A stretch of DNA of 64,000 nucleotides from a virus: positions 1-64,000 of IMG/VR virus record IMGVR_UViG_3300022745_000025; one strand, given 5' to 3'. Of the stretch, positions 1-64,000 are shown one piece after another (position 1 is the first letter of the stretch; the number at the start of each line of letters is the position of its first letter). The position numbers were made by a program, and so were the translations under genes. Below the pieces are notes generated by a model. It made no database searches. It worked only from the letters and a program-made list of their open reading frames with translations, and was not told where the DNA came from.

Positions 1-222
1 CACCCGAGCGTTGCCGTACACCCAAGCGTCGCCGTACACCCAAGCGTCGCCGTACACCCGAGCGTTGCCGTACACCCAAGCGTCGCCGTACACCCAAGCG
101 TCGCCGTACACCCGAGCGTCGCCGTACACCCAAGCGTCGCCGTACACCCGAGCGTTGCCGGACACCCGAGCGTTGCCGGACACCCGAGCGTCGCCGTACA
201 CCCAAGCGTTGCCGGACAGGTT
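1..222. repeat. 18-bp tandem repeats coding hexapeptides
   Basis: The unit GCCGTACACCCAAGCGTC and close variants (CCGA for CCCAA, TTG for TCG, GGACA for GTACA) repeat about twelve times in register. On the minus strand each unit codes one six-residue beta-helix turn of the protein above. The low divergence implies recent unit duplication, so copy number may vary between isolates. Confidence 0.9.
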
Positions 223-369
223 CTCAGGCTTCTCTATGTACCCACCCAAGTCTCCCGGTGTAACGCCACGCGCAGCTATTTCAGCAATAGCGCGAATGCG
301 CTTCACCACCCTGCCGGGTGCTATAAATTTCTCGTCGCCGGGTACAAATTCAAAATGTTTTGGGATCAT
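1..369 (-). CDS. Hexapeptide-repeat protein (3' end beyond window)
   Basis: Read from an ATG at 369 leftward, the frame stays open to base 1, so the C-terminus is missing. Residues 1-60 contain a phage-type lead-in (VKRIRAIAEI, then GDLGGYIEKPENLSG). From there the protein is tandem six-residue repeats of the type (N/D)A(W/R)V(Y/S)G, coded by near-identical 18-bp DNA repeats. Such repeats form left-handed beta-helices. Phage proteins with the same lead-in are usually annotated as polymer-forming or hexapeptide-transferase-like, but their role is not established. No catalytic residues are visible. The gene follows the conserved stem-loop/AGGAGTGAACC leader, so it is well supported as translated. 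Confidence 0.8.
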   Translation of the reverse strand, partial: MIPKHFEFVPGDEKFIAPGRVVKRIRAIAEIAARGVTPGDLGGYIEKPENLSGNAWVYGDARVSGNARVSGNARVYGDAWVYGDARVYGDAWVYGDAWVYGNARVYGDAWVYGDAWVYGNARV

Positions 370-401
370 GGTTCACTCCTAAAAAGCCGCAACGAGGCGG
401 C
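370..401 (-). promoter_or_regulatory. Stem-loop + SD leader element (copy a)
   Basis: In mRNA sense this is a 5-bp stem (arms 386-390 and 397-401, GCCGC/GCGGC), then TTTTT, then AGGAGTGAACC and the ATG at 369. The same architecture precedes at least six other minus-strand early genes, with different but still complementary stem sequences. AGGAG is the Shine-Dalgarno sequence. The stem followed by U residues could also act as a weak terminator or a processing site. Confidence 0.7.
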
Positions 402-408
402 GGGTTGG

Positions 409-621
409 TCAGGTGGGCTTGCGCCGCTCCCAAAACGGGTCGAACGCAAAGGGAAATTCGTAGTGCGGCTTGCCGTCAATCGCACTGGTGAAGATGGATC
501 GAGACTGATTGGGGTACCGCTTCAGGATTTCCTTGACGGTTTCGTTGACGGGGGCGTACAGGTCGGACTGCCAGTTGCTGACGTCCACCCCAGCCTCAAC
601 CAAGTCGGTGTAGATGGTCAT
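409..621 (-). CDS. Small phage protein, unknown function
   Basis: A 70-aa protein starting MTIYTDLVEAG and ending in a basic FWERRKPT tail. The start at 621 is chosen because its ATGA overlaps the stop of the upstream gene and GGAGGTG lies just upstream; the longer open frame to 678 would run through that gene. The N-terminus (MTIYTxL, then DVSNWQSDLY) resembles a small protein common in phages of Burkholderiales and Pseudomonas, none with a known role. It is translationally coupled to the preceding gene, and both are under one leader element. No membrane segment or known domain is visible. Confidence 0.7.
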   Translation of the reverse strand: MTIYTDLVEAGVDVSNWQSDLYAPVNETVKEILKRYPNQSRSIFTSAIDGKPHYEFPFAFDPFWERRKPT

Positions 622-827
622 ACCCGCACCTCCCGAAGAATCACCACGGCACCGGCACTTGTACGGCGCAGGGTGCATGGTTCGAAGTCACTTTCCTTGA
701 CGGGGCGCAGGGTGGCTTCATTCAATTGGGAGGCGCGGAAGATTTCGATGGCGACGTGCTCGCTGCGGGCATAGCGACGGCGTCGCCCTGTGGCTTCCAA
801 ACAAACGCGGGCTTTGTAATCAGGCAT
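618..827 (-). CDS. Small basic hypothetical protein
   Basis: A 69-aa protein (MPDYKARVCLEATGRRRRYAR...) beginning at an ATG preceded by the conserved AGGAGTGAACC leader, which fixes the start. The N-terminal half is Arg-rich; the C-terminal half reads like a beta-rich fold (TSAGAVVILREVRV). No family was recognised. Its TGA overlaps the ATG of the next gene as ATGA, so the two form a coupled pair of early genes. Confidence 0.65.
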   Translation of the reverse strand: MPDYKARVCLEATGRRRRYARSEHVAIEIFRASQLNEATLRPVKESDFEPCTLRRTSAGAVVILREVRV

Positions 828-862
828 GGTTCACTCCTAAAAATGAGTCGCAACGAGGCGAC
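828..862 (-). promoter_or_regulatory. Stem-loop + SD leader element (copy b)
   Basis: Arms 847-851 (GTCGC) and 858-862 (GCGAC) flank the loop AACGAG. The loop equals copy a, while the stem differs by one compensatory pair (GCCGC/GCGGC becomes GTCGC/GCGAC). In mRNA sense the stem is followed by a T-run and AGGAGTGAACC-ATG at 827. The paired change supports selection for RNA structure. Confidence 0.72.
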
Positions 863-883
863 GGGTTGGGGATTGGGTTGGTG

Positions 884-918
884 CCCCGACGACGTACTGG
901 ACGTGGACGTTGTCGGGG
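884..918. repeat. Inverted repeat of the CCCCGAC motif
   Basis: CCCCGAC (884-890) pairs with GTCGGGG (912-918), with an inner ACGT/ACGT pair. It lies just past the stop of the 944-1456 gene and before leader copy b. The arms belong to a motif (CCCCGACAACGTC) that recurs through the early regions. Confidence 0.55.
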
Positions 919-943
919 GCTGGGAGTCAGGTTCAAGCTCAGG

Positions 944-1456
944 TCAGGCGGCCTTCGTCAACTGCTCGCGGTCTTCCAGCAACTGCAACTGGGAGACGAG
1001 AGCTGTGACGTGAACGTGACCGAGAGGGACGACGTTGTCGGGGACGCCGATGCCCCGGTACTCGATGACTTCGGTCAGGCGGAGGTTGCGGAAAAGCTCG
1101 GTCAGGAACCAAGTCAGGTGTGATTCGTGGAGGTAGCTCGTGTCCGGCGTGACGGCTGTCAGGGCCTTGTCGACGGCCTTCTGGACGCGGTTCAGGAGCT
1201 TGCCGAGTCGGGCCCACTTACGCGCATCGGCGGCGTGGATGTCGATCAGGTTGGCCTCGATCGACAGACGGCGGTCGGAATGCATTTGGAGACGGATGCC
1301 CACGTAGATGGCCTCGAAGACGTCGGGGCTCCTCAAGGTGAAGGAGGTGGAGCACTGGGTGCGGGCACCGAGCAGGGGAGAGCGCAGGCCGGTGCGGCCC
1401 CAAGAGGTCGAGGCGTCAGGCCAGACAGGCAGGCGGAAGGTGGGGGTTTTGGTCAT
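944..1456 (-). CDS. Hypothetical early protein, 170 aa
   Basis: The ATG at 1456 follows the AGGAGTGAACC leader. The protein (MTKTPTFRLPVW...) has no recognised domain. A middle section alternates hydrophobic and basic residues (RKWARLGKLLNRVQKAVDKAL), suggesting an amphipathic helix. The C-terminal part (GHVHVTALVSQLQLLEDREQL) also looks helical. There is no signal peptide or membrane segment. It is the only gene of its transcript segment, bounded by leader copies b and c, so it is probably separately regulated. Confidence 0.65.
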   Translation of the reverse strand: MTKTPTFRLPVWPDASTSWGRTGLRSPLLGARTQCSTSFTLRSPDVFEAIYVGIRLQMHSDRRLSIEANLIDIHAADARKWARLGKLLNRVQKAVDKALTAVTPDTSYLHESHLTWFLTELFRNLRLTEVIEYRGIGVPDNVVPLGHVHVTALVSQLQLLEDREQLTKAA

Positions 1457-1490
1457 GGTTCACTCCTAAATTGAGCCGCAACTGGGCGGC
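1457..1490 (-). promoter_or_regulatory. Stem-loop + SD leader element (copy c)
   Basis: Arms GCCGC (1475-1479) and GCGGC (1486-1490), loop AACTGG, then TTT and AGGAGTGAACC before the ATG at 1456. This is the same layout as copies a, b and d. Confidence 0.7.
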
Positions 1491-1904
1491 GGGTTGGTCA
1501 GGTGGGACCCTGAAAGGTTGGAAAAAGCGGCAATTTGACCTTGCTTTGTCTCAGGAAGCGAAAATCCTTTTAAATCAAGGGGTTAGTTAAAAACTGCACC
1601 TAAAAAAATCAAGTGTTTGCAGGTCGCCAAATTGGCAGGTTTTGACAGGCTGAAAATGAAGGGAAAAAGCCAAAAAGGGTCATTTTTTGGTGATTTTTAA
1701 AACTTAGGTTTTTATACCTGCTGAAATCAAACCGAGCCTTAGAGGGCTTTGCCTTCAGATTGCCGATTTTGCTATCAAAATAGGATCGAATTTGCTTAAA
1801 AATTAAGCACAATCATTTTGATAGCAAACCGAAGTCGAACTCCTGAAAAGATAGCGCCTGAATTGCTATTCTTTTTGGAGTGAAATTGCTTAATTTTTAA
1901 GCAA
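1491..1904. other. AT-rich intergenic region, operator- or origin-like
   Basis: About 400 bp without a credible gene and far richer in A/T than its surroundings. It holds an 11-bp inverted repeat (1770-1780 with 1816-1826, TGCTATCAAAA/TTTTGATAGCA) and two copies of TTGCTTAA-N3-TTAAGCAA (1792-1809, one end base mismatched, and 1886-1904, perfect). Paired palindromes in an AT-rich block are typical of repressor operators or phage replication origins. Which one applies cannot be told from sequence alone. A 67-codon open frame here lacks an SD and was not accepted. Confidence 0.6.
1886..1904. promoter_or_regulatory. Palindromic operator candidate
   Basis: Perfect 8-bp arms TTGCTTAA/TTAAGCAA with a 3-bp spacer; a 7-bp-arm copy lies at 1793-1809. 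Identical half-sites with the same 3-bp spacing at two places suggest a dimeric regulator. A candidate partner is the HTH protein at 2222-2626, but no binding evidence exists. Confidence 0.5.
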
Positions 1905-2153
1905 TCACCAAAAACGGGCGAGGATGTACGCCTGCGCGCCTGTCCAACTCATTGCGAACAGGGTTTCGGTTCGGGTTTTGATTTGGATTCCGGATTCAGT
2001 TCGTTGAATCCGGGCGTAGACGTTGTCGGGGTCAGCGAGATCCTGCTGAAGGGCCTGCAGGTCGCGGAACCTGCGGGCAACATAGGCTGATGCGGCGCGG
2101 TCGTCCGTCAGGAAACGGGCCGCGGATTGGTGGATAGATCCAACGATTGACAT
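1905..2153 (-). CDS. Hypothetical early protein, 82 aa
   Basis: The protein (MSIVGSIHQSAARFL...) starts at an ATG directly after the AGGAGTGAACC leader. It is predicted mostly helical with several aromatics near the C-terminus (MSWTGAQAYILARFW). No family was recognised. It lies between the AT-rich operator-like block and the HTH gene, so a regulatory role is possible but unsupported. Confidence 0.6.
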   Translation of the reverse strand: MSIVGSIHQSAARFLTDDRAASAYVARRFRDLQALQQDLADPDNVYARIQRTESGIQIKTRTETLFAMSWTGAQAYILARFW

Positions 2154-2186
2154 GGTTCACTCCTAAAAGAGCCGCAACTGGGCGGC
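2154..2186 (-). promoter_or_regulatory. Stem-loop + SD leader element (copy d)
   Basis: GCCGC (2171-2175), loop AACTGG, GCGGC (2182-2186), then TTTT and AGGAGTGAACC before the ATG at 2153. Confidence 0.7.
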
Positions 2187-2201
2187 GAGATTGAAATTGT
2201 A

Positions 2202-2217
2202 CTGTGTTTTTACACAG
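2202..2217. terminator. Short hairpin between early genes
   Basis: CTGTGT, loop TTTT, ACACAG: a 6-bp perfect stem just beyond the stop of the HTH gene at 2222. There is no T-run in minus sense, so termination is uncertain; it may be an operator or a processing site. Confidence 0.35.
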
Positions 2218-2221
2218 CGGT

Positions 2222-2626
2222 TTAGGCTGCCAATCGCATTGCAGTTGACGGCCTGCGGTCGCGGACCCATTTGTCCAGCGTCTGATAGGGCATGCAAAGT
2301 TCGATTGCAGCCTGCTTGATCGAAAGATTTTGAGTCAGTACGCGGTTTACCGCTGAATTGCGGAATTCGTTCGTGTACTTGTTCTGGTTTGCCGGTCGCT
2401 TTCGAGCCTGAGATCGAATGCGGTCGATCACTGACGCTGACGTTGACGTTGACGTTGACGTTGACGTTGACGTTGACGTTGACGTTGACGTTGTCGGGGC
2501 TTGAGTCGGCGATGTTGTGTTGAGCGGCGTCATTGACGTTGATGGGGCCGATTCCAGTTCGAGCCTGACATTCAGCGGCAGTCGAAGTTCATTCGCGCCA
2601 TCGGTAACCACTATCCATGCTTTCAT
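2222..2626 (-). CDS. HTH DNA-binding protein with Thr-Ser repeat linker
   Basis: A 134-aa protein in three parts. Residues 1-45 form an unknown N-terminal domain. Residues about 46-66 are a (TS)n linker coded by a GACGTT tandem repeat. The C-terminal 60 residues resemble the transposase/IS3 OrfA-type helix-turn-helix (YTNEFRNSAVNRVL, then SIKQAAIELCMPYQTLDKWV). It probably acts as a phage transcription regulator and not a transposase, since no OrfB or terminal inverted repeats are present. Its 5' end overlaps the gene at 2589-2777 by 38 bp. The start lacks a strong SD. The nearest candidate targets are the palindromes at 1793-1904. Confidence 0.65.
   Translation of the reverse strand: MKAWIVVTDGANELRLPLNVRLELESAPSTSMTPLNTTSPTQAPTTSTSTSTSTSTSTSTSTSASVIDRIRSQARKRPANQNKYTNEFRNSAVNRVLTQNLSIKQAAIELCMPYQTLDKWVRDRRPSTAMRLAA
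2433..2492. repeat. Hexanucleotide microsatellite (GACGTT)n
   Basis: Nine perfect GACGTT units (2439-2492) preceded by one GACGCT. The run ends directly in GTCGGGG, completing one copy of the dispersed GACGTTGTCGGGG motif. In minus sense it codes alternating Thr-Ser. Slippage would add or remove two residues without a frameshift. Confidence 0.9.
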
Positions 2627-2777
2627 GATCGTCTTTCGGAATGATGAACGTGCCGATTCCCATCAAGACCGGAATCAGCGTTGCCCACCAGATGTTGATA
2701 AGAGACAGGATGCAGCCCATGAAGAGCCAACCTGACAAGCCCAAAAGGGCAATGGCAGCGATCATTTTCGATATCAT
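2589..2777 (-). CDS. Small membrane protein
   Basis: A 62-aa protein (MISKMIAAIALLGLSGW...) with two probable transmembrane segments (about 5-25 and 28-47) separated by a short turn, ending in a charged tail (PKDDHESMDSGYRWRE). The ATG at 2777 follows AGGAGTGAAAC, a variant of the early leader, which fixes the start. No family was recognised. Small early membrane proteins in temperate phages often serve superinfection exclusion or host takeover; here that is only a possibility. Confidence 0.65.
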   Translation of the reverse strand: MISKMIAAIALLGLSGWLFMGCILSLINIWWATLIPVLMGIGTFIIPKDDHESMDSGYRWRE

Positions 2778-2819
2778 GTTTCACTCCTAAACCTGGCCGA
2801 AAGTACGGAATCGCAGGTT
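2778..2819 (-). promoter_or_regulatory. Stem-loop + SD leader element (variant)
   Basis: AACCTG (2790-2795) pairs with CAGGTT (2814-2819), enclosing an inner CCG/CGG pair, followed in mRNA sense by TTTAGGAGTGAAAC and the ATG at 2777. The stem is longer and the loop larger than in copies a-d, but the SD block is the same. Confidence 0.55.
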
Positions 2820-2849
2820 ATTTAAGCAGAAAGTGTTGTAATTACACAA
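2820..2849 (-). promoter_or_regulatory. Possible leftward early promoter
   Basis: Minus-strand TTGTGT (2844-2849) and TTAAAT (2820-2825) are 18 bp apart, upstream of the leader for the gene at 2777. The -35 end overlaps an imperfect GTTGT/ACAAC palindrome (2835-2850). It is weak but well placed to drive the leftward genes to 1. Confidence 0.35.
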
Positions 2850-2889
2850 CAAACAACCCCAAAATCGACAAATTTTCGGGCTAAATGTC

Positions 2890-3755
2890 TGAGATGTACT
2901 GACTGGTTAGTCAGTAGTTGCGGAAAAGTGAGGCCTGGCCCCTCCACCCCCGACAACGTCAAGGTCTCTGTCAAATGCCCCGACGACGACAAGACCGAAG
3001 GCAAGACCTCCGTCAAGGCTCATGTAACTCCCCCTGTGCACACCGCAATGCACACAGGGGAAGGCACTCGTTGAAGTGCCCTCCTGAAATTTGTGCCCCG
3101 ACAACGCCGTTGCCATTGACGTTGTCGGGGGTGCTTGGTACTGGTTGATTGTTGTGCCGCTTCCCCCCGATCAATACCTGAGAAGCTGCCCATGCACCGA
3201 CACGATTACCTTGTCGGGGTTTAGGACAGTCAAACAGGATCACGCTTTAGACGTGGCATTGCCCATCACTGGGTTGCACTGTGATCGAAGTAGTTGACGC
3301 ACAAGGTCACCCGGCTGTTAAGCAGGGGTGACCGAGACGCCCCAAGCGGGGCGTCACGTTGAACGGGGTTATTGCTGAGGGGAGGCTCACACGGCTGTGC
3401 TCGGTAACTATTCCGGCACCTATGGGTTACTCTGCGCCCTTCCCATGAGTGCCCATGCGGCGGCTCAACCTGCGTGAACAAGGTTGAGTTATGGCATGGG
3501 GTTTTCATGGGTGCAACGTCGCTCCCATCGGTCTTTGATCTTGTCGGGTGGCCTTGGCAAGGCCGTTCAACGGTTGCCACCTCGGTTGCCGACTTGTGCA
3601 GTGCGGGTTATGCGAGGGTGGCGTATGGCCAGCACCGACAACCTTGCCGATCTATCAGGTAGAGCAACACCCAACACCTAACAGGCAAACGCGGGTTTGC
3701 TTATAGGGGTTTGGTGTTGTCGCTGATAGCGGCGTTGTCGGGGCTGGCTTTTTAA
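2890..3755. ncRNA. Candidate large structured noncoding RNA region
   Basis: There is no supported protein gene between 2820 and 3917; the short frames lack SDs and conserved domains. Instead the stretch is packed with perfect inverted repeats: 2897-2904/2909-2916 (8 bp), 2945-2960/3118-3133 (16 bp), 3063-3068/3075-3080, 3096-3106/3120-3130 (11 bp, an alternative pairing), 3239-3244/3281-3286, 3305-3312/3326-3333 and 3336-3343/3348-3355 (8 bp each), a three-tier hairpin 3443-3511, and a domain closed by 3628-3642/3734-3748 with TTTTT just after. This resembles ornate phage RNAs such as GOLLD or ROOL in style; identity to them was not tested. The T-run suggests rightward transcription, but strand is uncertain. 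Confidence 0.45.
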
Positions 3756-3757
3756 AG

Positions 3758-3817
3758 TGCTGACGCGCAAACCCGCGCCACGTAATCGCGTAAACAGTGT
3801 TTCGCGGTACGTCAGCA
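3758..3817. ncRNA. Three-way-junction-like fold
   Basis: An 8-bp outer stem TGCTGACG (3758-3765) with CGTCAGCA (3810-3817) encloses a small GC hairpin (3766-3777) and an AAAC/GTTT hairpin extended by CGCG/CGCG (3787-3806). In addition GCAAACCCGCG (3767-3777) is perfectly complementary to 3690-3700, so an alternative long-range pairing is possible. Confidence 0.45.
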
Positions 3818-3857
3818 GGGGTTACGGGTTACGATGAACCCGGCGTTACAGGGTGTT

Positions 3858-3911
3858 GCCTGAAGTAAACACCAGCTTGTGGCGTTTACTTCAGGCCACC
3901 GATGGGTGGCC
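3858..3911. terminator. 13-bp hairpin plus adjacent 7-bp hairpin
   Basis: GCCTGAAGTAAAC (3858-3870) pairs perfectly with 3884-3896, and GGCCACC (3894-3900) with GGTGGCC (3905-3911). They lie just past the stop (3918) of the leftward gene. Neither has a T-run in minus sense, so they may be the 3' boundary of that mRNA or part of the structured RNA region. Confidence 0.45.
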
Positions 3912-3917
3912 GATTGA

Positions 3918-4439
3918 TCAGAATGTTGCGGGTTCTGCAGTAGGGGCTTTGAACGTGTTGCCTGTTTCACGCTTGTAAGTTTCAAGCAAGGCAGCGTGCT
4001 CGGCCTGTAGGGTTTGGAGTGCAGCTTGACAAGCCTCAAATTGTGCTTTCCAGTTTGTGCTAGTTGCGGCTGTCTTAGCTGCCGGGGCATACACTGACAA
4101 CAGCGCAACGCGCGTTAGTCCTGCCCATTCATCGTGTGCTGCCTGATCAGTGAAACGCTTGCCCTTGCACTCTGCAAGTGCTGCAGTCCATGCTTGCTTA
4201 TCCTTGCCCTTGCCGTTGACAAGTGCAGTCTGCACAGGGCAGGCAGGGTTAGCCGTGTTGTTGTCAATCAGTTTGCGGTAAGTTGGATGACCAACTACAT
4301 AATTGCTGATCACCTCCAACATGGTGTTTACAGTTGCTGCAATGCCACGGTCCGAACGTTTCCCTGTGAGGTATTCGGCTTTGTCTGCCGCAGTTGCGCG
4401 GTAAGCCTGTGCCTTGCTGGTCGTTGCTGCTGCTGTCAT
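3918..4439 (-). CDS. Hypothetical 173-aa protein beside the structured region
   Basis: The start at 4439 (MTAAATTSKAQAYR...) is chosen because GGGGAATC lies 5-7 bp upstream; an in-frame start further up has no SD. The protein is Ala- and Thr-rich and helical, with a central motif ISNYVVGHPTYRKLIDN and a likely coiled coil near the C-terminus (FEACQAALQTLQAEHAALLETY). There are no membrane segments and no recognised domain. It is a single gene with its own sigma70-like promoter (4528-4557), reading toward the 2.9-3.9 kb structured region, and may share its transcript. That context makes an RNA-related role conceivable but untested. Confidence 0.6.
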   Translation of the reverse strand: MTAAATTSKAQAYRATAADKAEYLTGKRSDRGIAATVNTMLEVISNYVVGHPTYRKLIDNNTANPACPVQTALVNGKGKDKQAWTAALAECKGKRFTDQAAHDEWAGLTRVALLSVYAPAAKTAATSTNWKAQFEACQAALQTLQAEHAALLETYKRETGNTFKAPTAEPATF

Positions 4440-4527
4440 GATGATTCCCCTTTTGCGCGATAGGCGCACTGATCCAGCGGGCACGACATGCGCCTTTTGC
4501 TGTATGCCCTTTGTTTGGCATGGCTAG

Positions 4528-4557
4528 ATTATAACATCAATAAAACAACTACATCAA
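4528..4557 (-). promoter_or_regulatory. Leftward sigma70-like promoter
   Basis: Minus-strand TATAAT (4528-4533) with TTGATG (4552-4557) at 18 bp. It precedes the gene starting at 4439. A TTGTA-N4-TACAA palindrome (4568-4581) sits just upstream of the -35 and could be an operator. Confidence 0.6.
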
Positions 4558-4567
4558 TATAGTGGTG

Positions 4568-4581
4568 TTGTATTTATACAA
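4568..4581. promoter_or_regulatory. TTGTA-N4-TACAA palindrome
   Basis: Perfect 5-bp arms in the divergent intergenic region between the 4439 and 4694 genes. A related imperfect site (GTTGT/ACAAC) lies at 2835-2850, near the other leftward promoter candidate. A shared early repressor is possible. Confidence 0.4.
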
Positions 4582-4657
4582 ATTTGCGCCTGGGTGACGG
4601 CTACACTTTTTATAGCAAGGAAAAGAGGCCGCGCCTCCCTGTGCCTGTCGAAAAGTT

Positions 4658-4686
4658 TTCATACTCCGGCTACTATGTGGTATGAT
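4658..4686 (+). promoter_or_regulatory. Possible rightward promoter
   Basis: TATGAT (4681-4686) with a weak -35 TTCATA (4658-4663) at 17 bp. The ATG of the HTH gene follows at 4694, only 7 bp past the -10. If real, the mRNA would be almost leaderless, which agrees with the lack of an SD there. Confidence 0.4.
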
Positions 4687-4693
4687 ATTTGTC

Positions 4694-5167
4694 ATGACTA
4701 ACACAGATAACTACACCAATATCAAGGCCGCTGTTCTCTCGGGTATGAGCGGTTACGCCGCCGCCCGGAAGTACGGCGTCGAGCCTCTCTCTGTCGCCAA
4801 GCGCCTGTCCACTGACCCCGACATCGTCGCTGCCAAGGCTGCCGGCACCGTCAAGAGTCGGGCGAAGCGACACAAAACAACCAGCCACTACCTGAACCTC
4901 GACTACGTGAAGGCTGTCTTGGAGGGCGGGTTGAGCCAGACAGCGGCAGCTGCTCAGTTCGGGAAGGCCCAGTCACAGGTGGCGTTCGGTGTGAAGAAGG
5001 CGAGAGAGGAGTTGGCGTCACTGGGTAGGCCAACAAAGTCGCCACCAAAGGCACAACAGGCGAATCACATACAAGACCCCGAAATCGACGCCCTTCGCGC
5101 TCTCGCAACCGCCTATGCCGCCCGGCACGGTCTCACGTATTCGGAGGTGCTTGACAAACTGCGATGA
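4694..5167 (+). CDS. Double-HTH DNA-binding protein
   Basis: A 157-aa protein from the ATG at 4694 (an in-frame ATG at 4682 is an alternative; neither has an SD). Two similar helix-turn-helix-like segments appear: AAVLSGMSGYAAARKYGV (about 12-30) and KAVLEGGLSQTAAAAQFG (about 71-88). The second resembles the TrfB/KorA type. A Lys- and Pro-rich linker leads to a C-terminal helix. It may be a transcription regulator or a small-terminase-like protein. The first CAGTCT-type promoter overlaps its 3' end, so it is the gene immediately upstream of the late promoter series and a reasonable candidate for a late activator. That is inference. Confidence 0.6.
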   Translation: MTNTDNYTNIKAAVLSGMSGYAAARKYGVEPLSVAKRLSTDPDIVAAKAAGTVKSRAKRHKTTSHYLNLDYVKAVLEGGLSQTAAAAQFGKAQSQVAFGVKKAREELASLGRPTKSPPKAQQANHIQDPEIDALRALATAYAARHGLTYSEVLDKLR

Positions 5168-5179
5168 GAAGTCCAGTCT
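5151..5179 (+). promoter_or_regulatory. CAGTCT-type phage promoter P1
   Basis: TTGACA (5151-5156), a 17-bp spacer, CAGTCT (5174-5179) inside the palindrome GTCCAGTCTGGAC. It is one of eight copies with identical spacing, overlaps the end of the HTH gene, and lies about 40 bp before a structured leader. Confidence 0.65.
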
Positions 5180-5217
5180 GGACAACTCCGCCTTGGAAAT
5201 CGGCATAGACCAGTAAG

Positions 5218-5290
5218 CCCTGGCCAACTCCCTGCACCGTACTGGCGGTGTTTTCCAACTTGCCTTCGGGCATGAGGGAGTTGACCAGGG
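5218..5290 (+). ncRNA. Three-way-junction leader RNA (copy A)
   Basis: The outer stem is 5218-5233 with 5275-5290: 15 of 16 positions pair, with one C-A mismatch. Inside are CACCG/CGGTG (5235-5239/5246-5250) and TGCC-TTCG-GGCA (5261-5272), a cUUCGg tetraloop. TTTTCGTTT and the GGAG of the next gene follow. It lies in the 5' leader expected from promoter P1. Copy B (6972-7048) has the same plan. Possible roles are a riboregulator, a put-like antiterminator, or an attenuator. Confidence 0.6.
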
Positions 5291-5312
5291 TTTTCGTTTG
5301 GAGAAGAGGCCA

Positions 5313-6092
5313 ATGACGCCCACACAGACGAGCCTGATCCACTCCAACGGATCAACCGTGACCATGTCCAGCCTTGACCTACTGGAACTTGTAAACGCCG
5401 CTCGGTCGGAGTTCGATGAAAAGCCTGTACGGCACAACGATTTCGTTGCTCGGTGTAGGGATGAACTGGACGGCGAACCCTACGAAACTTTCGTAGAGTT
5501 GGCGAAGGGTCAAAGACCTTCGGTAGAGGCGCTACGTATGACGGCCGACCAATGCAAGTTGGTCGCCATGCGTGAGTCCAAAGGCGTCCGCAGGAGTGTG
5601 TTGAAGCGGCTGAATGGGCTGGAAGCTAGGGTTTCCGCACCCGTCGTCGATCAGCTACCTATTGAGGCTGCAGCCCGCACGTTCAATGCTTTGCATTCCG
5701 TAGGCATGACCATAGGCCTGCAGACAAACATGGCTGCAATCAGTGCGAACCAGGCAACGTTTCGGCTGACTGGCAGCAACATGCTTGAGTTGATTGGTCA
5801 CACGCACCTGGTGGCTGAAGTACAGGATCGGGCCTTGACGCCCACGAAGCTGGGCGACCCCTACGGTATGTCGGCCATCGCCTTCAACAAGTTGCTGGCC
5901 GCCAATGGAATGCAGACGAGGGTGGCCGGCGAATGGATGCCTACAGACGCAGCTGAAGGCTACTACCGGTACGAGGACACAGGCAAGGCGCATGGAGACG
6001 GCACACCAATCATGCAATTGAAGTGGTACAGCCGTGTAACGAAAGCAATCGGCCTGCAGGCTTACAACACCATGAACAAGGAAGCAGCATGA
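5313..6092 (+). CDS. Rha-family-like phage regulatory protein
   Basis: A 259-aa protein from the ATG at 5313, with GGAG nine bases upstream; the in-frame TTG at 5298 overlaps that SD. The N-terminal part resembles the Rha/antirepressor domain (LLELVNAARSEFDEKPVRHN, then MTADQCKLVAMRESKGVRRSV). The C-terminal part has an antirepressor-like feel (GYYRYEDTGKAH, LQLKWYSRV region). Such proteins control lysogenic or lytic choice in temperate phages, but the mechanism here is unknown. It is the first gene after promoter P1 and the structured leader, and is coupled by ATGA to the next gene. Confidence 0.6.
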   Translation: MTPTQTSLIHSNGSTVTMSSLDLLELVNAARSEFDEKPVRHNDFVARCRDELDGEPYETFVELAKGQRPSVEALRMTADQCKLVAMRESKGVRRSVLKRLNGLEARVSAPVVDQLPIEAAARTFNALHSVGMTIGLQTNMAAISANQATFRLTGSNMLELIGHTHLVAEVQDRALTPTKLGDPYGMSAIAFNKLLAANGMQTRVAGEWMPTDAAEGYYRYEDTGKAHGDGTPIMQLKWYSRVTKAIGLQAYNTMNKEAA

Positions 6093-6457
6093 ACTCTGTA
6101 AACCAAAAAGAATTCAACCACAGCAACGCCCTGCAAGACCTTGGTATCGACGTTCGATTGATCCTTGACGACACCGAGGCAGTGTTCCGCGCAGGGTCCG
6201 TGGCCCGGGCGATGGGATTCGCAGACCCAATCCTGCCCTTCATCGGGATGCACGAAAGGCATTTCGTTGTGTTCCGCGATGATGGGGCTTCTTTCAAGTC
6301 GAGTGACGTGTTCATCACTGAAGCAGTAGTGAGGGACTTGTACGGTCGAATCGTCGCGGAGGGTCGGAAATGCGTCAACTTTGACCCCTGGCTCGTGCAT
6401 CAAGCTGTCACATCCTTCTGCGATGAGTTGGCTGACGAGCGGGCGAAGGACTACTGA
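6089..6457 (+). CDS. Bro-N-like antirepressor fragment
   Basis: A 122-aa protein starting at the ATG whose ATGA overlaps the upstream stop. Residues about 18-50 (IDVRLILDDTEAVFRAGSVA, then RAMGFADP) resemble the N-terminal strand-helix of Bro-N/antirepressor domains (V-R-hydrophobic, acidic turn, F, then xxARxMGFxDP). It lacks the C-terminal domain of full-length antirepressors. It probably works with its coupled Rha-like neighbour. Similarity is by motif only. Confidence 0.5.
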   Translation: MNSVNQKEFNHSNALQDLGIDVRLILDDTEAVFRAGSVARAMGFADPILPFIGMHERHFVVFRDDGASFKSSDVFITEAVVRDLYGRIVAEGRKCVNFDPWLVHQAVTSFCDELADERAKDY

Positions 6458-6876
6458 TGGCCTTCATCTCCAACTCACAAGCACGCGGCGACGTCATCGA
6501 TGTCAATCCCGAAGTCCAACTGGACAACTTCAGCCTTCACGACTTGCTGAAATTGAAGGCAGATATCGAGCGGCGCCTGCCAGCCCGCACTTTGCGTGAC
6601 ATCTCCATGGAGCGAGAACTGCTGTTGCAGTGGATGGCCTCTCAGGAGCTGCAGAACCAAGTGCTGCAGGACGAGGCAACCCCCGCCAATCAGCGTGCAC
6701 AGGTTGCCAATTCCACGGCCGGCATCCTTCAACAACTGGCAAAACTCCAGATTGAGGTCCATACCTCGGAGCGCCTGAAAAAGATCGAAATGATCCTGAT
6801 CGAGTGCCTGGGGACGCTGCCGATGGAGGTCCAAGAGAAGTTTTTGAGCGCCTACGCAGAGGCTTTGGAGAGCTGA
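6457..6876 (+). CDS. Putative terminase small subunit
   Basis: A 139-aa helical protein whose ATG overlaps the upstream TGA by one base. Residues 25-45 (SLHDLLKLKADIERRL) start a helical bundle, followed by RELLLQWMASQELQNQVL and a C-terminal helix. Position is the main argument: it is the last gene before the HNH gene and the large terminase. The HTH protein at 4694 is a competing TerS candidate. No ATPase motif is present. Confidence 0.5.
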   Translation: MAFISNSQARGDVIDVNPEVQLDNFSLHDLLKLKADIERRLPARTLRDISMERELLLQWMASQELQNQVLQDEATPANQRAQVANSTAGILQQLAKLQIEVHTSERLKKIEMILIECLGTLPMEVQEKFLSAYAEALES

Positions 6877-6888
6877 ATTCCGATGTGG

Positions 6889-6917
6889 TTGACTTTCTGC
6901 AGAAAGTATTCCAGTCT
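6889..6917 (+). promoter_or_regulatory. CAGTCT-type phage promoter P2
   Basis: TTGACT (6889-6894), 17 bp, CAGTCT (6912-6917) within TTCCAGTCTGGAG. The spacer contains the palindrome TTTCTGCAGAAAG. It lies 13 bp past the stop of the preceding gene and about 55 bp before structured leader B. Confidence 0.7.
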
Positions 6918-6971
6918 GGAGCAACACATCTGACAGGTGTGGGCCCGTTGACAGCGGGTAGTTGACAGTCA

Positions 6972-7048
6972 GCCTTGGAAAGCCACCTGCCCGGAACTGT
7001 CCCGGGTCTGTCACGCCGGTTTGCGCCGGTGAGGTGGTTTTCCAAGGC
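6972..7048 (+). ncRNA. Three-way-junction leader RNA (copy B)
   Basis: The outer stem is 6972-6988 with 7032-7048: 17 consecutive pairs counting one G-U. Inside are CCCGG/CCGGG (6990-6994/7002-7006) and CAC(g)CCGG/CCGGTG (7012-7019/7026-7031). The primary sequence differs almost completely from copy A while the plan and placement (after promoter, before SD) are the same. AAGAGGAAA and the ATG at 7072 follow. Confidence 0.6.
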
Positions 7049-7071
7049 TCGAAAACAAGAGGAAATGCGCT

Positions 7072-8505
7072 ATGGACGCACCCAACGAGCAAGAGCAGAC
7101 GTGCGTCTGCTGCGGTCAAACCAAACCCCTTGGTCTATTCGGATCCTACTTTGCTAAGGGCGTACGTAAGTACAAGCTCAAGTGCAAAGAATGTCTGATG
7201 GCGTACCAACGGGAGTACATGGCCAAGAAGCGTGCCGTAAGGGACGCCGAGAAGCCAAAAAAGCCACCAGTCCGCCTCTATGACGCTCATGGGAACGTGA
7301 CGGATAAGTTGTGCAAGGGGTGTGGGCAGTACAAGCCGCTTGCAGAGTTCAACGCCAACTCACGCAGCGCGGACAAGCGCACAAGTTACTGCAGCGAGTG
7401 TGACAAGGAGAAGGCCAGGCAGTGGCGGTTGGCCAATGTCGAACGCTCACGTGCCTCTGTTAAGGCGTACCAGGCGGCACACAAAGACGAGGTGAAGGCG
7501 CGCAAAGATGCTTGGCGCACGGAGAACAAGGAACACCTTCGAGCCTGGCGTCGGGCCCACTACGAAAAGAACAAGGAGGTGATCCGTCAGTACATGCGTG
7601 AGTGGGCGCAGAGGAACCCCGGTAAGGTGGCCGACGCACGTGAGCGCCAGCGAATTAAGTACCAGGCGCGGGTGGAGGCTGATCGACAAATGGCCACCAT
7701 CATGGATGTACCCCTGCCGGAGTGGCGCAGATCTGAGCTTCAACCGCATTGGGATGCTCAAAAAGTGCGGTGGGAATTGGACTACCAAAATACGTGGCGC
7801 AAGGCAAATCCGGATAAAGTTCGCGCAAGCATGCTTCGCTGCAGGGAAGGGCGTATTGACGAACTTCGGGCGAAATGGAGGGAGAAGGCCGCAGCTTGGC
7901 GGGCTACGCCGGAAGGCAAGAAGAAGAACCGAGAGAGGGCGGCCAAATGGCGGCTGGAGAACCCCGATAAGTACAGGGAAGGATACCAGTCGTACTACCG
8001 CACCAACACTGAGAAAGTTGCCTTGAGTAAGCGCCGGTGGGTAGAGCAGAACTGGGAGCACAGCAGGAACCAACAACGCGAGTACCGCAGCAAGCCCGGC
8101 GTGGCAGAGCGTCGACAGCGCCTGCACGCGCAGTGGGCTGCCAAAAACATGGAGCGCATCAAGCATCACCGCATGAGGCGGCGTGGTCGTCGTCTGCCGT
8201 GGGTGTCTCAACTGGACTTATTGCCCGCCTACTGGGAAGCTAGACGACTGTCTCGCAAAACAGGCATCAAGCACGAGGTGGACCACATATACCCTCTGCT
8301 TTCGGAGTACGTATGCGGTCTGGATGTTCCCGCCAATCAGCGGGTCATCACACAGTACGAGAACAGGTCGAAGGGCAACAAGATACTGGATTGCCTGCTG
8401 CCAGAGATGTGCGACGTCGCTCCGTGGCACGTCCACGTAACGGCAGAGGAGCAACAACAGGTGCCGCTGCACGCAGACACTTTGAAACGGACTACCTATG
8501 CTTGA
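7072..8505 (+). CDS. HNH endonuclease with zinc ribbons and Trp/Arg repeats
   Basis: A 477-aa protein. Two N-terminal zinc ribbons (CVCCGQTK...CKEC at about 11-43; CKGCGQYK...CSEC at about 83-110) are followed by some 250 residues of degenerate repeats of the AxWRxxNxExxR type, very rich in Arg, Lys and Trp. The C-terminal HNH-like domain reads HEVDHIYPLLSEYVCGLD, with a downstream NQRVITQYENRSKGNK. HNH proteins next to terminase genes assist DNA packaging in cos phages such as HK97; a role here is inferred from the location just before TerL, which it overlaps by 8 bp. It has its own promoter and structured leader. Confidence 0.7.
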   Translation: MDAPNEQEQTCVCCGQTKPLGLFGSYFAKGVRKYKLKCKECLMAYQREYMAKKRAVRDAEKPKKPPVRLYDAHGNVTDKLCKGCGQYKPLAEFNANSRSADKRTSYCSECDKEKARQWRLANVERSRASVKAYQAAHKDEVKARKDAWRTENKEHLRAWRRAHYEKNKEVIRQYMREWAQRNPGKVADARERQRIKYQARVEADRQMATIMDVPLPEWRRSELQPHWDAQKVRWELDYQNTWRKANPDKVRASMLRCREGRIDELRAKWREKAAAWRATPEGKKKNRERAAKWRLENPDKYREGYQSYYRTNTEKVALSKRRWVEQNWEHSRNQQREYRSKPGVAERRQRLHAQWAAKNMERIKHHRMRRRGRRLPWVSQLDLLPAYWEARRLSRKTGIKHEVDHIYPLLSEYVCGLDVPANQRVITQYENRSKGNKILDCLLPEMCDVAPWHVHVTAEEQQQVPLHADTLKRTTYA

Positions 8506-10189
8506 TCCAATCTCTCACCACCACCTTCAGCGCCTCAAAACGGCGACCACAGACCGAGTCAGCCGCACTCAACTGAGTCACTGGATTGCACGCGAGACGA
8601 CCCTGAATGGACGCCCGTACAGCTTCAAGACGCACTGGTACCAGGAAAAGCTCCTGAATGACCCATCCACCGACATCGCCATTGTCAAACCGGCACAAAT
8701 TGGTGCTAGTGAGTTGTCAATGCGTTGGATCTTGGCGCTTGTGATGACTACGCCGGAGGCGATGAGGGTGGGGTACACCTTCCCAACCTACACGGCAGCC
8801 ACCAATTTCGCCCGCACCCGCTTTTCCAACATCATTGAGGGTTGTCAGGCGGCCAAGGCGGCGATGAACACCAGTGACATCGATACCGTCGACCTGAAGA
8901 CGTTCGGAGAGAATCGAGAGATTCACTTTCGAGGAGCTGCGGTGGGAAACGCCGCCATTTCCACGACTCTTGACCTGCTAGTGCATGATGAGCTTAGTTT
9001 TAGTGCTCCTGAAATTATAGCAGCTTACACCAGTCGAACTCAGGCGTCGAAGCACAAAGGTCGCATCGTGTTCTCCACACCAACGTGGCCGGGGGACAGT
9101 ATCACAACAGAGCTGGCCAGCTCGCGTCGGAACATGCTGATGTGCCGCTGCCAGCATTGCAACAACGTGTTCTACCCGAATTACTGGCAGCACGTGAAGA
9201 TCCCCGGCTACGACAAGGACTTATCCGAGATCACCAAGGACAACCTCCACAAGATCCGGTGGCAAGAGGCTGCGCTGCTGTGCCCGTCGTGCGGGAAGCC
9301 GGCGGACTTGGAGAAGGAACACCGGGAATGGGTGATTGAGAACCCCGGCGAGAACCACACCACGTCCGGGTACAAGTTGAGCCCGTTCGACCTACCGGCT
9401 ATTGTCACCCCGTCGAGCCTGATCAAGGGTTACACGAACTACGGTAACAAGACCCTTTTCCAGCAATTCGCCCTTGGGGAACCTGCGGAGGACAAGGAGC
9501 AGGGGTACACCGAGGAGGAGCTGGAGGCCGCAGGTGTTCAGTTGGCGCAAAGCCCGTTCCGACAGCACTTCTTAGGCTTAGACCTTGGTCTATACTGTCA
9601 CGCCATGGTCGGCGGCCTGGATCACGAAGGTCGGCTTGGTGTGGTACACATGGAGAGGATACACCTGAGCAACGTTCGGGAGCGCTTGTCGGCCTTGACG
9701 GCGGAGTACCGGATCGTGCTACACGTGTCAGACCAGCAGCCGTACGTCGACCTCATCATGAGTCTGACAGATGAGTACCCAAACCTGTACGGCGGTATGT
9801 TCGTGACAAAGCAGGGCCTTGATTTGTTTGAGGTCCGGGTCAGAGAAGATAACCCCGACAAAGCCCAACTCAACGTCAGGCAGGTTTCACTCAACCGCGA
9901 CGCTCTATTGGACAAGTTGCTTGCAGAGATGCGCTTGGGGAACATCTGGGTGCGCAAAACGGACGAGTGGCCGATCTTCAAGGCCCACATGCAAGACATG
10001 AAGCGGGCGAGCGCCACCCTAAGGAACGGCGAGTTCAAGTCATCCTGGGTCAAGTCGGCCAAAGGCAACGACCACTATACGTTCTCCCTGCTTTTCCTCT
10101 ATGTTGCCGCCCAGATGCGCGGATTGGCGTCCTTCAACCTGCCTTCGGTGCCGGGCGTCATGAAATTCAAGTTGAAAACAAGCGTGTAG
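8498..10189 (+). CDS. terL: Terminase large subunit (GpA-like)
   Basis: A 563-aa packaging motor. The ATPase part has a deviant Walker A (VKPAQIGASE, about 63-72) and Walker B LLVHDEL with D164/E165. A zinc site (CRCQHC at about 216-221; CPSC near 265) is typical of lambda gpA-type terminases. The nuclease domain begins near 363 with LGLDLGLYCHAM. The protein cuts concatemers and drives DNA into the prohead. The GpA type and the neighbouring HNH gene are consistent with cohesive-end packaging, but the cos site was not found. The ATG overlaps the HNH gene by 8 bp. The stop TAG forms the start of promoter P3. Confidence 0.9.
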   Translation: MLDPISHHHLQRLKTATTDRVSRTQLSHWIARETTLNGRPYSFKTHWYQEKLLNDPSTDIAIVKPAQIGASELSMRWILALVMTTPEAMRVGYTFPTYTAATNFARTRFSNIIEGCQAAKAAMNTSDIDTVDLKTFGENREIHFRGAAVGNAAISTTLDLLVHDELSFSAPEIIAAYTSRTQASKHKGRIVFSTPTWPGDSITTELASSRRNMLMCRCQHCNNVFYPNYWQHVKIPGYDKDLSEITKDNLHKIRWQEAALLCPSCGKPADLEKEHREWVIENPGENHTTSGYKLSPFDLPAIVTPSSLIKGYTNYGNKTLFQQFALGEPAEDKEQGYTEEELEAAGVQLAQSPFRQHFLGLDLGLYCHAMVGGLDHEGRLGVVHMERIHLSNVRERLSALTAEYRIVLHVSDQQPYVDLIMSLTDEYPNLYGGMFVTKQGLDLFEVRVREDNPDKAQLNVRQVSLNRDALLDKLLAEMRLGNIWVRKTDEWPIFKAHMQDMKRASATLRNGEFKSSWVKSAKGNDHYTFSLLFLYVAAQMRGLASFNLPSVPGVMKFKLKTSV

Positions 10190-10223
10190 GGGGATTGACT
10201 TTCGCCCATGACCCTTCCAGTCT
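10187..10223 (+). promoter_or_regulatory. CAGTCT-type phage promoter P3
   Basis: The TAG stop of TerL runs into TAGGGGGATTGACT; TTGACT is 10195-10200, then 17 bp, then CAGTCT (10218-10223). GCCCAT/ATGGGC flank the CAGTCT core. The portal ATG is at 10233. Confidence 0.7.
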
Positions 10224-10232
10224 GGATCGGAA

Positions 10233-11768
10233 ATGGGCATCCTCAACACCGTCTTCGGCTATTTTCTGCCTGAAAAACAGGCAGCAACGCAGCTTCCCAA
10301 CTTTGAACCGCCCAAGGTCAAGCCGGGAAGCAGTGCTTTGCCGTCCAGCGTCAAGCGTTCCAGCACACGCGGGACGTCCAAGCTCCAAGAGACGGACCGA
10401 CGGGTAGCCACAACGGACCTGCTGTCGTTGCGCAGCGGTACGTCCACCAAAAAGGTCGTTCATGACCTGGCGACGGTCACTCCGGACTTGTCGGCCTCGA
10501 TCAACGCCTACTTGCGCTTGGCGGTGACGCCGGAGTTCACGGCGATTGCCCGCAATCAGGATGGCACGGCCAACCCCGAGGCGACAGCGGCGTTGCAGCA
10601 GGTGTTGAACCGGTTCAACAGCCTCCAAGACTACGTTCAGGGGTTCAGCGAGATTCGCTCTGTGCACTCCGTGGCGGAGGCCATGGTCAAGGAATTGCGC
10701 ATGTACGGCTCCTGCTCGATGGAGTTGGTGCTGGACAAGGCGCGTCTGCCCTACAAGTTGCAGCCGATTTCGACCACGCAGATTGGTTGGAAGGACGACG
10801 GGAAGCAGGTCTTCCCCTTCCAGAAGCCCGCCAGCGGCGATGACATCGATCTGGACATTCCGACGTTCTTCTATGAGGAGTTGGACAGCGACCTGACCAA
10901 CGCGTTCTCTGTCAGCCCCATGGAAGCGGCTGTTCAGGCGACCTTGGCCGACCAAGAATTCACGAACGACATCCGGCGCGTGATCAAGCGGGCGCTGCAC
11001 CCGCGGATGACGGGCTCGATTGACTTTGAGCAGTTCCGCAAGAGCCTGCCTCCGGACGTTTCGGCGGACCCGAAGGCGTTTCAGGAGTACCAGAACCAAT
11101 TCCTGACGGCCATTCAGGATCAGGTGAACGGGCTGGAGCCCGACGACGTACTGGTGTTCTTCAACACACTGCAGTTTGAGTACCTGTCTCGCGGCAACGA
11201 GTCGCTGGAGCGGGAGTACAGCACGCTGCAGAACATCCTGAACTCCAAGATGGCGGCCGGCGCGAAGGTGCCCGGGGCGGTTTTGGGTCATGGGGCGGGC
11301 AGCCAGAACATCGCGTCGACGGAGTCCGCGCTGTTCGTGAAGTACGCGCTGGGCACGCAGCTGCATGTCAACAGCATCCTTTCTCGGGCGCTGACGATGG
11401 CGGTGCGCCTGTTGGGTCACGATGCCTATGTTGAGTTCGCCTTCCAGAAGCCGGATTTGCGCCCTGACATCGAGCTCGAAGCCTTCAAGACCATGAAGCA
11501 GGAGCGCACGCTGGAGTTGTTGTCGCTGGGCTTGATCAGCGACGAAGAGGCGTCCATCACATTGACGGGCAAGTTGCCGCCGAAGGGCGCCCAGAAGCTC
11601 TCCGGCACAGGCTTCAAGGGCAAGTCTGCAGGCGGCGACATCAACGCCAACCCCTACAGCACCACCGGCAGCCCGGGAAGCAGCCAGTCCACCAAGGACA
11701 AGGCCAACGCGCCGGATACACCCACTCAAAGCAAGGGCCCGGCAGCGTCGTTGGTCCGCGTGATCTAA
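10233..11768 (+). CDS. Portal protein
   Basis: A 511-aa protein forming the dodecameric DNA channel at the capsid vertex. The order TerL, portal, S49 protease/scaffold, decoration, capsid identifies it. It has an N-terminal basic linker (PSSVKRSSTRGTSKL), a helical core, and a low-complexity Gly/Ser C-terminal tail (SAGGDINANPYSTTGSPGSS) typical of portals. Central helices include FAFQKPDLRPDIELEAFK. The usual length for siphovirus portals is 450-530 aa. The ATG lies only 10 bp past promoter P3, with GGAAATGGGC as a weak SD context. Confidence 0.85.
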   Translation: MGILNTVFGYFLPEKQAATQLPNFEPPKVKPGSSALPSSVKRSSTRGTSKLQETDRRVATTDLLSLRSGTSTKKVVHDLATVTPDLSASINAYLRLAVTPEFTAIARNQDGTANPEATAALQQVLNRFNSLQDYVQGFSEIRSVHSVAEAMVKELRMYGSCSMELVLDKARLPYKLQPISTTQIGWKDDGKQVFPFQKPASGDDIDLDIPTFFYEELDSDLTNAFSVSPMEAAVQATLADQEFTNDIRRVIKRALHPRMTGSIDFEQFRKSLPPDVSADPKAFQEYQNQFLTAIQDQVNGLEPDDVLVFFNTLQFEYLSRGNESLEREYSTLQNILNSKMAAGAKVPGAVLGHGAGSQNIASTESALFVKYALGTQLHVNSILSRALTMAVRLLGHDAYVEFAFQKPDLRPDIELEAFKTMKQERTLELLSLGLISDEEASITLTGKLPPKGAQKLSGTGFKGKSAGGDINANPYSTTGSPGSSQSTKDKANAPDTPTQSKGPAASLVRVI

Positions 11769-11777
11769 GGAGAGACG

Positions 11778-13262
11778 ATGGCCATCGAGATCGACAAGTA
11801 CTGGGCGAGCACCGAAGAGACCCTGAACCAGCACATGCTGAATTTGGCTGTGACCATGAAGCATGGCTACCAGCCCGGTTCGCAGGCGCAGCAAGAGGAC
11901 AAGTCCCGGCTGCTGGATGTGCAAGGCAGCGTAGGCGTCATCAGCATCCGCGGTGCCCTGACCAACCGCGACGCTGGTTACGGCTCCTACGAGACAACCT
12001 ACCCCGAAATCCGCCAAGCCCTCATCCAGGCGGCCGCTGACCCGGCGGTCAAGGCTGTGGTGATGGACATCAGCTCCGGCGGTGGCTCGGTGGCGGGCGT
12101 CAGCGACACCGGCAAGTTGATCCGGACGGTTGACGGCATCAAGCCGGTCTACGCTTTCTCCGACTCGATGATGGCTTCGGCTGCGTACTGGTTGGGCTCG
12201 TCAGCCCGCAAGGTTTACGCCTCCGAGATGGCCGAGGTGGGGTCCATTGGCGTGATCACGACCCACATGTCCATGCACCGCCTGTACACCGAGATGGGCA
12301 TTGACCCCACGGTGATCCGCGCCGGTGAGTACAAGGCTTTGGGACACCCTATGGAGCCCTTGTCCGACAAGGCCAAGGCGACGATTCAGGGCCAGCTGGA
12401 CCAGATGTACGGCATGTTTGCCGGCTACGTCGCCGAGCGACGCGGTATGAACATCGACACGTTCAACAAGACGGCCGGCGAGGGTCGCGTGTTCATCGGT
12501 GCCAAGGGAGTTGAGGCCGGCCTGCTGGATGGCGTGACGAGCTTCGACAAGCTGATCTCCCGCGTGGAATCCGATATCCAACCTGAGCCACGGAACGCGT
12601 TTACGCGCATGTCTGCGCCCCAAAACGCCGTTGCACAAGCCTCTGCAGAAATTTTTGCAGCAGGGGGGATTGCTTTTTCTCAAAACCCTCTCCAGTCTGG
12701 ATCGAACGTCATTCAAGGTACCACCATGAAGAAAGCCCTCACTGAACAGCAATTGGCCGCACTGGCCGAAGGCGCCGGTGCAGCCGTAGAGGCTTCCATC
12801 GAGCAGCCTGAGCAAGCAGCTGCCCCCGCAGCGGAAGCCTCTCAAGCCGAACCGGAAGCCGCACAGGCGCCCGAAGCCGCCGCCGCCGCTCCCGAAACAT
12901 CCATCGTCCAAGTCCTGCAGGCGCAGTTGCAAGCCTCTCAGGACAAGGTCATCGAGCTGTCCGTCGAGATGAAGTCTATGAAGGCTGAGCTCGAGGGCGC
13001 CAAGAACGCAAACGCAGGTCTGCGCTCCATTGCACAGGCCAGCATTGACCGCATGAAAGTGGCTCTGGGCATGCCCGGTGGCGTGGCCGCAGCCAACGAC
13101 GAGGCCTTGTTGGCCGAGCACGGCACTCTGCGCTCGACTTTCGAGGCCAAGTTCAAGTCTGGCGGTGTTGCAGCGGTTTCCGCTGCAGCGCCTCAGGAAG
13201 GGGCAGTCTCGCAGCCGGATCCGGCTCGTCAGGCCCGTATTCAAGCGACTCGCCTCAAGTAA
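11778..13262 (+). CDS. S49-type prohead protease fused to scaffold
   Basis: A 494-aa protein like lambda gpC/Nu3. The N-terminal 1-280 is an SppA/S49 serine protease with nucleophile Ser134 (DSMMASAAYW) and general base Lys186 (RAGEYKALG). Residues from about 317 are the scaffold: an Ala/Glu/Pro-rich stretch, a coiled coil (VIELSVEMKSMKAELEGAKN) and a variable tail. The protease cuts scaffold and capsid N-termini during head maturation. AAGGAG lies before the ATG. Promoter P4 lies inside the coding sequence and the scaffold can start separately at 12726. Confidence 0.88.
   Translation: MAIEIDKYWASTEETLNQHMLNLAVTMKHGYQPGSQAQQEDKSRLLDVQGSVGVISIRGALTNRDAGYGSYETTYPEIRQALIQAAADPAVKAVVMDISSGGGSVAGVSDTGKLIRTVDGIKPVYAFSDSMMASAAYWLGSSARKVYASEMAEVGSIGVITTHMSMHRLYTEMGIDPTVIRAGEYKALGHPMEPLSDKAKATIQGQLDQMYGMFAGYVAERRGMNIDTFNKTAGEGRVFIGAKGVEAGLLDGVTSFDKLISRVESDIQPEPRNAFTRMSAPQNAVAQASAEIFAAGGIAFSQNPLQSGSNVIQGTTMKKALTEQQLAALAEGAGAAVEASIEQPEQAAAPAAEASQAEPEAAQAPEAAAAAPETSIVQVLQAQLQASQDKVIELSVEMKSMKAELEGAKNANAGLRSIAQASIDRMKVALGMPGGVAAANDEALLAEHGTLRSTFEAKFKSGGVAAVSAAAPQEGAVSQPDPARQARIQATRLK
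12663..12698 (+). promoter_or_regulatory. Internal CAGTCT-type promoter P4
   Basis: GGGGGGATTGCTT (TTGCTT at 12670-12675), 17 bp, CAGTCT (12693-12698), embedded in-frame in the protease-scaffold gene and 27 bp before the internal scaffold ATG. The sequence satisfies both coding and promoter constraints. Confidence 0.65.
12726..13262 (+). CDS. Internal-start scaffold protein
   Basis: A 178-aa product in the same frame as the protease C-terminus, starting MKKALTEQQL. Support: promoter P4 ends 27 bp upstream, AAGG precedes the ATG, and lambda Nu3 and related scaffolds are made this way. The chain is Ala-, Glu- and Gln-rich with a heptad stretch, as expected for a scaffold that is needed in large excess over the protease. 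It directs capsid assembly and is removed by proteolysis. Confidence 0.75.
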   Translation: MKKALTEQQLAALAEGAGAAVEASIEQPEQAAAPAAEASQAEPEAAQAPEAAAAAPETSIVQVLQAQLQASQDKVIELSVEMKSMKAELEGAKNANAGLRSIAQASIDRMKVALGMPGGVAAANDEALLAEHGTLRSTFEAKFKSGGVAAVSAAAPQEGAVSQPDPARQARIQATRLK

Positions 13263-13275
13263 GGAGTAACTCACC

Positions 13276-13758
13276 ATGGCGAAATTCAAGTTCGGACCCT
13301 TGGTCGATTCGACCGAAGTCATCACTGCCCGTACCGCTGACGGTACTGGCGCATCCAACCAACTGCTGGACGCCGACACCGGCAAGTTCCTGAAGCTCAA
13401 AGGCGACAGCCAGTACGGTCTGTGCGCTGTGGGCGACGAGATCGAGGGCGTGTTGGTAGCCGCCAACTATCCCGCTCCCGCCGACGGCTACAACCTCGGC
13501 TCTGTGGCAGTTGAAGGACGCGTTCGCGTGACTCTGGACGGTCTGCAGGCTACGCCCGGCACCGGTGTGATCGCTGTTGGCGACTACGTTGTGTGTGGCA
13601 CCGTTGTCGCACGCGGCACCGCTCTGGGCACCGGTGTGTACCCCAAGGTCTGCAAGGCTACTGCCGCTGGCAACACCTTGAACTTCAAGTGGCGCGTGGT
13701 GTCTCTGGATGGCACGACCGCAGTGGGTCAAACCGCTGTGATCGAGTCCCTCTGCTGA
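13276..13758 (+). CDS. Head decoration protein
   Basis: A 160-aa beta-rich protein (MAKFKFGPLVDSTEV...) between the scaffold and the major capsid gene, the standard place of a decoration (lambda gpD-type) protein. Features include repeated Gly/Val strands (GVIAVGDYVVCGTVV) and LKLKGDSQYGLCAVGDEIEGV, matching DUF2190-like capsid-stabilising proteins. It probably sits on the capsid surface. The SD AAGGAG is 6-8 bp before the ATG. Confidence 0.75.
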   Translation: MAKFKFGPLVDSTEVITARTADGTGASNQLLDADTGKFLKLKGDSQYGLCAVGDEIEGVLVAANYPAPADGYNLGSVAVEGRVRVTLDGLQATPGTGVIAVGDYVVCGTVVARGTALGTGVYPKVCKATAAGNTLNFKWRVVSLDGTTAVGQTAVIESLC

Positions 13759-13800
13759 TCAGCGGCGCAGCTCAACAACAAGAACAACAGGAGTAACTCC

Positions 13801-14976
13801 ATGAGCCTCGTTTACATCGCCGCAAACGGCGACAAGTTGCCAGTCGACCTGTCGCTGGATCTGTACAAAGACGCCGCAGACGCGGGTCAAAGCCTGCCTC
13901 AGCTGCTGGCCAATCGCTACCCCACCAACGCCGAAAAGCATGGCTCGACCTATGAGCAGCTGATGGAACAGTGTGGTGTGTTCGTCAAGGGCAACAAGGA
14001 ATTCGGCATCCGCGCAAGCACGATGCAAGAAGTCCTGGCACCCAAGGAAGCCAACGGCCTGATCACACGCGAAGGCATCCCCGCATCGCGCATTCTGTTC
14101 CCTGCCACCATTCTCGGCATCATCGAGAACAAGCTGGCTGTGGACCTGACCTCTGACGCCGACGCCTTCAACGGCTTGGTGGCTCAGGACGACACCATCG
14201 CTACCGACAAGTTCGAGCGCCCTGTGCTCAACTTCTCCGAAGCTGAAAAGGGTCGTGCGATGCCTGTGGCCCAGTTGGCCAAGCCCCAGACCATGCTGAG
14301 CATCACTGCCAGCGACAAGTCGATGCGTATCCCCACGTGGGGTATCGGTATGGAGATCTCCGAGCAAGCCTTGGCCTCCACACCTATCGACCTGGTAGGT
14401 CTGGCCATGGCTCGTCAAGCCGCTGTGGAGAAGAACGAACGTGCCCACAACTTCATCCTGTCCCTGTTGAACGGTGACGTGGATCTGGGTATGGCCGCTC
14501 TGAGCACCATCTCCAACAAGGTCGTGACCGCTGTGTCTCTGGACAGCACCTCCACCACCGGCATCAGCCACAAGGCTTGGATCAAGTGGCTGGGCACCAA
14601 CAGCAAGAAGCGCAAGATCACCCACGTGGTGACCGACGTTGAAGGCATGTTGGCCATCGAGCTGCGCTCCGGTCGCCCCAACTACAGCGACAACATCAAC
14701 GGTGTGACTCAACGCACCAACACCACCTTCAATGTGGCCAACCCCAAGTGGGAAAGCAACGTGACGGTGATCCTGATCGAAAACGCCAGCTGGCCTGCCG
14801 GCACCATCATGGGCGTCGACGCACGTTACGGCGTGCACCGCGTGTCCAGCCTGATGGCCCAGTACAGCGCCGTCGAGCAGTTCGCCCTGCGCCGTGCCAC
14901 TGCCCTGCGCGTGGACTCCGGCGAGATGGCTTACCGCCTGTTCGACGAGGCGTTCGAGGTTCTGACCTACTCCTGA
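13801..14976 (+). CDS. Major capsid protein
   Basis: A 391-aa protein in the HK97-fold position and size. The N-terminal region (about 1-90) is helical and contains TMQEVLAPKEANGLITREG; the body has long beta/helix alternation. The tail SSLMAQYSAVEQFALRRATALRVDSGEMAYRLFDEAF is typical of phage capsid C-termini. AACAGGAGTAACTCC precedes the ATG. A strong terminator follows directly. Confidence 0.88.
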   Translation: MSLVYIAANGDKLPVDLSLDLYKDAADAGQSLPQLLANRYPTNAEKHGSTYEQLMEQCGVFVKGNKEFGIRASTMQEVLAPKEANGLITREGIPASRILFPATILGIIENKLAVDLTSDADAFNGLVAQDDTIATDKFERPVLNFSEAEKGRAMPVAQLAKPQTMLSITASDKSMRIPTWGIGMEISEQALASTPIDLVGLAMARQAAVEKNERAHNFILSLLNGDVDLGMAALSTISNKVVTAVSLDSTSTTGISHKAWIKWLGTNSKKRKITHVVTDVEGMLAIELRSGRPNYSDNINGVTQRTNTTFNVANPKWESNVTVILIENASWPAGTIMGVDARYGVHRVSSLMAQYSAVEQFALRRATALRVDSGEMAYRLFDEAFEVLTYS

Positions 14977-14990
14977 TAGGTCTGAATGAG

Positions 14991-15017
14991 GAGGGCGGCT
15001 TTGGCCGCCCTCTTTTT
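14991..15017 (+). terminator. Rho-independent terminator after major capsid
   Basis: A 9-bp perfect stem GAGGGCGGC (14991-14999)/GCCGCCCTC (15004-15012), loop TTTG, then TTTTTC. It would trim the capsid transcript and lower expression of the connector genes downstream. Confidence 0.85.
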
Positions 15018-15041
15018 CTCCACCACCGCAAGGAAACCAAA

Positions 15042-15281
15042 ATGAGTGACGTAGACACCGCCAAGACTGACCACGTGCAGCCGGAAACCACATCAGGGAA
15101 GCCACCCAAAGCAACGAAAGAAGCAAAGCCAAAGGTTGCTCGCGTGCGCTCTCTCGTCGGCGACTTCCTGATCCTGCACAGCAACACCCGCATCGGCGAC
15201 GGCGAGGAGAAGAAGGTCGAGATCGACCCTTGGGTCCAGCTTCAGATCGATTCAGGCAAGCTCGAAATCGTGGTCGACTAA
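15042..15281 (+). CDS. Small head-associated hypothetical protein
   Basis: A 79-aa protein starting MSDVDTAKTD after AAGGAAACC. The N-terminal 40 residues are Lys/Thr/Pro-rich and disordered (KPPKATKEAKPKVARV). The rest is a compact beta segment (FLILHSNTRIGDGEEKKVEI). It occupies the slot of gpFI-like or connector accessory proteins, between capsid terminator and adaptor. No known domain. Confidence 0.65.
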   Translation: MSDVDTAKTDHVQPETTSGKPPKATKEAKPKVARVRSLVGDFLILHSNTRIGDGEEKKVEIDPWVQLQIDSGKLEIVVD

Positions 15282-15302
15282 TACCCTTGGCGGGGTTTCG
15301 GC

Positions 15303-15797
15303 ATGGCTTTGACACCTTACTGCACCAACGACGAAGTTCGTGCTGTCCTCGGTATCACGCAGAGTGAGATCAAGGACGAAGTGCTGGACTTGCCCATCTA
15401 CGAGATGGGCTTGAAGCGAGAACTCAACCGGATCTCGCCGTCACTGCCTGCCGCTTTTTCCACCGTCAATGGGCTGTCCGCCCTGACCAGTGCGGAGCAG
15501 ACCTTCAAGGAAGCTGTTCAGGTCTTCTCCGTCTACGCGGTGGCGCGACAGGCGGGAGCTCCACTTGGCCTTTCCGCGCCAAAGAGCCTCAATGACGACA
15601 AGTCCGGGTTCAGCCGATACGCAGATTCACCATACCGTGACGTCCTCGAACGAGTCGACATGATGTTCCAACAGGCGCGGCAAGACCTTGTGGATGCTTT
15701 CGCCGCCTACGCTGGGGCGACTTCAGCGGCATTCTCCGGAATGCCCGCTGGACTCGCCTTGTCGAGCCGATCCTATGACCCTGTAACCGGAGCGTGA
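15303..15797 (+). CDS. Head-tail adaptor protein
   Basis: A 164-aa helical protein (MALTPYCTNDEVRAVLGI) that resembles HK97 gp6/lambda gpW-FII-zone connectors. The opening TNDEVRAVLGITQSEIKDEVL and the repeated amphipathic helices are typical of adaptor proteins that form a ring below the portal. The next gene starts 3 bp after the stop. Confidence 0.7.
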   Translation: MALTPYCTNDEVRAVLGITQSEIKDEVLDLPIYEMGLKRELNRISPSLPAAFSTVNGLSALTSAEQTFKEAVQVFSVYAVARQAGAPLGLSAPKSLNDDKSGFSRYADSPYRDVLERVDMMFQQARQDLVDAFAAYAGATSAAFSGMPAGLALSSRSYDPVTGA

Positions 15798-15799
15798 CC

Positions 15800-16630
15800 A
15801 TGGAGCTGGTCGACGTCGCCAGCTTCTTTGACAAGATCCCTGCGCGGGATCCAGTCTCTGGCGCTTTGCTGTTTCACTGCCAGATCCTGGCCTTCGACGA
15901 GAGCAAGCGGGACGCCTACACGGCCTACCGCCGTATCCTTTCTGTCCACCCAGACACAGTGGTTCCGGTGGGCCGGGTCATCAGCGCCTACGGCACCAAA
16001 TGGATGATCGGTGAGGGACAATCTGACGGCTGGGAGAATGAACACCGCCGCAAACATGTGCTCCATAAAGTGACAGGTCAGGTGTCTGTGTACCGCCTGT
16101 CAGGCTTCCTCACCGGTACACCTGCTGCACAGGTGTGGGGCGATATACAGTGGGTTGCGGACAAGAAAGAGATGGAGGTTTCCAGCCGGACCCCACAGAA
16201 GTTCGCCGCCATCCTGCCGTCCAGCACCACAGTCCAGTTGGGCGATGTGATCGTTCTGGGTGAAACAACCGTTTTGGTGGGTGCACGTACCGCCCACGCC
16301 TCAGGGTTCGTGCAGGCTGAGGGCACGGAGCAGTGGATGCCTGACGCGGCGTCCGTCACCCTGACCACCCGCACATACTCCCCGGCGGCCGGCGGCTACA
16401 CCAGTCCGACGAACACTACCGTCAGTGCGTGGCGTGTGCGGTGGCAGGATATGTTTGCGTACGATGACCAGCTCGACGAGCGTTACCAAGAGGGCGATTG
16501 CACCTGGGTGCTGCCAGCCTCTGCCACCGTGTCCACCGCCACAGAGATTACCTACGGCGCGTTCAAGTACACCGTGCTGGCCATCCGCGAAGAGTTTGGC
16601 TGCAAGTTGATCCACGCGAGGCAGCGGTGA
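15800..16630 (+). CDS. Head-closure/neck protein candidate
   Basis: A 276-aa protein from the ATG at 15800, seven bases after GGAG; a GTG at 15794 is too close to that SD. It is beta-rich with AYGTKWMIGEGQSDGWENEH near 65 and an Ala/Thr-rich middle. Position between adaptor and gp10-like protein suggests a head-closure or stopper protein. It is longer than usual stoppers (100-130 aa), so it may carry an extra domain. No motif decides it. Confidence 0.5.
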   Translation: MELVDVASFFDKIPARDPVSGALLFHCQILAFDESKRDAYTAYRRILSVHPDTVVPVGRVISAYGTKWMIGEGQSDGWENEHRRKHVLHKVTGQVSVYRLSGFLTGTPAAQVWGDIQWVADKKEMEVSSRTPQKFAAILPSSTTVQLGDVIVLGETTVLVGARTAHASGFVQAEGTEQWMPDAASVTLTTRTYSPAAGGYTSPTNTTVSAWRVRWQDMFAYDDQLDERYQEGDCTWVLPASATVSTATEITYGAFKYTVLAIREEFGCKLIHARQR

Positions 16631-17214
16631 AGATTGATCTGCGGTCATTCGATAAGGCCTCCGCCATGGTCATTCGCCGGGCGGAGGAGACACTCGTGGC
16701 GGAGTACCGTGATGTTGCTAGAGAGATATTCTGGCGCATCCTGAATGAAACCCCGCAGTTCACGGGCAGGGCGACGGCGCACTGGCAGGTCGGGATAGAC
16801 GCACCAGATCTGAGCTACCAAGACGACTCTGTGGGGAAGGTGGTCAATATGTTGACCGGCCGCCACAAGAAGAACGGTCAGTTCTACAAAGCAGATTCAG
16901 CTCTATCCAAGGGGCACCAAGATGCTGTAATGGCTGCGTGGGCGCGCAACGAGCACAAGTTTGATCTGATCAAGCGCAGATCCAAGGTATTCTTTTCCAA
17001 CAACGTGCAGGGTGACACGGACGGCGGCAAGAGCAGTGAGAACTACATCACATCTCTGCAGGAGTCTGGGTACTGGGTAGAGAAGCTACGTGGCGTGAAC
17101 AAGCCCTATGAAACAGTGGCTGAGACCATCATGTTGGTTCAGCTAGCCCGCTCACCGACTGGCCGAGGCCCGTTCACATTCAGAGGAAGCCGGCAGGCAT
17201 TCACCAACCTATGA
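16627..17214 (+). CDS. Neck/tail completion protein (HK97 gp10-like)
   Basis: A 195-aa protein; GTG start at 16627 with GTGA overlapping the previous stop and GAGG upstream. The opening VKIDLRSFDKASAMVIRRAEETLVAEYRDVAREIF and TPQFTGRATAHWQVGIDAP match the gp10/minor tail Z family, which closes the tail end joined to the head. A longer frame upstream overlaps the preceding gene and was rejected. Confidence 0.7.
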   Translation: MKIDLRSFDKASAMVIRRAEETLVAEYRDVAREIFWRILNETPQFTGRATAHWQVGIDAPDLSYQDDSVGKVVNMLTGRHKKNGQFYKADSALSKGHQDAVMAAWARNEHKFDLIKRRSKVFFSNNVQGDTDGGKSSENYITSLQESGYWVEKLRGVNKPYETVAETIMLVQLARSPTGRGPFTFRGSRQAFTNL

Positions 17215-17615
17215 CCACGCAAGCCTTCCGATCTGCCGTCTTCTCCCTGCTCGATGGCCACCTGTCTGCCAACCACCCCGGCGTGTTCGTCATGTGGGAG
17301 AACGGGCCGGAGGTGGATGAAGCCTCCGTCGGCGACCTCTTTGTCGATGTTGAGCTGCGCTTCTATGGGGCGCAGCTGATTGAGGTGGGGCAGGGCGGCA
17401 GAGGTCGGCACAGCGGGGCCATCAGTGTGGACGTCTACGCCAAGCAGGCCACCGGAACAGCCAGCGGGGATGAGATCGTCGATGGCTTGGTCTCCCTGTT
17501 GAAGTCCAAGCGGCTAGCAGGCGGCATCACCACGATGCCCCAGCGCAAAGTGCCCAACCCGGCAAAGGGCTGGCACCGAACAGGGGTCTTGGTTCCCTTC
17601 CTTCTCAACGAATAA
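17211..17615 (+). CDS. Tail terminator protein
   Basis: A 134-aa protein, ATGA-coupled to the gp10-like gene. Size, position and the strand pattern (FVDVELRFYGAQLIEVGQGG, then GAISVDVYAKQATGT) fit the lambda gpU/HK97 gp11-like terminators (DUF4128-like). It would cap the tail tube and contact the neck. Confidence 0.65.
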   Translation: MTTQAFRSAVFSLLDGHLSANHPGVFVMWENGPEVDEASVGDLFVDVELRFYGAQLIEVGQGGRGRHSGAISVDVYAKQATGTASGDEIVDGLVSLLKSKRLAGGITTMPQRKVPNPAKGWHRTGVLVPFLLNE

Positions 17616-17628
17616 TTTTTTCGTATAG

Positions 17629-17662
17629 GGGGATTGCTTTTTTCGAAAAGCTCGTCCAGTCT
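17629..17662 (+). promoter_or_regulatory. CAGTCT-type phage promoter P5
   Basis: GGGGGATTGCTT (TTGCTT 17634-17639), 17 bp, CAGTCT (17657-17662). It lies 35 bp before the tail-tube start. Confidence 0.7.
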
Positions 17663-17697
17663 GGTTTGAAACATTTTCTGCCTGATTGGAGATACCC

Positions 17698-18921
17698 ATG
17701 ACCTACGCGTCCGGCGCCTTTGGCCAACTGCGCTACATCCCCGAGGTGACCCAAAACGTCACGCCCGTTGCCGGCAACGGTGTCAACTTGCGGGTCACCA
17801 ATCCGACCTTGAAGGCTTCCGTCAAATCGGTCAAGTCCAACGAGATCTCTTCTACCCGCATGGTGTCCGGTTCCACCAACGTGGACATCGATGTCAGCGG
17901 CGGCTTCGACTTCGAGCTGTCTGGTAAAGAATACGACCCGTTCATCGAAGCCTCGGTGTACGGCGCATTCGCCCACTACGGCACCAATGGCCTCGGCTCC
18001 ACTTTCTCCTGCACAACCACAGCTGGCAAGATCACTGCCGGCGCAGCCCCCACCGGCGGCTCCGCTTTCACCGGTCTGGCTGCCGGCTCTTGGTTCAAGC
18101 TGAACCCACCAGCAGGCGCGAGCGACACAGTGAAGACCTACTTCGCTGACAAGTGGTTCAAGGTGGCCTCTACTACCTCCACCGAGATCACTCTGGACGC
18201 AGCCACTCAGATCAGCGGCGCTGGTTTGGGCATCACTGCTGTGGCTGGCTTCTCTGTGACTCAGTCTGTGGTGAGCAACGGCAACACTGCCAAGTTCTTC
18301 ACGTTCGAGTACGACCAGACCGACATCGCTCAGTTGCTGCAGTTCCGCGGCATGCAGACCAACTCCATGGACCTGAAGCTGGACGTTGGCTCGATCATCA
18401 CCGGTTCGTTCGACTTCATGGGCATGTCTCACGGCATCACCCAGACCACGACTCTGCCCGGCAGCCCCGTGGCCAGCCAGTCTCTGGACCCCATGAACGC
18501 TGTGACCGACGTTGGCCTCGTGATGGAGAACGGCGCGAACCTATTGTCCGCAGGCTCTTTCATCAAGTCCGTCAGCCTGAACATCGCCAACAACCTGCGT
18601 GCCCAGAAGGCTGTCGGTGTGTTCGGCAACGCTGGCATCGGTTCCGGTGAGCTGGCCGTTAGCGGCTCTCTGGAGGTGTACTTCGAGGACGCCACCTACT
18701 ACAGCAAGTGGCTGAACGGCACCACCACCAGCCTGGCAATCGGCATGGCCGACCAATTGGGCAACGGCTATCTGTTTGAAATGGACAAGGTCAAGTTCAA
18801 GGACGGCGGCCTGAAGCCCGGCGGCAAAGACTCCGACGTGATGTTGAGCTTGCCTTTCGACGCCTTCTACAACGCAGGCACTGGCCGCGGTATCCGCATC
18901 ACACGCGCCATCTCTGCGTAA
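17698..18921 (+). CDS. Major tail tube protein
   Basis: A 407-aa protein from the ATG at 17698, preceded by GGAG; a TTG at 17686 is upstream of the SD. It follows the tail terminator and precedes the tail chaperones, the standard place of the tube gene. The fold is beta-rich (GGFDFELSGKEYDPFIEAS, VGSIITGSFDFMGMSHGIT). A TAGKITAGAAPTGG-type insertion near 105-115 and a long C-terminal part make it longer than lambda gpV (246 aa). No sheath gene follows, so the tail is non-contractile. P5 and two hairpins bracket it. Confidence 0.82.
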   Translation: MTYASGAFGQLRYIPEVTQNVTPVAGNGVNLRVTNPTLKASVKSVKSNEISSTRMVSGSTNVDIDVSGGFDFELSGKEYDPFIEASVYGAFAHYGTNGLGSTFSCTTTAGKITAGAAPTGGSAFTGLAAGSWFKLNPPAGASDTVKTYFADKWFKVASTTSTEITLDAATQISGAGLGITAVAGFSVTQSVVSNGNTAKFFTFEYDQTDIAQLLQFRGMQTNSMDLKLDVGSIITGSFDFMGMSHGITQTTTLPGSPVASQSLDPMNAVTDVGLVMENGANLLSAGSFIKSVSLNIANNLRAQKAVGVFGNAGIGSGELAVSGSLEVYFEDATYYSKWLNGTTTSLAIGMADQLGNGYLFEMDKVKFKDGGLKPGGKDSDVMLSLPFDAFYNAGTGRGIRITRAISA

Positions 18922-18929
18922 TAAGAATC

Positions 18930-18949
18930 CGGGGGCCTCGATGCCCCCG
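18930..18949 (+). terminator. GC hairpin after tail tube
   Basis: CGGGGGC/GCCCCCG (7 bp, loop CTCGAT), followed by ATCCCTTC and then a second small hairpin CCCGT/ACGGG. T content is low, so it may only attenuate. Confidence 0.5.
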
Positions 18950-19000
18950 ATCCCTTCTCCCGTGGGTTACGGGTGATCTCCGCCAAGAAGAAGTACAACA

Positions 19001-19408
19001 ATGGACATTTTTGCCACATTCGCCACCGACGAAGCTCTCGAGACCGAGGGCAAATGGTTCAACATGGGTAAGACCACCCGTGTGAAGGTTGCCCGCTCCG
19101 GCAACCAAAAGTACGTCAAGCTGCTTCGCAAGAAGCTCGAAGAAAACAAGCTGGACCTAGAGACCATGGGCGACGACGCCAACGACTTGGCCGAGAAGGT
19201 TCTGGTTGACGTGATCGCTGACACCATCCTGCTGGACTGGGAAGACATTCAGTACCAAGGCAAGGAAATGGAGTACAGCCGTCTGAACGCACGTCTGCTC
19301 CTGCAGATCAAGGACTTCCGCAAGAAGATTGTTGGCTTCTCCGAGAGCTTTGAAGCCTACAAGATCAAGCAGGAAGAAGAACTGGGAAACGACTCTCAGA
19401 CTTCCTGA
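19001..19408 (+). CDS. Tail assembly chaperone G
   Basis: A 135-aa acidic/basic helical protein (MDIFATFATDEALETEGKW...) between tube and tape measure. Near its end the slippery heptamer GGGAAAC lies in the zero frame (G GGA AAC, 19384-19390), and the -1 frame stays open into the next region. This gives the G and GT products that lambda-like siphoviruses use to load the tape measure. Confidence 0.85.
   Translation: MDIFATFATDEALETEGKWFNMGKTTRVKVARSGNQKYVKLLRKKLEENKLDLETMGDDANDLAEKVLVDVIADTILLDWEDIQYQGKEMEYSRLNARLLLQIKDFRKKIVGFSESFEAYKIKQEEELGNDSQTS
19384..19390 (+). promoter_or_regulatory. Programmed -1 frameshift site
   Basis: GGGAAAC fits X-XXY-YYZ in the zero frame; lambda G uses GGGAAAG. 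A TGAGCT-GGC-AGCTCA hairpin starts 15 bases downstream (19406-19420) and overlaps the zero-frame stop. Confidence 0.82.
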
Positions 19409-19749
19409 GCTGGCAGCTCAAGTGGGGCCCGCACCTGAAAGCCTTTCAGGCGCAGGCCAAAAAGACAGGGGTGGTTCCGCCGCCCCTTTTGCGTAGGCCC
19501 AAACTCAAGAGGGACGATCAAGACTTCTTGAGTGCCTTCTACGCCTGCAACCACAGTCGGCAGTCCGGGGGCATGGGCGGCCATAACCCCATCACCATCT
19601 CCGAGGTGAGGAATTATCTTGACGTGGTGGGGATTGACACCACGGACGAGAGGGCCAAGTATCTGAGGGTCATCCAGCTTCTCGACTCCATCTACCTGAC
19701 AGATGCAGCCGAAAAGGTGAAGGCTCAACAGAAGAACAAGAAGCCCTAA
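19390..19749 (+). CDS. T extension of the GT frameshift chaperone
   Basis: Reached only by -1 slippage at GGGAAAC, giving about 249 aa in total with G. The T part starts RLSDFLSWQLKWGPHLKAF and includes DDQDFLSAFYACNHSRQSGG and a basic C-terminus. An internal ATG at 19471 has no SD and is unlikely to be used. The fusion product binds the tape measure during assembly. Confidence 0.8.
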   Translation, partial: RLSDFLSWQLKWGPHLKAFQAQAKKTGVVPPPLLRRPKLKRDDQDFLSAFYACNHSRQSGGMGGHNPITISEVRNYLDVVGIDTTDERAKYLRVIQLLDSIYLTDAAEKVKAQQKNKKP

Positions 19750-19750
19750 T

Positions 19751-22700
19751 ATGAGCAACAGTGACTTTACCGTCAAAGGCTCCCTCGACATAGACCTCAA
19801 TGATGCGGAGTCTGCGCTTAAGCAATTCAAGCGCATGCTGCAGGCCGCAGCCAATGACGACCCCCTGTCCCAGATCGGTAAGGGCGTAGATAAGAATTTC
19901 AGCCAGATCGGTTTGGGTCTGGTGGGTGTCCTTGAGAAGATGCACAAGGCTGTGCAGGCTTCCAACCAGCGGACAGTAGCTGAGGCCAAGAAGACGGGTA
20001 AGGATGTGGCCGATGCTATGGAAGCGGAGGTCGGCAAGAAGACGATCAAGGTCAAGATTGAGGGGCAGTACACCCCCTATAACGCGCAGACTGTGTTGTC
20101 TAGGGATCTGGCGAACAACCAGAAGGCCATACAGCAAGCGTACAACGCGATGTACACGGAGAGGCAAAGGCTCCAGAAAGAGATGGAGTCGGCTAGGAAC
20201 TCCTCGGCCTCCAAGTTCTCCGAGGACGATACAAGAACTCTTTTCGGTCTTCCTTCACGTGATGGGATGAAATCCTTCGCTGCGCAGTTGAAGGCGCAGA
20301 TGCAAGCGGACCAAGCACAGCTCGTAAAGGACGCCAGTGAGAATCAGGCACGGATGCTTGCGTCGCTGAAGAACCAGACCAAGGCAATGTGGTCTGGCCA
20401 ATCAGCCGATCAGAATGCAGCCCTGACCACCCTCAAGAACCAGTCCAAGGTGATGTGGGCTGAGCAAGCTCAGACGCAGCAAGCGGGCCTTGAGCGTCTG
20501 AAATCTCAGAGCAAGGCCATGTGGGCCGACAAGGCCAAGGAGCAGGCGGCACAGAAGGAGGCACTCCAGGACGACCTGAACTTCTACCACAACATCTTGA
20601 ACCTGAAGGTCAAGGCAGAGCGCAAAGCGGCGGAAGAGATAGCGGCGGCGCAGAAGGCAGCTACAGCTTCAGCGGCCAAGGCCATGGTCAACCAATCCAT
20701 GCAAGGTTTGCCACCAGACCACAAGGTTCGGATCGGGGACTATTCCGCATGGAACGCAACCGCTACTGGCAGTCAGCACGGCACGCTTCAATCGATTTAC
20801 AGGCAAGCAAAGACACCTACCCCCAAGATCGAGTCAAACAGAGAGCCGAACTGGGCTGAGGTCATCACAGGTACGGGTGCTGCCGCTCGCGGCGCGTCGA
20901 GAGACGTGCAGATGTTCAGTGGTCACATGAATGACCTCCACTCCGCCGCTCGCGGCGTGGCGTCAGGCTTTAATGCGATGTGGTTGACGTGGGGCAACAT
21001 CGTCCCGCTGCTGGCCGGCGCAGGGTTCTCAAACATGCTGGTGCAGACCGCCAAACTCGGGACTGAGTTTGAGAGCGTCATCCGCGCTATGCAGAACCTG
21101 GGAGAAGTGGGCGGAACATCCATCAACCAGCTGTCCGCTGCAGCACTGCAGATGGGGTTGAACACACAGTACGGACCCATAGAGCTGGCCAAGGGGTTGA
21201 AGACGCTCACCCTCGCAGGCCTGGATGCCGGGGAAGCACTCGCTGCTCTGCCGCAGATGATGAGCTTCGCCACGGTGGCTGAGATGCCGCTCGACAAGGC
21301 GTCTGAGTCCTTGATGGGCATATCCAAAGCCTTCGGGTACACCGCCGAACGCGCTTCAGTGGCTGGGGATGTAGTAGCCAAGGCTGCAGCCGTCTCCATG
21401 TCGTCTGTATCGGATATGACAGAGGCTTTCAAGCAGGCGTCGACTGTCGCGCAGCAGTACGGCGTATCAGTGCAGGACGCGTCGGTGTCCCTTGCCTTAC
21501 TGTCAAACCTCGGCATCAAGGGGGCATCCGCCGGCACCGCCGTGCGCAATATGTACAACGAGCTGATAGGGATGGGTAAGGAGGCGCGAAAGATCCTCTC
21601 AGAGAAGCTCGGAGTCAACGTGTTTGACGAGCAGGCGAAGGCCCTGAAACCCCTAGCCACAATCATGAAGGACCTGTTTGGTTCGCTGAGCAGGTACGAC
21701 TTCGAGAGCCAGATACGCATGCTCACCAAGCTGGGCGGTGAGCGAGGAATGAAGACGTTCTCTGCTGACCTGATCGCTATGGCTACCGCAGCTAAAGAAT
21801 CCGGCAAGGACGTCAACTCTGTGTTCGACGAGATCAAGAAGCAGATGGAAGACGCGCCCGGTTTCACAGCCAAGGCTGCGGCAGGTATGGCCTCGTCTAC
21901 AGAGAACATCATGAAGCAAGTGCCAAGCGCCTTGCAGTCTGCACTTATTCAAACCTTCGAGGAGATGTCTCCGTACCTCGTCAACTACAGCATCCAGTTG
22001 CGGGACATGTTCAAATCCAACGAGTTCAAGGAAGGACTCGCTGCAGTCGTCAGAGGCGTAGGGGAGTTCACAGGCCTGCTTGTAGACGGTATCAAGTACC
22101 TGTACGAGCATAGGTCCGCTGTAGTGCTGCTTATAGAGGCATACGCTGGGTTCAAGATACTGCAAGCACTTGGCGGGATGCTCGCCGGTGTAGCCGCGCA
22201 GACCTTGGCGTTCAACGCCGCGCTGGTAGCCCAGTCGCGAGCGGCGGCGGGCGCTGAAGCGTCAATGATGACGTTGAGAGCCGCACTGATAGGTGTCAAC
22301 ACTGCTATGGGTGTGGTCGGCCTGGTGCTCGCGGCTGGCGCCGCAGCGTGGGGTGTCTACCAGTGGGCGACGGCGGACGCCGCTGATCAGACCAAGGACA
22401 GCACTGATCGGATTAAGGCGGCTGCCAGTGAGGCAGCCAAGGCCGAGCAAGCGCGTTTCGATGTGTCCATGGAGTCCATGCAGAAGGAGCTGGACAGGTT
22501 GGACGCCGTTCTAAAGGCTAAAGGCGACGATAAGTTGGCTGCCCAGATACTGAGGGACTCCGAGGCTGATCGAACGGTACAGCGATTGGCAGACCTGAAC
22601 TTTGAGGAGATCTCTCTCAAGCGCCTGGAGGCCGCCACAAAGCGAGCGGAGGCTGCAGAGGTTGCCCGTATCGGGGTGGGAGGCGGGAACCAGTCCAGAA

Positions 22701-25700
22701 TTGCAAACCTCAACGCTGAGGCTGATGCTCTGGAAGGGGCTGCCAAGGCCATGCAGGATGACAACGATAGGCAGATTAACGCCTATCTGAAGATGTTGGA
22801 CGCCATCCGCACCAAATCCAAAGCGGTGGCCGACCTCGGCACGACCAATACGCGCCTGCCGAAGGGGTCAAACAAGTACAACCCAGACGAGGGCTCCAAC
22901 AAAGGTCGCGGCCTCTCCCTCAAGCACGATAACGAGCTTCAGCAGGTTGAGAAGCGCTACGCCGACGAGTTGTCCACCATCAAGGGATTCGAACATAACG
23001 AGCAGAAGTTCCTGAAGGAGAGCCACAGCGCGAAGCTCATCAGCGACGGCCAGTTTTACGCGCAGGAGACCTTACTGGCCCAAGAGGCAGAGGCGGCGCA
23101 GCTTGCACTGATAGCGAGGACTGAGACGGCCTACATGGAGTCTCAGTCGAGGCGCATCGAAGATCTGCAGGGGCAGCATGACAGGTACCTCGCCAGTATC
23201 AAGGGCAAGGTCAACTCGTCCGAGCTGAAGGCTAAAGCCGACGAGGACCTTACTCGCCAGATGGTTGACATCGGCAACGCTGCTGTGACCTTTTGGCAGA
23301 AGATGAACAACGACGGCAAGTCAGTCGAAGACAACGCACTTGCACGCGTGCGATCACAGGCCATCAAGGCGGCAGGAGCGATTAAAGAGGTCGATACAGC
23401 CACAGAGAAGTTCTGGAGGGATGAGGCGAATAACCGGGCCAAGGCGGGTCGGGTGACGTCGGTGGAGGACGCCTTGCGTTATGCCACCCCAGAGTCGGCT
23501 GCGTACATCTCAGCTGCCGCAAGCGAAACAGAGAGGATCAACGACCTGTTGTATGCACAGGACGAGATCATCCGAGTGAAGACATTGTCGGTAGAGTCTG
23601 CAAGGGCGGCCGCAGCGCTGGAGGGGCAGGCCAACGATGAGTTGAATAAGCTGTACGAAGCTCAGCGCCTGGAGCTCGATAAGTTGATTGGGGCGAGAAA
23701 GACACTTGCCGGCATGCAAGGGGACATGGCCAACATCTCCGGTCAGCGCGCCCTCACCAAGTTCCGTAAAGACGAAGAGGCCGCTCTCAAGAACGGCGTC
23801 GCCGACGCCATCGTTACCGGCCTGTTCGAGGGCGGGCAAGCAGGCAAAGGCAAGCTGCGCAACCTGATCATGGCCGAGCTGCGCAAGCCGATCACCGTGG
23901 TGGTGCAGGCCATCGTCAACCCGGTCATGGGCGCTCTTCTGGGTAGCCTTGGACTGAGCAGCACTGCGGCGGCAGGGCAGGCGGGAGACTCCATGTTGGG
24001 CAGCGTGTCGGGCTCAGTCGGAAGCTCAGCCTTGAGCACGTCAATCTTTGGTCCTGGCGGTGTGTCGGGTTTCGCTACCAGCGTAGGCGAGGGCGTTGCC
24101 GCCACGATCTCCGGCACGAGTGGGGTACCGCTCGCCTCAGCCGGATCAACGGCATTCAACATCGGCGCATCTCTACCTTACGTCGGAGCAGCTCTCTTGG
24201 CCCTCAACGCCCTTGGCGCGTTCCGCACAACAAGGACAGTGGGCGGTGGCTTGTCGGGCACGCTGGGCTCTGGAGACATCCAGTCCTATGACCTGACTCG
24301 CACATCCGGCACATTGTTCAGCGGTCCAGACTACAACATCTCCAACAAGCAGAAGTCGGCTTGGTCAGAGATGATCCAGAATGATTGGAAGTTGGCCCGC
24401 AACTCTATCATCGACATGGCCAAGTCGCTGGATCTGGCCACAGACGGTGTCAAGAACTTCACAACCACACTGGGCACGGATGTCATCCACCCTGACACCG
24501 GAGGTCTTGGCATCAAGCTCGACGACCTAGTGGGCAAGGGGTTGACGGACGCCCAGTACGCGCAGGAGGTGAAGAAGCGCATCTCCGAAGCAATCCTTGC
24601 CGGCTCGGACGCGATGGCTCAGGAGCTGATCGGATCCTGGAAGACCACTACTGAAGTCATCAAGACTCAGGTGCAAGGCATCTTCTCCGACGACTTCGTC
24701 ACAACCGAAGAAGAGAAGACCGTCACCAAGCGCGAGTACGTGGTCAGTGAGTTTGCCCGCTCGAATGAAACTGCCATCGCGACGCTGACACGTCTGTCAA
24801 CCAGCTTGTCCTCTTTCCGCAATGCAGCTGAACTGCTCGGCTACTCCACCAAGGTGGCAGGGCTGGCGGGCGCCAACGCGGCCAGCCAGTTCATCGACCT
24901 GTTCGGTAGCCTGCAAAACTTTGAGTCCCTGACGGCAGACTACTTCAAGAATTTCTATACGGATACCGAGCAGATTGCGCGGCAGAAGGCGATCCTTGAC
25001 GGAAAGTTCAATGACCTTGGGTTGGCCATGCCCACGACCAAGTCGGCATACCGAGCGCAAATGGACGCGGCAGTGTCATCAGGAGACCAGCAGAGGATCG
25101 CGGATCTGCTCAAGCTGGAACCAGCCCTCGCGGCCCTGTTTGACTCCCAAGACAAAGCACCCGAAAAGGCCGCCCAAGACGCGCAAAATGCTGCCGACGC
25201 CGCTCAGCAACTGGCTGAAAAGTACCAACAGATCACCGATAAGCTGAACGAGGACGCTGCCCAGACTTCCATCGACACCCTGCGCGCTCTCGGTCAGAGC
25301 GAGCAAGTCGTCGCCCTTGAACGCCAGCAGGCCATCAAAGGCATGGACCAGTACCAGATCAGCCTGTACGACGCCAACCAAGCCAAGAAGCTGGAGTTGA
25401 AGGCCATCAACGAAAACAAGGATCTTGAGGGTCAGTTGGCTGAGTTGATGGGCGACACAGCCTTCGCACGCAACAAGGAGTTGGCCGCACTCGAGCCCGG
25501 CAACCGTGCGCTGCAACAGCGCATCTGGGCGCTGCAGGACGAGAAGGACGCTCTCAGTGCCTTCTACTCCGCCACCGACAGTGCCGCCGAGGCGCTTCTC
25601 AGTCACGCAGACCTGATCACGTACAAGTATGCGCGACAGGCCAAGGCACTGAGTGACGCCGGCGTGGGCACAGGCAACGTGCTGGCCGACGCCCAGACGC

Positions 25701-27736
25701 TGGCCTCCCTCAGCCCCCAGCAAGTAAGGGCGCTGGCAGTCGGGTTTGTCCAGACCTACGGCGCGGCCAACAAGGCCACACCAGTGGTACTGGAAGTAGC
25801 TGACGCCCTGATCCAGTTGGCCAATGCGGCCAATCCGGTGGTTGAAGCCTTCACCGGTGCGGCTGACAACCTCCTGAAGGGTGGGGCGCTTAGTACGTTC
25901 AAGGTGTACAGCGCAACCATCGATGCGCTGAACTCTGCGAATCTCGACACAGGTGTGGCCACACAACTGACCAACACACTCGGCGCGATGTCGTCCGACG
26001 AGCTGCGTCAGGCGGCCTTCGCGTTTCTGGCTGTTGACGAGAACAGCGCGGAGGCCAAGGCTGCCGTCATCAAGTTGGCTGACACACTGATCACGATGCG
26101 TGACGCAGCGGTCAAAGCCAAAGAGGCTGCCGAAGACCAGGTGCGCAGCACCTACAAGGCGATCACCGATGCGCTCAAGGCCGAGGAGGACAAAATCATC
26201 TCCGGCCTCGTCGGCGCCCAGACCACCATCATCGACGGTGTGGTTGCCGCTCAGACCAACGTCAACAACCTGCTCAAGGAATCGGCCAACACCCTGCGCA
26301 CGTTCGCCACGTCGATCACCGACTTCATCAACACGATCGACAACAGTGACCTATCTGGCAAGGACAAGCTGACTCAGTACGCGCAGGCTCAAAGCCAACT
26401 GGCGATCCTGAAAGCTCAGGCACTGGCCGGCGACGAGAAGGCCCAAAGCAAGCTCACCGACACTGCCCAGCGTGTGCTGGAGTTGGGGCGTGGTAATTCT
26501 GCAACAGCTGTTGACTATCAGCGCATCGTCGCTCAGGTCAAGAACTCACTGCAGGAAGTCGCGGATGCCGCTAACGCTCAAGCAAACCTGCTGAGCCCAG
26601 CAGACACCACCAAGCCGTTGGACGCTGCGCAGGCTGAGTTGGCAAAGTGGACCGAACTGGCCCACAAGTACAACATCAGCGACGCTACCATCCAGTACAA
26701 GCTGTCAGCCACGCAGGACAAGCTGCTTGAGGCGGACGTGGCCATGGAGGAGTGGACACGCCTGACCAAGGACGCCGCAGTCTCGTCGGAGCGCATCGCC
26801 GCCGCCCAGTTGACCGCCGTGCAGAATGCACGCACCGATTGGCTGAAGGCGTCCGAGCTGAAGACTGAAGCTGACCGCATCATCGCTGCCAACAACCTGA
26901 CTGGTGTCATCACCGCCATCACCGAGAACCCACAGGTGAAGGCGCTGGCTGAGGCCGTGACTACCTACCAAGGTGCAGTAGCAGCGCTGAGCATCAACGT
27001 CAGCAGTCTCGGTATGGCCACCGGCGGCGTCGCCACATCTTTGGTTGCCACGCTGCAACCTCTGGTGACAGCTATCAACAACCTTGCTGAGGCTATTACA
27101 GGCATGAAGCCGACCAATGGCGGCTTGCAAGCGCCCAGGACACCTGCAGGCCCGTCGGCCCCGCTGAACCCGACAGCACCGATCACACCCAGCTCGCCGA
27201 TACAGGACATCGCTGCCACGGCGAGCGACCTGCAGGCGCGGTACGGTGTGAACCAAGTGGCCGGTGCGATTGACTTCATCAACAGCGCCGTGGCTGCGGG
27301 CGATGCGCTTGGCCTTGCCCAAGCGGCCATCGCTGCCGGCGTGCCCAGCTCAGACTTGTCCAGCATGTTGGCGCTCACCGGTGTGGCCATCTCCGCGTCG
27401 GAAATCAGCGACTGGGCCGTGGCCCAAGGCCTGCCACGCTTCGCCAGCGGCGGGTTCCACTCCGGCGGCTTGCGTCTGGTGGGTGAGAACGGCCCAGAAC
27501 TGGAGGCCACAGGTGCGGCACGTATCTGGACAGCCGACCAGACGCGCAGCATGTTGAGCGGCGGTGGCGGGGATGACGACGGCGAGACGCTGGAGGTGCT
27601 GCAGGAGGTGCGCGACCTGCTGGTTTCCCTTGGGTACGAGGCCAAGGCCATTGCAGGCCACACCAACAAGACGGCACGTATCCTGACCCGTGTGACGCAA
27701 GACGGTGAGGCGGTGACCACCACACCTTTGGTGTGA
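19751..27736 (+). CDS. Tape measure protein
   Basis: A 2661-aa protein that sets tail length and is ejected with the DNA. Residues 1-200 are a Lys/Gln-rich coiled coil. The TP901-like tape-measure core (about 400-760) includes FESVIRAMQNLGEVGG and QYGPIELAKGLKTLTLAG. Hydrophobic segments near 750-880 (LAGVAAQTLAF, MGVVGLVLAAGAAAWGVY) could enter the membrane. Further coiled coils run to the C-terminus, which ends in the tape-measure motif ASGGFHSGGLRLVGENGPEL. Start is by position 2 bp past the T stop; the SD is weak. It fills 12% of the window. Confidence 0.93.
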   Translation: MSNSDFTVKGSLDIDLNDAESALKQFKRMLQAAANDDPLSQIGKGVDKNFSQIGLGLVGVLEKMHKAVQASNQRTVAEAKKTGKDVADAMEAEVGKKTIKVKIEGQYTPYNAQTVLSRDLANNQKAIQQAYNAMYTERQRLQKEMESARNSSASKFSEDDTRTLFGLPSRDGMKSFAAQLKAQMQADQAQLVKDASENQARMLASLKNQTKAMWSGQSADQNAALTTLKNQSKVMWAEQAQTQQAGLERLKSQSKAMWADKAKEQAAQKEALQDDLNFYHNILNLKVKAERKAAEEIAAAQKAATASAAKAMVNQSMQGLPPDHKVRIGDYSAWNATATGSQHGTLQSIYRQAKTPTPKIESNREPNWAEVITGTGAAARGASRDVQMFSGHMNDLHSAARGVASGFNAMWLTWGNIVPLLAGAGFSNMLVQTAKLGTEFESVIRAMQNLGEVGGTSINQLSAAALQMGLNTQYGPIELAKGLKTLTLAGLDAGEALAALPQMMSFATVAEMPLDKASESLMGISKAFGYTAERASVAGDVVAKAAAVSMSSVSDMTEAFKQASTVAQQYGVSVQDASVSLALLSNLGIKGASAGTAVRNMYNELIGMGKEARKILSEKLGVNVFDEQAKALKPLATIMKDLFGSLSRYDFESQIRMLTKLGGERGMKTFSADLIAMATAAKESGKDVNSVFDEIKKQMEDAPGFTAKAAAGMASSTENIMKQVPSALQSALIQTFEEMSPYLVNYSIQLRDMFKSNEFKEGLAAVVRGVGEFTGLLVDGIKYLYEHRSAVVLLIEAYAGFKILQALGGMLAGVAAQTLAFNAALVAQSRAAAGAEASMMTLRAALIGVNTAMGVVGLVLAAGAAAWGVYQWATADAADQTKDSTDRIKAAASEAAKAEQARFDVSMESMQKELDRLDAVLKAKGDDKLAAQILRDSEADRTVQRLADLNFEEISLKRLEAATKRAEAAEVARIGVGGGNQSRIANLNAEADALEGAAKAMQDDNDRQINAYLKMLDAIRTKSKAVADLGTTNTRLPKGSNKYNPDEGSNKGRGLSLKHDNELQQVEKRYADELSTIKGFEHNEQKFLKESHSAKLISDGQFYAQETLLAQEAEAAQLALIARTETAYMESQSRRIEDLQGQHDRYLASIKGKVNSSELKAKADEDLTRQMVDIGNAAVTFWQKMNNDGKSVEDNALARVRSQAIKAAGAIKEVDTATEKFWRDEANNRAKAGRVTSVEDALRYATPESAAYISAAASETERINDLLYAQDEIIRVKTLSVESARAAAALEGQANDELNKLYEAQRLELDKLIGARKTLAGMQGDMANISGQRALTKFRKDEEAALKNGVADAIVTGLFEGGQAGKGKLRNLIMAELRKPITVVVQAIVNPVMGALLGSLGLSSTAAAGQAGDSMLGSVSGSVGSSALSTSIFGPGGVSGFATSVGEGVAATISGTSGVPLASAGSTAFNIGASLPYVGAALLALNALGAFRTTRTVGGGLSGTLGSGDIQSYDLTRTSGTLFSGPDYNISNKQKSAWSEMIQNDWKLARNSIIDMAKSLDLATDGVKNFTTTLGTDVIHPDTGGLGIKLDDLVGKGLTDAQYAQEVKKRISEAILAGSDAMAQELIGSWKTTTEVIKTQVQGIFSDDFVTTEEEKTVTKREYVVSEFARSNETAIATLTRLSTSLSSFRNAAELLGYSTKVAGLAGANAASQFIDLFGSLQNFESLTADYFKNFYTDTEQIARQKAILDGKFNDLGLAMPTTKSAYRAQMDAAVSSGDQQRIADLLKLEPALAALFDSQDKAPEKAAQDAQNAADAAQQLAEKYQQITDKLNEDAAQTSIDTLRALGQSEQVVALERQQAIKGMDQYQISLYDANQAKKLELKAINENKDLEGQLAELMGDTAFARNKELAALEPGNRALQQRIWALQDEKDALSAFYSATDSAAEALLSHADLITYKYARQAKALSDAGVGTGNVLADAQTLASLSPQQVRALAVGFVQTYGAANKATPVVLEVADALIQLANAANPVVEAFTGAADNLLKGGALSTFKVYSATIDALNSANLDTGVATQLTNTLGAMSSDELRQAAFAFLAVDENSAEAKAAVIKLADTLITMRDAAVKAKEAAEDQVRSTYKAITDALKAEEDKIISGLVGAQTTIIDGVVAAQTNVNNLLKESANTLRTFATSITDFINTIDNSDLSGKDKLTQYAQAQSQLAILKAQALAGDEKAQSKLTDTAQRVLELGRGNSATAVDYQRIVAQVKNSLQEVADAANAQANLLSPADTTKPLDAAQAELAKWTELAHKYNISDATIQYKLSATQDKLLEADVAMEEWTRLTKDAAVSSERIAAAQLTAVQNARTDWLKASELKTEADRIIAANNLTGVITAITENPQVKALAEAVTTYQGAVAALSINVSSLGMATGGVATSLVATLQPLVTAINNLAEAITGMKPTNGGLQAPRTPAGPSAPLNPTAPITPSSPIQDIAATASDLQARYGVNQVAGAIDFINSAVAAGDALGLAQAAIAAGVPSSDLSSMLALTGVAISASEISDWAVAQGLPRFASGGFHSGGLRLVGENGPELEATGAARIWTADQTRSMLSGGGGDDDGETLEVLQEVRDLLVSLGYEAKAIAGHTNKTARILTRVTQDGEAVTTTPLV

Positions 27737-27739
27737 TAG

Positions 27740-27774
27740 GGGGGATTGACTGGAGCACAAAGGTGTTCCAGTCT
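27740..27774 (+). promoter_or_regulatory. CAGTCT-type phage promoter P6
   Basis: GGGGGGATTGACT (TTGACT 27746-27751), 17 bp, CAGTCT (27769-27774). CAAAGGTG and CACCTTTG flank the core as an 8-bp inverted repeat. It starts the tail-tip and fibre genes. Confidence 0.7.
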
Positions 27775-27834
27775 GGTAGCCACCTTTGAAAATAAGGCCC
27801 ACGACAGGTACGGACCTGCAAGTGGGCGTGCCCG

Positions 27835-28749
27835 ATGATCGTCCTCAAGCCCAACAAACTCAGCGCTGCCAGCCTGATCTCCACCACTGCGGTGGAGACG
27901 GTTGCGCTTTGGAACGCGGCTACGAGTTACGCCGTGGGCAACCTTGTGCGTCGGGACACGACCAACCGCATCTATGAGTGCCTGACCGCAGGTGTCGATG
28001 CGACGTTGCCGGAGGTGTCGGCGGCGCTGGCCACCGGCGCACGCTGGCTGGACACCGGTCCATCGAACAAGTACGCGATTCTGGACGAGCAGATCAACAC
28101 GAAAACGTCGGCGACTACAACGCTGACCTTCGTCATCGCCCCGGGTGCATGCACCTCAATCGCGTTGTTCGGCATCGAGGGAGCCTACACAGCCACAGCC
28201 ACCGTGCGTGACGGTCTGGCTGGATCAGTCGTGTTCACGAAGACCCAGACATTGGACGCCACGATCATCACGGACTGGTTCGACTACTTCTTCGAGCTGA
28301 ACGTGCCGAAGCCAGATTGGGTTGTGACGGGCATCCCGCCATACAACAACGCGCACGTGACCATCACCCTGACGGCCACCACCGGCACCACCGTCAAGTG
28401 CGGTGTATTCCTCGCCGGTTTCACCTATGACCTCGGCACCACCAACTACGGTGCGTCGGCCGGGATCATCGACTACAGCAAGAAGGACACCGACGAATTC
28501 GGCAACACCACGTTCGTCCGTCGGGCGTACAGCAAGCGCCTGAGCGCCAAGCTGGACCTGCCGAATTCCAAGCTCAACAAGATCCAGTACGTGCTGGCTG
28601 AGCTCCGCGCCACCCCATCCGCCTGGATGGGCACCAACGAGTTCGGGTACGACCCGCTCACGGTGTACGGCTTCTACAAAGATTTCAGCATCGAGGTGCA
28701 GTACGCCGACTGGTCGTCATGCAGCCTCGAGATTGAGGGGTTGATTTAA
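27835..28749 (+). CDS. Tail tip protein with N-terminal carbohydrate-binding-like motif
   Basis: A 304-aa protein just past the tape measure. The segment WNAATSYAVGNLVRRDTTNR (about 24-43) followed by IYECL resembles chitin-binding/CBM5-12-like modules. The remainder is beta-rich (VVTGIPPYNNAHVTITLTA, LRATPSAWMGTNEFGYDP). Phages of this type carry such a protein in the distal tail. The ATG at 27835 has no strong SD. It overlaps the next gene by one base. Confidence 0.55.
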   Translation: MIVLKPNKLSAASLISTTAVETVALWNAATSYAVGNLVRRDTTNRIYECLTAGVDATLPEVSAALATGARWLDTGPSNKYAILDEQINTKTSATTTLTFVIAPGACTSIALFGIEGAYTATATVRDGLAGSVVFTKTQTLDATIITDWFDYFFELNVPKPDWVVTGIPPYNNAHVTITLTATTGTTVKCGVFLAGFTYDLGTTNYGASAGIIDYSKKDTDEFGNTTFVRRAYSKRLSAKLDLPNSKLNKIQYVLAELRATPSAWMGTNEFGYDPLTVYGFYKDFSIEVQYADWSSCSLEIEGLI

Positions 28750-29678
28750 TGGCAATGACCGCTTTACCTGATCCACCTTCCAGGCAGGATCCGACCACGT
28801 TCGCCACGAAGAGCGACGCCCTCCTTGGTGCGCTGCCCGCGTTCGTCACTGAGGCGAATGCCCTGCAAGTTGACGTCACTGCGAAACAGACCACGGCCAG
28901 TACAGCGGCGGGCACAGCTACGACCAAGGCTGCCGAGGCCCTCGCAAGCGCCAACACCGCCAGCGGACACAAGGACGCTGCGGCTACGTCGGCAGGTCAG
29001 GCGGCTACGAGCGCCTCCCAAGCAGCCAACTACGCTGCCGCGCTTCTCGCTACCAGCACCTCGAGCATCACGATCGGTACGGGCAGCAGGTCATTCACCA
29101 CGCAGGCGTCCAAGCAATTCGCCGCCGGCGTGTGGGTGCTGATTGCCAGCGCCGCGAACACCGCGAACTACATGCACGGGCAAGTGACGAGCTACTCCAG
29201 CACGACGCTGGTCGTCTCTGTGGACAACATCGGCGGCACCGGAACCTTCGCCGATTGGGTGATCTCAGTCGCAGGTACGCGGGGAGCCGTAGGTGCGACG
29301 GGCGGCCTGACCGGCGGGACGATGAGCGGCGCGCTGAATTACAACACTACGCAACCTGTCGCCAGCGCTTCCACAGTCGACCTCTCTCTGGTGACCAGCA
29401 ACGTCGTCACCGTGACAGGCACGACCACGATCACTTCTCTGGGCACGATCGCTGCCGGTGCCGAGCGCTTGATCACGTTCGCCGGTGCCCTGACCCTGAC
29501 CCACAACGCTACCAGCCTGATCCTGCCCGGCGCGGCCAGCATCACCACGGCTGCGGGAGACACGGCGTACTTCATCTCTCTGGGATCTGGCAACTGGCGT
29601 TGCACGTCCTACCAGAAAGCGGACGGAGCACCCCTGAGCTCTCCGGCCCTGTTCATGTTCTACATGTCAAACATCTGA
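28749..29678 (+). CDS. Tail fibre-like protein, Ala-rich stalk
   Basis: A 309-aa protein. Residues about 40-100 are Ala/Thr/Ser-rich and coiled (AGTATTKAAEALASANTAS...), typical of fibre stalks. The C-terminal 150 residues are Gly/Ser/Thr beta repeats (TTITSLGTIAAGAERL) as in trimeric fibre heads. The ATG overlaps the previous stop by one base. It probably forms part of the host-binding fibre together with the next genes. Confidence 0.6.
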   Translation: MAMTALPDPPSRQDPTTFATKSDALLGALPAFVTEANALQVDVTAKQTTASTAAGTATTKAAEALASANTASGHKDAAATSAGQAATSASQAANYAAALLATSTSSITIGTGSRSFTTQASKQFAAGVWVLIASAANTANYMHGQVTSYSSTTLVVSVDNIGGTGTFADWVISVAGTRGAVGATGGLTGGTMSGALNYNTTQPVASASTVDLSLVTSNVVTVTGTTTITSLGTIAAGAERLITFAGALTLTHNATSLILPGAASITTAAGDTAYFISLGSGNWRCTSYQKADGAPLSSPALFMFYMSNI

Positions 29679-29687
29679 GGTTACCCA

Positions 29688-29999
29688 ATGGCCACCGCAA
29701 TATCCGGCACAACCGCCGTCACCGCCAACACCGACACGACGCTCCTGAACGTCGCTGCAGGCAAGCAGGCAACCTGCACAGTCAACGTGTGCAACCGGGG
29801 CACTTCGGACGCCACCGTTCGCATCGCCTTGTCCGCAACAGCTACACCCGCCACGTCCGAGTACATCGAGTACGACGTGGTTGTTCCTGCGAGCGGTGTG
29901 CTCGAGCGCGGCGGGCTTGTCCGCCCCGCCAGCACCTACATCGTTGTTCGATCTTCCAGCACATCCGTCAGCTTTAACTATTGGGGGTTCCAAGAATGA
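29688..29999 (+). CDS. Small beta-rich tail protein
   Basis: A 103-aa protein (MATAISGTTAVTANTDTTLL) of Thr/Ala-rich beta strands. The pattern AGKQATCTVNVCNRGTSDATV and VVPASGVLERGGLVRPAST resembles small tail-tip proteins found between fibre genes. Its stop forms an ATGA overlap with the large gene that follows. Confidence 0.5.
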   Translation: MATAISGTTAVTANTDTTLLNVAAGKQATCTVNVCNRGTSDATVRIALSATATPATSEYIEYDVVVPASGVLERGGLVRPASTYIVVRSSSTSVSFNYWGFQE

Positions 30000-32818
30000 G
30001 CCGCAATTTGACCGTTACACAGGCGTCCACAGTTCAGGATGACCCCATCTACGCGACCACAGCATCCGCTGTCGCTGCCAACGATCTTCTCGTCTACGAC
30101 GAGAACAACGCCGTCAAGACCGCATCCGTGTCGTCCACGATGACGGTCTACGGACCGAAACTGAACCCTTCGTATACGTTTTCAAGTGTAGGTAGATCAA
30201 CCTACTACCCGTCGACAGGTGTGAACCACCTCGCATCTACCTGCCTGAACAACGGCAACATTGCCTATGTGTTCAATGACACGGGTAACTCAAACCGCGC
30301 ATCCGTGACGGTGATGAGCCCGACATTGACATCCGTAGTTGCACCAATCGCGCTACATGCGTCGGCAACTATCATCACTTGCGACATCCATAGTCTGGCT
30401 GGAGGTGGGTTCGTTGTTGGTGTTTGGTTAAATACCAACGAAATCATCGTGGCTGCGTACCAGGCTGATGGTACTGTGATCTTGGCCCCTACAAACGTCG
30501 CAACTCTTACTATCGCCGCCGGGTGCACGGTCAAAGTCTGCCGGGCCGATACCACCGGAACTGGTTTCGCTATTTTCTACTGTAATGGTGGGTCTTCCCT
30601 CACCGGTCGCAATTACACGTCAGCTGGTGTCGCTCTAATGGTCGCCACTATCTACTCGTCTGCAGCTGCGGCCTCCCAGTTCGTCAGCTATGGGTACGGC
30701 AGCAAGTTCACTGTCATGCGCAACCCATATGACGGTCTCATTTACTTGGCGACCTTCAACAACACAACCACCACAAGCTCCTATACAGACCACGTCTACA
30801 TTGCGTCAATCTCCTCCTCCAGCCTGGCGAATAACAGCTCCGTAAACACATTCAGCTGGACAACACCAAGCGCAATCACGGCATTCAAGCGGATTGAGAT
30901 GTTGCCGTGGGATGGCACGATATTGGTATTCGTAGCAGCAGCCAAGTACTACAACAACGCGAACTACGGTGGCTATAGATTCAAGTCGTTCGCTGCCGGC
31001 AGCCTCACGTCAAGTTGGTCAGCCGAAGCCGGGTTCTTCGGGGACTCGGGGCTGTCTGAAAGCGCCTATGCGTATGGTCACGTAGGTACGATGAAAGCCT
31101 GCATAGCTGATCACAGCACAGGCCGCTCCTTCCTTGCCTTGGCAGACCCTAACGGCAACCGCATTCGAGTGCTCGAATTCGCCCCCGGTGCGGCCACCGC
31201 GCTGGAGCGCAACACGGTGAATCACGGCTGCAGCCCAGCCTACCCCAATATCACCATTTGTGCCAACGGTGACAACGTCTATACGATGCGCCCGGCGAGC
31301 GTGAGCGCCCCGTCAGCCGCGTCTATCTACTTTGATGCCCTCAGTGCGGCTCCAGAGGTTGTGTCCGTGACGGCGACCTATGACGCCTACGGGAAGGCTG
31401 TCGGAGTCCCTACCGCGACTGACTACGCAGTGCCAAGTGGAGACTACAACATCCAGTACGCCCTGAAGAACGGGCAGGGTATGGTTACCGAAGATCACAA
31501 CCAGTACATGCACCGTAAATCGGTGTCGCTGCCAAACGGCGGCTTCGCGTACCTCGCCAACTCCATAACCGGAAGCAGCGAGTACAACACGTACGGCGCG
31601 GGCAATGCGCAGAGCTACGCACCGCAGATTGTGTTCCTGCACGCCGATGCATCCTCCGCCTACTCGGCGGTGATCCTGCATAAGCATGGGACCATCTATA
31701 ACTGGGGACAGGCAAGCAGTAGTCCGATGTGCAATCTGCAAAGCACACTGCACTTCGTCAACAACAGGTTCTGCCTGCTGCGCAAGATCTACAACGTCAA
31801 CTCGGTCTACTCACTGGAGTTGACGATCCTCGATGCGACGGGCCGCACCTGCACGTACAACGGCGATCTGTTCAACCTGTCCAGCGGGTCGACTCTCTCG
31901 CACTACGACGCAGTGGACGTTGGCGGCAATCGCCTGTTTGTAGCCTGGACCGATGTTCTTTCTACATCAAACGCCACAGGCAGGGTAGTTTGCTACAACA
32001 TCACTAGCGGTGGCAGTATCTCGACAGCTTTGGCGCTCACCGCTATGACTGGCAACCAGTCATACCAGTACGGTCGTGTGGCGGTTGGGTACAACAAGAC
32101 GCATGCTATTGCCGTGACGTGTCAGGATGGGTCGCCGGCAACCACACCGACCTTCAGCACCACAACGGTCCCACTGGCCACGATGGCCAGCCCGAGCCAC
32201 GGGACTGTTGCCAGCCCTAACGGACTAGGCCAAAACAACGCAGCCTTGCGCATCGTGCCGTTTGGGTCTGGATCTTCAAAGTTCGCCATCTTTTTCTCTA
32301 CAAGCAGCTCATCAAGCGTCTACGAATACCTGTTCACTACCAACGGATCGAATGCTGTATACAGCACCAACACAAACGGCGTTCTTTACGGCTTCAAGGT
32401 GTTCAACAAGCCTGATGGATCCGCTGCATTCGTCTACAACCCGACAACGTCAGGCACTGCGGTGAACAACTACGGGCCAGACAAGACAACCGTGTCTACC
32501 GGGTATGCGACTGTGGGGACCAACACTAACTACGGCTACACCTTCCGAGCAGCTGACGGCACCTTGCTGGCGCGTATCCCGACCAATACCGACTGGAGCT
32601 ACTTCTCCTCGGCCGTAGTGCCGTCTGTCGCAGGTGTCGCCAAGGCGGCGGCCAACTCCGGGGACGTTGTGGGCATCGCCCGCACCGGCACCTACCGCCT
32701 GAACAAGTCGTACGGCACGTTCGTGTTCAACAACAAGGGGAGCTCACCTCCCGGAGCCAAGGGCATTGTCACTGGTGCCACGGCCATCCTCAACTCTTCA
32801 AAAACCAACATCAATTGA
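29996..32818 (+). CDS. Large tail fibre or spike protein
   Basis: A 940-aa protein from the ATG at 29996 (ATGA overlap; the upstream TTG is not needed). Composition is Ser/Thr/Ala/Asn/Tyr/Gly-rich throughout with repeated strand-turn units (e.g. GGGFVVGVWLNTNEIIVAAY), as in beta-propeller or beta-helix receptor-binding proteins. No depolymerase active site could be identified. It is the largest fibre candidate and so the likeliest main receptor-binding protein. Codon use is slightly more AT-rich than the head genes, which suggests exchange. Confidence 0.6.
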   Translation: MSRNLTVTQASTVQDDPIYATTASAVAANDLLVYDENNAVKTASVSSTMTVYGPKLNPSYTFSSVGRSTYYPSTGVNHLASTCLNNGNIAYVFNDTGNSNRASVTVMSPTLTSVVAPIALHASATIITCDIHSLAGGGFVVGVWLNTNEIIVAAYQADGTVILAPTNVATLTIAAGCTVKVCRADTTGTGFAIFYCNGGSSLTGRNYTSAGVALMVATIYSSAAAASQFVSYGYGSKFTVMRNPYDGLIYLATFNNTTTTSSYTDHVYIASISSSSLANNSSVNTFSWTTPSAITAFKRIEMLPWDGTILVFVAAAKYYNNANYGGYRFKSFAAGSLTSSWSAEAGFFGDSGLSESAYAYGHVGTMKACIADHSTGRSFLALADPNGNRIRVLEFAPGAATALERNTVNHGCSPAYPNITICANGDNVYTMRPASVSAPSAASIYFDALSAAPEVVSVTATYDAYGKAVGVPTATDYAVPSGDYNIQYALKNGQGMVTEDHNQYMHRKSVSLPNGGFAYLANSITGSSEYNTYGAGNAQSYAPQIVFLHADASSAYSAVILHKHGTIYNWGQASSSPMCNLQSTLHFVNNRFCLLRKIYNVNSVYSLELTILDATGRTCTYNGDLFNLSSGSTLSHYDAVDVGGNRLFVAWTDVLSTSNATGRVVCYNITSGGSISTALALTAMTGNQSYQYGRVAVGYNKTHAIAVTCQDGSPATTPTFSTTTVPLATMASPSHGTVASPNGLGQNNAALRIVPFGSGSSKFAIFFSTSSSSSVYEYLFTTNGSNAVYSTNTNGVLYGFKVFNKPDGSAAFVYNPTTSGTAVNNYGPDKTTVSTGYATVGTNTNYGYTFRAADGTLLARIPTNTDWSYFSSAVVPSVAGVAKAAANSGDVVGIARTGTYRLNKSYGTFVFNNKGSSPPGAKGIVTGATAILNSSKTNIN

Positions 32819-32826
32819 GGTGACAC

Positions 32827-33108
32827 ATGGCTACAGGAATTTTGATTGCGAACGGCAACACCAGCGTCACGTACACCTACACCCCTAACGTGGACGCCCG
32901 GGTGATCATCGCCTGCGGGTCTCCAGGCACAGTCAACGGCTACTCAATGACCGTCAACGGAGCCACCCTCTACAGCTCGAGCGGCGTCACCAGTGGTATC
33001 GCTACTCCCCCGCAGTGGGAGATTTTCGTGGGGGCAGGCCAGACCCTGACCCTTGTCTGGCCGGGATCCGCTGCCATGTCCGCCGTCGTCTCTTGCATCG
33101 AGGAGTAA
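32827..33108 (+). CDS. Small fibre-associated protein
   Basis: A 93-aa beta-rich protein (MATGILIANGNTSVTYTYTPN), with strands rich in Thr/Val/Gly (GAGQTLTLVWPGSAAMSAVVSC). Weakly similar in layout to the 29688 gene. GAGGTGAC lies close before the ATG. Confidence 0.5.
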   Translation: MATGILIANGNTSVTYTYTPNVDARVIIACGSPGTVNGYSMTVNGATLYSSSGVTSGIATPPQWEIFVGAGQTLTLVWPGSAAMSAVVSCIEE

Positions 33109-33112
33109 TCAC

Positions 33113-33535
33113 ATGAAAGCCATCTTCATCAAAGCCGGCGTCGTCACTGGCGTGGCCTCTTTCTCCACCGGTGCTATCGCGTCGAGCGACCCCGACGTCG
33201 TCACCATCTACCAGCCGGACGACTTCGCTGTCAACGCCGGTGACACCTACGCGGACGGCGTGTTCACGCCCGGCACGCCCCCGGCACCGCCTGCGCCCGT
33301 GGTATCGCCAGTCCAGTTCAAACTGCTGTTCACCGCGCAGGAGCGCGTGGCCATGCGGACGGCACGCGCCACAGACCCTGTCATCGACGACTTCTTCGAC
33401 ATCGTCGAAGACCCTCGCCTGACCGGTGTTGACCTCGGCATGCAGAGTACGCAAGATGCCGTCGCATACCTCAACGCTCAGGGTCTCCTGACCGATGAGC
33501 GCGCTGCGGAGGTGCTGACAGGGGTGCTGAAGTGA
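33113..33535 (+). CDS. Fibre assembly-like protein
   Basis: A 140-aa protein from the ATG at 33113, eight bases after AGGAG. The N-terminal part gives VVTIYQPDDFAVNAGDTYAD and a Pro-rich linker (PGTPPAPPAPVV). The C-terminal helical part (FKLLFTAQERVAMRTARATD, then PVIDDFFDIVEDPRLTGV) is common in phage tail-fibre accessory proteins. An earlier open frame overlaps the previous gene. Confidence 0.55.
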   Translation: MKAIFIKAGVVTGVASFSTGAIASSDPDVVTIYQPDDFAVNAGDTYADGVFTPGTPPAPPAPVVSPVQFKLLFTAQERVAMRTARATDPVIDDFFDIVEDPRLTGVDLGMQSTQDAVAYLNAQGLLTDERAAEVLTGVLK

Positions 33536-34416
33536 ATCAAGTCGACCTGCGATCAGCCTACGACCAGGTCTACAACCAAGGCTCCAACCCATCGTGCGGG
33601 CCTCACGCGGTGACCGCCGCGCTGGACTGCATGTACGAGCGCGTGCTTAACAAGCAGGTGCGGTTCAGCAAGGACTACATCTGGGAGTGGAGCCGCTTCC
33701 ACTTGGGCCTCGCCGGGCAGTCTGTTGGCAGCACGTTCGAGTCGCTGGAGAAGACCCTGCGGGTGAACGGTGCCCGGCTCGGTGACGACGTCATCAGGGG
33801 GTTCCGACTCGAGCGCACCTTCGTCAGCGACCCCACCTACACCGAGATGCGCAACCTGCTTTGTGCAGGCTTCCCTGTCATCTGGTTGATGAAGGCCACA
33901 CCAGACCTCATCGCACTGGACGGCAAGCGCAACTGGCGGCAGCACCACCTGAGTACCGACACCTCCGAGACGTGGGGCATGCACTTCGTGGCCATTGTTG
34001 GCTATGACGACGACGCCCAAATGTGGCTGGCTGAGAACTCCTGGGGCCCCGACTGGGGTGACGGCGGTTTCTTCGGCATCCCATACAAATCGTTCAGCGC
34101 GCTGACCGAGGGGATCATGCACATCAACGTGGCACCCATCAACCCGAAACCCGTGGAGGGATACAAGATGCCAATGGCATACATGCTCACGAACGATCGC
34201 GCCGCATTCGCCGAGCGCGTTACACCAGCCCTGATCGAGGTGCTCACCAAGGCCATGACGGACGGGGACGTGCCCGGGTTGATTGCCGCCTGCAAGAAGT
34301 GGGGTGTCGGCGACAAGCACTTGGAGACCATGCTTGGCTGGGAGCGCGGGTCTGTTCGGTCCTTCAAGACGGAGCACCCCAGCCTCGAGTGGGACGATTT
34401 CGTCTGGGAGCAGTGA
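33532..34416 (+). CDS. Papain-like (C1A) cysteine protease
   Basis: A 294-aa protein with the papain triad: oxyanion Gln16 and nucleophile Cys22 (NQGSNPSCGPHA), His151 (WGMHFVAIVGYDD) and Asn169 in NSWGPDWGDGGFFGI. No signal peptide and no long prodomain precede the core. The C-terminal 80 residues (PMAYMLTNDRAAFAERVTPA on) are an added helical domain. It is ATGA-coupled to the fibre accessory gene. C1A proteases are unusual in phage tail modules; it may process virion proteins or attack host envelope proteins. Function is inferred from motifs alone. Confidence 0.8.
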   Translation: MNQVDLRSAYDQVYNQGSNPSCGPHAVTAALDCMYERVLNKQVRFSKDYIWEWSRFHLGLAGQSVGSTFESLEKTLRVNGARLGDDVIRGFRLERTFVSDPTYTEMRNLLCAGFPVIWLMKATPDLIALDGKRNWRQHHLSTDTSETWGMHFVAIVGYDDDAQMWLAENSWGPDWGDGGFFGIPYKSFSALTEGIMHINVAPINPKPVEGYKMPMAYMLTNDRAAFAERVTPALIEVLTKAMTDGDVPGLIAACKKWGVGDKHLETMLGWERGSVRSFKTEHPSLEWDDFVWEQ

Positions 34417-34652
34417 TGAGTTACTGGCTCGCCCTGTTCGTCGCCATCGATCAGCTGCTCAACGTAATGCTGTTCGGCAGCCCTGACGAGACCCTCAGCA
34501 GCCGCGCATACCGGGCCGACCGTGACGGCAAGGTCTTCGGCAAGCTGTTCCGCCCCTGCATCGACGCCTTGTTTTTCTGGCAGGCGCAACACTGCTACCA
34601 GGCATACCTGTCCGAGCTTCGGCGCAAGCAGTACTCCGCCAATTTCAGGTAG
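34416..34652 (+). CDS. Small phage protein with N-terminal hydrophobic segment
   Basis: A 78-aa protein (MSYWLALFVAIDQLLNVMLFG) whose ATG overlaps the upstream TGA. Residues 2-21 form one membrane-like segment; the rest is basic (YLSELRRKQYSANFR). Its fixed place before holin and endolysin genes suggests a lysis accessory. Its stop TAG starts promoter P7. Confidence 0.6.
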   Translation: MSYWLALFVAIDQLLNVMLFGSPDETLSSRAYRADRDGKVFGKLFRPCIDALFFWQAQHCYQAYLSELRRKQYSANFR

Positions 34653-34687
34653 GGGGGATTGACTTTGGTCCGCGGCCGCTCCAGTCT
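34650..34687 (+). promoter_or_regulatory. CAGTCT-type phage promoter P7
   Basis: TAGGGGGGATTGACT (TTGACT 34659-34664), 17 bp including a GCGGCCGC block, CAGTCT (34682-34687). It drives the lysis cassette. Confidence 0.7.
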
Positions 34688-34711
34688 GGTTCAAACCACT
34701 GGAGCTTCGGA

Positions 34712-35077
34712 TTGGCTGAACCAACCTCGACCGCATCCATCAGCCTGACGGTCCTGGCTGTTGGATTTTTTGGCCCCTTAGCCGGGCCTTACACCGTCAT
34801 TATTTTCGCCGCACTGGCTGGTGCCATGTGGCCTCTGTCCGCACACACAACAGGGAGCAAGCTGGCCGGAGCATGGCTGTTGCTGCGCTGCACGCTGACC
34901 GCTGTATTCATGACCGGCGTATTTGCCACGTTTTTGGAGCGGCACCTGCAGGTACCGATCAATGAAGGACTTGCCCCCATCGCCTTGATCATCGGTGCCT
35001 TGGGTAATGGTTGGCGGCCGGTGTTTGAAGCCATCAGCAACGCGATGGCTGCACTTGTTGGACGGAGAGAGAAATGA
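34712..35077 (+). CDS. Holin candidate
   Basis: A 121-aa membrane protein with three to four hydrophobic segments (LTVLAVGFFGPLAGP, YTVIIFAALAGAMWPL, LLRCTLTAVFMTGVFATF, LAPIALIIGALGNGW). The start is a TTG at 34712, seven bases after GGAG. It ends in a basic VGRREK tail. It is the first gene of the lysis cassette, just before the endolysin, so a pore-forming holin is likely. Confidence 0.65.
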   Translation: MAEPTSTASISLTVLAVGFFGPLAGPYTVIIFAALAGAMWPLSAHTTGSKLAGAWLLLRCTLTAVFMTGVFATFLERHLQVPINEGLAPIALIIGALGNGWRPVFEAISNAMAALVGRREK

Positions 35078-35421
35078 CAAACTTTGATGTGCTCGCCGTC
35101 GTGGCGAGCGAGGTCTTGTGCGCGTCCCTCTTTTACGGGTGCTTTGTTCGGGCGGTTAGGTCGTCATCCGACATCGTCCTCTTCGAGGTCCGCCTGGCGT
35201 TCAACATGCTGTCGGCCGCGGCCCTGTGGGGGATGGCGGCCCCGATCTTCGGCCACGTACCAGACGTCGGCGACCTGCTCATGTTGGCGGCCATCTCATA
35301 CACACAGCACATCACAACTCGCCACTGGGAAGAGAATGTTCCGCCCAGATTCCTCAAACGTGAGTACCGCCGGCGTCGGGATGACTCCGACTTTATGACC
35401 AGCAGGATGCACCGATCATGA
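35074..35421 (+). CDS. Second lysis membrane protein
   Basis: A 115-aa protein, ATGA-coupled to the holin. Two or three hydrophobic segments (LAVVASEVLCASLFYGCF; AFNMLSAAALWGMAAPI; VGDLLMLAAISYT) and a very basic C-terminus (FLKREYRRRRDDSDF). It may be an antiholin or a second holin. Confidence 0.6.
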   Translation: MTNFDVLAVVASEVLCASLFYGCFVRAVRSSSDIVLFEVRLAFNMLSAAALWGMAAPIFGHVPDVGDLLMLAAISYTQHITTRHWEENVPPRFLKREYRRRRDDSDFMTSRMHRS

Positions 35422-35516
35422 TGTTCAATCTCCTGTGGCCACATCTCTGGCCGCGTATCTGGTGGAGGTTGGACGACGTCATCCCCCGACGACGCCGACG
35501 ACATGAGTCTGCGTAG
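35418..35516 (+). CDS. 32-aa Trp/Arg-rich lysis-region peptide
   Basis: Starts with an ATG in an ATGA overlap with the previous stop and ends at TAG 35514-35516, with the next SD AGGAG immediately after. The peptide begins MMFNLLWPHLWPRIWW and ends in an Arg-rich RRRRRHESA. It is coupled to the membrane proteins before and the endolysin after. No homolog was recognised. Confidence 0.5.
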   Translation: MMFNLLWPHLWPRIWWRLDDVIPRRRRRHESA

Positions 35517-35528
35517 GAGCCTGTTGCT

Positions 35529-36098
35529 ATGAGCCCACAACAACTGCAGCTGGTGATGGGCATCAAACCCAATCTCGCCTCCCGGTGGGCCCCCTTCATC
35601 GAAAGGGCTCTTAAGCTCAGTGAGTGCAACACCAAGCAGCGCAAGGCCGCTTGGCTGGCTCAGATCGGGCACGAGTCCGGGTGCTTGCGCTACACCCGCG
35701 AGATCTGGGGCCCAACCCCACAACAACTCCGGTACGAGCCTGGCACCACGCTGGCGGCCCGCCTCGGCAACACCCAACCCGGAGACGGTGCCCGGTACAT
35801 GGGGCGCGGCCTCATCCAGATCACCGGCCTCGCCAACTACCAGATGTGCACGCAGCAGATGCGAAAGCTGGTGGAGGGCCTTGAGGTGCCTAACTTCGTT
35901 CAGGAGCCTGAGCTACTGGAGCGCCCGAGCTGGGCCTCCCTGACCGCTGCCGTGTTCTGGAAAAAGAACAAGCTGAACCGGTTCGCCGACAGCGGCAACT
36001 TTGTCGAGCTGACCAAACGAATCAACGGTGGCCTGAACGGCCTGGCACACCGTCAACACCTATACGTGGCCGCCTTGGGAGTGCTTGAAAATGAATGA
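35529..36098 (+). CDS. GH19-type endolysin
   Basis: A 189-aa muramidase-like glycoside hydrolase 19. Catalytic Glu49 (AQIGHESG) and Glu58 are present, with the family block YMGRGLIQITGLANY near 95 and LTKRINGGLNGLAHR near the end. It cleaves the peptidoglycan glycan backbone. It has no signal peptide, so it needs the holin. AGGAG lies nine bases before the ATG. Confidence 0.9.
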   Translation: MSPQQLQLVMGIKPNLASRWAPFIERALKLSECNTKQRKAAWLAQIGHESGCLRYTREIWGPTPQQLRYEPGTTLAARLGNTQPGDGARYMGRGLIQITGLANYQMCTQQMRKLVEGLEVPNFVQEPELLERPSWASLTAAVFWKKNKLNRFADSGNFVELTKRINGGLNGLAHRQHLYVAALGVLENE

Positions 36099-36660
36099 TT
36101 TGGTGACCTCCGTCCTTGGGGCGGTCTTTTCTGGTGGGGCCACAGGCCTCCTCGGTGTCCTGATCCAACGCTGGTTCGACTTCAAGCACAAGCAGCAGGA
36201 GATCGAGGTGGTGAAGCTGCAACTCGAGAACGCCAAGGAATTGGCGCAGATCGAGGCAGGCCGCAGCACCCGTGTGGCTGAGATGGACATGGAGGCCCGG
36301 TTCGTGGAGGCCGACGCCGCCGTGATGCAGGCCAGCTTCAAGCACGACCAAGCCAGCTACCTGCTTCCAGAGGCACAACAGCGCAAGGGCTTCGTGGGCG
36401 GCCTGATCGTCTTCCTGATGGCCAGCGTGGACTTTCTGCGCGGCATCTTGCGCCCGGGTATGACCGCCTACCTGTGTGGGTTGGTCACGGTGATGTTCTT
36501 CTGGGTGCGCAACCTCGCCGCCAGCTACGGCATGTCGCTCTCATCTGACCAAGCGTTCCAACTGATGCTGCAGATCATCCTGACCATCCTGTACGTTTTC
36601 TCCACGTGCACAACGTGGTGGTTTGGCGCCCGGCCGCCCAAAACGAAAGAGTCGTCGTAG
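36091..36660 (+). CDS. Membrane protein with central coiled coil
   Basis: A 189-aa protein from the ATG at 36091 (8-bp overlap with the endolysin; a TTG at 36085 is an alternative). N-terminal membrane segment (LGAVFSGGATGLLGVLI), then a charged coiled coil (HKQQEIEVVKLQLENAKELAQIE), then three hydrophobic segments (GLIVFLMASVDFL, YLCGLVTVMFFWV, IILTILYVFSTCTTWW). Its location after the endolysin suggests a spanin-like or lysis role, but classical Rz/Rz1 signatures are absent. Its stop TAG starts promoter P8. Confidence 0.55.
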   Translation: MNDLVTSVLGAVFSGGATGLLGVLIQRWFDFKHKQQEIEVVKLQLENAKELAQIEAGRSTRVAEMDMEARFVEADAAVMQASFKHDQASYLLPEAQQRKGFVGGLIVFLMASVDFLRGILRPGMTAYLCGLVTVMFFWVRNLAASYGMSLSSDQAFQLMLQIILTILYVFSTCTTWWFGARPPKTKESS

Positions 36661-36694
36661 GGGGATTGACTTTCGGGGCCGGACTCCCCAGTCT
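36658..36694 (+). promoter_or_regulatory. CAGTCT-type phage promoter P8
   Basis: TAGGGGGATTGACT (TTGACT 36666-36671), 17 bp, CAGTCT (36689-36694). It precedes the last three rightward genes. Confidence 0.7.
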
Positions 36695-36730
36695 GGAACG
36701 ATCAGAACCCAATATCTATGAGGTGAACCC

Positions 36731-36859
36731 ATGGCATCTGCCGAAAGCCTGTACGCATCTGATGGCTTCGCTATCTCGGCTTCTGCCGGGAGATTCAACT
36801 CTGCCTCTCCATCGCGCCGGTGGGGTGTCAAAGCAGACCCCAACAAGTACCGAATTTAA
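36731..36859 (+). CDS. 42-aa hypothetical protein
   Basis: ATG after GAGGTGAACCC, just past promoter P8, ending at TAA 36857-36859 with AAGGAG of the next gene right after. The peptide starts MASAESLYAS and ends KADPNKYRI, with a basic PSRRWG middle. No family is known; the good SD and tight spacing support expression. Confidence 0.55.
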   Translation: MASAESLYASDGFAISASAGRFNSASPSRRWGVKADPNKYRI

Positions 36860-36869
36860 GGAGTAGGTC

Positions 36870-37169
36870 ATGAAAATCATGGGACCCAAGGACCCAGAAG
36901 AGTCCAAAGTGCTGGCGTTCGAGTTCGATCAGGACATCGCCAGCACTGACAGCATTGTGTCAGCGGTGGTGACTGCGTCCGTCCACGCAGGCACGGACCC
37001 GACAGCGTCCACGTTGGTGTCCGGGGCGGCGACGTTCTCCGGCACAACCGTCTACCAGCGGGTGTCAGGTGGCGTGAGTGGGGTCACCTACAAGCTACGA
37101 GCCAAGGCCACAGACAGCGCCGGAAATGTGCACATCTTGGTGGCCGGCCTGCATGTGGGTTGGGCTTGA
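36870..37169 (+). CDS. Small beta-sandwich phage protein
   Basis: A 99-aa protein with AAGGAG six bases before the ATG. The sequence (KVLAFEFDQDIASTDSIVS... and YQRVSGGVSGVTYKLRAKAT) has the strand pattern of a small Ig-like or fibronectin-like domain, common in phages near tail or lysis genes. Its cell role is unknown; it may decorate virions. Confidence 0.6.
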   Translation: MKIMGPKDPEESKVLAFEFDQDIASTDSIVSAVVTASVHAGTDPTASTLVSGAATFSGTTVYQRVSGGVSGVTYKLRAKATDSAGNVHILVAGLHVGWA

Positions 37170-37240
37170 AATGGTGGTCATCTGGTGGCCACTGATGTTG
37201 AAGGTCTGGCGCTCGTGTTGGCGCGTATAGGGAGAAAAAG

Positions 37241-37597
37241 ATGAAACTGTTGATCGCACTGCTGCTCCTGCCTCTGCAGGTTTGGGCCAATACCAGCCCA
37301 TTCATGGAGTACCGAATGTGCCTGCCCATCGTCAGAACTGAAGATGGGACGATCTACCGGAGCTCAGCCATCAAAGCCGCCTTCCAGCGTCTGCACCCAT
37401 GCCCATCGACAGGGTTGCAGAAGGGTTCTTGCCCGGGGTGGTCCATTGATCACGTCATCCCGTTGGCGGTGGGCGGCTGCGATGCCGTCGTCAACATGCA
37501 GTGGTTGCCTGACCAGATCAAGTCGGCGGCTGGCACTTACCCGAAGGATCGGTGGGAGCGCAAGGTGTACGCTGACCCGATGCAAGTTGTGAAGTGA
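37241..37597 (+). CDS. Secreted HNH-type nuclease
   Basis: A 118-aa protein. A clear signal peptide (MKLLIALLLLPLQVWA, cleavage about 16-17) precedes a compact domain with paired Cys residues and the HNH core WSIDHVIPLAVGGCDAVVN followed by MQWLPDQIKSA and KDRWERKV. Such exported phage HNH proteins are known but poorly studied; proposed roles include periplasmic DNA degradation or exclusion of other phages. GGGAGAAAAAG precedes the ATG. It is the last rightward gene. Confidence 0.75.
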   Translation: MKLLIALLLLPLQVWANTSPFMEYRMCLPIVRTEDGTIYRSSAIKAAFQRLHPCPSTGLQKGSCPGWSIDHVIPLAVGGCDAVVNMQWLPDQIKSAAGTYPKDRWERKVYADPMQVVK

Positions 37598-37654
37598 TTT
37601 TGCGGAGCAGCTCCTGAATTGCGGAGCGGACTGCCTGTATGATCCAGAAAAGAA

Positions 37655-37686
37655 AAAGCCAGCAAGGTCTTGATCTTGCTGGCTTT
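37655..37686. terminator. Bidirectional terminator between late genes and attP
   Basis: AAAGCCAGCAAG (37655-37666) pairs over 12 bp with CTTGCTGGCTTT (37675-37686). T-rich tracts lie on both sides (TTTCTTGTTT rightward; TTTTTCTTTT in minus sense), so it can stop late and integrase transcripts. Confidence 0.85.
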
Positions 37687-37692
37687 CTTGTT

Positions 37693-37748
37693 TGGTGCCC
37701 AGGAGAGGACTCGAACCTCCACGCCTCTCAGCGCTAGTACCTGAAGCT
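37693..37748 (-). other. attP: attP core: 3' part of a tRNA-Leu(CAG) gene
   Basis: In minus sense the segment reads from AGCTTCAGGT (anticodon loop with CAG) through the variable arm and GGTTCGAGTCC T-arm to CCTGGGC-ACCA, i.e. the 3' half of a tRNA-Leu. The 5' half and matching acceptor strand are absent, so it is not a whole tRNA. A tRNA 3' fragment directly downstream of an integrase gene is the classic attP that rebuilds the host tRNA on integration. Confidence 0.85.
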
Positions 37749-37801
37749 GTTGAAGAATGGCTCAACCATGCGGCTTACAGCCACATTGCCGCTCCCCAAA
37801 A

Positions 37802-38863
37802 TCAGGTTGATTTCCTCTTCAACTCCGTGGGGTCGGCGCTTTTTGCGGAGCGTTCGGGGAGCATAGAAACCTCTCTGGCTTTGCCTGAAGCGTAATGCTC
37901 CGTCATGGTCACACTGGCATGGCCAAGCAGTGCCTGCGCCTGCTCGATGCCACCTTGATCCCGCAAGTCCGCTGCCGCCTTTCGCCGCAAGTCTCTGAAC
38001 TGAAAGGACGCAGCAGGTATTCCAGCCTTGTCTCTGGCACTTTCAAACCGGAGGCGCAGCTTGGGCTTGGTCATTGGTTTGCCCAACTCATCGACAAGCA
38101 GGGCCTTGGCCAGACTACCAACAGATCGCTTCCGCACCTGGATCCGCTGAAACAGTGAGGCCAGATCACCTACTATGGGGATTCTCATGGGTCGGCCGGT
38201 CTTGTCCTGCCCGAACACGAGCACCCCGTCGACGACGTCGTTCTCGGACAGCTTCAGGACATCGGACACCCGTTGCCCTGTCAGGTAGGCGAGATCGAGG
38301 GCATCCTTCAAATCCTGTGAGGCTCGCCCGTAGACTTCGTCGAAAACCTTGTCCTCGATGTAGACGTTTTTGCGCCCGGGCAGGCGTTTGGTTTTGATGG
38401 CGGCCACCGGGTTCGTTGTGCAGAAGTCGCGTGCCATGCACCACGAGAACAGCATGGACAGCACGGCTTTTTCTCGCAAGGCGCGATGCTTGGATTGGGC
38501 GCTGCGCTTGTCGATGTAGAGGGTGATGTGCGAGGGCTTCACTTCGTCCAGCGGCGCCTGCCCGAAAGCAAGGGCGAGTTTGTCGAGCGCGAATTTGTAG
38601 TCGGCCTGTGTGCCACGGCCAACCTCCTCGAACTGTGGGCTGCCGAGGTACTTGGCAATGGCCCAACCAACCGTGGGCTTGGCTGTCACCGGCGCGGCAT
38701 GGAGTTCGGACCACTTGCGCACGGCCAGAACGTAGTCGGGGCCAAGTGGGATCTCTTTGCGCGGTGTGCCGCCGGTGTCATAGTAATAGTGTGTCGTGTC
38801 CCAACGGGTGCGAGCCCGCATCCGGGGCGGTAGGTTCAGGTTGGCAGTTGCGCGTCGGCCCAT
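37802..38863 (-). CDS. int: Tyrosine recombinase integrase
   Basis: A 353-aa integrase. The start at 38863 (MGRRATANLNLPPRM) is preferred over 38875 since the family typically begins MGRR. The N-terminal arm-binding domain (YYYDTGGTPRKEIPLG) precedes a core-binding domain and the catalytic domain with Arg198 (TGQRVSDVL), RxxR at 290-293 (in place of HxxR), His314 (LLGHASV) and Tyr324 (TEHY). It would carry out recombination between attP and host tRNA-Leu. It is next to attP and overlaps the DUF4224-like gene by 28 bp. Confidence 0.92.
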   Translation of the reverse strand: MGRRATANLNLPPRMRARTRWDTTHYYYDTGGTPRKEIPLGPDYVLAVRKWSELHAAPVTAKPTVGWAIAKYLGSPQFEEVGRGTQADYKFALDKLALAFGQAPLDEVKPSHITLYIDKRSAQSKHRALREKAVLSMLFSWCMARDFCTTNPVAAIKTKRLPGRKNVYIEDKVFDEVYGRASQDLKDALDLAYLTGQRVSDVLKLSENDVVDGVLVFGQDKTGRPMRIPIVGDLASLFQRIQVRKRSVGSLAKALLVDELGKPMTKPKLRLRFESARDKAGIPAASFQFRDLRRKAAADLRDQGGIEQAQALLGHASVTMTEHYASGKAREVSMLPERSAKSADPTELKRKST

Positions 38864-39051
38864 GGAGGAGTCCATCCTTGAGACTTGGTCGGCCTTTGCT
38901 TGCCGCCTCCCTCAAGAACGGCCCGGGCCACGCGTGGGTGGCCGGCCTTGTTCAGGTAGAACGGAATGCGCTGGGACTTCAGGTGGGCGACCTGCTTGGT
39001 GGCCTGCCTGTAACCCGTCAGCTCGACAAGCTCGGCTTCGGTAAGGAACAT
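38836..39051 (-). CDS. DUF4224-like small protein, possible excisionase
   Basis: A 71-aa protein: MFLTEAELVELTGYRQATKQ, then IPFYLNKAGHPRVARAVLEGG. This matches the short DUF4224 pattern found just upstream of many phage integrases, which probably binds DNA like an excisionase (helix, turn, wing). It overlaps the integrase start, implying coupled expression. Confidence 0.75.
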   Translation of the reverse strand: MFLTEAELVELTGYRQATKQVAHLKSQRIPFYLNKAGHPRVARAVLEGGGKQRPTKSQGWTPPWADAQLPT

Positions 39052-39096
39052 GATCTCGACGGGCGAGGTACATAGCCTCTGCCTCTTGTAAATGAG

Positions 39097-39120
39097 AAGG
39101 CCCGCAATGTAGCGGGCCTT
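39097..39120 (-). terminator. Terminator upstream of the integrase operon
   Basis: AAGGCCCGC/GCGGGCCTT, 9-bp perfect stem with loop AATGTA, just past the stop of the 39139 gene. In minus sense CTCATTT follows. It separates the replication operon from the integrase genes. Confidence 0.65.
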
Positions 39121-39138
39121 TGGGGTTGCGTGTTGAAC

Positions 39139-39330
39139 TCAGGAATCCGGCTGGAATACCAGAGTGCCGCGTACGGCTTCTGTCTCGCCCGGCGGGCTTG
39201 TCACCCACCGCTCAATGACGACGGAGGGAAGCCTCCCTGCCATCAGGTTGATGGAGACCCGGTGGATGTCTCCGGTGTCGGGGATGCCGAGCCGCCTGAG
39301 GATTTCGATGTTGGGGTCAGGTTGGGTCAT
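39139..39330 (-). CDS. Small hypothetical protein, 63 aa
   Basis: MTQPDPNIEILRRLGIPDTG onward, with a beta-hairpin middle (INLMAGRLPSVVIERWV). It is ATGA-coupled to the gene upstream. A similar short protein occurs in other phages, without a known role. Confidence 0.6.
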   Translation of the reverse strand: MTQPDPNIEILRRLGIPDTGDIHRVSINLMAGRLPSVVIERWVTSPPGETEAVRGTLVFQPDS

Positions 39331-39536
39331 TTCGGTTCCCCTCTCGTGCAGTCCACTGCTTCCAGCAGCCAGTCATCGCAGTACTTGTCGTAGTCGTACA
39401 CCTCGAACGCGACTTGTCCATCTTCGTGGCCGAGGCTGAAGCCGTGCCTCTTGCACACGGCCAGCATCTCGACAAGGAAGGCGTCGATGTCGGGGCGTTC
39501 GACGTCGGCTCGTTTTGATCTGTTCCAGCGTTTCAT
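39327..39536 (-). CDS. Small acidic/aromatic hypothetical protein
   Basis: A 69-aa protein with a basic start (MKRWNRSKRADVERPDID), then helical AFLVEMLAVCKRHGFSLGHED and an acidic-aromatic end (YDYDKYCDDWLLEAV). GGTGAAGG precedes the ATG. No family recognised. Confidence 0.6.
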   Translation of the reverse strand: MKRWNRSKRADVERPDIDAFLVEMLAVCKRHGFSLGHEDGQVAFEVYDYDKYCDDWLLEAVDCTRGEPK

Positions 39537-39545
39537 GCCTTCACC

Positions 39546-41657
39546 TCACAGTTGAATCAAGTGGTCGGCCACCGCCTCGGTCGCTTCTTCGTGCGACACG
39601 ATGATGGTCTGCTTGAAGCCGGTCTGCGTCAAGAAGCCCAACGTCGTCGCGGTTCGCTCCACGTCCATGGCGGCGGTGGGCTCGTCCAACACCAGCAGCG
39701 GAGCATGAGGTACGAAGGTCTTGACCAGCGCAACCCGAACAGCCAACCCCAGAATGTCCAAGGTAGAGCCTGACAGTGTGGCAGCGTTGTGGCCGTCGAC
39801 GACGAACCCATCAGGTGTCTTCGTCACCAGAGAACGGTTGCCTCGCATGTCGCTGAAGTACTTCGACACGGCACCCAACACCAAGGCCCAGAGCTTGTCG
39901 GCAATCACCGGCCGGGCGGTGCGAACAGCTTTCAGCAGAGTGTTGTTGAACTGGAGAACTCGCAGGTCTTCCTTGGCCTTGCTCAGGGTGCCTTCCACCT
40001 GACTGCGCAGCTTCAGGTACGACTCCCACTTGGCCACCGCCTCGCGGTTGTGGCTGCGGCGCTGCTCCAGCTGGGTCCGGGCCTTGTCCAAGTTCTCGCG
40101 GCGTTCGCGCACGGCTTGCTCACGCTCCTGCTCCACACGCTGCAGAGAGCTCAGGTCGATCTCCTCCCGTCCGCCCAGCGATGTGACAGCGTGGTCCAAG
40201 TCCTGCTTGGAGGCTTCGACCGCCTTCAGCGCCTGCTCTTTGCGGGCGTTGGCCGTCTTGTGTGCATCCAGCGCCTGCTTCAGCTCCGCCAGCTCCTCTA
40301 GGGCAGCGGCCACATCTTTCTCCACCGCCTCGAACGACACCGCTCCCGGCCACTTCAGAAGCGGTGGAGTGACGCTGGCGTCGATGTCCAGATGCTTGGC
40401 GTACTTGTTGGCGAGGTTGACGGCGGTCTTCGACTTCGAGCGGATCGTCACCAACTCAGCCTCGTCCTTCAGAGCCTGAGCCACCTTGCCGCCCAGAGAA
40501 TCTGCCTCTTTTTTAAGCAGTGAAGCCTTGGCTTCGAGCTCTTCGTTCTTGGCCACAACCTCGGCAACCTCGGACACGTCCTTGCCGCACAGGGTGCAGG
40601 AGCCTGCGACCTTGAGGGCCAGAGTCGTCTCGATGGCTGCCGTCAGCTTGACGCGTTCCATCTTCCACTCGGAGGACCGCTTGCGCAGGGAGTCGATCTC
40701 CTGCTCCAGCTGCTCGAAGGTTCCTTCGTACAGGGGTTCCAAGCCCAGCGCAGGTTTAACTGCCTTGTACACGTCCTCGAGGGCGAGGGCGGCATTGCCT
40801 TCGCGGATGATGGCCTCCTGCTTCTGGATGGCTGTGGCGGCTGGAGCCTTGGGGACTTTGATCGCCTTGAACTCCGCCTCCGACTTCGCCAGCCGCTCGT
40901 TGGCTGCCTCGATGTTTGACTTGGCTCGCCGAATGTCGGCGTTGACTTCCTTTGCGTTGGCCAGTGCGGCGGTGGCCTCCCGGTGCTCGGTGGTGGCGGT
41001 GGCCACCAACTGGGTGCACAAGGTGACAGCGCCCTCAGCGCTCATCTCCCGTGCGCGGAGAACGACCATGTCGGGCTGCTCCATGGTGCCGAGGTTGTCC
41101 ATCTGCACCTGAGCGGATTCGACAGCAGCCTCCGCGGCAGCGGTGGACCCGGTGACGAGCTTGGCCTGAATCAGGTCGATCAGGTTGTCGAGCTGGTCGA
41201 ACTCGGCCAGCTTCTCGATCAGCTCCGTGGTGGCCTTAGTGCCTGCCGCCAAAGCGCCGCGGATCTCGTTCTGGTTGGCCAGAATGAGTTTGGGCGCAGC
41301 CTGTGCGTCTGTGCCCAGCAGCTTGCCGATGTAGGCGGCTGTCTCGGTTTGGCCGGTGACGGACCCGCCGGCGTAATTGATCTCAGCACCTGACTTGCCA
41401 CGGGAGATGGTGTAGTCCACCCCGTCGACGACAAAGTCCAGCACCACTTTCAGTGTGCTGACGGGCTTGCCGTAGGTGACAGTGTCCTCGAGGGAGTAGG
41501 GCAGGGCCTTGGTGCCGAAGAGGGCGTAGGCCACCGCCTGAAGCAGGCTGCTCTTGCCCTTTTCGACGGCCCCACGGATGGCAATCAACCCCAGACCGAA
41601 GTCCAGTGTGAGAGCTTCATGGCATTTGAAGTTGGTGATTTGGATTCGTTTCAGCAT
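39546..41657 (-). CDS. SbcC/gp46-like recombination ATPase
   Basis: A 703-aa SMC-type ATPase, the partner of SbcD/gp47. Walker A GAVEKGKSS (29-37), a long coiled coil with zinc hook CTLCGKDV near 360, signature LSGSTLDILGLAV, Walker B LLVLDEPTAAMD and the H-loop IIVSHEE near the end. It is shorter than E. coli SbcC (1048 aa), as usual for phage forms. With SbcD it processes DNA ends for recombination-dependent replication. AGGAC lies before the ATG. Confidence 0.9.
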   Translation of the reverse strand: MLKRIQITNFKCHEALTLDFGLGLIAIRGAVEKGKSSLLQAVAYALFGTKALPYSLEDTVTYGKPVSTLKVVLDFVVDGVDYTISRGKSGAEINYAGGSVTGQTETAAYIGKLLGTDAQAAPKLILANQNEIRGALAAGTKATTELIEKLAEFDQLDNLIDLIQAKLVTGSTAAAEAAVESAQVQMDNLGTMEQPDMVVLRAREMSAEGAVTLCTQLVATATTEHREATAALANAKEVNADIRRAKSNIEAANERLAKSEAEFKAIKVPKAPAATAIQKQEAIIREGNAALALEDVYKAVKPALGLEPLYEGTFEQLEQEIDSLRKRSSEWKMERVKLTAAIETTLALKVAGSCTLCGKDVSEVAEVVAKNEELEAKASLLKKEADSLGGKVAQALKDEAELVTIRSKSKTAVNLANKYAKHLDIDASVTPPLLKWPGAVSFEAVEKDVAAALEELAELKQALDAHKTANARKEQALKAVEASKQDLDHAVTSLGGREEIDLSSLQRVEQEREQAVRERRENLDKARTQLEQRRSHNREAVAKWESYLKLRSQVEGTLSKAKEDLRVLQFNNTLLKAVRTARPVIADKLWALVLGAVSKYFSDMRGNRSLVTKTPDGFVVDGHNAATLSGSTLDILGLAVRVALVKTFVPHAPLLVLDEPTAAMDVERTATTLGFLTQTGFKQTIIVSHEEATEAVADHLIQL

Positions 41658-41658
41658 G

Positions 41659-41874
41659 TCAAAGTCCTATCTTGTCGTCTTTGGCGAATGTGGGGTATGG
41701 CGCCCAGTGCGTCCATTCGCTGCCAGGAGTCCACTGGCCTCGGGCGGGGATGCCGCGTTTGCGGTTGATCAGCTGCAATGTGCTGCCCCGTGGGGGCATG
41801 CCTCTGGACACTGGGATCCAGTGGTACCCGGTGTCCACCACCGCAGCTTTGTCCGTGGTGGTCTTGATGGTCAT
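41659..41874 (-). CDS. DUF551-like small protein
   Basis: A 71-aa protein from the ATG at 41874 (ATGA overlap with ThyX). It carries the DUF551 pattern: WIPVSRGMPPRGSTLQLIN, then GQWTPGSEWTHWAPYP. DUF551 proteins are small phage beta proteins with no established function. It separates the ThyX and SbcC genes. Confidence 0.65.
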   Translation of the reverse strand: MTIKTTTDKAAVVDTGYHWIPVSRGMPPRGSTLQLINRKRGIPARGQWTPGSEWTHWAPYPTFAKDDKIGL

Positions 41875-42680
41875 GCGAGCCTCCGCTCGATCAGCTTGCG
41901 GTGCTGGATCCACCCGACAAAGTTGCCGCTCTGGTGGTCGGCAAACTCAGAGGGCGTGGCTTGGTGCTCCGCAGGCGATGCGTGGATTGGATGTGACCCG
42001 ACAAGGCGCTCGTAAAGCTCAATGTCCTTGTTGATGTCGGGTTCCGCGCCGTCATGCGTCAGGTAGGAGACGCGTGCGCAACGTGCGGTGGACAGCTTCA
42101 GGAGGATCTCGCGCTTGTACAGATCCCGCTCACTCGCCTTGACGTAAGGCAGGTGCCACTGGTCGGGGCCCAGTCGCTCTGGTTCGGTCTCCAAAGCGAC
42201 CCGCATCGCCTGTGCGAGCGCCTGAATCTCAGGCTGGGCGTCTGGATGGTCGCGCAGGTGCAGGAAGTTCTCCCATGTGGTTGAGGTGACGATCGTCCGC
42301 ATCAACTGGTAGGGCTCTAGGATGCGGTTGACGATTTGCTTGTGCAGCCCAAGGGCGTTCATGAATTCAGCCTGGTCCGCAGCCTTGTTGGCAGCCTGTA
42401 CCCAGAGATCTTTGGCGTTGCCGACGTGCTGCACCTCCTCCCGCGCCTGCATCCCCGGCTGGTTCTTGCCCCAGTGGATTGGCATAGCCGGGTCGTTGCG
42501 AACCTGTTGGATCATTTTGGCCACAGGGATGGCGCGGGATGATGCTGCGTTGCGTGAGAAGACCCGGTGGGTCATGAACTCACTGTGGATGAAGCGTGGG
42601 TACTGCAACTCCAATGTGTGGATTGCCTGCCTGTAGGAGTTGACGCTTGCGGCGACGCACTTGGCGGTGATTTGGATCAT
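41871..42680 (-). CDS. thyX: Flavin-dependent thymidylate synthase (ThyX)
   Basis: A 269-aa protein with the ThyX signature in the form THRVFSRNAASSR (37-49), where canonical RHRxxSxNxxSxR has Arg first; a Thr in that place is seen in phage variants. LEPYQLMRTIVTSTTWENFL in the middle and LPYVKASERDL are typical of the family. It makes dTMP from dUMP with FAD and methylenetetrahydrofolate. It is ATGA-coupled to SbcD upstream and to the DUF551-like gene downstream. Confidence 0.85.
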   Translation of the reverse strand: MIQITAKCVAASVNSYRQAIHTLELQYPRFIHSEFMTHRVFSRNAASSRAIPVAKMIQQVRNDPAMPIHWGKNQPGMQAREEVQHVGNAKDLWVQAANKAADQAEFMNALGLHKQIVNRILEPYQLMRTIVTSTTWENFLHLRDHPDAQPEIQALAQAMRVALETEPERLGPDQWHLPYVKASERDLYKREILLKLSTARCARVSYLTHDGAEPDINKDIELYERLVGSHPIHASPAEHQATPSEFADHQSGNFVGWIQHRKLIERRLA

Positions 42681-43753
42681 TGCTCTTGCTCCATCAATGC
42701 GCGGACAACAGCCGCTTGTTCCTCTGTCAGGCTCTCCAGCAACATCTCGACGACGTTGACGCTGCGCACGTCCTCGGCGCTCACATCCAGCTCATCGGTA
42801 TCGATCAGTTGGGCCACCTTGACGGCGTTGGTCACCACAAAGGTGGAGGCCCCGATGCGCTGGCGGAAATTGGAGATCGCCTTGATGACGTCGGCGGCCT
42901 CATCCGCCTCGGCCTCGCCGATGACGCGCACAAAGGCGCGTGAGCCCTGCCGGTCCTTCAGGTCACGCCAGTCGATCTCGTCCAAGCCATCAGGGCCTGA
43001 CCGCGACCATGTCTGCACCTTGTGATACCCGTCGTCGTCAAGGATCAGGGCGAACTTCTTGCCGTCTGTTTGGCCGTCGCCGTGGGCCATGCAATCCGAG
43101 ATGCTGGATGACAGCTGGTTTCCGACGATGACGACCTTGCCGCCAAAGGCGGTACGTCCTTGATGCTCGTGCCCAAAGACCACGGTGATGCCGCGATCGG
43201 TCAACTCTTTGGCCTGAGCCCGGCTCATGTTGAGCGAGTGGTCAGCCTGGGCTGCAAAGGTGCTGTCGAAGTTTACGTGGACCAGCAGGTATTTTGTACC
43301 AGTTGGTACATTTTCCAACGCGAGGTCGAAGTGAGCCTGATTCACGAGGTGCGGCACCACATAAATGCCGTCGCCGATGTCGGTTGGCTTGTCGATCAGG
43401 GTGAAGTTGTCGGGGTGCTTCAGGTGCAGCAACGCCCCGACAAACTGCTCGGTGCCCAGCTTGGCGCTGTCCTTGGACAGCGAGTGGTTACCCAGTGCGA
43501 GGTACATCTCCCTATCTGGTTTTTCTGACAACCAGTCATCGAGGACTTGGTACATGTCCAACGCCTCCCCCAAAGGGATGTCGAACTGGTCAGTCAGGTC
43601 GCCGTTGATGATGACCTTGTCGGGGCCCAGCCGCAGCAGGTAGGCAAAGCCTTGGAGGAGGTCGTCCTTCAGGGCTGCCGCAGACTGCGGTGTGGTGCCC
43701 GCAGAACGGGCTACGCCCAGGTGGACGTCATTCAATATGAGTGTGGGTTTCAT
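42677..43753 (-). CDS. SbcD/gp47-like metallophosphoesterase nuclease
   Basis: A 358-aa calcineurin-like nuclease. Metal motifs: LNDVHLG (8-14), INGDLTDQ, LALGNHSL, LLVHVNFD and VVFGHEHQGR. It forms the nuclease half of the SbcCD-type complex with the gene at 39546. It is ATGA-coupled to the RecU-like gene and to ThyX. The C-terminal part (about 270 onward) is a capping/DNA-binding region. Confidence 0.88.
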   Translation of the reverse strand: MKPTLILNDVHLGVARSAGTTPQSAAALKDDLLQGFAYLLRLGPDKVIINGDLTDQFDIPLGEALDMYQVLDDWLSEKPDREMYLALGNHSLSKDSAKLGTEQFVGALLHLKHPDNFTLIDKPTDIGDGIYVVPHLVNQAHFDLALENVPTGTKYLLVHVNFDSTFAAQADHSLNMSRAQAKELTDRGITVVFGHEHQGRTAFGGKVVIVGNQLSSSISDCMAHGDGQTDGKKFALILDDDGYHKVQTWSRSGPDGLDEIDWRDLKDRQGSRAFVRVIGEAEADEAADVIKAISNFRQRIGASTFVVTNAVKVAQLIDTDELDVSAEDVRSVNVVEMLLESLTEEQAAVVRALMEQEQ

Positions 43754-44451
43754 GGAGTCTTTCTCTTTCTAGTTCTTGCTTCCTTGGCCAGCAACACACG
43801 CGTGGCTTGCTCGCCTTGGCGCACTTCTGTGTCCTTGCGGACCTTCTCGGCTTTCGCCTCGGGGTTCGCCCTGACTTCGTGACACTCTGGACAGCGGTAC
43901 CGTTTGGTGCCGTTGATGTGGCTGAGCACTTTGAAGCCGGTGGACGGCTTGTGTGTGCGGCAGTAGTGACAATAGACAAGTCGTCCCTGCAAGTCCAACA
44001 AGTGGGAAAACATCTCGTGGGAGTTCCCCAACGCCTCCTGCGCCGACGGGTAGTTCGGCCAGTCCGTCAGGTTCCAGCTTCCTTTGTCTCCGAAGGTGAC
44101 CAGTTCCTTGACCTGCACCGTGCGCCAGACGTCCAGCGTCGAGTGGTGGACCAGCACGATGCAGACGCCGCCCGCCAACTCACGCTTTCGCATGCGCGGA
44201 AGTTGGGGGACTTTGTCCCGCGCCAGACGAAAATCGTGGACGGTCTCTTTGACTTCCACCAACCCATGTGCGCCGATGGTGAAGAACTCAAAGTCGGCGG
44301 CTGCAGACTTGACGATGCGCCCGGCGGCCCGGGTGTCCATCAGGCGGGTGAAGTCCCTGTCCGCCCGGCCGTACACCCAACGCTCGAGGGCCTTGTGAAC
44401 TGCGTCCTCGGCCTTCTTTCCCCTGTCGGCAAACGCGCTCTTGAAGGTCAT
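43750..44451 (-). CDS. RecU-like Holliday junction resolvase with zinc finger
   Basis: A 233-aa protein from the ATG at 44451 (MTFKSAFADRGKKAED). The PD-(D/E)xK core is visible as D53 (ADFEFF) and ExK at 66-68 (GLVEVKET), matching the RecU layout. A C-terminal zinc finger (CHYCRTHKP, then YRCPECHEV) is an addition not usual in RecU. It ends ATGA-coupled to SbcD. The longer upstream frame has no SD. Confidence 0.7.
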   Translation of the reverse strand: MTFKSAFADRGKKAEDAVHKALERWVYGRADRDFTRLMDTRAAGRIVKSAAADFEFFTIGAHGLVEVKETVHDFRLARDKVPQLPRMRKRELAGGVCIVLVHHSTLDVWRTVQVKELVTFGDKGSWNLTDWPNYPSAQEALGNSHEMFSHLLDLQGRLVYCHYCRTHKPSTGFKVLSHINGTKRYRCPECHEVRANPEAKAEKVRKDTEVRQGEQATRVLLAKEARTRKRKTP

Positions 44452-44470
44452 TTGCGCCTCCAGAGGTTCT

Positions 44471-44704
44471 TCAGTGCTGACCAAAGCCGTCGGTACCAGA
44501 CTTGGTACACGATGGTGATGACGGCTTCGACGGGGCTGGCTCGTAGCCTCTGGCTTCTGGGCCGCAGAAGCCATACAGCGGGCTGCGGACCATGCGAGCG
44601 GCTACGGGGCGGCCGGTGACTGGATCCCTGACGTTGTCGGGGTGCAGGCAGTAGGAGATCAGTTGCGACTTGTCGCAGTGTTTGCATTCGTGACAGAAGG
44701 TCAT
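44471..44704 (-). CDS. Cys-rich small phage protein
   Basis: A 77-aa protein with a CHECKHC knuckle, YCLHPDNVRDPVTGRPV and YGFCGPEARGYEP. This C-x2-C...CxH...CGPEA plan is common in small phage proteins of unknown function and probably binds zinc. Leader: hairpin at 44740-44758, then an ACAACAAGAACAACAA tract with no clear SD. Confidence 0.65.
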   Translation of the reverse strand: MTFCHECKHCDKSQLISYCLHPDNVRDPVTGRPVAARMVRSPLYGFCGPEARGYEPAPSKPSSPSCTKSGTDGFGQH

Positions 44705-44739
44705 CTCTTTGTTGTTCTTGTTGTGAGATGGAGGGAAAG

Positions 44740-44758
44740 TGGCCGCTTACGGCGGCCA
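44740..44758 (-). terminator. Hairpin after the HNH gene
   Basis: TGGCCGC/GCGGCCA, 7-bp perfect stem, loop TTACG, followed in minus sense by CTTTCCCTCC. It sits between the HNH gene stop (44767) and the ACAACAAGAAC leader of the next gene. Confidence 0.6.
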
Positions 44759-44766
44759 GTCGTCGG

Positions 44767-45492
44767 TCAATCAGATGAGCTGTACGAACCTCCTGAGTCA
44801 GGCTTGTAGGACTCAACCGCCCTCTGAAGGAGAGCCTTGTCCTCCGATCGCCAGTCAGAGAATCTCCTGCCGTTTGGCTGAGTGGCCACCAAGTCCTCAG
44901 TCGACCACTTCCGGTGCTTCATTCGGTCTCTTATCAATTCAGGCCCGACACCTGTAATCTCGGTCCACTGATAAAGCTGAAGTGTTCGCCCGAAAGCTGT
45001 TACGACAGTCTTCTTGGATCTGTTTCTGCAGTTCACCTGATGCGGGACCCACCTGACGTTCCCCGGTTCATAATTTCCGTCGTTGTCAATTCGATCCAAT
45101 GTCATTCCTTCTGGTCTAGGTCCTACATCATTCTTGAAAGACTCGAAGGACGCTTGCCACTTCGGGTCCATACGGATACCTCTACCTCCGTATCTTGGGT
45201 AACACCTGACGTTGGGGTTGGTTGTTCTGGATTTGATGTTCATCCAAATTCCGTGCAAGGAAGTGCCACCCTCTCCGTGAGTTGTCTTGAGCCGTCTGGC
45301 TACCTCTTTTTGAATACACCCGCATGACTTGTGCTTGTCATTCAGCAGGTGGTACTTGATAGCTATAGACTCATTCCCACAGTCACACAGACAGCGCCAC
45401 TTACTTGGTCGGTGTGATACTTTCTCGATGACTGTGAGCCTGTGGATCTTCTGGCCTGGAGTTGGATCTGGCGTTGGTTTCCGCGGCATCAC
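44767..45492 (-). CDS. HNH homing-type endonuclease (AP2 region)
   Basis: A 241-aa protein. The N-terminal zinc motif (WRCLCDCGNE, KSCGC) precedes ISLxxIW-type LHGIWMNIKSRTTNP, YGGRGIRMDPKW and the HNH core LDRIDNDGNYEPGNVRWVP. This is the common free-standing HNH/AP2 homing endonuclease layout. It is fused by ATGA overlap to the polymerase gene, a typical target for homing endonucleases. No intron was found in pol. Confidence 0.85.
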   Translation of the reverse strand: MMPRKPTPDPTPGQKIHRLTVIEKVSHRPSKWRCLCDCGNESIAIKYHLLNDKHKSCGCIQKEVARRLKTTHGEGGTSLHGIWMNIKSRTTNPNVRCYPRYGGRGIRMDPKWQASFESFKNDVGPRPEGMTLDRIDNDGNYEPGNVRWVPHQVNCRNRSKKTVVTAFGRTLQLYQWTEITGVGPELIRDRMKHRKWSTEDLVATQPNGRRFSDWRSEDKALLQRAVESYKPDSGGSYSSSD

Positions 45493-48400
45493 TCGCCTCC
45501 AAACAGTTCTTGAACTGCTTTCAAGATGACGGCATCGTCTACCACCTCACCCACCTCGACAGGGCATGTGAAATCCCTGCCAATGGCGATTGAGCTGACG
45601 GCAGGGATACACATGTCCGCGAACGGGGCAGTCATGTGCTTGTGCATTTCACGAATGAAAGGAACAACCTGATCGCGGTGCACACTGGCCACACATTCAT
45701 CGTGGATGGTTGCAATGAACTCCGCGTCAAACTCTCCAGAGGTAAACAACCCAGAGGACCACATCCGAGACATGGCCAGCTTCACCTGAGCTGCAGAACT
45801 CCCCTGAATGACTGCGTTACAGGCTTGGCGTTCGGCTCTGGACTCTTCTGACCTGTCTGTTGAACTAAGGGCTGCCGCTAGGTGTCTCCGGTCTCCTAAG
45901 AATGTCCTCGAGTAACCCAACAGGTGGGCCTCCTCGGTGACCTTGTCTTTCCACTTGTTGACTCCCGGGAAGGCTTCATCCAAAGCGTCCAAGAACTTCT
46001 GGGCGGTGTCCTCATCTGTCTTCAGCTGCAATGCCAGTTTCGGAGCTGCAATACCGTAGATCGAGCCAAACAGCGTGGCTTTGGCTCCCTTTCTGAGGGC
46101 GTCTGCCTTATCTCTGATGGCCTTATCAGAAGACTTTCTCATCGCCATGAAGTCTTCGTAGGTGATGGTCTCACCCCATACGTACGGAGCAGCTCTCACC
46201 GCTACCAGCGAGTGCACGTCCTGCTTCTTTTCACCTACATAGCAACCAATCAGGTTCTGGTCCTGACTTGCGTGCGCAGTAGCTCGAATCTCCTGTGCGT
46301 TGAAGTCAAGGCTTACAACAACAGCTTCGTCGTGGTGAGCTTTCAGCACCGCCCTGAAGCCAGACACCGAAGGCAACTGCTGCAGGTTTGGGTCGCTGCT
46401 CGAATACCTCTTGGTCACTGTGGCGCATTGGTTGAAGTTGGGGTGGATACGCCCATCAGACCAATGCACAACCTTCTTGTAGGTGTTGTAGAACATCTTC
46501 ATCCGCGTGGTGACCTCCTTGATCTTGAGGTACGCCTTGAGGACCTTGCGCTGGTCGTCGGTCAGGTCGTCCTTGGCCAAGGCCAAGTCGATGGCTTGGT
46601 CGTCCGTCGACGCTTTCTTCTGCCACATCTCCCGCATGGCATCCGTGACCTCGACCTTGCGGCCTTGGTTCAGGCGCTTGAGGGCGCTGAACGCCTCACG
46701 CATCTCTTCGTTCTCACGCTCTTTCGGGGTGAGCTTGTTGTAGATGCGGGGCACCATGCCCAGAGAGCCGTACAGCAACTTCTGCACCTGACGTGGCGAG
46801 TCGAAGTTGATCTTGGGCTCACCGTTGAAGTGACGGTCGACGAAGGCGTTGAGCGCGACCACAGAACCCTGCTCCACGGCCAGTGCGATGGCCTCGGCGG
46901 TCTCGTTGTCGGGGAACTGGAGACGCAGGTCGGCGGCCACGGCTGGCAGCTTCTTCTTGCGGGTGGTGAACTCCTCGCCCAGAACGATCTCGCACACCTG
47001 CTTGACGGCGGCCACATCCACGTCCTCAAACACCGGCTTCACGGTGCCGGACCAGCCTTGGGTGAACAGGTAGTCCCGCAGGATTTCCCAGTTCGTCTGG
47101 TAGGTGGCTTTGTCTTCGCGCTCGAGATCCATCAACGTCTTAAGGTCGACACGTACTCCCTTGACGAAGGCCAAGTTGGTCAGATACATGGGCAGCCTCT
47201 CGACTTGGTCGAATACGGCTGCAGTCTGCTCGACTCCCATAACCCGGCGGAACTGCACATGCAGCCAAGCGGTGACGATGGTGTCGTCGCAGCCGTAGTT
47301 CATGACGCGCCGGCCTGTCAGCTCGCACATCTTGTACTGCTTCTTGTACCAACCGTCCTCAGTGACGGCGGGCTTGGTCTCGATGGTGCGGGTCACTTCC
47401 ACCATCTGCTCCTCGACCTCCTCCAGTCTTGTCACTTCCGTGTACTCGGCAGGCTCCACCGTCTTGGTGAACGGCCCAGCCACCACGATGCCGCCCGGGA
47501 GGATGACGTCGAGGGGGCCTTCCATGGTCGTCACCTGCTCATAGGTCTCCTGCTCGTACCCTAGAACCGCCTTGGCCCTGTGCTTCAGTCCTCTAGGCTG
47601 GTTCTCGTCGACGTAGGATGCTTCAACCATCGTGTCAACCACGTTTGGCAGGAAACCGAACCAACCGTTGTCCTTCCACTTGTCTCCCCACGCCCGATGC
47701 AGTACGGGCCCCTCAAAGGCTGCGTTGTGCACGATCAGGTCGACAGATTTCGGCACTTCTTCCACCATTTCGCGGCACTGGTCTACGGAAATGTTCTCGG
47801 TGTCGGCATGGTTTACGCTCATGTAAACCGTGTGCTGCAGGTTGTCGCCGAAGGTCAGGGACATTCCTGTCAGCTCTGCACCCAAAACGTCGACCTTCTT
47901 TCCTCGTGCGCCGATGTACTCCAGCCACTCGTCGGACGCCTCGCCAGACGATGTCTCGATGTCCAAGGAGACAAACTCGGTCTTCTCGAGGGCGGACTTG
48001 AACCTGCTGCGGGCGGAGGCGTAGTTGAGGGCGGTCACCAAAGTCTTGGTGCCGTACCAGTGCTTCATCTGCGGGATGCGCTGCTCTTCAGGCACCTCAT
48101 TCCACGGCATGGCCATGGCTGGCACCCAATCAATGGCGTGGTGCTTGGTGGCCACCTCGTCAGGCATCAGGCGTGCCACCTGCCAGCTCTTGTAGACCAG
48201 ATCCTCGCTGTCGATGATCTTCTGTAGCTTGGGGAACTCGGATACATCCTCGCGCAGCTTCTTGATGTCTTGGCTGAGGATCAGCTTCTCGAGCATCTCG
48301 AGTCCATCGAGGCCGAAGATGCGCACCAGCTCCACAAAAGACGCATCCCCGAAACCGCGAGCGCCGGGGATGTTGTCAGAGGTATCGCCCACCAGCGCCT

Positions 48401-48962
48401 TGTAGAGCGTGATGTAGCGATGGGGGAAGGCCCCGAAAGGGTTCTTGTTGAGCTCCCCGCCTTTCCAGACGTGGGTGTTGGGGTCGACGAGGACGCACAA
48501 GTCGCCGTCACCGGTGGAGACGACGTTGGGGCGGTCGCGCAGGTCTCGCACCAACCGGGCGATCACGTCGTCCGCCTCCCGGGCCTTCACGCTGCACACC
48601 GTAAAGCCCACCTGACGGAGCATGGGGGCCAGCATGTCACGGGCCATACCCAGCTGGATGTGGACGGCGGAAGCCTTGTCACGCCCCTGCTTGTAGGGCG
48701 GGTACATGGTCTGGCGAAAGGACTTGGCGCCGAGGCCGTCCCACACGCCGATGCAGTCTTTGGGAGCCACACCGAAGTGGTTCATCGTGTCCAAAAGCGC
48801 ATCGAAAAAACGCTCTACACCGTAGAGCGCCGTATTCACATGTTGGACCTTGCCGGTTTCGGGGTCGGTGACCATCTCGCCGTCGGGGTCCTTGCCTCCG
48901 AGGAGGGCGGCGTTGAGCATTCCGTTCAGGTCAACGATCAGCCTTACGGGTGATTTTTTCAT
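45489..48962 (-). CDS. polA: DNA polymerase I with 5' nuclease domain
   Basis: A 1157-aa three-domain Pol I from the ATG at 48962 (MKKSPVRLIVDLNG). 5' nuclease, about 1-280: YPPYKQGR (87-94), EADDVIARL (129-137), TGDGDLCVL (150-158), GDTSDNIPGARGFG. 3'-5' exonuclease: SLDIET (332-337), HNAAFEG (412-418), YGCDD near 550. Polymerase: motif A SLDFNAQEIR (D886), motif B RKGAKATLFGSIYG (about 957-970), motif C IHDECV (1086-1091). Many phage polymerases lack the 5' nuclease, so this is a complete replicative and primer-removal enzyme. The 5' end overlaps the upstream gene by 32 bp. Confidence 0.95.
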   Translation of the reverse strand: MKKSPVRLIVDLNGMLNAALLGGKDPDGEMVTDPETGKVQHVNTALYGVERFFDALLDTMNHFGVAPKDCIGVWDGLGAKSFRQTMYPPYKQGRDKASAVHIQLGMARDMLAPMLRQVGFTVCSVKAREADDVIARLVRDLRDRPNVVSTGDGDLCVLVDPNTHVWKGGELNKNPFGAFPHRYITLYKALVGDTSDNIPGARGFGDASFVELVRIFGLDGLEMLEKLILSQDIKKLREDVSEFPKLQKIIDSEDLVYKSWQVARLMPDEVATKHHAIDWVPAMAMPWNEVPEEQRIPQMKHWYGTKTLVTALNYASARSRFKSALEKTEFVSLDIETSSGEASDEWLEYIGARGKKVDVLGAELTGMSLTFGDNLQHTVYMSVNHADTENISVDQCREMVEEVPKSVDLIVHNAAFEGPVLHRAWGDKWKDNGWFGFLPNVVDTMVEASYVDENQPRGLKHRAKAVLGYEQETYEQVTTMEGPLDVILPGGIVVAGPFTKTVEPAEYTEVTRLEEVEEQMVEVTRTIETKPAVTEDGWYKKQYKMCELTGRRVMNYGCDDTIVTAWLHVQFRRVMGVEQTAAVFDQVERLPMYLTNLAFVKGVRVDLKTLMDLEREDKATYQTNWEILRDYLFTQGWSGTVKPVFEDVDVAAVKQVCEIVLGEEFTTRKKKLPAVAADLRLQFPDNETAEAIALAVEQGSVVALNAFVDRHFNGEPKINFDSPRQVQKLLYGSLGMVPRIYNKLTPKERENEEMREAFSALKRLNQGRKVEVTDAMREMWQKKASTDDQAIDLALAKDDLTDDQRKVLKAYLKIKEVTTRMKMFYNTYKKVVHWSDGRIHPNFNQCATVTKRYSSSDPNLQQLPSVSGFRAVLKAHHDEAVVVSLDFNAQEIRATAHASQDQNLIGCYVGEKKQDVHSLVAVRAAPYVWGETITYEDFMAMRKSSDKAIRDKADALRKGAKATLFGSIYGIAAPKLALQLKTDEDTAQKFLDALDEAFPGVNKWKDKVTEEAHLLGYSRTFLGDRRHLAAALSSTDRSEESRAERQACNAVIQGSSAAQVKLAMSRMWSSGLFTSGEFDAEFIATIHDECVASVHRDQVVPFIREMHKHMTAPFADMCIPAVSSIAIGRDFTCPVEVGEVVDDAVILKAVQELFGGE

Positions 48963-49329
48963 GGCGGGGTTCGCTTTCTTCTTCTTGTTGTTTTGCGAAA
49001 TCGAGAGACGCAATGAAGCGTCGGCCGGTGAAGCGCGGCACACGGCGCGGCTCCATCCAGCTTGGGTAGATGGATGGCTCCATCTCTTCAGGGTCAATCA
49101 CGGCGGTGGCCATGATGTACAGGGGTTCTTTCTGCGTGGGCGTCTGGACGAGCATCACGCGACCTTCTCGCACCTCAACGGCCAGCCAACCCCACACATA
49201 CCTGTGTGTCAGGCCCAGACCGGCGACCGACGCGCAGAGTCCTCGCCGGGTCTTGGGGCTCTTGAGCAGGGCGACCAGCATCTTGGTAGCCCGCTCGGAG
49301 ATCTCGGTTGTGGTCGCTTTGCGTTTCAT
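48931..49329 (-). CDS. Hypothetical 132-aa protein ahead of pol
   Basis: Starts MKRKATTTEISERATKM at 49329 (ATGA-coupled to the DksA-like gene). The N-terminal 65 residues look like a winged-helix layout (ISERATKMLVALLKSPKTRR, GLTHRYVWGWLAVEVREGRV), followed by a beta part and a basic end (FIASLDFAKQQEEESEPRHE). It may be a DNA-binding accessory. Confidence 0.6.
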   Translation of the reverse strand: MKRKATTTEISERATKMLVALLKSPKTRRGLCASVAGLGLTHRYVWGWLAVEVREGRVMLVQTPTQKEPLYIMATAVIDPEEMEPSIYPSWMEPRRVPRFTGRRFIASLDFAKQQEEESEPRHEKITRKADR

Positions 49330-49562
49330 CCCCGGTACCTCTCCCAATCCACCTGACAGAGGTAGCAGCGGCGCTTACCGAGATTCAGTCGAGCTGCCTC
49401 GATGGGCTCTGAGCAGTCCATGCAATCGGGGTAGGGGTAGGTCCCATCGGCTCGTGGCACCTGCTCAGGGCGGGCTTTCTTACGGGCCAGGTACAGGTGG
49501 TTGGCTGTCTCTCGCTCAGCCAGCTCGTTAGCCTGATCGACTTCGTCACCGACTTCTCTCAT
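49326..49562 (-). CDS. DksA/TraR-type zinc finger protein
   Basis: A 78-aa protein with an N-terminal helix (EVDQANELAERETANHLYLA) and a four-Cys finger CMDCSEPIEAARLN...RRCYLCQ, the TraR/DksA pattern. These proteins enter the RNA polymerase secondary channel and alter promoter choice. It could help reprogram host transcription or the unusual phage promoters. ATGA-coupled on both sides. Confidence 0.8.
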   Translation of the reverse strand: MREVGDEVDQANELAERETANHLYLARKKARPEQVPRADGTYPYPDCMDCSEPIEAARLNLGKRRCYLCQVDWERYRG

Positions 49563-50122
49563 CTGCGGCCTCCGTGTACGGCCACAAATTCGGCGATCTT
49601 TCGCAGCTCGACCTTCAGCTCTCCGATCGTGCCGTTGTTGTCAATGTCGAAATCGACGAGGTCGGGGTCAATCCCTCGCTCGGATGCATGGTCGGCAGCT
49701 TCGCCATTGAGTCCACCCACGTCCCGGTGCATGCGGAGGATGAAGCCGCCGCGGTCCATGATGGCGTGGGCTTCGTGGTCGAAACGAATATCGGTGACGA
49801 TCACCGACTTCTCGTTCTTGTACCAAGTGTCCAGGCGGTGCATCAAGTGCCTGACCCAGATGTCATCGCCAAACACCGGCTTCATGGCGTCGTTGCCAAG
49901 CAGCTGCATGATGCGTCGGCGGGTCATCCCCAGCCACTCCACTTCACCCTCTTTCAGGGCGTCGTGGTTCATGGCCTGAACGTGCTCGTCGGTGAGCACG
50001 GCAGCCATCTTCTTCATGGGGGTGGCAAAGGCGACGGGCGTGTACCCGAACTCCTGTTGCAAAAAGGACGCAGCTGTGTCCTTGCCGGAGCGTGCCCGCC
50101 CGGTGATACCTATCAGGTTCAT
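49559..50122 (-). CDS. Deoxynucleoside monophosphate kinase
   Basis: A 187-aa kinase: P-loop GRARSGKDT (8-16), RRRIMQLLGND, IWVRHLMHRLDTW, VIVTDIRFDHEAHAIM and GGFILRMHRD, the T4 gp1-like set. It phosphorylates dNMPs for the phage's DNA synthesis and may handle dTMP from ThyX. Leader: hairpin 50153-50169 then AAAACAAGAAGAAAGAG, no clear SD. Confidence 0.85.
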   Translation of the reverse strand: MNLIGITGRARSGKDTAASFLQQEFGYTPVAFATPMKKMAAVLTDEHVQAMNHDALKEGEVEWLGMTRRRIMQLLGNDAMKPVFGDDIWVRHLMHRLDTWYKNEKSVIVTDIRFDHEAHAIMDRGGFILRMHRDVGGLNGEAADHASERGIDPDLVDFDIDNNGTIGELKVELRKIAEFVAVHGGRR

Positions 50123-50152
50123 CTCGACTCTTTCTTCTTGTTTTAGGTGAGT

Positions 50153-50169
50153 CGCCGCTTTGTGCGGCG
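50153..50169 (-). terminator. Hairpin before dNMP kinase
   Basis: CGCCGC, loop TTTGT, GCGGCG; 6-bp perfect stem located between the 50189 gene stop and the A-rich leader of the kinase. No T-run, so it may be an mRNA processing or stability element. Confidence 0.5.
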
Positions 50170-50188
50170 CGTGATGTTACCAACTTAC

Positions 50189-51301
50189 TCAGTCGACGTC
50201 ATGCAGGTTGTCATGCCAGCGTTTCAGCCTCCAGATTGCGACGTTTGCGACCACCGCCTGAGGCTCCGGCTTCTCAACCAACGGGTCGATTCGGGTCAGG
50301 TCGTAGAAGCCCTTGGGACTCACCACTTCATGCCTCAGGACGTAGAAGTTGAAGAGCTCCAGCATGTTGACCGTGTAGCCCATGCGCTTGCTCAGCCTCT
50401 GCTCCCTGCACCTGACCAAGATGTCCCCGAGTGAGGCTTCCTTGGCCAGCTTCGTGGTGTCGTACCGGTGGCGGAACGCGCCCCGACGACCTACTGGTTG
50501 TGTTCCGACTCCCTCGACTGCGTCGTACACAGAGGCAGCGTGAGCTCTCGCCTCCATGTCCGTCCTGAGCTGTCGGAAGATTTCGTTGAGTTGCGCATAC
50601 TGGGACGGGAACCTCTCCGGAAAGAGGTCCCGCATCGTGTGGTGATACGCAGCCAGAATGGTCTCGAGGAACGGGTCGTCCACGCAGATGACGTCACGAA
50701 CCAACGCCCTGTAGGCGATGGGCGTGGCGATGCGAAACTGCTTGGTGCACATCTGGCCCCACCGGAGGTCCCCGGTGCCGTGGTACAGGTCCAGCCCGTA
50801 ATTGAGTGACCCACCTGCGACCTCGATGAACGCTCCATTGATGGACTTGCGGCCGTTCGACAGGCTGTCGTCGAACGCTGTGATGACCCCTCGGGGCTGC
50901 AGGGCGGCTATGACGGCTGCCACCGTTGAAAGGTTCGAGCCCTTCTTGACGTGTGGCCCGCGCAGCTTTCCTCTGTGGCCCTCCAGCGTCCCAAGGGGAC
51001 TGCGCCCCTTGGTCGGCAACCCTTTCAGCACCTTGCCGAAATCACTGCAGATGTTTGCCCACTCGCGCTCTGTGATCGGATGCTGCTTGAGCAGCTGGAA
51101 CAGGACCGTCGAGCCGTGCAAGCCCCACGCCATGGGGCGTGGGTCTGGTCGGTAGGATTTGGGGGCATCGAGACCGTACGCCTCCAAGCCCATATCCACC
51201 ACCTCGGTGAACACTTCGTATGCCCCGTGGTAGCGAAGCTGGCGTTGGATGGCGCCCGCCAGCTTCATCAGATCAAACTCCGAATACTCGACTGAGATCA
51301 C
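50189..51301 (-). CDS. Hypothetical 370-aa replication-region protein
   Basis: A GTG at 51301 is preferred over the ATG at 51319, since AAGGAG (51306-51311 in minus sense) is correctly spaced for it and would otherwise fall inside the ORF. The protein (VISVEYSEFDLMKLAGAIQ) is alpha/beta with repeated Arg/Gly/Asp clusters (HRGKLRGPHVKKGSNLSTVA). No catalytic motif was recognised. The region FAPLNYGLDLYHGTGDLRWG looks like an enzyme core, but nothing confirms it. It overlaps the MazG-like gene by 29 bp. Confidence 0.5.
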   Translation of the reverse strand: MISVEYSEFDLMKLAGAIQRQLRYHGAYEVFTEVVDMGLEAYGLDAPKSYRPDPRPMAWGLHGSTVLFQLLKQHPITEREWANICSDFGKVLKGLPTKGRSPLGTLEGHRGKLRGPHVKKGSNLSTVAAVIAALQPRGVITAFDDSLSNGRKSINGAFIEVAGGSLNYGLDLYHGTGDLRWGQMCTKQFRIATPIAYRALVRDVICVDDPFLETILAAYHHTMRDLFPERFPSQYAQLNEIFRQLRTDMEARAHAASVYDAVEGVGTQPVGRRGAFRHRYDTTKLAKEASLGDILVRCREQRLSKRMGYTVNMLELFNFYVLRHEVVSPKGFYDLTRIDPLVEKPEPQAVVANVAIWRLKRWHDNLHDVD

Positions 51302-51944
51302 GCAACTCTCCTTCCACATCCCTATTCAGGGCGGCGTGGGTCGAGAAGCCGCCCTTGTATCGGTGCTTGAGCTTGGCGACATTGGTCTTCACCAGCATCG
51401 GGATGACCTCTTCGATGGTGCCGAGGTCCTGCAGTTCGGTGTCTTTGCTGTGGAGCAGCAGGAAGCCGTAGGTGGCGCAGAGCATGGCCTGCTTGGCCTG
51501 CTCGTCGTTGGGTTCTTTGTCGTACGCCAACCAACGCTTGGCGATGTCCAGCAGCGGGTTGAAGTTGAACTGCGCGGCGTCCGCCATGCTGGGTTCAATG
51601 TCATCTTCGCTGGGGATTCCGCTGTCGGGGAAGAACTGCCAAGACTCGTTGGCCACCCTGTGCGCATGGTCGTGGAGCTCATCGTCCTCGTACGTCGTCG
51701 GGGGCAGTTGCTGCAGCGCGGCCGTCATGAAGAACAGGTAGTCACCGCACTCCTCGATGAAGTTGGTGCGGTCCTTGGCTGTACAGGCTTCGTGGTACTC
51801 GGTCACCATCCCCAGGACGGCGTGAGTGAACATGGTGGATCGGGGTAGGGGGCGGAAGAGGTTGGCCACGAACTGGTCATAGGTGACGTCAGGGATACCT
51901 GTGTCGGCGTGTCGGATCATGTTGTGGGTGTCTGTGAAGCTCAT
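51273..51944 (-). CDS. MazG-like nucleotide pyrophosphohydrolase
   Basis: A 223-aa protein from the ATG at 51944 (ATGA overlap). The all-alpha NTP-PPase motif is present: GMVTEYHEACTAKDRTNFIE with E49/E52 and EECGD (64-68). A C-terminal extension (FLLLHSKDTELQDLGTIEE on) follows. Phage MazG-type enzymes hydrolyse (d)NTPs or alarmones to keep the host active. Confidence 0.75.
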   Translation of the reverse strand: MSFTDTHNMIRHADTGIPDVTYDQFVANLFRPLPRSTMFTHAVLGMVTEYHEACTAKDRTNFIEECGDYLFFMTAALQQLPPTTYEDDELHDHAHRVANESWQFFPDSGIPSEDDIEPSMADAAQFNFNPLLDIAKRWLAYDKEPNDEQAKQAMLCATYGFLLLHSKDTELQDLGTIEEVIPMLVKTNVAKLKHRYKGGFSTHAALNRDVEGELRDLSRVFGV

Positions 51945-52624
51945 TGTGGCTCTCCGATGATGGAGTTGATGGTGTAGAGGGTGTCGTTGTCGAGGGTCAT
52001 GTTCTCTCTGGCCCAACGTAGGTAGCTCTTGGGGACGGCCTCGATGGCCTCACCCCTGTGCTTACCAAAAGGCAGTGAGGCGATGCGCATGGGCCTCTGA
52101 GCGTGCCGGGCAAGCTCAGGCAGCGTCATGTTCATGCGCTCGGCGATGTGCTTGGCCAGGTGGTAGGCCCACATCACATCGTTAAGTACACGGTGAGCGC
52201 CCCCAAAGTGACGGGGTAGGCCGAGGGCGTAGACGCAGGTGCTGAGCTTGTGGTCGTCCATGTCGGGGTACAGCTGCCTGACGTAGCGCAGGGTGTCCAA
52301 CTCGAACACCTCGCCGTCGACGTAAGGTTCGAAAGCGGGGCGGTCGAACCCGATGCGGTGGCCGATCAAGGTCACCGGGCCTTGGAACCGCTTGCCGTGC
52401 ACCTCGCCGAAGAACTCGTCCAGTGTGGGCGAATCCTTGACATCGTCGTAGGTCAGGCCGTGGATGCCCGACGCCGACGGGGAGATGGGCTGCTGTGGGT
52501 CAATCAGGCTCTCCACCTGATTGATGATGTTCCACTCCGAATCGATCTCGACCCAGCCAATTTCACATACGCCGCGGTCATCCTTGGCACTGGTTGTTTC
52601 GCTGTCTGCTACCAGCCACTTCAT
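51941..52624 (-). CDS. DnaQ-like 3'-5' exonuclease with DUF3820
   Basis: A 227-aa exonuclease. DEDDh residues: D7/E9 (VADSETT), LIGHRIGFDRP, and the final HxxxxxD in GAHRVLNDVMW. The C-terminal DUF3820 block reads LPFGKHRGEAIEAVPKSYL. Similar proteins are annotated ExoX-like. It may proofread or degrade DNA in replication. ATGA overlaps join it to genes on both sides. Confidence 0.85.
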   Translation of the reverse strand: MKWLVADSETTSAKDDRGVCEIGWVEIDSEWNIINQVESLIDPQQPISPSASGIHGLTYDDVKDSPTLDEFFGEVHGKRFQGPVTLIGHRIGFDRPAFEPYVDGEVFELDTLRYVRQLYPDMDDHKLSTCVYALGLPRHFGGAHRVLNDVMWAYHLAKHIAERMNMTLPELARHAQRPMRIASLPFGKHRGEAIEAVPKSYLRWARENMTLDNDTLYTINSIIGEPQ

Positions 52625-52797
52625 GCTGCCTCCCTTTGGCGCAGGAGCGCCATGAAGTAGATTGCGCTGGCCTGGGCCAGTGGTGCCACTTCCATGGCTG
52701 CCATCTCATCAACGGTCATGAACTTGTCGGGGTTGGCGCGGAAATTGGTCTCCCAGTCCTCAAACGCCTGGACGAGCTTTTCGTGGGTGACGTTCAT
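52621..52797 (-). CDS. Small hypothetical protein, 58 aa
   Basis: Starts MNVTHEKLVQAFEDWETNF at 52797 (ATGA-coupled to the ligase). Helical, with FMTVDEMAAMEVAPLAQASA in the middle, resembling small phage proteins sometimes encoded beside exonucleases. ATGA-coupled to the DnaQ-like gene. Confidence 0.6.
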   Translation of the reverse strand: MNVTHEKLVQAFEDWETNFRANPDKFMTVDEMAAMEVAPLAQASAIYFMALLRQREAA

Positions 52798-53762
52798 GCT
52801 GGTTCTCCGATGTCGATGGGGTCTCGCAGGCACTCAAATGTCGCCATCCGAGGTTGGTCAATGACGCCATACGCGAGGTGCTTGATCTTGGCGATGTGGC
52901 CGACGATCGTCTCTGGGTTCTCAAAGAACGCTTTGGCCTCTGCCGCCTTCATCCGCCCAGACCCAGCCGTGATCTCTTTGCCCTTCTCGAAAAGCAGGCG
53001 CCCTGTGATTGAGCACCTGACATCGTTCAGGACTTCCCCAACAATCGCTCCAACGCTGCCGTTGGCCACTTTGCCGGCCTTCGCGCTACTGCGTTCGGTC
53101 TTTCCGAGGGTGTTCTTCTTGGCCTCGTTAGTGTTGGTCTCTTCCTCGATCAGCTTCGTGACCCGGATCTCGAAATCACCCCAAGGCTTGAAGCGCATGA
53201 ACTGCTGGCCTGACTTGGTGGGCCGCCCTTCCTTCACCTTCTCACGTGGGTTGCGGAAGACTGCGCCTTCGTACCCCTCCTCCAAGCAGTCAGCGGCAAA
53301 CGCTCTGGCCTCGTCGGCGTTGAGGATCACAGTGAATGGCACAAGGCGAAGCCGATCGTTTTTCAGTTTGATGATCAGCTCTCGCAGGGTGGTGTACCTG
53401 ACTGCGTACTCTTGGTCTTGTGTCTCTGGCGTCACAAGGTCGAACAGCCACCAGTACAGGTTTGGCGGTTCGGTGACGCCCTTGAACGCACCGACTGCGC
53501 CAGTTGTCTGTGCACACAGGCTTTCGCCGGGGGCTGCGACAGGGTTGACGCCGAGTGTCAGCTCTCCGTCGAAGCCTCTGTGAGCGAGGTAGCTGAAGAG
53601 TTCAGTGACACCGAAGCCCTTGAACTCATCGAGGCTGCGGCCGACCAGCTTGTCGTTGGGCTGTAGGGCGCGGACTCCGTCGATTTTGGGCATACCCCAG
53701 ACGGGGTAGGGGAGGGTGTCGAAGTTCGCGTCATCCGCGAGCTGTGGTTTGATGGTGCTCAT
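52794..53762 (-). CDS. ATP-dependent DNA ligase
   Basis: A 322-aa T7-type ligase: nucleotidyl-acceptor Lys26 in PKIDG, motif III FDGELTLG, motif IV YEGAVFRNP and motif V FMRFKPW, followed by an OB-fold end. It seals nicks after the Pol I 5' nuclease removes primers. Leader: terminator hairpin 53792-53810 and CAACAAGAAC directly before the ATG, with no SD. Confidence 0.9.
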   Translation of the reverse strand: MSTIKPQLADDANFDTLPYPVWGMPKIDGVRALQPNDKLVGRSLDEFKGFGVTELFSYLAHRGFDGELTLGVNPVAAPGESLCAQTTGAVGAFKGVTEPPNLYWWLFDLVTPETQDQEYAVRYTTLRELIIKLKNDRLRLVPFTVILNADEARAFAADCLEEGYEGAVFRNPREKVKEGRPTKSGQQFMRFKPWGDFEIRVTKLIEEETNTNEAKKNTLGKTERSSAKAGKVANGSVGAIVGEVLNDVRCSITGRLLFEKGKEITAGSGRMKAAEAKAFFENPETIVGHIAKIKHLAYGVIDQPRMATFECLRDPIDIGEPA

Positions 53763-53791
53763 GTTCTTGTTGTTCTGTTGAGCTGAAGAAA

Positions 53792-53810
53792 AGCGGCCGC
53801 TTGGGCCGCT
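53792..53810 (-). terminator. Rho-independent terminator before the ligase
   Basis: AGCGGCC, loop, GGCCGCT (7 bp), then TTTTCTT in minus sense, just past the stop of the 53815 gene. Confidence 0.75.
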
Positions 53811-53814
53811 GGGG

Positions 53815-54090
53815 TCAGGTGCACGCCTCGCAGGTTCCTTCGCCTGACAGGTCGCATGCTTTGCCTAGTGCGAAGTCATCGGACTGGGCGGCGTGGAAGG
53901 CGTCCAGCCGCTCAGTCAGGACGGCGACGTAGTCGGTCATGATCGCCTCCTGCCGGATCAGGCGCTGCCGTTCGGCACGCTCAACTTCGAGCCACTTGTC
54001 GGAGGCGATGAAGGTTCGGAGGCTGGAGAGTCGGGTCGAAAGCTGTTCGCGTTCGGCGACCATCCGCTCGATACGGGGATCAGTCAGCAT
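53815..54090 (-). CDS. Small coiled-coil phage protein
   Basis: A 91-aa protein: IERMVAEREQLSTRLSSLRT, then VERAERQRLIRQEAIMTDYV and a C-terminal CEACT. This helix-hairpin protein is widespread in phages and resembles lambda-type small proteins of unknown role. AGGAGCAACCC precedes the ATG. Overlaps the HNH gene end by 11 bp. Confidence 0.7.
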   Translation of the reverse strand: MLTDPRIERMVAEREQLSTRLSSLRTFIASDKWLEVERAERQRLIRQEAIMTDYVAVLTERLDAFHAAQSDDFALGKACDLSGEGTCEACT

Positions 54091-54610
54091 GGGTTGCTCC
54101 TGTTGTAGTTGTTCTAGGAACGGGTTGGAAAGTATGAAGCTCGCGCTTCGCTTTGAGATAAGCCTCGTGGGCTTCTTCTGGGGTGGGAAACAGACCGAGG
54201 TACAACTTGCGTCCTCGTGCGCTTATCTGGGATAACCACAAACCCCTGTCAGGGAGCCAAGTTGTACCTAGCAAACCTTTGGTACGAGTCTTCCGAGTCC
54301 CGAGGTTTTGTGAGTTTTCAGCACCAGAGCACGCCCTCAGGTTGGCCAGTGCGTTATCGGACCTGACCCCATTTGCGTGGTCAATCTGGTCTGTGGGCCA
54401 TTCACCGTGTGAAAAGTACCAAGCCAACCGATGCGCATAGTAGGCTTTGTTGTTGATCTGGATAGTGATGTAACCCTGAGTGTTCAAGGTTCCAGCAATT
54501 GAGCCGACCCTGACTCGATTACTGGTTGACACCTTCCAGGTGAATACACCTGTTTCAGGGTCGTAATGCAGCATCTCCTGCAGAGGTCCTGCAGTCAGTG
54601 TTTCGCTCAT
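54080..54610 (-). CDS. HNH/AP2 endonuclease
   Basis: A 176-aa protein: GVFTWKVSTSNRVRVGSIAG N-terminal domain, HNH core YYAHRLAWYFSHGEWPTDQI-DHANGVRSDN, and an AP2-like C-terminal domain (GLLGTTWLPDRGLWLSQI, KLYLGLFPTPEEAHEAY). It is a free-standing homing-type nuclease between the ssDNA-binding candidate and the small coiled-coil gene. Terminator 54642-54663 lies upstream. Confidence 0.85.
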   Translation of the reverse strand: MSETLTAGPLQEMLHYDPETGVFTWKVSTSNRVRVGSIAGTLNTQGYITIQINNKAYYAHRLAWYFSHGEWPTDQIDHANGVRSDNALANLRACSGAENSQNLGTRKTRTKGLLGTTWLPDRGLWLSQISARGRKLYLGLFPTPEEAHEAYLKAKRELHTFQPVPRTTTTGATHAD

Positions 54611-54641
54611 GTTCTTGTTTTTCTGCGAGGAAACGGAAAAA

Positions 54642-54663
54642 GCCTACGGCCGAAGCCGTAGGC
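54642..54663 (-). terminator. Rho-independent terminator
   Basis: GCCTACGGC, loop TTCG, GCCGTAGGC in minus sense, then TTTTT. It closes the transcript of the 54698 gene. Confidence 0.88.
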
Positions 54664-54697
54664 AAGGGTGCCCGGTTGTTACCGGGACTTGGCGGGA

Positions 54698-55513
54698 TTA
54701 CAGCTTGTTGGGCAAGCTGGAAGCAAAGCTGAGCTTTGTCCATTTGTTACTATTTGCTGACACCACCTCGCGGATCACGAAGAACGTGAACGGGTCTTCC
54801 GGCACAGAGAAGCCGGGCAAGCCCATAGACGCACAGCGGGCCTGATCCTTCAGGTTCTGCTGGTACTTGCTGAACGACGGGATCGAGCTCTGAGACAGAG
54901 TGATCTGGATCACGGTGCCGATGGGGCCATCACCAGAGTCGGTCGCCAGCAGGGCGCAAGCCAAGTCGACATAACGCTTGGAGTTGGCCTTCTCAAAGCC
55001 CTCGGTCTCACGCAAGTAGGTGATGTACTCGGCAACAGATTTGCCGACCCACTTCTTCATCTCTTCGCCGATTACGGAGTCAATCACCTGACCGTCTTTG
55101 GAGTAGGCCACGAAGTCCTTGGTGGACTTTTCTTGGGCTCCGGGGGTGATCTCGAAGTGGTCGTCCCAAGCCAGCAGGCGAACCTTGGCCCAGCGGCCCA
55201 GGCTTGCGTCCTCTTTGCCGGTCTGGCTGATCTCTCCGTTGGAGCCTTTGAACACAGAGTAGTTGCCGTAGCTGAAGTCAGCGGCTCCTTTCATCTCGTC
55301 CAGCTCGCGCTGGAAGGCTTTGGCTTGTGCGGCGATGTCGTTCACATTGCCAACGGCTGTGCTCTGACGCACGGCGGGTACGGCGGCGGGGGTTGGTGCC
55401 GCGGCTTCTTCGCGGGCATCATTCATTGCTTCGACTGTGGTGTCCATTGTCATTTCTGTGGCTTCTTGTACTTGTTCGAATTGTGGTTCTTGTGCAGGTT
55501 TACGCAGGGCCAT
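54698..55513 (-). CDS. Putative ssDNA-binding/replication accessory protein
   Basis: A 271-aa acidic protein between primase and HNH genes. The N-terminal 60 residues are disordered and Ala/Pro/Glu-rich. The core holds DFSYGNYSVFKGSNGEISQT, a beta-rich section (RWAKVRLLAWDDHFEITPG) and SKRYVDLACALLATDSGDG. Its place next to the primase-helicase, a strong terminator after it, and AGGAGTGAAAC before the ATG suggest a highly made replication protein such as an SSB. No OB-fold signature is clear. Confidence 0.45.
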   Translation of the reverse strand: MALRKPAQEPQFEQVQEATEMTMDTTVEAMNDAREEAAAPTPAAVPAVRQSTAVGNVNDIAAQAKAFQRELDEMKGAADFSYGNYSVFKGSNGEISQTGKEDASLGRWAKVRLLAWDDHFEITPGAQEKSTKDFVAYSKDGQVIDSVIGEEMKKWVGKSVAEYITYLRETEGFEKANSKRYVDLACALLATDSGDGPIGTVIQITLSQSSIPSFSKYQQNLKDQARCASMGLPGFSVPEDPFTFFVIREVVSANSNKWTKLSFASSLPNKL

Positions 55514-58500
55514 GTTGTTTCACTCCTAAAATTTCACTGTCATTTGCCGCCTGCTGATTCAGCAAGCGACCCTCTTCATCGAGTAACTTCGTTGCGAAGA
55601 ACCCGAAGTCTTCTGCCATAAGATCCTCGAATCTATAACGGCAAATCACGGAGGTTCCGCCTCGCCGCAGTGGGCTAAACGGAGCCGCCTTTGAAACGCA
55701 TGCGGGGATTTGCCGCATGGCGTTCAAGAAACCTTCCACGTTCTGGTAGTACGTCTGCTGGTGCCTTGCACGGGCCCAGCTTTGGTACTTCACGAACACG
55801 GATCGGATGTCTACGTCTACCATCAACGCTCCAGTGGAGTCGAAGTCGTAGCAGTATTCGAATCCCTCCCTGATGGCGTACTGCGATTCCGCCAGTTCGT
55901 TGTGAGAGATCCAAGTGACATCGGCCAACGCCTTGTAAATCTCCGCTTTCGGTGCTCCGGTACGCTTGATGGCGTCCTCGTTGAGCACTGTCTTGCAGAG
56001 CTGTGCAATGCGTTTGTCGAATTCTGTAACACCTACGGCATTTAGTGTTGCACGTAGGAATTTGAGGCCACAGATCACGATGGCCATGTTGGTCAGGGGT
56101 CGCTCGTTGACCTTCAGATCAGGGCGATCCTCGAGCATCCGCCTGACTTCATCTTTGGCGTCCTTGTACAGCTTGGCGTAGTCGGCCATCGACCACCGCA
56201 GGGTGTTCCACAGCAGCAAGGTGCCAAGCCGGCTGACCAAGATCCGAATCTTCTCCTCCTCCAGAACCGCCCACGTGTGGGGGTCCTGGTCGGCCGGCGT
56301 CATGGGGATGAGTACACATCGCTCCATGAACGCCGTCTCATCCAACAGCGTCTCGGTCATCGTCACGATGGGCGCTGACCGTTCCATCTGGGTGATGGTG
56401 CGGAAGTCAGAGGTGGAAGAACCATCCTTGATGCCGCCCATCATCATGGCGCCACTGTTGTAGGCCGTGCGGAACTCGCCGATCCAGCGGCTGTAGTCGA
56501 ACTCCGACATCCCTGACCGCTTGAACTCGTCAATCAGGGCGGGTACGGAGGCCGAGGAGCTCAGCAGAACCCGTCGGGCATGCGCCGTCAGGGAGTTGCC
56601 CACCGCGCTTTGCACCTTGGGCTCCGCCTTCGCCCAGAACATCCGGGCCAACATCTTGGGTGTCGATGTCTTTCCGGAGCCGGCCGGCCCGTAGATCTGG
56701 AGGATCGGGAACTGGCCGTGGATTCGGTGGTGAATCTGGCGGTGGAATGTTGAGACAAACCAACCGAGAGCGGAGGCCACGGTGTACTCGGACTTGCTGA
56801 AGCTCATCAACGCGGTCAGCATCCTGTTGACGGCTGGGCCCTCACTTGGATCCAGCGGGTCGAGGTCGATGACGTCGGGGTCGTAGATGGAGCCGTTGCC
56901 CAGGTGAGGGCGGAACATGAATCGTTCATTGGGTCGTAGGGATTCCTTTGGGTTGTCGCTCACATCACGACCGAGAACCACACCACGAGGGGAGACGAAC
57001 ACAAGGATGCGCTCGGCGTTTTCGGGCTTGTCGGGGTCGGTGATGACGTCCACACCCTCACGGGTCAGGACGTAGGCGATGTTGTTGTCGCGGAGTGCTT
57101 GGTCTTTGAGTGCCATACGAACGCAAGTTGCTTGAATGTCGGTGCCTGTGAAACCTGATCCGTAGCCGGACAGGTACTTGTCGAGCGCCGCTCTGGAGCC
57201 GAAAGAATCCCCGAGGATCTCGTGGCGGCCGTAGTTGGTCAGGCGACCACCGCGATCTGCCACCAGAGTGGCCTGCAGGCCCACTTCCTTCTTGCTCTCC
57301 ACACTCACCAGCGTCCAAGGCATCAGGAAGCCTGTGGCGCTGAGCCTTGTCGGAACATCGTCCTTGGTCTGGACGAAGATCCCGCGGTGGTTGACGATGA
57401 CGCCGTTGTGCTCCCGGCGGTCGGCCATCTTCAAGGTCTGAACGACCTCGGAGCCAAGGGCAGCGTCCGCGAGTTCGAGGAGCTTCTTGGCGTCTTTGAT
57501 GGAGCCGTCGGGGTTGAAGATCTCCGCACGGGCTTCGTCGCTGATGTTGGACGGCATCTCTGGCGTCGCCATCATCAACTCTCGCCCGGGGCGCAGCTCT
57601 TCAGGGTCAAACCCCTCCTCAGCGATCGACTTCAGGGCGCCGAACGAGAAGATGTAGCAGGGGTTGTCGTGGGTGTAGTAGAACCGCTCCCTCAGCGCAT
57701 CCCTGCGTTTTCGGGGTGAGTTGTACCGGCCGTCCGAGGCGTAGTCCTGGATGATGCCCTCACAGGCTTCCAGAAACTCCGACTCGCTCTTGCCCAAGGC
57801 ATGCGCCAAGATGGACAGCTGCAGGGAGACGTTGTTGAAGCCTGCCCCATCTTTCAGGTGCAGGCCGGCCATCATCAGCTTGACGCTGGTGGGCCACTCG
57901 CCGTTGAACCGGTTCAGGTCTTTGGTTTCATCCTTGGCCTTGGCGGTTCGCTTGCTTTCCTCCTCAACCAGAGCACGCTTCTCGAGGAAGAGTGCCTGCA
58001 GCTCGGCAGAAGGTCGGCTGGTGTCGGCTGGCACCAGTGGGCGCTGCTCCGACGTCAGCTCGTCGTACAGCTCCGGGGTCATTGTCATGGCCTCGGCGTA
58101 CGAGATTTGGACCTTGTAGTGGCCGTTCTCCCTCTTGATGTTGGGCACCCTCCAGTGCCTGCCTTTGCGAGCGGAGTAGACCTTCATGTCGAGGGATCGG
58201 GTGACCCACTCGAGCACCATGTGCCGATAGACGTACGGCAGCAGGGTGACGCCTGTTTTGATGGCGTTCGCCGGGGCGAACACTTCCATCGGGATCTCGA
58301 GGTGGAAGCCCTTGCCGCCAGTGGCGTAGAGGCACATGGCGGTTGGATCCACCCTGTACTCATCGACCAACTTGGTCAAGGTTTCCTTGAAGTCGTTGAT
58401 GACAGAGGGCAGCTCTTCTGCCTTGCCATCCCAGTCCATGTACAGCGGGCCGCTGTACTTCATGGCCAGATACTTCTCTCGAGTCCAGTCCTCTTGAGGG

Positions 58501-58628
58501 ACTGCCTTTGCGTCCAGCACTGTGACCAGCACTGGGTGGAGAGAGGAGATGACGGATTGACGCTGCTCAGATGGAGCGAGCGTCCACTTCTCCTTCCCTC
58601 CGGTAAGTTGATACCAGAAGAAACTCAC
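55500..58628 (-). CDS. AEP primase-helicase
   Basis: A 1042-aa protein from a GTG at 58628 with GAGG upstream. The N-terminal archaeo-eukaryotic primase domain shows DxD at 65/67 (YMDWDG) and TGGKGFHLEIP (103-113, with His109). The middle part is a linker with Glu/Lys-rich helices. The C-terminal AAA+/SF3-like helicase has Walker A YGPAGSGKTST near 640 and VPALIDEF as Walker B. It would make primers and unwind DNA for the Pol I. AEP primases are less common than DnaG/T7-type primases in siphoviruses. Confidence 0.82.
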   Translation of the reverse strand: MSFFWYQLTGGKEKWTLAPSEQRQSVISSLHPVLVTVLDAKAVPQEDWTREKYLAMKYSGPLYMDWDGKAEELPSVINDFKETLTKLVDEYRVDPTAMCLYATGGKGFHLEIPMEVFAPANAIKTGVTLLPYVYRHMVLEWVTRSLDMKVYSARKGRHWRVPNIKRENGHYKVQISYAEAMTMTPELYDELTSEQRPLVPADTSRPSAELQALFLEKRALVEEESKRTAKAKDETKDLNRFNGEWPTSVKLMMAGLHLKDGAGFNNVSLQLSILAHALGKSESEFLEACEGIIQDYASDGRYNSPRKRRDALRERFYYTHDNPCYIFSFGALKSIAEEGFDPEELRPGRELMMATPEMPSNISDEARAEIFNPDGSIKDAKKLLELADAALGSEVVQTLKMADRREHNGVIVNHRGIFVQTKDDVPTRLSATGFLMPWTLVSVESKKEVGLQATLVADRGGRLTNYGRHEILGDSFGSRAALDKYLSGYGSGFTGTDIQATCVRMALKDQALRDNNIAYVLTREGVDVITDPDKPENAERILVFVSPRGVVLGRDVSDNPKESLRPNERFMFRPHLGNGSIYDPDVIDLDPLDPSEGPAVNRMLTALMSFSKSEYTVASALGWFVSTFHRQIHHRIHGQFPILQIYGPAGSGKTSTPKMLARMFWAKAEPKVQSAVGNSLTAHARRVLLSSSASVPALIDEFKRSGMSEFDYSRWIGEFRTAYNSGAMMMGGIKDGSSTSDFRTITQMERSAPIVTMTETLLDETAFMERCVLIPMTPADQDPHTWAVLEEEKIRILVSRLGTLLLWNTLRWSMADYAKLYKDAKDEVRRMLEDRPDLKVNERPLTNMAIVICGLKFLRATLNAVGVTEFDKRIAQLCKTVLNEDAIKRTGAPKAEIYKALADVTWISHNELAESQYAIREGFEYCYDFDSTGALMVDVDIRSVFVKYQSWARARHQQTYYQNVEGFLNAMRQIPACVSKAAPFSPLRRGGTSVICRYRFEDLMAEDFGFFATKLLDEEGRLLNQQAANDSEILGVKQHGPA

Positions 58629-58678
58629 GAAGCCCTCGTTGTAGTTGTAGTTTTCGGGCGGAAAGCGGGGTCAGAACA

Positions 58679-59179
58679 TCAGAATCGAACTTCGTCAGCC
58701 ATCTCCGGGTAGTTGTCCAGAAAGCGTTTGAGGGTCAAACAATATGTGTGACCCTCAATCTGCTGGATGTCCCGGCTCTGAGACTTGATCAAAACTGCGT
58801 AATGAGCGCGGAACTCTAGTTCTCCTTTGATCTCCTGTCCAGCCCATCGGAATTCGAAGTGCTGCGGGAGGGACAAGAAGATCTCCCGGTCGGCCAGGCG
58901 ACTCGGTATGGGTGAGATGAGTTGAGTCCGGTTGCGATAAACAACGCGGGCGGTTGGCACCTCTTTCAGGCCAAACGCGAACTCTCCGAAGTGGATGATC
59001 TCCGGCTTATAGGGTTTACCCTTATGGATCTCGTAGACCACCATCTTCCTGCTGGGGAAGGCAGGTTCCATCGCCATCCATTTGAAGGTTTGGAACTGAA
59101 CTCGATCTCGCTGGGGCATCAACTCCACCAGCTCGTTGAAACTCTGTTTATCGTCAAGGTGACGTCGATCACTCGCCAT
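58679..59179 (-). CDS. Hypothetical 166-aa protein between helicases
   Basis: MASDRRHLDDKQSFNELVEL, then a beta-rich middle (KMVVYEIHKGKPYKPEIIHF, QHFEFRWAGQEIKGELEF). The C-terminus ends TLKRFLDNYPEMADEVRF. No family recognised. It overlaps the intein-bearing helicase by 11 bp and is likely a replication accessory. Confidence 0.6.
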   Translation of the reverse strand: MASDRRHLDDKQSFNELVELMPQRDRVQFQTFKWMAMEPAFPSRKMVVYEIHKGKPYKPEIIHFGEFAFGLKEVPTARVVYRNRTQLISPIPSRLADREIFLSLPQHFEFRWAGQEIKGELEFRAHYAVLIKSQSRDIQQIEGHTYCLTLKRFLDNYPEMADEVRF

Positions 59180-61706
59180 GTATGGCCTCTCTTAATGTTT
59201 TGAGTCCCCCCGTCACCTTGACGATCGTGTCGTCCTTCTCAAGCAAGGCACGATGCATGCTTACCTGGATGGTTTTGTTTGCTACTGCGATCCGGCAGTT
59301 GACCTGCCGGGCCTGACCTTCTCGGTCCAACCGAGCATAGGCTTGTTCGAATTGTCGTGGAATAGTCGGGCACTCTAAAAAGAGCATCTCGTTGGAAACA
59401 GCCTGCAGGCCGTCCAACCCGACTCCCCCGGCATCCGGCTGGATCACCATCAGGCGACAGGTGGGGTCTTGGATGAACTTGTCGACAGCGGCGTACCGCT
59501 GCTTGTCTGTCAGGCCGCCAATGACGACGGCGGGGTTGTAATTGCTGAAGTACTGGGAGACGCCGGTGGTGGTCATTCGGTAGTTGGCCACGACCACCAG
59601 CTTCTCGTTCCCAATCTCATCCAGCACGGCATCGATCAGGTCAAAGCCAGCCGATACCTTACTGGGCTCGCCGGTGAAGTGTGCCCAGTTGTTGATGATC
59701 TGCTGGCACTTGTGATACAGGGCGCTGGCACTCAGGGCATCGATCACAGTGCCGTTGTCCATCTCCAACAGTTGCTGCTCGACCAGCGAGTTGTAGAGCT
59801 TGAGGTGCCCGGGCTCGAGGTCGTAGACGAGGGGGATGAAGTTGATGGGTTGCTCCCGGGTGGGTTCATAGAACTCCCACCCCTGCTTGAAGTTCTTCTG
59901 AAGCAGGTCGAGGTTGACCCACTCGGTGACCTTCTCGTAGTCGTCCCGCTCGCCCACATGGAGCTGCTCGAAGCGACGCTTGTTCCGATACGCCGTCGGG
60001 TTCGTGAACTTCATGTAGGTGTAGGCGTCCTCCGGCGTCGAGATGGGCGTCCCGGTGAGCAAGAGGACAGGGCGGTCGCTGAACATGCGCCAGACTGACC
60101 GGTAGTTGTCGGTCTGCATGTTCTTGATCTTGTGGGCCTCATCGGCGATCAAGCCCACTCGCTTGCCTTCGAAGTGGGACTCGATTCGGTTGAAGTCCCG
60201 CTTGAATATGTCGTACGACATCATGATGAACGTCGAGTCGAGACTCAGCTTGTACCGTTGGGTGGGGCTGCCGACGTAGAGGGTCTGGGTGACCGGCTGC
60301 CCGGTGCGCTTGTCGATGACCTTGGAGAGGAATCGGCTCCAGTTTCGCAGCACGATGGGGGGCATGATCACGATCCACTGGTTGGCGGTTCGGATCGAGC
60401 GGAGGTAGCAGGCGTGAAGCACAGCGGAGAAGGTCTTGCCGCAGTTCCCTGTTACGAAGATCCTTCCATTTCTCCTGAGGACTAAGTAGGTCGAGGGGAC
60501 TGTAAAGCAGTACATGAATCCGTCCGGACTTGACTCCTCCCAGACAATATCAGAAGCCCCTTTCTTAAGTGAACGCAGCCCGTGCCGCCCACCTCGGTCC
60601 GTACCAGATCTGTGGACCAAGTAACAGGCTCCTCCCCTGTACTTTTCGGGCCCCCTGCTGTCTGCCGACAGGCTGGTTGTTCTTCCTGTGACAGTCCACA
60701 AATACTGTACAAAGTCTGCTGACTGCTTTGAGGTGCTGCAGAAGCGTGGCCCTGCGGACGGCCTAGAGTCCTCTGACCCATCCCAAAGCATCACTTCAAG
60801 GGCAAGCACTTGACGTTGGTGCTCATCTGCGTCCCAGAACCTTGAGTCAAACTCCTTCAGTCGGAGTGGGGCTGTGAACGAAAACACGTGGTACCCGATC
60901 GCCGTGCCGGCCGTTACTACCCTTTCCTTGTACGGGACGGCAGCGTCGTCCAAGAGTACCCGGAGTCGCTCGATCTTCCTCTCTCGCTTTAAACGTACAA
61001 CCACGGTTCGTGAGTTCGACCCTCGGTGGCTCCCTTGGAAGTGTCCGTCAGCGATCACAGCCACTTGCAGCCGCAAGTCAGCGTCAGACATGGCGATACC
61101 ACTCCGATGAGGGGCCTTGAAGACCGTGGGGATAGCGAAGGTCTTAACGTTTACCGTACCGACCTTACCCCCCGTTCGTGATGCGGCCAGCACCGCCTCG
61201 GCGGTCGCCTCACGAATCGTCTCTTTCTTGCAGTTTTCGTACCTACCTGCGGTCTGAAGCATCCCTACCACGCGATGCTCAGGTGACAGGAGCTGGTCAA
61301 GTCCGTACTTGGTCTTGATGCGGATCATGCGGTCGCATGGGTGCTTGATGTACGCCCTCGGTGCGACAAATTCCGCATCCCCTGATGGGGTCCACTGTGC
61401 AACTAGATCACCCTCAACGTACTGATCGATCCGCTTCCACCCTGTTGGGGTCAGAAATTCGGTCGTGGCGTCAACACATCCCGGTTTGAAGCCGTAGCCG
61501 AGGCGGGAGTCCTTGCCGTGGGCCTCAAGGACAGCCGCCTGAAACGGCTTTGGCGGAAAGGGGAATTGGTAGTTCTCCTGAAGCAGGTCCCAGTGACCCA
61601 TGGTCAGGAGGCGTTGAGGGGCGTAAACGGAAGCGGGGGAGGGTTTTGACTCCAGGGCCTCGATGTCATCTCGGAGGGCCTGAATATCTGATTCGAGCGT
61701 TGTCAT
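59169..61706 (-). CDS. SNF2/SF2 helicase interrupted by an intein
   Basis: An 845-aa precursor; the spliced helicase is about 500 aa. Extein motifs: Walker A GFKPG|CGKTFSA (split by the intein), DEAH 523-526, LLTGTP near 555, DAGGVGLDGLQ and QAYARLDREGQ. These are SNF2-like SF2 features, related to T4 UvsW-type branch-migration helicases. The intein spans residues 77-421. Without splicing the P-loop is destroyed, so splicing gates activity. AGAAGTGAACC precedes the ATG. Confidence 0.9.
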   Translation of the reverse strand: MTTLESDIQALRDDIEALESKPSPASVYAPQRLLTMGHWDLLQENYQFPFPPKPFQAAVLEAHGKDSRLGYGFKPGCVDATTEFLTPTGWKRIDQYVEGDLVAQWTPSGDAEFVAPRAYIKHPCDRMIRIKTKYGLDQLLSPEHRVVGMLQTAGRYENCKKETIREATAEAVLAASRTGGKVGTVNVKTFAIPTVFKAPHRSGIAMSDADLRLQVAVIADGHFQGSHRGSNSRTVVVRLKRERKIERLRVLLDDAAVPYKERVVTAGTAIGYHVFSFTAPLRLKEFDSRFWDADEHQRQVLALEVMLWDGSEDSRPSAGPRFCSTSKQSADFVQYLWTVTGRTTSLSADSRGPEKYRGGACYLVHRSGTDRGGRHGLRSLKKGASDIVWEESSPDGFMYCFTVPSTYLVLRRNGRIFVTGNCGKTFSAVLHACYLRSIRTANQWIVIMPPIVLRNWSRFLSKVIDKRTGQPVTQTLYVGSPTQRYKLSLDSTFIMMSYDIFKRDFNRIESHFEGKRVGLIADEAHKIKNMQTDNYRSVWRMFSDRPVLLLTGTPISTPEDAYTYMKFTNPTAYRNKRRFEQLHVGERDDYEKVTEWVNLDLLQKNFKQGWEFYEPTREQPINFIPLVYDLEPGHLKLYNSLVEQQLLEMDNGTVIDALSASALYHKCQQIINNWAHFTGEPSKVSAGFDLIDAVLDEIGNEKLVVVANYRMTTTGVSQYFSNYNPAVVIGGLTDKQRYAAVDKFIQDPTCRLMVIQPDAGGVGLDGLQAVSNEMLFLECPTIPRQFEQAYARLDREGQARQVNCRIAVANKTIQVSMHRALLEKDDTIVKVTGGLKTLREAIHGE
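60444..61478 (-). mobile_element. Intein with LAGLIDADG homing endonuclease
   Basis: 345 aa, from Cys77 (block A CVDATTEFLTPTGWKRIDQY) to Asn421, with Cys422 as +1. Block B is YGLDQLLSPEHRV. The two LAGLIDADG-like motifs are LQVAVIADGHF (213-223) and LALEVMLWDGSED (301-313). The C-terminal block is IFVTGN|C: Gly replaces the usual penultimate His. The insertion lies between the G and C of the Walker A loop, a known hotspot for inteins in ATPases. Confidence 0.92.
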
Positions 61707-61738
61707 GGTTCACTTCTAAAAAGAGGCCCAAACTGGGC
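61707..61738 (-). promoter_or_regulatory. Stem-loop + SD leader element (copy e)
   Basis: GCCCA (61726-61730), loop AAC, TGGGC (61734-61738), then TTTTT and AGAAGTGAACC before the helicase ATG. The stem sequence differs from copies a-d. Confidence 0.65.
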
Positions 61739-61745
61739 TGGGGAG

Positions 61746-62216
61746 TCACATGAACTTGGCGAGTACGTCCTTGGCTGCGCTGACATCGGTGATGACATCG
61801 TTGCCGAACATGACGTCGTCGGGGGAGACGCGGCAATGGCCAAGGCGGCGGTGAGCCCGCTCAACCCAGTCTGGCATGAGCTCGGTCAGGGGCAGCTTGT
61901 CGATGACGGGGCTGTTGGATGCCCAGTTCAGGAATTCCCGTGGAGAGCGGCGCAGCAGGTCGGCAACAGTGCGCCCTGTGCTGTTGAATGGGTTCAGGAA
62001 TTCGCCGGTGGTCAGGCTGCTCGCGGTCGTCTTCCACGCCGCAGCGCCCAGTGTCTTGTTGGGCCCTGCAAAGGCGGAGTAGTCATCAGGTGCTGCCAGA
62101 AGGAACAGCAGGTTGAGTGTCTCCTGACGGTTGACGGTGAGCGCAGTCGTCACCTTGCCGAGGAACTTGTCGTCGTCTGAGGGGTTGTATCGGTAGACGT
62201 TCATGGTAGGGGTCAA
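61746..62216 (-). CDS. Hypothetical 156-aa early protein
   Basis: A TTG at 62216 is likely the start, with AAGGAGAG five bases upstream and a TTGA overlap with the previous stop; an ATG at 62204 is the alternative. Sequence: VYRYNPSDDDKFLGKVTTAL, NRQETLNLLFLLAAPDDYSA, LMPDWVERAHRRLGHCRVSP. Helical; no family known. Confidence 0.55.
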   Translation of the reverse strand: MTPTMNVYRYNPSDDDKFLGKVTTALTVNRQETLNLLFLLAAPDDYSAFAGPNKTLGAAAWKTTASSLTTGEFLNPFNSTGRTVADLLRRSPREFLNWASNSPVIDKLPLTELMPDWVERAHRRLGHCRVSPDDVMFGNDVITDVSAAKDVLAKFM

Positions 62217-62536
62217 TTCATCTCTCCTTGGACAGTGAGCGTAAGATGTTCGATGAAGTCGTCGAGGTCAAGGTCCTCGTAGGGCCTGATCAGGCCGCCG
62301 GTACTCTCTGCATAATCGCAGGCTTCACCGGCGAGGTTGTGCGCGGCCTCAACCGCCGACGCTTTCGGGGCTTGGAATTGGCGCCACATCTGCGGCGGGT
62401 TGCTCGCCACCTGTGTGGTGGCGAAAAGGGTGACAAGGTTGCCCTCTACCTTGTACCCGAGCCGGATGACAAGGTTGCCTGCGGCTAGGGTAAACCCGTA
62501 GGTGGGCTTGCTTTCATGGCTGAGCAAATGGTTCAA
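62213..62536 (-). CDS. Hypothetical 107-aa early protein
   Basis: TTG start at 62536 with GGAGGAAAGA just upstream. The protein (MNHLLSHESKPTYGFTLAAG) is alpha/beta with an acidic helix end (YEDLDLDDFIEHLTLTVQGE). It overlaps the upstream gene by 23 bp. No family recognised. Confidence 0.55.
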   Translation of the reverse strand: MNHLLSHESKPTYGFTLAAGNLVIRLGYKVEGNLVTLFATTQVASNPPQMWRQFQAPKASAVEAAHNLAGEACDYAESTGGLIRPYEDLDLDDFIEHLTLTVQGEMN

Positions 62537-62813
62537 TCTTTCCTCCGGGTAGGCATCGGTATCGTCGGGTGTGACGGCCCGGGCTTGACAGGCGGGGTGT
62601 AGCCTGTATGCCGAAGTAGCGATGAGCGTGTGGGAGCTTACTCATCTGTTCCTGCGGAACGCCGTGGGCGACCAGCACTGTGCCACGCCCTCCGTTTTTT
62701 CGCAGGAACTCGAAATCCACGATCAACTGATCAGCGGTCACCTGGTCTCGTGTGTAGGTGTTGGTCACGATCCAGGTGTTGTTTTTGGTGTCGAAATCAA
62801 TCTGCATGGTCAT
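62514..62813 (-). CDS. Hypothetical 99-aa early protein
   Basis: MTMQIDFDTKNNTWIVTNTY, then DQLIVDFEFLRKNGGRGTVL and a basic C-terminal tail (PGRHTRRYRCLPGG). The ATG at 62813 follows leader copy f. No family recognised. Confidence 0.6.
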   Translation of the reverse strand: MTMQIDFDTKNNTWIVTNTYTRDQVTADQLIVDFEFLRKNGGRGTVLVAHGVPQEQMSKLPHAHRYFGIQATPRLSSPGRHTRRYRCLPGGKIEPFAQP

Positions 62814-62847
62814 AGGTGTAGTTCACATCTAAAGCGCCAATCTGGCG
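62814..62847 (-). promoter_or_regulatory. Stem-loop + SD leader element (copy f)
   Basis: CGCCA (62835-62839), loop ATC, TGGCG (62843-62847), then CTTTAGATGTGAAC before the ATG. The SD block is degenerate (AGATG), but the stem is fully paired with a sequence unlike other copies. Confidence 0.6.
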
Positions 62848-62856
62848 GGCGGGGAG

Positions 62857-63066
62857 TCAGCCCCAGTACTTGTCGTCCCACTCACTGATCGATCTGTAGA
62901 GGTCGACAGCGGCAGCGGCGAACATTCCGAAAAGAAACATCGGGATTCCGATCAACAAGGCGAGGCCGAGTTGCAGTGGTGCCCTGAGCAGGATGCAAAA
63001 CAGCTCCAGTGGAGCCATGGTCCCGCGCCAGAAGCCAACCCAGAATGGGTGAGGGCGCCGGCTCAC
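62857..63066 (-). CDS. Small membrane protein
   Basis: A 69-aa protein with GTG start (GTGA overlap with the previous stop). Two hydrophobic stretches (APLELFCILLRAPLQLGLAL, IGIPMFLFGMFAAAAV) form one long or two short membrane segments. C-terminus acidic-aromatic (DLYRSISEWDDKYWG). Function unknown. Confidence 0.65.
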   Translation of the reverse strand: MSRRPHPFWVGFWRGTMAPLELFCILLRAPLQLGLALLIGIPMFLFGMFAAAAVDLYRSISEWDDKYWG

Positions 63067-63245
63067 GCAGCTTCCTTCAGGTACTCCGTCAGGCGAGCAA
63101 TGCGGTTCTGGTGATACTCCTTCATGGCCCGGGCATACTCCTCGGCGCTCTGGGCCTCCAGCAAGCGGCGCTGAGACTCCTCGAGCTCCCTCTGGGCGAT
63201 GGCGTGGGCCTTGGGTTCTTTGAAAAGCTGGATCAACTTGGTCAT
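63063..63245 (-). CDS. Small helical protein, 60 aa
   Basis: From the ATG at 63245, after AGGAGTGAACCAC (leader copy g). MTKLIQLFKEPKAHAIAQRE, then ELEESQRRLLEAQSAEEYAR: a continuous amphipathic/coiled helix. GTGA-coupled to the membrane protein. A longer upstream frame lacks SD support. Confidence 0.65.
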   Translation of the reverse strand: MTKLIQLFKEPKAHAIAQRELEESQRRLLEAQSAEEYARAMKEYHQNRIARLTEYLKEAA

Positions 63246-63281
63246 GTGGTTCACTCCTAAAAAATCAGACTTCAACAGTCT
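63246..63281 (-). promoter_or_regulatory. Stem-loop + SD leader element (copy g)
   Basis: AGACT (63267-63271), loop TCAAC, AGTCT (63277-63281), then GATTTTTT and AGGAGTGAACCAC before the ATG. The stem is A/T-rich and shares no sequence with copies a-f, yet pairs perfectly. It overlaps the 3' end of the upstream gene. Confidence 0.65.
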
Positions 63282-63552
63282 TTTGGGTTTCGGTTTTGGT
63301 CGAGAGCTTAGGTGGTTCGATCTTTCGAAGCCACGGGGTTGGGAAGTCAGCCCAGCCGACGACAACGTAGTTGCCGGCGTCACCCAGCTGGACAATGCCC
63401 TCGCCGGAGCAGCGCCAGACGCGCCCCCACTGGCTGTGCTCACCCTGCATGGTCACTGCGATGACGCGCTTGCCGATGTTGGGGGACTTGCCGCGGCCGA
63501 GGCCGCCGATCACCTCACACAGGTCGTTCGCTTTGATTGGCTCGCTCATCAT
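63265..63552 (-). CDS. Hypothetical 95-aa beta-barrel-like protein
   Basis: MMSEPIKANDLCEVIGGLGR, GKRVIAVTMQGEHSQWGRVW, CSGEGIVQLGDAGNYVVVGW and WLRKIEPP: an SH3/KOW-like strand pattern seen in small phage proteins. ATGA-coupled to the zinc-ribbon gene. Function unknown. Confidence 0.6.
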   Translation of the reverse strand: MMSEPIKANDLCEVIGGLGRGKSPNIGKRVIAVTMQGEHSQWGRVWRCSGEGIVQLGDAGNYVVVGWADFPTPWLRKIEPPKLSTKTETQKTVEV

Positions 63553-64000
63553 TCATCCCTTCCGAGAAACTGTTTCCGCACTGCTGCCTCGACGGCTCGC
63601 TCCCAACTCCATGATTCGTCATAACCTGCACCCTCTTCCCATGCTCTGTAAATATCAGTCAACTGCTCATCATCCAACCGTGTCGGCGGTGTTTGCATTC
63701 CAACGATTTCTCGCACGCGCTGGGCCGAGTACCCATCTAAGGCATCGCCACGGCTGTCGAAAAACACAATGTCACCTTTGGGTAAGTCGCCAGTGAATTG
63801 CGGCGGTGTTTGTGCTGGGTAGCCAAACTCGCCAAGCAGTGAACCGAGCTTCTGGTCGATGCAAGTCAGGCATACATATCCGCCCATCGCATCAATCCGT
63901 AGTGGTGTGTGCTTGTGTTCGCCGCAGCCTGCGCACTTTGTGGCCTGAGTGCTGGAGTAAGTTGGCGGTGTTTGTGCTGTCCCTTGCGCCTCAATCTTTC
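63549..64000 (-). CDS. Zinc-ribbon protein (5' end beyond window)
   Basis: The frame remains open to base 64000, so the N-terminus is missing. A zinc ribbon is made of KCAGCGEHKHTPLRIDA (upstream of the ATG at 63887) and GGYVCLTCI after it, so the ATG at 63887 would cut the ribbon in half and is not the start. The C-terminal part reads IVFFDSRGDALDGYSAQRVR and DESWSWERAVEAAVRKQFL. It probably binds DNA or RNA; no family recognised. Confidence 0.65.
   Translation of the reverse strand, partial: KIEAQGTAQTPPTYSSTQATKCAGCGEHKHTPLRIDAMGGYVCLTCIDQKLGSLLGEFGYPAQTPPQFTGDLPKGDIVFFDSRGDALDGYSAQRVREIVGMQTPPTRLDDEQLTDIYRAWEEGAGYDESWSWERAVEAAVRKQFLGRDE

Follow-up and report, generated by a model that had tools for sequence, protein, structure and literature searches.

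A candidate large structured RNA behind a fast-changing gene in a family of tailed phages

Does a kilobase of phage DNA that appears devoid of genes and is crowded with inverted repeats function as an RNA, and if so, on which strand and in what company? The question is raised by a locus near one end of the window analyzed here, a stretch of 64,000 nucleotides (positions 1 to 64,000) of the 76,756-base virus record IMGVR_UViG_3300022745_000025, which represents a tailed phage with genes for the terminase large subunit (TerL, 8498-10189), a portal protein and a family A DNA polymerase. Its genes are arranged in two blocks, one running rightward (4694-37597) and the other leftward, starting at 4439 and reaching the left end; in a circularly permuted genome the leftward block would run on from the right end to 37802 and constitute a 43-kb unit. 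The main features of the locus are listed in Table 1.

Table 1. Coordinates of the candidate RNA region, its structural elements and its neighbours in the window
Feature	Position	Strand	Remarks
Next downstream gene	2589..2777	-	behind leader TTTAGGAGTGAA
Gene-free structured region, candidate RNA	2790..3917	-	no coding signal, inverted-repeat excess, folding z, identity with L014
Domain closed by an 18-bp perfect stem (2945-2962/3116-3133)	2945..3133	-	inner hairpin 3031-3060
Two adjacent hairpins (3305-3333 and 3336-3355)	3305..3355	-	identical in L014
Hairpin CTCAACCT/AGGTTGAG	3464..3488	-	two-sided change A-U to G-C in L014
Long nested domain closed by GCCAGCCCCGACAAC / GTTGTCGGTGCTGGC	3628..3748	-	closing arms 93% complementary; unrelated sequence instead in L014
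boxA-like element AGCACTTTAAAAAG	3748..3761	-	157-170 nt past gene X stop codon
Imperfect hairpin, outer arms TGCTGACG/CGTCAGCA	3758..3817	-	8-bp outer arms
Hairpin ACCC-TGTAACGCC-GGGT, YAACG loop	3838..3854	-	4-bp stem
Long hairpin P2	3855..3899	-	right behind gene X stop codon; 20-nt arms, 90% complementary
Gene X, 173 aa	3918..4439	-	coding score 7.3; first gene of leftward unit, directly upstream of RNA
Sigma-70-like promoter TTGATG-18-TATAAT	4528..4557	-	TG before -10 (extended -10); upstream of gene X

A preliminary description of the locus, made from sequence alone, had proposed a large ornate non-coding RNA between 2890 and 3911 without assigning it a strand. These bounds held only in part, better limits being about 2790 or 2930 on one side and 3917 on the other, between two minus-strand genes; with an end near 2930 the candidate RNA would measure ~990 nt. 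The likely strand is minus, and the RNA probably forms part of the message that begins with gene X. The region is bounded neither by a terminator nor by a promoter of its own, which weighs against the RNA reading favoured below. The promoter-like pattern upstream of gene X is expected 1.8 times by chance in the stretch scanned; a TATAAT box and a leader hairpin (ATGCC..GGCAT) also precede gene X in the sister phage L014 and in L026. Gene X itself gave no Pfam and no PHROG match, and across relatives it appeared fast-changing, poorly conserved and often alanine-rich, the members tested matching no family convincingly. Simple in-frame repeats (ATATAT..., PAPAPA...) occur in gene X of relatives (L014 1326-1865, L026 4609-5295), and one relative's contig breaks inside such repeats, whose number may possibly vary.

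The earlier claim that roughly 1 kb lacks a credible ORF was upheld. No internal ORF scored as coding, the best reaching 0.8 against 6-7 (7.3 in one scoring) for the neighbouring gene X. Short or frameshifted genes might nevertheless have escaped detection, as the minus strand holds open frames of up to 104 codons, the longest of which (3266-3580) is open in L014 too. Against such a coding stretch, which we consider all but excluded, stand the lack of coding signal and of ribosome-binding sites, together with differences between relatives that are mostly amino-acid-changing, as a comparison by eye of the 104-codon frame in the window and L014 also indicated.

Inverted repeats are clearly in excess. 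The region 2890-3911 contains 15 perfect ones with arms of at least 8 bp and loops of up to 200, about five times the number in dinucleotide-shuffled sequences (2.8 +/- 1.5), in agreement with the 'more than a dozen' originally reported. When arms of at least 7 bp and loops of up to 60 were considered, 15 were likewise counted vs 3.3 in shuffles, and the maximum among 71 other stretches of the same genome was 8. Arms had been described as several of 11-16 bp, which is about right: the longest measure 18 bp (the stem 2945-2962/3116-3133), 13 bp (3858-3870/3884-3896), 11 bp (3096-3106/3120-3130) and 11 bp (outer ends 3690 and 3777). The multi-branch domains also claimed are predicted by folding, most clearly within the 18-bp stem. 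This stem shares its right arm with the 11-bp hairpin 3096-3130, so that the two are mutually exclusive and might conceivably form a structural switch. Both strands fold far below shuffled sequences (z -6.5 on the plus and -7.6 on the minus strand). Folding energy alone is not specific, because a 160-nt local folding scan of the whole genome ranked not only several pieces of the region but also other loci near the top.

No RNA class in Rfam accounts for the region. Rfam 15 returned neither GOLLD, ROOL, HEARO nor any other family at gathering threshold in the window, and relaxing the limit to E up to 10 within 2600-4100 yielded no plausible family but only chance-level hits, e.g. to miRNA and CRISPR-repeat models; Rfam scans of the relatives' regions likewise gave no plausible family, GOLLD and ROOL included. 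Membership of GOLLD was rejected, its Rfam 15 model being unmatched and its usual site being near tRNA genes, none of which were detected by ARAGORN anywhere in the window. Likewise, the Rfam 15 covariance models of ROOL, in window and relatives, and of HEARO, in the window, remained unmatched. At the DNA level, no similarity to the window was found in published phages and plasmids, nor was any to the regions of two relatives found in phages. The comparison with these three classes that the preliminary description had proposed was thus negative under strict and lax thresholds, and its view that nothing assigns the region to a known class, which may be new, stands.

Relatives, of which 80 were kept, were retrieved with TerL alignments as query; protein scans by gene X or by a single TerL sequence found none. 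In ~20 TerL relatives, counting those with enough sequence, the gene in the X position is immediately followed on its 3' side by ~0.5-1.2 kb of structured sequence devoid of genes, in a gap of ~0.7-1.2 kb between minus-strand genes, and the window conforms to this placement, its region following gene X directly and lying upstream of TerL. These gaps were delimited with a simple home-made gene finder, which may miss small genes in some AT-rich relatives; in some relatives the end of the gap away from X does contain small genes, and the RNA there may be only ~470 nt long. At least four relatives (L012, L032, L034 and L112) carry a gene in the X position without a long region behind it. One of these, L112, is a contig of Variovorax paradoxus ISL-3, a phage of the same family in a bacterial assembly, which points to Comamonadaceae as the likely hosts. 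Searching for the hairpin CCCCGACAACG...CGTTGTCGGGG gave five contigs, four with a relative of the window TerL; on the fifth, L011, none was found in the portion of sequence examined. As a separate observation, the sequence GATGAACGATGATATCGG is shared by a subgroup (L066, L070, L071 and L077) at sense positions 331-415 of the RNA region; only seven stretches in the viral contig scan contain it, five belonging to this phage family, and it was not found in the window's region.

The sister phage L014 is especially informative. It keeps positions 2978-3630 of the window at 95% identity over 665 nt, with an unrelated left neighbour gene, a different gene X and a TerL of 61% protein identity, so that the noncoding core is better kept than its surroundings. 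Either constraint or recent exchange could possibly explain this retention. Positions 3630-3917 are exchanged in L014 for unrelated sequence, and yet there too a 20-bp hairpin follows the stop codon, accompanied by a GGCAA-TAACGC-TTGCC hairpin and by CCTTAAAAAT at the same distance as in the window. It could be argued that the region is functionless debris, in which selfish hairpin repeats have piled up with decayed genes, and both this exchange and the scattering of the 13-mer GACGTTGTCGGGG over several related genomes would fit. The 95% identity of a noncoding core beside unrelated genes, the conserved position and size, and the covariation described below make this very unlikely.

Several repeats in the vicinity deserve mention in their own right. 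The 13-mer GACGTTGTCGGGG is dispersed in the window (906, 1031, 2019, 2487, 2948, 3118, 44630 and other sites), with 15 copies in this genome and 33 in an 84-kb relative at up to one mismatch, and none for the reversed control. In this and several related genomes it occupies coding and noncoding sites and several hairpins, and might perhaps be a protein-binding or recombination site. Ten TGACGT copies at 2432-2493 encode a Ser-Thr repeat in the middle of a small minus-strand gene (2222-2626) with a transposase-type HTH end, and this repeat adjoins the 13-mer. Finally, positions 1-218 hold 12 copies of the 18-bp repeat CACCCAAGCGTCGCCGTA within a minus-strand gene.

Across the family, the gene X strand repeatedly carries three elements, namely a long post-stop hairpin, a YAACG-loop hairpin and a boxA-like sequence. 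All three are present in the window, the latter two being weak there on their own. The first 80 nt after the X stop codon fold with z <= -2.8 in 21 of 22 regions (z -7.2 in the window), forming one or two long hairpins of unrelated sequences. Hairpins with a YAACG(C/A) loop on unrelated stems, 59-90 nt into the region, occur in 12 of 23 regions, where 1.7 would be expected; the opposite strand has only two. The motif was first seen in one subgroup and afterwards in the window, L014 and L025, with stems of 4-5 bp; the shuffle frequency of the short window stem is 0.165, and it must be borne in mind that the motifs were picked after the relatives had been looked at. In an alignment of ten such hairpins from relatives, which does not include that of the window, stem covariation amounted to 0.704, vs 0.23 in shuffled and at most 0.144 in slid controls.

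Compensatory changes were also detected over longer stretches. The pair L067/L099 shows 14 two-sided changes vs 3.3 in column-shuffled alignments, with an energy z of -9.5 on the gene X strand vs -5.4 on the other. Their absence from relatives had been put forward as grounds for refuting an RNA; both this pair and the YAACG stems meet that objection. The window/L014 pair yielded energy z values of -5.9 and -4.9 and a single two-sided change, no more than in shuffles, because the two sequences are nearly identical; their one-sided changes favour neither strand. In 15 of 18 regions the gene X strand is the better-folding one. A covariance model built from four relatives recovered two held-out ones, L056 (E 0.005) and L066 (E 0.025), in the right place and on the right strand. 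This model, R1, derives from another subgroup and did not reach the window at E 10, so the window's tie to the family rests on placement, YAACG loop and boxA; the whole-family MAFFT alignment was too poor for a full-length covariance test.

A role at the DNA level, as a replication origin, a packaging site or a cluster of protein-binding sites between transcription units, would be compatible with the nearly equal folding of the opposite strand, the inverted repeats, the dispersed 13-mer and the nearness to TerL. We regard it as unlikely, given that the boxA and YAACG loops are biased to one strand and that the L067/L099 energy favours the gene X strand, and moreover the region lies 3' of a gene, outside the divergent promoter region, and is missing from several relatives.

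The best boxA match across regions peaks only at sense 131-195 nt, where it scores 8.1 of 11 vs 6.2-7.0 in all other bins on both strands. The combined p is 3e-6 for the X strand but 0.78 for the opposite one; the window copy is weak alone (p 0.09). Two references were used, GTTCTTTAAAA from a CRISPR leader (PMC7862264) and GCTCTTTAACA, the form found in E. coli rRNA. A positive control with host rRNA boxA was precluded, as no 16S was found in the Variovorax assembly. NusB and S10 are recruited by boxA, which in reporter constructs counteracts Rho on long RNAs that are not translated and which also promotes the maturation of rRNA (PMC4807359). No boxA was found behind X in any of the four relatives without a long region, tying the element to the long RNA rather than to the operon, though four is few.

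The main rival explanation is that the region acts only in cis, as an outsized element of the nut or put type that, through antitermination and processing, lets host RNA polymerase traverse the 43-kb leftward unit, without any role for a free RNA. HK022 putRNA acts in cis on early phage transcription (PMC9378689). This remains possible: in a circularly permuted genome, gene X and the region would open the leftward unit; the region carries a boxA-like element; and neither a terminator nor an own promoter was identified. It is weakened by the relatives that share gene X and the same divergent layout, lack the long region and have no boxA behind X, and by structure and conservation that extend 500-800 nt past boxA. 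The put and nut sites are short.

Overall, the computational evidence shows structure above chance, no coding signal, a conserved place, covariation within the family and a one-strand bias of motifs. The proposal of a large ornate phage RNA is supported by the compensatory changes in relatives, the conserved placement and the lack of any matching Rfam family. It is very likely that the region functions as RNA, with transcription being inferred in the absence of RNA-seq. With less assurance, we lean towards a new family of large structured phage RNAs of ~1 kb, made from the minus strand, co-transcribed with gene X and aided by Nus factors, where transcription, ends and function are inferred. 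Whether the RNA acts free and in trans, also an inference, is evenly balanced.

In the mechanism that we envisage, host RNA polymerase would start at the promoter (4557-4528) and read gene X, then the untranslated RNA and then the rest of the leftward unit. The P2 hairpin, long enough for RNase III, could release the RNA from the mRNA. The boxA-like element ~160 nt in would recruit a NusB/S10 complex, as inferred from the motif without binding data, and the polymerase so equipped may avoid Rho termination over a kilobase of untranslated RNA and aid its folding, as at rRNA operons. The freed RNA might then serve as a ROOL- or GOLLD-like structural RNA acting in trans, the least certain step, which could as easily prove wrong as right. 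A bolder reading, which falls slightly short of our support, is that of a widespread undescribed phage RNA class of up to 1 kb, made and folded with host rRNA-type Nus/boxA machinery and then free as a structural RNA, possibly a ROOL/GOLLD-like oligomeric cage. Few giant structured phage RNA classes are known, and their jobs are unknown; the candidate would add another. Its fixed gene neighbour, likely promoter and boxA offer a handle on how a long untranslated phage RNA escapes Rho, and phages without the RNA allow comparison between otherwise similar genomes. If the reading is true, boxA would serve phage RNAs outside lambda-type operons.

The candidate shares traits with several known systems. 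As in rRNA and CRISPR leaders, a boxA would stand close to the start of a long RNA that is not translated (PMC7862264, PMC4807359), but here the putative element, for which there are no binding data, belongs to a phage transcript behind a protein gene. HK022 putRNA and lambda nut are likewise phage RNA elements near the start of a long transcript; they are short cis elements, whereas the candidate comprises 0.5-1 kb of structure. HEARO is also a phage-associated structured RNA, and the phage genome does encode an HNH/endonuclease VII-type gene (7072-8505), but 3 kb distant and on the opposite strand. GOLLD, a structured RNA of phages and prophages, in many cases over 800 nt, has conserved and variable parts and no known function (PMC12286853); the candidate is also a large structured phage RNA, but its location 3' of gene X, its boxA-like element and the lack of any tRNA in the window set it apart. 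ROOL, a large many-branched RNA of phages and prophages that assembles into multimeric cages of RNA alone, has no known protein partner (PMC12286853); the candidate differs from it in layout and in not lying near tRNAs, and resembles it in being large and, by prediction, many-branched.
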